A stretch of DNA of 6,740 bases from an uncultured Mogibacterium sp. (GTDB taxonomy: Bacteria; Bacillota_A; Clostridia; Peptostreptococcales; Anaerovoracaceae): NCBI RefSeq assembly GCF_938039775.1, contig NZ_CALHTQ010000221.1:1-6740 (forward strand), in the 5' to 3' direction. The notes beneath the pieces are model-generated. The model was not told the DNA's origin and searched no databases. It saw only the letters and a program-made list of their open reading frames with translations. Of the stretch, positions 1 through 6,740 are shown in pieces (the stretch's first letter is position 1; every line of letters starts with the position of its first letter). Position numbers and translations under genes: made by a program.

Positions 1-59
1 CCACATGTTGTATCATTAAGTTATTCTATAAGAGTTACATAAAAGAGGAGATAATGATA

Positions 60-230
60 ATGGAACTAAAGGAGATGCGTAAGCTCCTCGGCTTATCGCA
101 AGCGGCATTTGGAGAGAAATATAACATCCCAGTAAGAACTATTGAGCAATGGGAGAGTGGGCGCAGGCAAGCTCCCGTATACGTTCTTGAACTACTAGAG
201 CGAGCTGTGATTGAAGATTCCAAAGCTTAA
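60..230 (+). CDS. Small solo XRE/Cro-type helix-turn-helix protein
   Basis: A 56-residue protein, almost entirely one helix-turn-helix. It begins MELKEMRKLLGLSQAAFGEK. The helix 2 signature (LSQAAFGEKYNI) is followed by a recognition helix (PVRTIEQWESGRR) and a short closing helix (YVLELLERAVIED). Proteins of this size and pattern are common in Clostridia as one-domain DNA-binding proteins, often annotated only as 'helix-turn-helix protein'; the target and role are unknown. I chose the ATG at 60 because AGAGGAG (44-50) sits 9 nt before it. The in-frame ATG at 54 (adding MI) has a 3-nt spacer and is less likely. The frame stays open to the left edge, so a longer protein starting outside the window cannot be excluded. 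It could be the antitoxin or regulator half of a pair whose partner is cut off; nothing here proves that. No membrane segment or second domain is visible. Confidence 0.8.
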   Translation: MELKEMRKLLGLSQAAFGEKYNIPVRTIEQWESGRRQAPVYVLELLERAVIEDSKA

Positions 231-234
231 GTGA

Positions 235-295
235 ATTAATAGATATCCACACTTCATAGGCAGTCTGGCCTAATGATTTCATGTGGGTTATTAAT
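235..295. other. Nested inverted repeats upstream of the DUF2207 gene
   Basis: The 94-bp gap between the HTH gene and the membrane-protein gene holds three nested complementary pairs: ATTAATA (235-241) with TATTAAT (289-295), CCAC (247-250) with GTGG (283-286), and TAGGC (257-261) with GCCTA (268-272) around a 6-nt loop. No U-tract follows, so this is not a standard terminator. It could be a weak leader structure or operator, or chance. I see no convincing -35/-10 pair in the gap. Confidence 0.25.
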
Positions 296-324
296 CCTTT
301 AAACAATAACAACAGGAATAACTT

Positions 325-2205
325 ATGGACAAAAAACGAAACAATCGCATAGCAACTATAATCTCTATTGGATTACTAGTCACAATATGGCTGATTTCAG
401 GACTGACAAGATATTTTAGTTCAGGGGACGTCGACACAGGCGTTGGATATTCTACCCTTGAATACCGTGTTAGTGTAGATGTTAGGAAAGATTATTCATA
501 CGTAGTCGTAGAGAAGATTAAGGTGAATTTCACCGACCCAAAGCACGGTATAGTTAGAAACATTCCTTTCGGCAAGGGTTACAAGATCAAAGATGTATCC
601 GTAGATGGTGATAAATACAAGATTAAGAATCTGTATAAAGCTAACCAAATGCAGATTAAAATCGGTGATAAAAAGAAGACGGTTACTGGCGTTAAAGATT
701 ACACCATCATCTATACCCTTGCTAATTACGAGCGCAAGAATAATCCGAACGACATATATGTGGATGTGCTTCCGTCGGAATGGGCAACAGATATCAAGTC
801 GGCAACAGTTTCTGTGTGCTTGCCGCAGCATTTTCCGTACAGCGGCATGAAAGGGTATAGTGGCCCGCACAAGAGCACGTATAATATGTACGGTACATGG
901 ACCTACGACAAGAAGCAAAATATAATCGAATATAGCGTTCAGAACTTGCCTGCAAATAATGGTGCGACATTGCTCGTAGATACTCCAAAAGGTTACTGGT
1001 ACAAAGCGCCTAGCAAGTACTGGGTGAACTATGCGACCGTAATAGTAGCAATTCTCGGCGTCATTATACTTATCGTGCTTAGGGTTTTGAACGAAAAAGA
1101 CCACCCGATTGTTGCACCCGTTACTTTTAAGCCACCCAAAGGTGTTCCGCCTGGAGAAATCGGATATCTAGTCGACGAAGCTGTAAATAAGAGGGATATC
1201 ACATCGATGTTCTTTTATTTGGCATCGAAAGGGTATATCTCGATTGAGGAATACAAGAAGGGAAAATATCAATTCGAGAGCCTTCGGATTCCCGACGTAT
1301 ATGACGAACCGCCGATTACCGTTACTTTTTACAAAACTATATTTGGAAGCACGAAGAAGGGTACGCTTGGCAAGATAGTGAGCCTAGAGGAAGCGAGCAA
1401 ACGCATAGGCAAAGAATGTGAACTGATTAGAAAGGTAATTGTTGAACAGTACACGGACAACAAATCGATATTCTCTAAGAAATCGCAGAAAAATGAGAAG
1501 ATTGCAGCTATCATCAGCTGCATTATAGGAGGTACGCTAATCGCACTTTCTATGTATAGAGAGTTTTACATATCCGGCTGGCGAATTTTGATATTCGTAT
1601 ATGGTGGCTCGGTGATTCTTGATGCGTTTTGGAGATTGCCTGTTAAGAGGATGTGTAGAGAGTATAATTTTCATAGGACGAGAAGCGGTATAAGGAGCGT
1701 TACATCTTTTGCGTTCTGGGGAATTATCTATCTGGCGATATCATCGCTTATGTTATTATTTTTGTACAAGACTGCAGGTGGTGAGATGACGATTTATGCT
1801 CTAGCTGCAATAGCTGTATATGCATTGGCTGTACCGTTAATTCTGCTGGGATTCCTCAAGAGAACTAAGGACAGTGCCAAGCTTTATGGTGAGATTATCG
1901 GCTTCAAAGAATTTATCGCCACAGCAGAGGTTGATAGGATAAATGCCCTTGCTGAGGAAGATCCAGCGTATTTCTACGACGTGCTTCCGTATGCCTATGT
2001 ATTTGGGCTTACCGACACTTGGGCGAAGAAGTTTGAGCCTAAGAATATAGCTGACCATATTGGATATAGTGCGTTAGGCGGAGACATGTACGACCTTATA
2101 AATATGGATATTATGATTCATCATGTTCAATCTAGTGCGTTTTCTAGAGTATCATCTGCACTGTACGCAGATGTCAGCGGTGGCCTAAGTTCTGGTGGCG
2201 TCTGA
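325..2205 (+). CDS. DUF2207 (YciQ-like) multi-pass membrane protein, tail cut by TGA
   Basis: A 626-residue protein of the DUF2207 family, which includes E. coli YciQ; its function is not established. An N-terminal hydrophobic anchor (about residues 9-26) precedes an extracytoplasmic beta-rich domain (about 45-220; YTIIYTLANY, DVLPSEWATDIKSATV). Next come a membrane helix (about 235-253), a cytoplasmic part with the family motif PPKGVPPGEIGYLVD (270-284), and four more hydrophobic segments (about 392-410, 418-434, 462-481, 488-511). The conserved C-terminal block is GFKEFIATAEVDRI ... LPYAYVFGLTDTW (526-566). The ATG at 325 has AGGA at 314-317, 7 nt upstream. The ORF ends ...GGLSSGGV at a TGA (2203-2205). 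In the same frame a further 14 codons read SVGGGSGGGGGGGW and end at TAA (2248-2250). Family members usually end in such a Gly-rich, Trp-terminal tail, so I infer that the ancestral gene ran to 2250. The main domains are intact, so the protein is probably still made, lacking its tail. Confidence 0.88.
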   Translation: MDKKRNNRIATIISIGLLVTIWLISGLTRYFSSGDVDTGVGYSTLEYRVSVDVRKDYSYVVVEKIKVNFTDPKHGIVRNIPFGKGYKIKDVSVDGDKYKIKNLYKANQMQIKIGDKKKTVTGVKDYTIIYTLANYERKNNPNDIYVDVLPSEWATDIKSATVSVCLPQHFPYSGMKGYSGPHKSTYNMYGTWTYDKKQNIIEYSVQNLPANNGATLLVDTPKGYWYKAPSKYWVNYATVIVAILGVIILIVLRVLNEKDHPIVAPVTFKPPKGVPPGEIGYLVDEAVNKRDITSMFFYLASKGYISIEEYKKGKYQFESLRIPDVYDEPPITVTFYKTIFGSTKKGTLGKIVSLEEASKRIGKECELIRKVIVEQYTDNKSIFSKKSQKNEKIAAIISCIIGGTLIALSMYREFYISGWRILIFVYGGSVILDAFWRLPVKRMCREYNFHRTRSGIRSVTSFAFWGIIYLAISSLMLLFLYKTAGGEMTIYALAAIAVYALAVPLILLGFLKRTKDSAKLYGEIIGFKEFIATAEVDRINALAEEDPAYFYDVLPYAYVFGLTDTWAKKFEPKNIADHIGYSALGGDMYDLINMDIMIHHVQSSAFSRVSSALYADVSGGLSSGGV

Positions 2206-2250
2206 TCGGTAGGCGGTGGCTCCGGTGGTGGCGGAGGCGGCGGCTGGTAA
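2206..2250 (+). other. Displaced in-frame Gly-rich tail of the DUF2207 gene
   Basis: These 14 sense codons plus TAA directly follow the TGA at 2203-2205 without a frame change and encode SVGGGSGGGGGGGW. Gly-rich tails ending in Trp are typical of DUF2207 proteins as I know the family. The stretch therefore looks like the original C-terminus separated by one stop codon. Causes that fit are a point mutation (for example GGA or CGA to TGA), a sequencing error in a G-rich stretch, or low-level readthrough. It has no start codon or ribosome binding site of its own. Confidence 0.75.
2208..2247 (+). other. Twelve-doublet GG tract, possible two-layer G-quadruplex
   Basis: Within 40 bases there are twelve GG doublets separated by 1-4 nt, all on the coding strand. 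They follow from consecutive GGN glycine codons. RNA or non-template DNA with this pattern can fold into two-tetrad G-quadruplexes, and such tracts are hard to sequence. Function is unproven. Confidence 0.4.
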
Positions 2251-2292
2251 ACCTCGACTTCCAATATATACGCACTACACCTAAATCGATTA

Positions 2293-2308
2293 TTCCTAAG
2301 TTCCTAAG
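2293..2308. repeat. Tandem 8-bp duplication TTCCTAAG x2
   Basis: Two exact back-to-back copies of TTCCTAAG lie in the 119-bp spacer between the DUF2207 tail and rsmE. The spacer shows no intrinsic terminator and no well-spaced promoter. The duplication is small enough to be slippage or chance. Confidence 0.5.
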
Positions 2309-2369
2309 TTACAGAATGACGATTCGAAACGGCTTGAACTAATAACACTAATATACTAAAGGAGCAGCA

Positions 2370-3116
2370 ATGCAGCAGTACTTCATATACGGCAGCCCAA
2401 GTGCTGAAACTATTGAGATAACAGATAAGGACACCATCAAGCACATGTTTCAGGTTATGAGACTTAGTGCGGGAGATGAGGTTGTTCTCGTATTTCCAGA
2501 TGGTATAAAGAGACGTGCGGAAGTTGTAGATGCCGAGAGCAGAACTATGCGCATCATCGAGATGCTAGAAGATAATGTTGAGCTACCAGTTAATGTGACT
2601 GTAGCTTGTGGATTTCCTAAGGGCGATAAGTTTGCGACTATCGCTCAGAAGTCAACCGAACTAGGGGCAACAGAAATTTGCGGATTTCCAGCGGATAGAT
2701 CAATAGTGAAATGGGACGATAAGAAGTTAGCTAAGTTGGCAGAAAAGCTTGAGAAGGTAGTTCAGGGCGCTGCCGAGCAGAGTAAGCGCAATATCGTTCC
2801 GAGCATAAATCTTGTCGCTGATAAGAAGAGTTTTATAAAGAGCTTCAACGAGTATGACAAGGTCTTCGTTGCATACGAGGAAGCGGCGAAGGATGGGGAA
2901 AAATCTGTTCTCGCCAATGCTCTTTCAGAAGTATCAGCTGGAGATAAGCTACTTTTTATCTTCGGACCAGAAGGCGGAATCACAGATAAGGAAATCGACG
3001 ATTTTACTCAGGCTGGGGCTGTCTGTACAGGGCTTGGACCACGTATTATGCGAGCTGAAACGGCACCTATGTATGCCCTTTCTGCAGTGAGTTATGCGCT
3101 AGAACTCAGTAAATAG
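2370..3116 (+). CDS. rsmE: 16S rRNA (uracil-1498-N3)-methyltransferase RsmE
   Basis: A 248-residue enzyme of the SPOUT/RsmE family, which transfers a methyl group from S-adenosylmethionine to N3 of U1498 in helix 44 of 16S rRNA on the 30S subunit. Length matches E. coli RsmE (about 243). The N-terminal part (about 1-70) is the PUA-like RNA-binding domain. The rest is the knotted methyltransferase, with family blocks KGDKFATIAQKSTELGATEI (84-103), AAEQSKR (134-140), IFGPEGGITDKE (197-208) and the knot/SAM motif LGPRIMRAETAPMYA (222-236). No key block is missing. The start is firm: AAAGGAG (2358-2364) lies 5 nt before the ATG. In many Firmicutes rsmE sits with prmA and dnaJ; neither is here. 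I see no promoter with good spacing in front of it, so it may be cotranscribed with the membrane-protein gene. A weaker A/T hairpin rather than a strong GC terminator follows it. Confidence 0.96.
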   Translation: MQQYFIYGSPSAETIEITDKDTIKHMFQVMRLSAGDEVVLVFPDGIKRRAEVVDAESRTMRIIEMLEDNVELPVNVTVACGFPKGDKFATIAQKSTELGATEICGFPADRSIVKWDDKKLAKLAEKLEKVVQGAAEQSKRNIVPSINLVADKKSFIKSFNEYDKVFVAYEEAAKDGEKSVLANALSEVSAGDKLLFIFGPEGGITDKEIDDFTQAGAVCTGLGPRIMRAETAPMYALSAVSYALELSK

Positions 3117-3121
3117 AATCA

Positions 3122-3142
3122 CTGTAGATACGGCCTGTAGAT
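3122..3142. repeat. Short direct repeat CTGTAGAT x2
   Basis: Exact copies of CTGTAGAT at 3122-3129 and 3135-3142, 13 bp apart, directly behind the rsmE stop. No further copies were seen in the gap. Meaning unknown; possibly chance. Confidence 0.4.
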
Positions 3143-3153
3143 CGGTTATTATG

Positions 3154-3186
3154 TATTAAAATGTTTTTTTGAAAAAAATTTTAATA
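3154..3186. promoter_or_regulatory. A/T-only hairpin and probable UP-element tract
   Basis: TATTAAAAT (3154-3162) pairs with ATTTTAATA (3178-3186). Inside, after one unpaired G (3163), T7 (3164-3170) faces A7 (3172-3178), giving an almost pure A:T hairpin. It could be a weak terminator for rsmE, although no U-tract follows the stem. It also covers roughly -40 to -60 of the promoter at 3193-3220, where A/T tracts act as UP elements binding the RNA polymerase alpha subunit. I favour the UP-element reading. Confidence 0.5.
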
Positions 3187-3192
3187 GACACC

Positions 3193-3220
3193 TAGACAAT
3201 CTTTCAGAGTGTGCTAAAAT
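3193..3220 (+). promoter_or_regulatory. Sigma-A promoter of the carB leader, extended -10
   Basis: TAGACA (3193-3198) matches TTGACA in 5 of 6 positions. A 16-bp spacer leads to TAAAAT (3215-3220), 5 of 6 to TATAAT, with TG at 3212-3213 forming an extended -10. The expected start site is about 3226-3228, giving a leader of about 178 nt before carB. It lies downstream of rsmE and upstream of the attenuator, which indicates that carB is transcribed on its own. Confidence 0.72.
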
Positions 3221-3240
3221 GCTTAAGGTTTAGATATAGT

Positions 3241-3292
3241 GACTCGTAGAAAGAGGTATAGAGATGAAGAAGCGAATGTTTCGCGACTCGTA
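3241..3292 (+). repeat. GACTCGTA direct repeat in the carB leader
   Basis: GACTCGTA occurs at 3241-3248, just before the leader ribosome binding site, and again at 3285-3292, inside the leader ORF. The core GACTC of each copy is complementary to GAGTC (3352-3356) in the right arm of the terminator. Either copy could in principle compete with the terminator stem, or the repeat could be a protein site. Role unproven. Confidence 0.45.
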
Positions 3293-3317
3293 TCTTGAAT
3301 ATAGTAACGTAGATTAA
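3264..3317 (+). CDS. Putative 17-residue leader peptide of the carB attenuator
   Basis: A short ORF encoding MKKRMFRDSYLEYSNVD. It has a good ribosome binding site, AGAAAGAGG (3248-3256), 7 nt before the ATG, and lies 36-38 nt into the predicted transcript. Its TAA stop (3315-3317) overlaps the first two bases of the terminator stem (3316-3321). A ribosome at that stop would cover most of the stem's left arm and block the hairpin. The peptide is not rich in one amino acid (two Arg, two Lys, two Tyr, two Asp), so classical starvation control by repeated codons is not obvious; the two Arg codons (CGA, CGC) are worth noting because carbamoyl phosphate also feeds arginine synthesis. Codons 3-7 contain the small hairpin GCGAA-TGT-TTCGC (3272-3284). 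The peptide itself probably has no function; the act of translation would be the signal. The ORF is inferred from position and ribosome binding site, not from homology. Confidence 0.6.
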   Translation: MKKRMFRDSYLEYSNVD

Positions 3318-3364
3318 GACTTCGACATTGGATTTTTTATTCCAGTGATCGGAGTCTTTTTTTT
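3316..3364 (+). terminator. Intrinsic terminator/attenuator upstream of carB
   Basis: The left arm (3316-3332) pairs with the right arm (3341-3358): AAGACT with AGTCTT, then four pairs including one G-U, one bulged A (3348), then seven pairs including one G-U. The loop is TTTTTTAT (3333-3340). The stem runs straight into T8 (3357-3364). This is a textbook intrinsic terminator. It lies 3' of a good promoter and 40 bp before the carB start, in a position to control carB instead of ending rsmE. The six-T run in the loop is a plausible UTP-sensitive pause site just before the hairpin is complete. Confidence 0.88.
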
Positions 3365-3404
3365 AAAATTTCTGGAGAATATGAAAGCAGGAAAGGTGAG
3401 TAAA

Positions 3405-6400
3405 ATGGCAAAAAGAAGTGACATCAAGAAGATTCTAGTTATCGGTTCAGGACCAATCGTAATCGGTCAGGCGGCAGAGTTTGACTATGCTGGAACACAG
3501 GCATGTATCGCCCTTAGGGAAGAGGGATATGAAGTAGTGCTTTGTAACTCCAATCCTGCGACTATCATGACTGATACCTCAATGGCAGATAAGGTGTACA
3601 TGGAGCCACTTACACTCGAGTACCTAGCGAGAATCATCAGATATGAGAGACCTGATGCGATTCTTCCAGGTATCGGCGGACAGACTGGACTTAACCTAGC
3701 AATGCAGCTTGAGAAGAAGGGAGTACTCAAGGAGTGCCGTGCTGAACTACTTGGAACTAAGAGCTATAGCATCGAGCGTGCAGAGGATAGAGAGCTTTTT
3801 AAGGAGCTTTGCGAAGAACTCGGTGAGCCAGTAATTCAGTCTGACATTGCAAATAGCGAGGAGCACGGACTCGAGATTGCAAAAGAAATCGGCTTCCCGG
3901 TAGTTCTCCGTCCAGCATTTACCCTAGGCGGTACAGGTGGGGGATTTGCATACGATGAAGAGGAATTTAAGGAGCTCATCAAACGTGCTCTTTCCATCTC
4001 GCCAACACATCAGGTTCTGATTGAGAAGAGTATCAAAGGCTTCAAGGAAATCGAGTATGAGGTAATGAGAGATGGTGATGACACAGCGATTGCCATCTGC
4101 AACATGGAGAACCTTGATCCAGTTGGAGTCCACACAGGTGACTCCATAGTAATCTGCCCAACTCAGACAGTAAGCGATGAAGACTGCGCAATGCTCAAAG
4201 CAAGTGCGCTCAAAATCATCCGTGCGCTTGAAATTGAAGGTGGATGCAACGTGCAGTTTGCGCTAAATCCAAACTCGTCCGAATACTATCTAATCGAAGT
4301 AAATCCAAGAGTTTCGCGTTCATCCGCACTCGCGTCGAAGGCGAGTGGCTATCCAATCGCTAGAATTACAGCGAAGATTGCAGTCGGCATGACTCTAGAT
4401 GAGATTGAGATAATTGACCAGCCTGCATCAGTAGAGCCAGTTGTTGATTATATTGTGAGCAAGGTGCCAAGATTCCCGTTTGATAAGTTCGCAGATGCAG
4501 ATAATAAGCTCGGTACACAGATGAAGGCTACTGGCGAAGTTATGAGCATCGGTATGAATCTCGAAGAGAGCATGCTTAAGGCGGTTCGCTCGTTAGAGAT
4601 AGGTGTATCCCACATCTATATGGATAAGTTCGACACTTGGGATATTGACGAGATGAAGTCATATATCGTTGAAGGTCGCGACGACAGGATGTTTGCCATA
4701 GCGGAGCTACTGCGTAGAGGTGTGAGCAAGGAAGAAATATGCAAGCTAACAGATATAGCAGATTATTTCATAGAGATGTTTGAGAATATCGTCGCTATCG
4801 AAAATGAGTTAAGGGCGAACAAAAACGATGTCGCTAGACTCAGAATTGCTAAGCAGCATGGATTCTCAGACGCTGAGATTGCAAGACTTTGGGAAGTAAC
4901 TGAGCAGCAGGTGTGGAAGCTGCGTGAGGCAGTAGAGTTATTCCCTGCATACAACATGATTGACTCGTGCACGGCATCAAAGGATGCGTATGTGCCATAC
5001 TTCTACTCGACATTTGAAGGAAGTGAGACCACGAATACTGTGGATTCAGGCAAGAAGAAAGTCGTAGTACTCGGGTCAGGTCCAATCAGAATCGGACAGG
5101 GTGTAGAGTTCGACTACTCGACAGTACAAGCTGTAAAAACTCTGCGTGATCAGGGCTGCGAAGCAATCATTATCAACAACAATCCAGAGACAGTATCGAC
5201 AGACTACACGACAGCAGACAAGCTATACTTCGAGCCACTTTGCATCGAAGACGTTATGAATATACTTAGGCTCGAGAAGCCAGACGGTGTAATAGTTTCG
5301 CTCGGAGGGCAGACAGCGGTTAACCTGGCAAATGCTCTCGATGAGAGAGGTGTAAATATCATTGGAACAGACTGCGCTGCAATCAACACTGCCGAGGATA
5401 GAGACGAGTTCGATAAGTTGCTTCAGAAACTAGGAATCGACAAGCCTGAAGGAAGGGCTGTTACAGATATAGACGAGGGCTGTGCGGTTGCTAGAGAAAT
5501 CGGCTATCCGGTACTCGTCAGACCAAGTTTCGTTCTCGGAGGTAGAGCGATGAGAATTGTCGGAGATGAGGAACAGCTCAGACAGTACCTGAGAACAGCT
5601 GTTGAAATCGACGAAGACAAGCCAGTTCTCGTCGACCACTATATCCGTGGTAAGGAGATAGAGGTTGATGCAATTTGCGATGGCACAGACGTATTTATCC
5701 CAGGCATCATGGAGCTCGTTGAGCGTACAGGCGTTCACTCTGGGGACTCGATTAGTATTTATCCACCATGCTCCATCTCTGAGAAGGTAAAGGAGACAAT
5801 CAGGGAGTATACTGAGAAGCTTGGGCTAGGAATAGGCATTCGCGGTCTATTCAATATCCAGTTTATCGTCGATGCTTCTGAAAATGTATATATAATCGAG
5901 GTAAATCCAAGATCCTCGAGAACCGTGCCGTTCCTATCCAAAGCTACTGGATACAATCTCGCAGACATCGCATCCAAGGTAATGCTCGGCATCAGCCTAG
6001 AGGAGCAGGGATTCAAGGGATTAAATCCGCTCGAGAAGAAGAGATGGTACGTAAAGGTGCCGGCATTCTCATTTGCAAAGCTATCAGGAATGGATATAAG
6101 ACTATCGCCTGAGATGAAATCTACTGGCGAAGCCATCGGGTATGACGACGATATGATGCGTGCTTTTTACAAGGCTATGCAGGCAGCAGGTATGAGAATG
6201 CAGAATTACGGAACGGTATTTGCATCGATTAATGACGAATCTAAGGAGGATGCACTGCCACTAATCAGAGGATTCTACGACCTAGGATTCAACATTGAGG
6301 CGACAGAGGGTACGGCGCAGTTCCTTAAGAATAATGGCGTAAAGACCAGAAGTTTCAAGCATACTGATAACAGTCTAGAAGCGGTAATGGATGAATTTAG

Positions 6401-6590
6401 ACAGGGCTTCGTTACTTACGTTATTAACATCGGAGATATTAGGTCCGTAGATGCGAATTCCATGGGTAGCCGCATTAGGAGGTGTGCAGCTGAGAACAAC
6501 GTAACGACACTCACCTCACTAGATACTGTGAGAGTTCTTCTAAATGCTCTAGGTGACATAACATTTAAGGTGTCCACAATCGACGCATAG
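3405..6590 (+). CDS. carB: Carbamoyl-phosphate synthase large subunit
   Basis: A 1061-residue, full-length CarB (the usual length is about 1060-1075). With CarA it makes carbamoyl phosphate from bicarbonate, glutamine-derived ammonia and two ATP, for pyrimidine and arginine synthesis. Order: carboxyphosphate ATP-grasp half (about 1-400; R129, R169, E215 and [15 protein letters not shown] at 298-312), oligomerisation region (about 400-550), carbamoyl-phosphate half (about 550-930; [20 protein letters not shown] at 553-572, [12 protein letters not shown] at 832-843) and an MGS-like allosteric domain (about 930-1061; ATEGTA at 966-971, YVIN at 1005-1008). Both ATP-grasp halves look intact. The first Met of the canonical sequence ([18 protein letters not shown]) is at 3405, with AAGGTGA (3393-3399) 5 nt upstream. 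An in-frame ATG at 3381 has a GGAG only 3 nt away, and a GTG at 3345 lies inside the terminator; both are less likely. There is no glutaminase domain and no adjacent carA. Expression is probably controlled by the leader attenuator directly upstream. Confidence 0.97.
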   Translation: [1061 protein letters not shown]

Positions 6591-6599
6591 TGGTATAAT
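6591..6599 (+). promoter_or_regulatory. Extended -10 promoter for the downstream gene
   Basis: TGGTATAAT gives a perfect TATAAT (6594-6599) with the TGn extension, starting on the base after the carB stop. The -35 is weak: TGTCCA (6571-6576, inside carB) at a 17-bp spacing. An extended -10 can work without a good -35. The expected start is near 6606, leaving a short leader of about 23 nt. No terminator separates carB from this promoter. Confidence 0.62.
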
Positions 6600-6628
6600 T
6601 AAGTATTATCACGTTTAGGGAGGAAACT

Positions 6629-6740
6629 ATGAACATTAGAGAGTGTGTGAATATGAGGCACTCTGTGCGTGCCTACGAAGATAGACCGATTGATACTAAA
6701 GCCGCAGAGGACCTAAAGGTCATGATTCAGCAGTGCAACC
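6629..6740 (+). CDS. Nitroreductase-family protein, 5' part only
   Basis: The first 37 codons of a gene running off the right edge: MNIRECVNMRHSVRAYEDRP, then IDTKAAEDLKVMIQQCN. The opening 'RHSVRAYEDRPI' fits the N-terminal signature of the FMN-dependent nitroreductase family (R-x-S-V/I-R-x-Y/F-...-P-I), in which the first Arg and Ser contact the flavin phosphate. Members reduce nitro compounds, quinones or other substrates with NAD(P)H; the substrate cannot be told from this fragment. The start is supported by AGGGAGG (6617-6623), 5 nt before the ATG, and by the promoter at 6591-6599. The rest of the domain is outside the window, so family assignment rests on a short motif. Confidence 0.75.
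   Translation, partial: MNIRECVNMRHSVRAYEDRPIDTKAAEDLKVMIQQCN

Follow-up and report, generated by a model that had tools for sequence, protein, structure and literature searches.

A putative translation-coupled attenuator in front of carB in Mogibacterium

Introduction

What controls carB in Mogibacterium? Attenuation by PyrR is the rule in Firmicutes. The window analysed here, a 6,740-nt stretch of DNA from an uncultured member of the genus, carries carB behind a leader in which a 17-codon ORF ends on an intrinsic terminator, and an initial annotation had read this arrangement as attenuation by a ribosome coupled to RNA polymerase. We put the chance that the carB leader is a translation-coupled transcription attenuator at slightly better than even (a probability of roughly 0.55); on the best reading of the sequence, the switch would be of the pyrBI/pyrE kind, in place of PyrR.

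Results

The window and its relatives

The window encodes an HTH protein, a DUF2207 protein, RsmE, CarB and the start of one more gene. Its RsmE shares 95% identity with a protein labelled as uncultured Mogibacterium, and its carB is 90% identical to that of M. timidum. A presumed 16S signature matched 2 of 301 genomes and pointed to the window's family (349 genomes); the family of the best carB match, G367 (43 genomes), was discarded as a different one. Genome contigs searched with the window carB yielded at least 80 loci of 67–71% identity, viral contigs yielded no relatives of the window, and a class sample of 391 genomes contained no carB above 72% identity and no RsmE at E 1e-50. The window RsmE (2370-3116) shares 60–64% identity with Streptococcus RsmE, as against 31–37% with the RsmE of ten sampled Clostridia, and its gene was perhaps acquired by transfer.

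Anatomy of the carB leader

Table 1. Features of the carB leader and of carB in the window
Feature	Position	Strand	Remarks
Promoter-like site of the carB leader (TAGACA, 16 nt, TGn-TAAAAT)	3193..3220	+	Extended −10 kept in G656, G655 and G658
Shine-Dalgarno (SD) sequence AGAGGT of the leader ORF	3252..3257	+	Identical in 4/4 leaders, 6 nt before the ATG; spacer variable
Leader ORF, 17 codons plus TAA, peptide MKKRMFRDSYLEYSNVD	3264..3317	+	Start and frame kept in 4/4, stop at the same place in 3/4
Small hairpin GCGAA/UUCGC within the leader ORF	3272..3284	+	5 pairs in 4/4, one with a one-sided change
Invariant 24 nt (GATTAA to GGATTT): stop codon, terminator left arm, into loop	3312..3335	+	Four leaders aligned
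Intrinsic terminator hairpin, 17 pairs, one bulge, −22.8 kcal/mol	3316..3358	+	Folding; overlaps the leader-ORF stop codon
Terminator U tail	3359..3364	+	T run kept in 4/4 leaders
carB, carbamoyl-phosphate synthase large subunit, controlled gene	3405..6590	+	NF003671, 1443.6 bits versus cut-off 599

Re-read on the sequence, all parts of the leader lie where the initial annotation had placed them (Table 1). The ORF opens with an ATG at 3264 and closes with TAA at 3315-3317, the terminator arms span 3316-3332 and 3341-3358 around a loop at 3333-3340 with six U at 3333-3338, and the carB ATG (3405) follows 40 bp beyond the terminator. Only 2 of 200 shuffles folded better than the stretch 3220-3404 (z −2.43); a simple terminator scan of the window did not list the carB-leader terminator. 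The small hairpin within the ORF is a possible pause hairpin. As for the promoter, which had been called a good one, the site is present and its extended −10 is conserved, but the match by itself is at chance level (17 promoter-like matches in the window versus 14.3 ± 3.8 in shuffles), so that the case for it lies in its conservation.

How unusual is an ORF in this position? An SD-bearing ATG ORF ending at the terminator arose in 3.3% of shuffles of the window leader, or in 7.5% when GTG and TTG starts were admitted. The same layout was seen at 0 of 21 leader-positioned terminators of G656 (452 kb, the carB leader not being among these 21) and at 1 of 13 leader-like terminators of G400. Taken alone, the window sequence is only suggestive; conservation in all four aligned leaders is what makes the observation solid.

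Conservation within the genus

Mogibacterium, as delimited by the tool used, comprises four genomes (G655, G656, G657 and G658). Three have carB orthologues (G656 96%, G655 93%, G658 90%); G657 instead carries a different type of carB, paired with carA and lacking a mini-ORF leader. The extended −10, SD, ATG, frame and terminator are common to all four leaders (window, G656, G655 and G658), in each of which the stop codon sits over the terminator hairpin. Start, SD and the overlap of stop and terminator are thus kept in relatives, as had been anticipated, with a departure in G658, the most divergent of them, where a 1-nt deletion shifts the frame so that the ORF crosses the left arm and its stop codon falls within the terminator loop instead. 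Three positions of the right arm vary, each being either G or A and facing a U, so the pairs are kept; two-sided pair changes do not occur. Across the four species, left arm and stop codon (3312-3335) are invariant and the right arm drifts, a pattern that occlusion by a ribosome does not require. The loop reads UUUUUU in the window and G656, UUUAUUAUU in G655 and UUUUUAAUU in G658, i.e., it is U-rich in 4/4 leaders and carries a six-U run in 2/4. The idea of the U6 run (3333-3338) as a conserved pause was dropped, since the run is kept in the window and G656 only and the conserved part is the U-rich character of the loop.

The initial annotation had expected the ORF to drift at synonymous sites. 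Instead, the changes are mostly non-synonymous (4 non-synonymous and 0 synonymous between the window and G655, 5 and 1 between the window and G658), and the peptides differ (MKKRMFRESYLEYSNVD in G656, MERRMFRDLYLEYNNVD in G655, MQRRVFRDLYFEYYDTIKTSTLDF in G658; Table 1 for the window). A working small peptide was rejected on this ground, and translation or the RNA itself, rather than the peptide, seems to matter. It also bears on the improbable case that a small-protein gene, or a small RNA with its own terminator, stands before carB by accident. The unit does have its own promoter, SD and terminator and is single-copy in G656, G655 and G658 (each has one match at E <=5e-27, the next match lying at 0.03, with no second copy of the leader in these genomes), but its codon changes are unlike those of a protein under selection, and it lies directly before carB in three relatives, while the gene upstream of it, rsmE in the window, is a different one in G656 and G658.

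Could the peptide act through its codons? Amino-acid attenuation, with a ribosome stalling at Arg or Tyr codons of the leader peptide as in trp and his leaders, strikes us as quite unlikely. R4, R7, Y10 and Y13 and their codons are identical in the four Mogibacterium peptides; however, there is no single-codon run in them, the peptides of the three other lineages described below have no common amino acid pattern, and no argF partner was seen, given a single carbamoyltransferase per genome. Moreover, stop and terminator overlap here, whereas the terminators of amino-acid attenuators lie >20 bp from the ORF according to an excerpt of PMC4824070.

Among the points against a translation-coupled attenuator, the left arm is conserved beyond what that model needs, and G657 does not have the arrangement. 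The former could instead reflect some trans-acting factor that is not PyrR, or a different fold of the RNA, acting through the invariant left arm, with the ORF incidental or secondary. We regard this as unlikely, even though the 24-nt block that begins at the stop codon and reaches the loop is the same in all four species, against a variable right arm and ORF. In the best partial-transcript folds of the window and G656, the 5′ end (AGGUUU-GAU) pairs with AUU-AAGACUU, but this pairing is absent from the best folds of G655 and G658, and an antiterminator from the leader 5′ end, being the best fold in 2/4 leaders, was put aside as a weak candidate. Nor does any Rfam family match window positions 3117-3404 at E up to 1, by which a T-box or riboswitch was also discarded. 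A factor or fold would, in addition, leave unexplained the kept SD and ATG and the recurrence of unrelated ORFs in other lineages.

Pyrimidine genes and PyrR

Is carB a gene of pyrimidine synthesis in these bacteria? In G655, G656 and G658 (two near-complete genomes and one draft), no carA scored above the family cut-off; weak matches of 45–51 bits fell, in G656, on a gene read by eye as GMP synthase. The three genomes showed carB without a recognisable carA although the pyrimidine pathway is present, and the carB product is probably an ammonia-using carbamoyl-phosphate synthase. The remaining pathway of G656 lies in one operon, pyrC-K-D-F-E-B-I, in which pyrB is followed by pyrI, the aspartate carbamoyltransferase regulatory chain (L238 876-2233). 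Each of the three genomes has one carbamoyltransferase match, that of G656 being named PyrB, so that carbamoyl phosphate goes to pyrimidines. The placing of carB with this pathway is upheld thereby, and control by arginine was rejected on the same grounds.

The initial annotation had set its proposal against PyrR, and neither the gene nor its site turned up. Among 28 PF00156 matches in G655, G656 and G658 (10, 10 and 8), 11 named by NCBIfam and the rest by eye, no pyrR was recognised. In G656, NCBIfam gave names to seven, PyrR not being among them, and the other three, judged by eye, are PRPP synthetase, PurF and one match below the cut-off; G655 and G658 have two each of about PyrR length, named hypoxanthine and adenine phosphoribosyltransferase, and their remaining matches were paired by eye with those of G656.

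PyrR-type loops do occur in the family. A covariance model built from 8 of 20 stretches upstream of the gene preceding carB found such a loop in 10 of the 20 pyrC-carB operon leaders (E <0.002; L326 is clearly new) and in three more of 60 carB upstream stretches (E <0.001), and RF00515 recovered nine leaders chosen by eye at E 2e-4 to 0.9, all below its gathering score. An ATG ORF was present in none of seven PyrR-type leaders (7 of the 10, under one ORF test), one of which has a TTG ORF. Applied to the four Mogibacterium leaders, RF00515 and the relatives' loop model gave nothing credible (best 13.9 bits, E 5.8, in L156, elsewhere in the leader), and the same holds for the mini-ORF leaders of the family. 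In the lineages of L180, L181, L287 and L168, the PyrR site is missing as well; the gene search covered G655, G656 and G658. Control by PyrR, which with UMP would bind the leader RNA and favour the terminator, is in our estimation very improbable, notwithstanding the loops before the pyrC-carB operons of relatives and CAGAGAGGT at the G658 SD, which resembles a PyrR loop by eye: the leaders hold no credible match to either model, and pyrR was not recognised in the three genomes.

No PyrR element was found in the fetched Mogibacterium pyr operon regions either. The pyrC operon leader has a conserved promoter-like stretch in the three Mogibacterium genomes, and no terminator was noticed there. 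This stretch (L238 ~6413-6562, minus strand, L239 and L240) reads TTTTAACA...TCACATAG...AAAAATGTTATACT and is possibly a promoter with an operator.

carB leaders across the family

With a carB match in 222 genomes of the family, 88 upstream stretches and the window, 89 in all, were compared. They represent most full-length matches among those listed, down to 1456 bits, plus two of ~57% identity. Left out were matches truncated at the end of a contig, almost every match of the 50% type, and L164 and L171, which have no upstream DNA. carA motifs are found in 17 of the 89 stretches and are absent directly upstream of carB in the other 72; many of these follow a gene identified as pyrC, by eye in all but G656.

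A gap of at least 150 nt precedes carB in 10 of the 89 stretches, by a crude gene caller whose antisense frames may hide long leaders in small gaps; seven further small-gap stretches were read, and no such ORF was seen. Eight of the ten long leaders (window, L155-L157, L180, L181, L168 and L287) contain an SD-bearing ATG ORF at a terminator, with stops lying −9 to +70 nt from where a terminator arm begins, and two, L288 and L298, have no ATG ORF. The eight belong to four lineages with unrelated peptides (MKLCEIIYNNNV in L180 and L181, MTMTLINTNIASHVSSIRISHFQFNS in L287), L168 having a 36-codon frame that runs through the terminator. A systematic pass over the 72 stretches without carA motifs detected terminator-like hairpins within 300 nt in 21, and an ATG ORF with SD at the hairpin in 10 of those: the eight already counted plus L264 and L269, which were discounted because in both the frame is the 3′ end of the gene upstream. 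The hairpin of L287, missed by an earlier pass, was first recognised by eye. Shuffling produced an ATG ORF in 3–12% of cases per mini-ORF leader; as the tests were designed once the first cases were known, these frequencies describe rather than prove.

Predicted effect of a ribosome on the stop codon

The proposed occlusion of the hairpin by a terminating ribosome fits the geometry of the window. Assuming that a ribosome at the stop codon has a footprint of 15 nt, counted from the P-site codon's first base, it would hide 12 nt of the left arm and weaken the hairpin from −22.8 to −4.2 kcal/mol, the remaining 5-bp stem being detached from the U tract; in G658, no stem would be left. The other lineages fare differently, with 8 nt hidden in L181 (residual −12.9 of −26.7, detached from the U tract) and 1 nt in L287 (residual −11.8 of −13.8). 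In view of these residual stems, plain occlusion is firm for Mogibacterium only, and L287 is marginal.

As in attenuators of the pyrBI/pyrE type, a terminator lies between promoter and pyrimidine gene, and an SD-bearing ORF ends at or over it in 4/4 leaders. By default, transcripts would end at the terminator, short of carB. A slow RNA polymerase, most probably one short of UTP, would allow a ribosome on the mini-ORF, which we think is probably translated, to catch up and arrive at the stop codon before polymerase has left the U-rich loop or right arm. With ~12 nt of the left arm covered, only the 5-bp stem off the U tract would form, the terminator would be blocked, and polymerase would continue into carB. 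That a ribosome blocks termination in the cell is what we infer from this layout. Low UTP is the most likely signal, judging only by the pathway and by analogy; that the U6 run is not conserved counts against it.

Transcription-translation coupling

Would a ribosome keep pace with polymerase in this phylum? Bacillota are classed under runaway transcription in an excerpt of PMC13323073, and this phylum-wide label counts against a coupled switch. A proxy for runaway transcription is short stop-to-terminator spacing (PMC7858274, excerpt); in E. coli, a terminator several bp past a stop codon is almost fully repressed, with no repression beyond 27 nt (PMC4824070, excerpt). Using one crude finder throughout, we obtained median spacings of 33.5 nt in G656 (5 of 38 below 12 nt), 26 in G400 (15 of 62), 15 in E. 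coli K-12 (13 of 32), 6 in SPBc2 (11 of 15) and 8 in SPO1 (12 of 21). The spacings of G656 stand apart from those of E. coli (p 7e-5) and SPBc2 (p 7e-4), but are not distinguishable from those of G400 (p 0.18). Gene-end terminators in the G656 and G400 samples (L329-L368) are farther from stops than those of E. coli and the two Bacillus phages. The carB leader, with a spacing of −2 nt, is an outlier, 1 of 38 being lower in G656. The wide spacing in G656 shows no runaway signature and makes coupling in Mogibacterium plausible, as an uncalibrated hint, given that phage genes stand proxy for B. subtilis and that this measure does not tell E. coli and SPBc2 apart (p 0.13).

Discussion

How does this leader compare with known systems? 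In the E. coli pyrE attenuator, at the end of rph, a stop codon lies shortly 5′ of the pyrimidine-gene terminator; its ORF is a full gene, whereas that of Mogibacterium is a mini-ORF with a promoter of its own. With E. coli pyrBI (pyrL), the carB leader shares a leader ORF and a terminator before a pyrimidine gene, where a close ribosome prevents termination (PMC5021804 and PMC4824070, in excerpt). The pyrL ORF, however, measures 135 bp and contains the terminator, while the window ORF has 17 codons and a stop overlapping the first hairpin bases; G658 and L168, with ORFs extending into or through the hairpin, are nearer to pyrL. UTP-sensitive pausing is established for pyrBI and may operate in Mogibacterium by likeness of design, with no sequence relation claimed. 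Control of pyrBI also requires tight coupling across the leader peptide (PMC5021804, excerpt).

Closer in phylogeny, ribosome-mediated transcription attenuation in Gram-positive bacteria is exemplified by bmrCD of B. subtilis (PMC4191407, excerpt), and in Firmicutes by the histidine leaders of the hisS type (PMC2965389, excerpt). The former responds to antibiotics and the latter read histidine codons; the carB leader has neither feature and precedes a pyrimidine gene. PyrR attenuation (RF00515) serves the same pathway, likewise by transcription attenuation, and is present before pyrC-carB in relatives; in Mogibacterium, by contrast, neither PyrR gene nor loop was found, and translation is the proposed sensor. 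A full-text literature search, in which few subscription journals were covered and which is therefore weak evidence of novelty, returned no translation-coupled pyrimidine attenuator in Firmicutes.

An excerpt of PMC2965389 describes Firmicutes leader peptides, and single genes that have gone from one sensing system to another, so the replacement of one sensor by another is already known. Tentatively, and with more doubt than confidence, one may go further and suppose that solo carB genes have repeatedly swapped PyrR control for a sensor of the race between ribosome and polymerase, built at least four times from unrelated mini-ORFs, and that Mogibacterium, unlike Bacillus, enabled this by staying coupled.

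If the attenuator is real, it would place pyrBI-like control in Clostridia, where PyrR is expected, and related genomes would offer a series of PyrR-type versus mini-ORF leaders at the same gene. As the switch would fail if polymerase always outran the ribosome, coupling in some Bacillota would thereby become testable.
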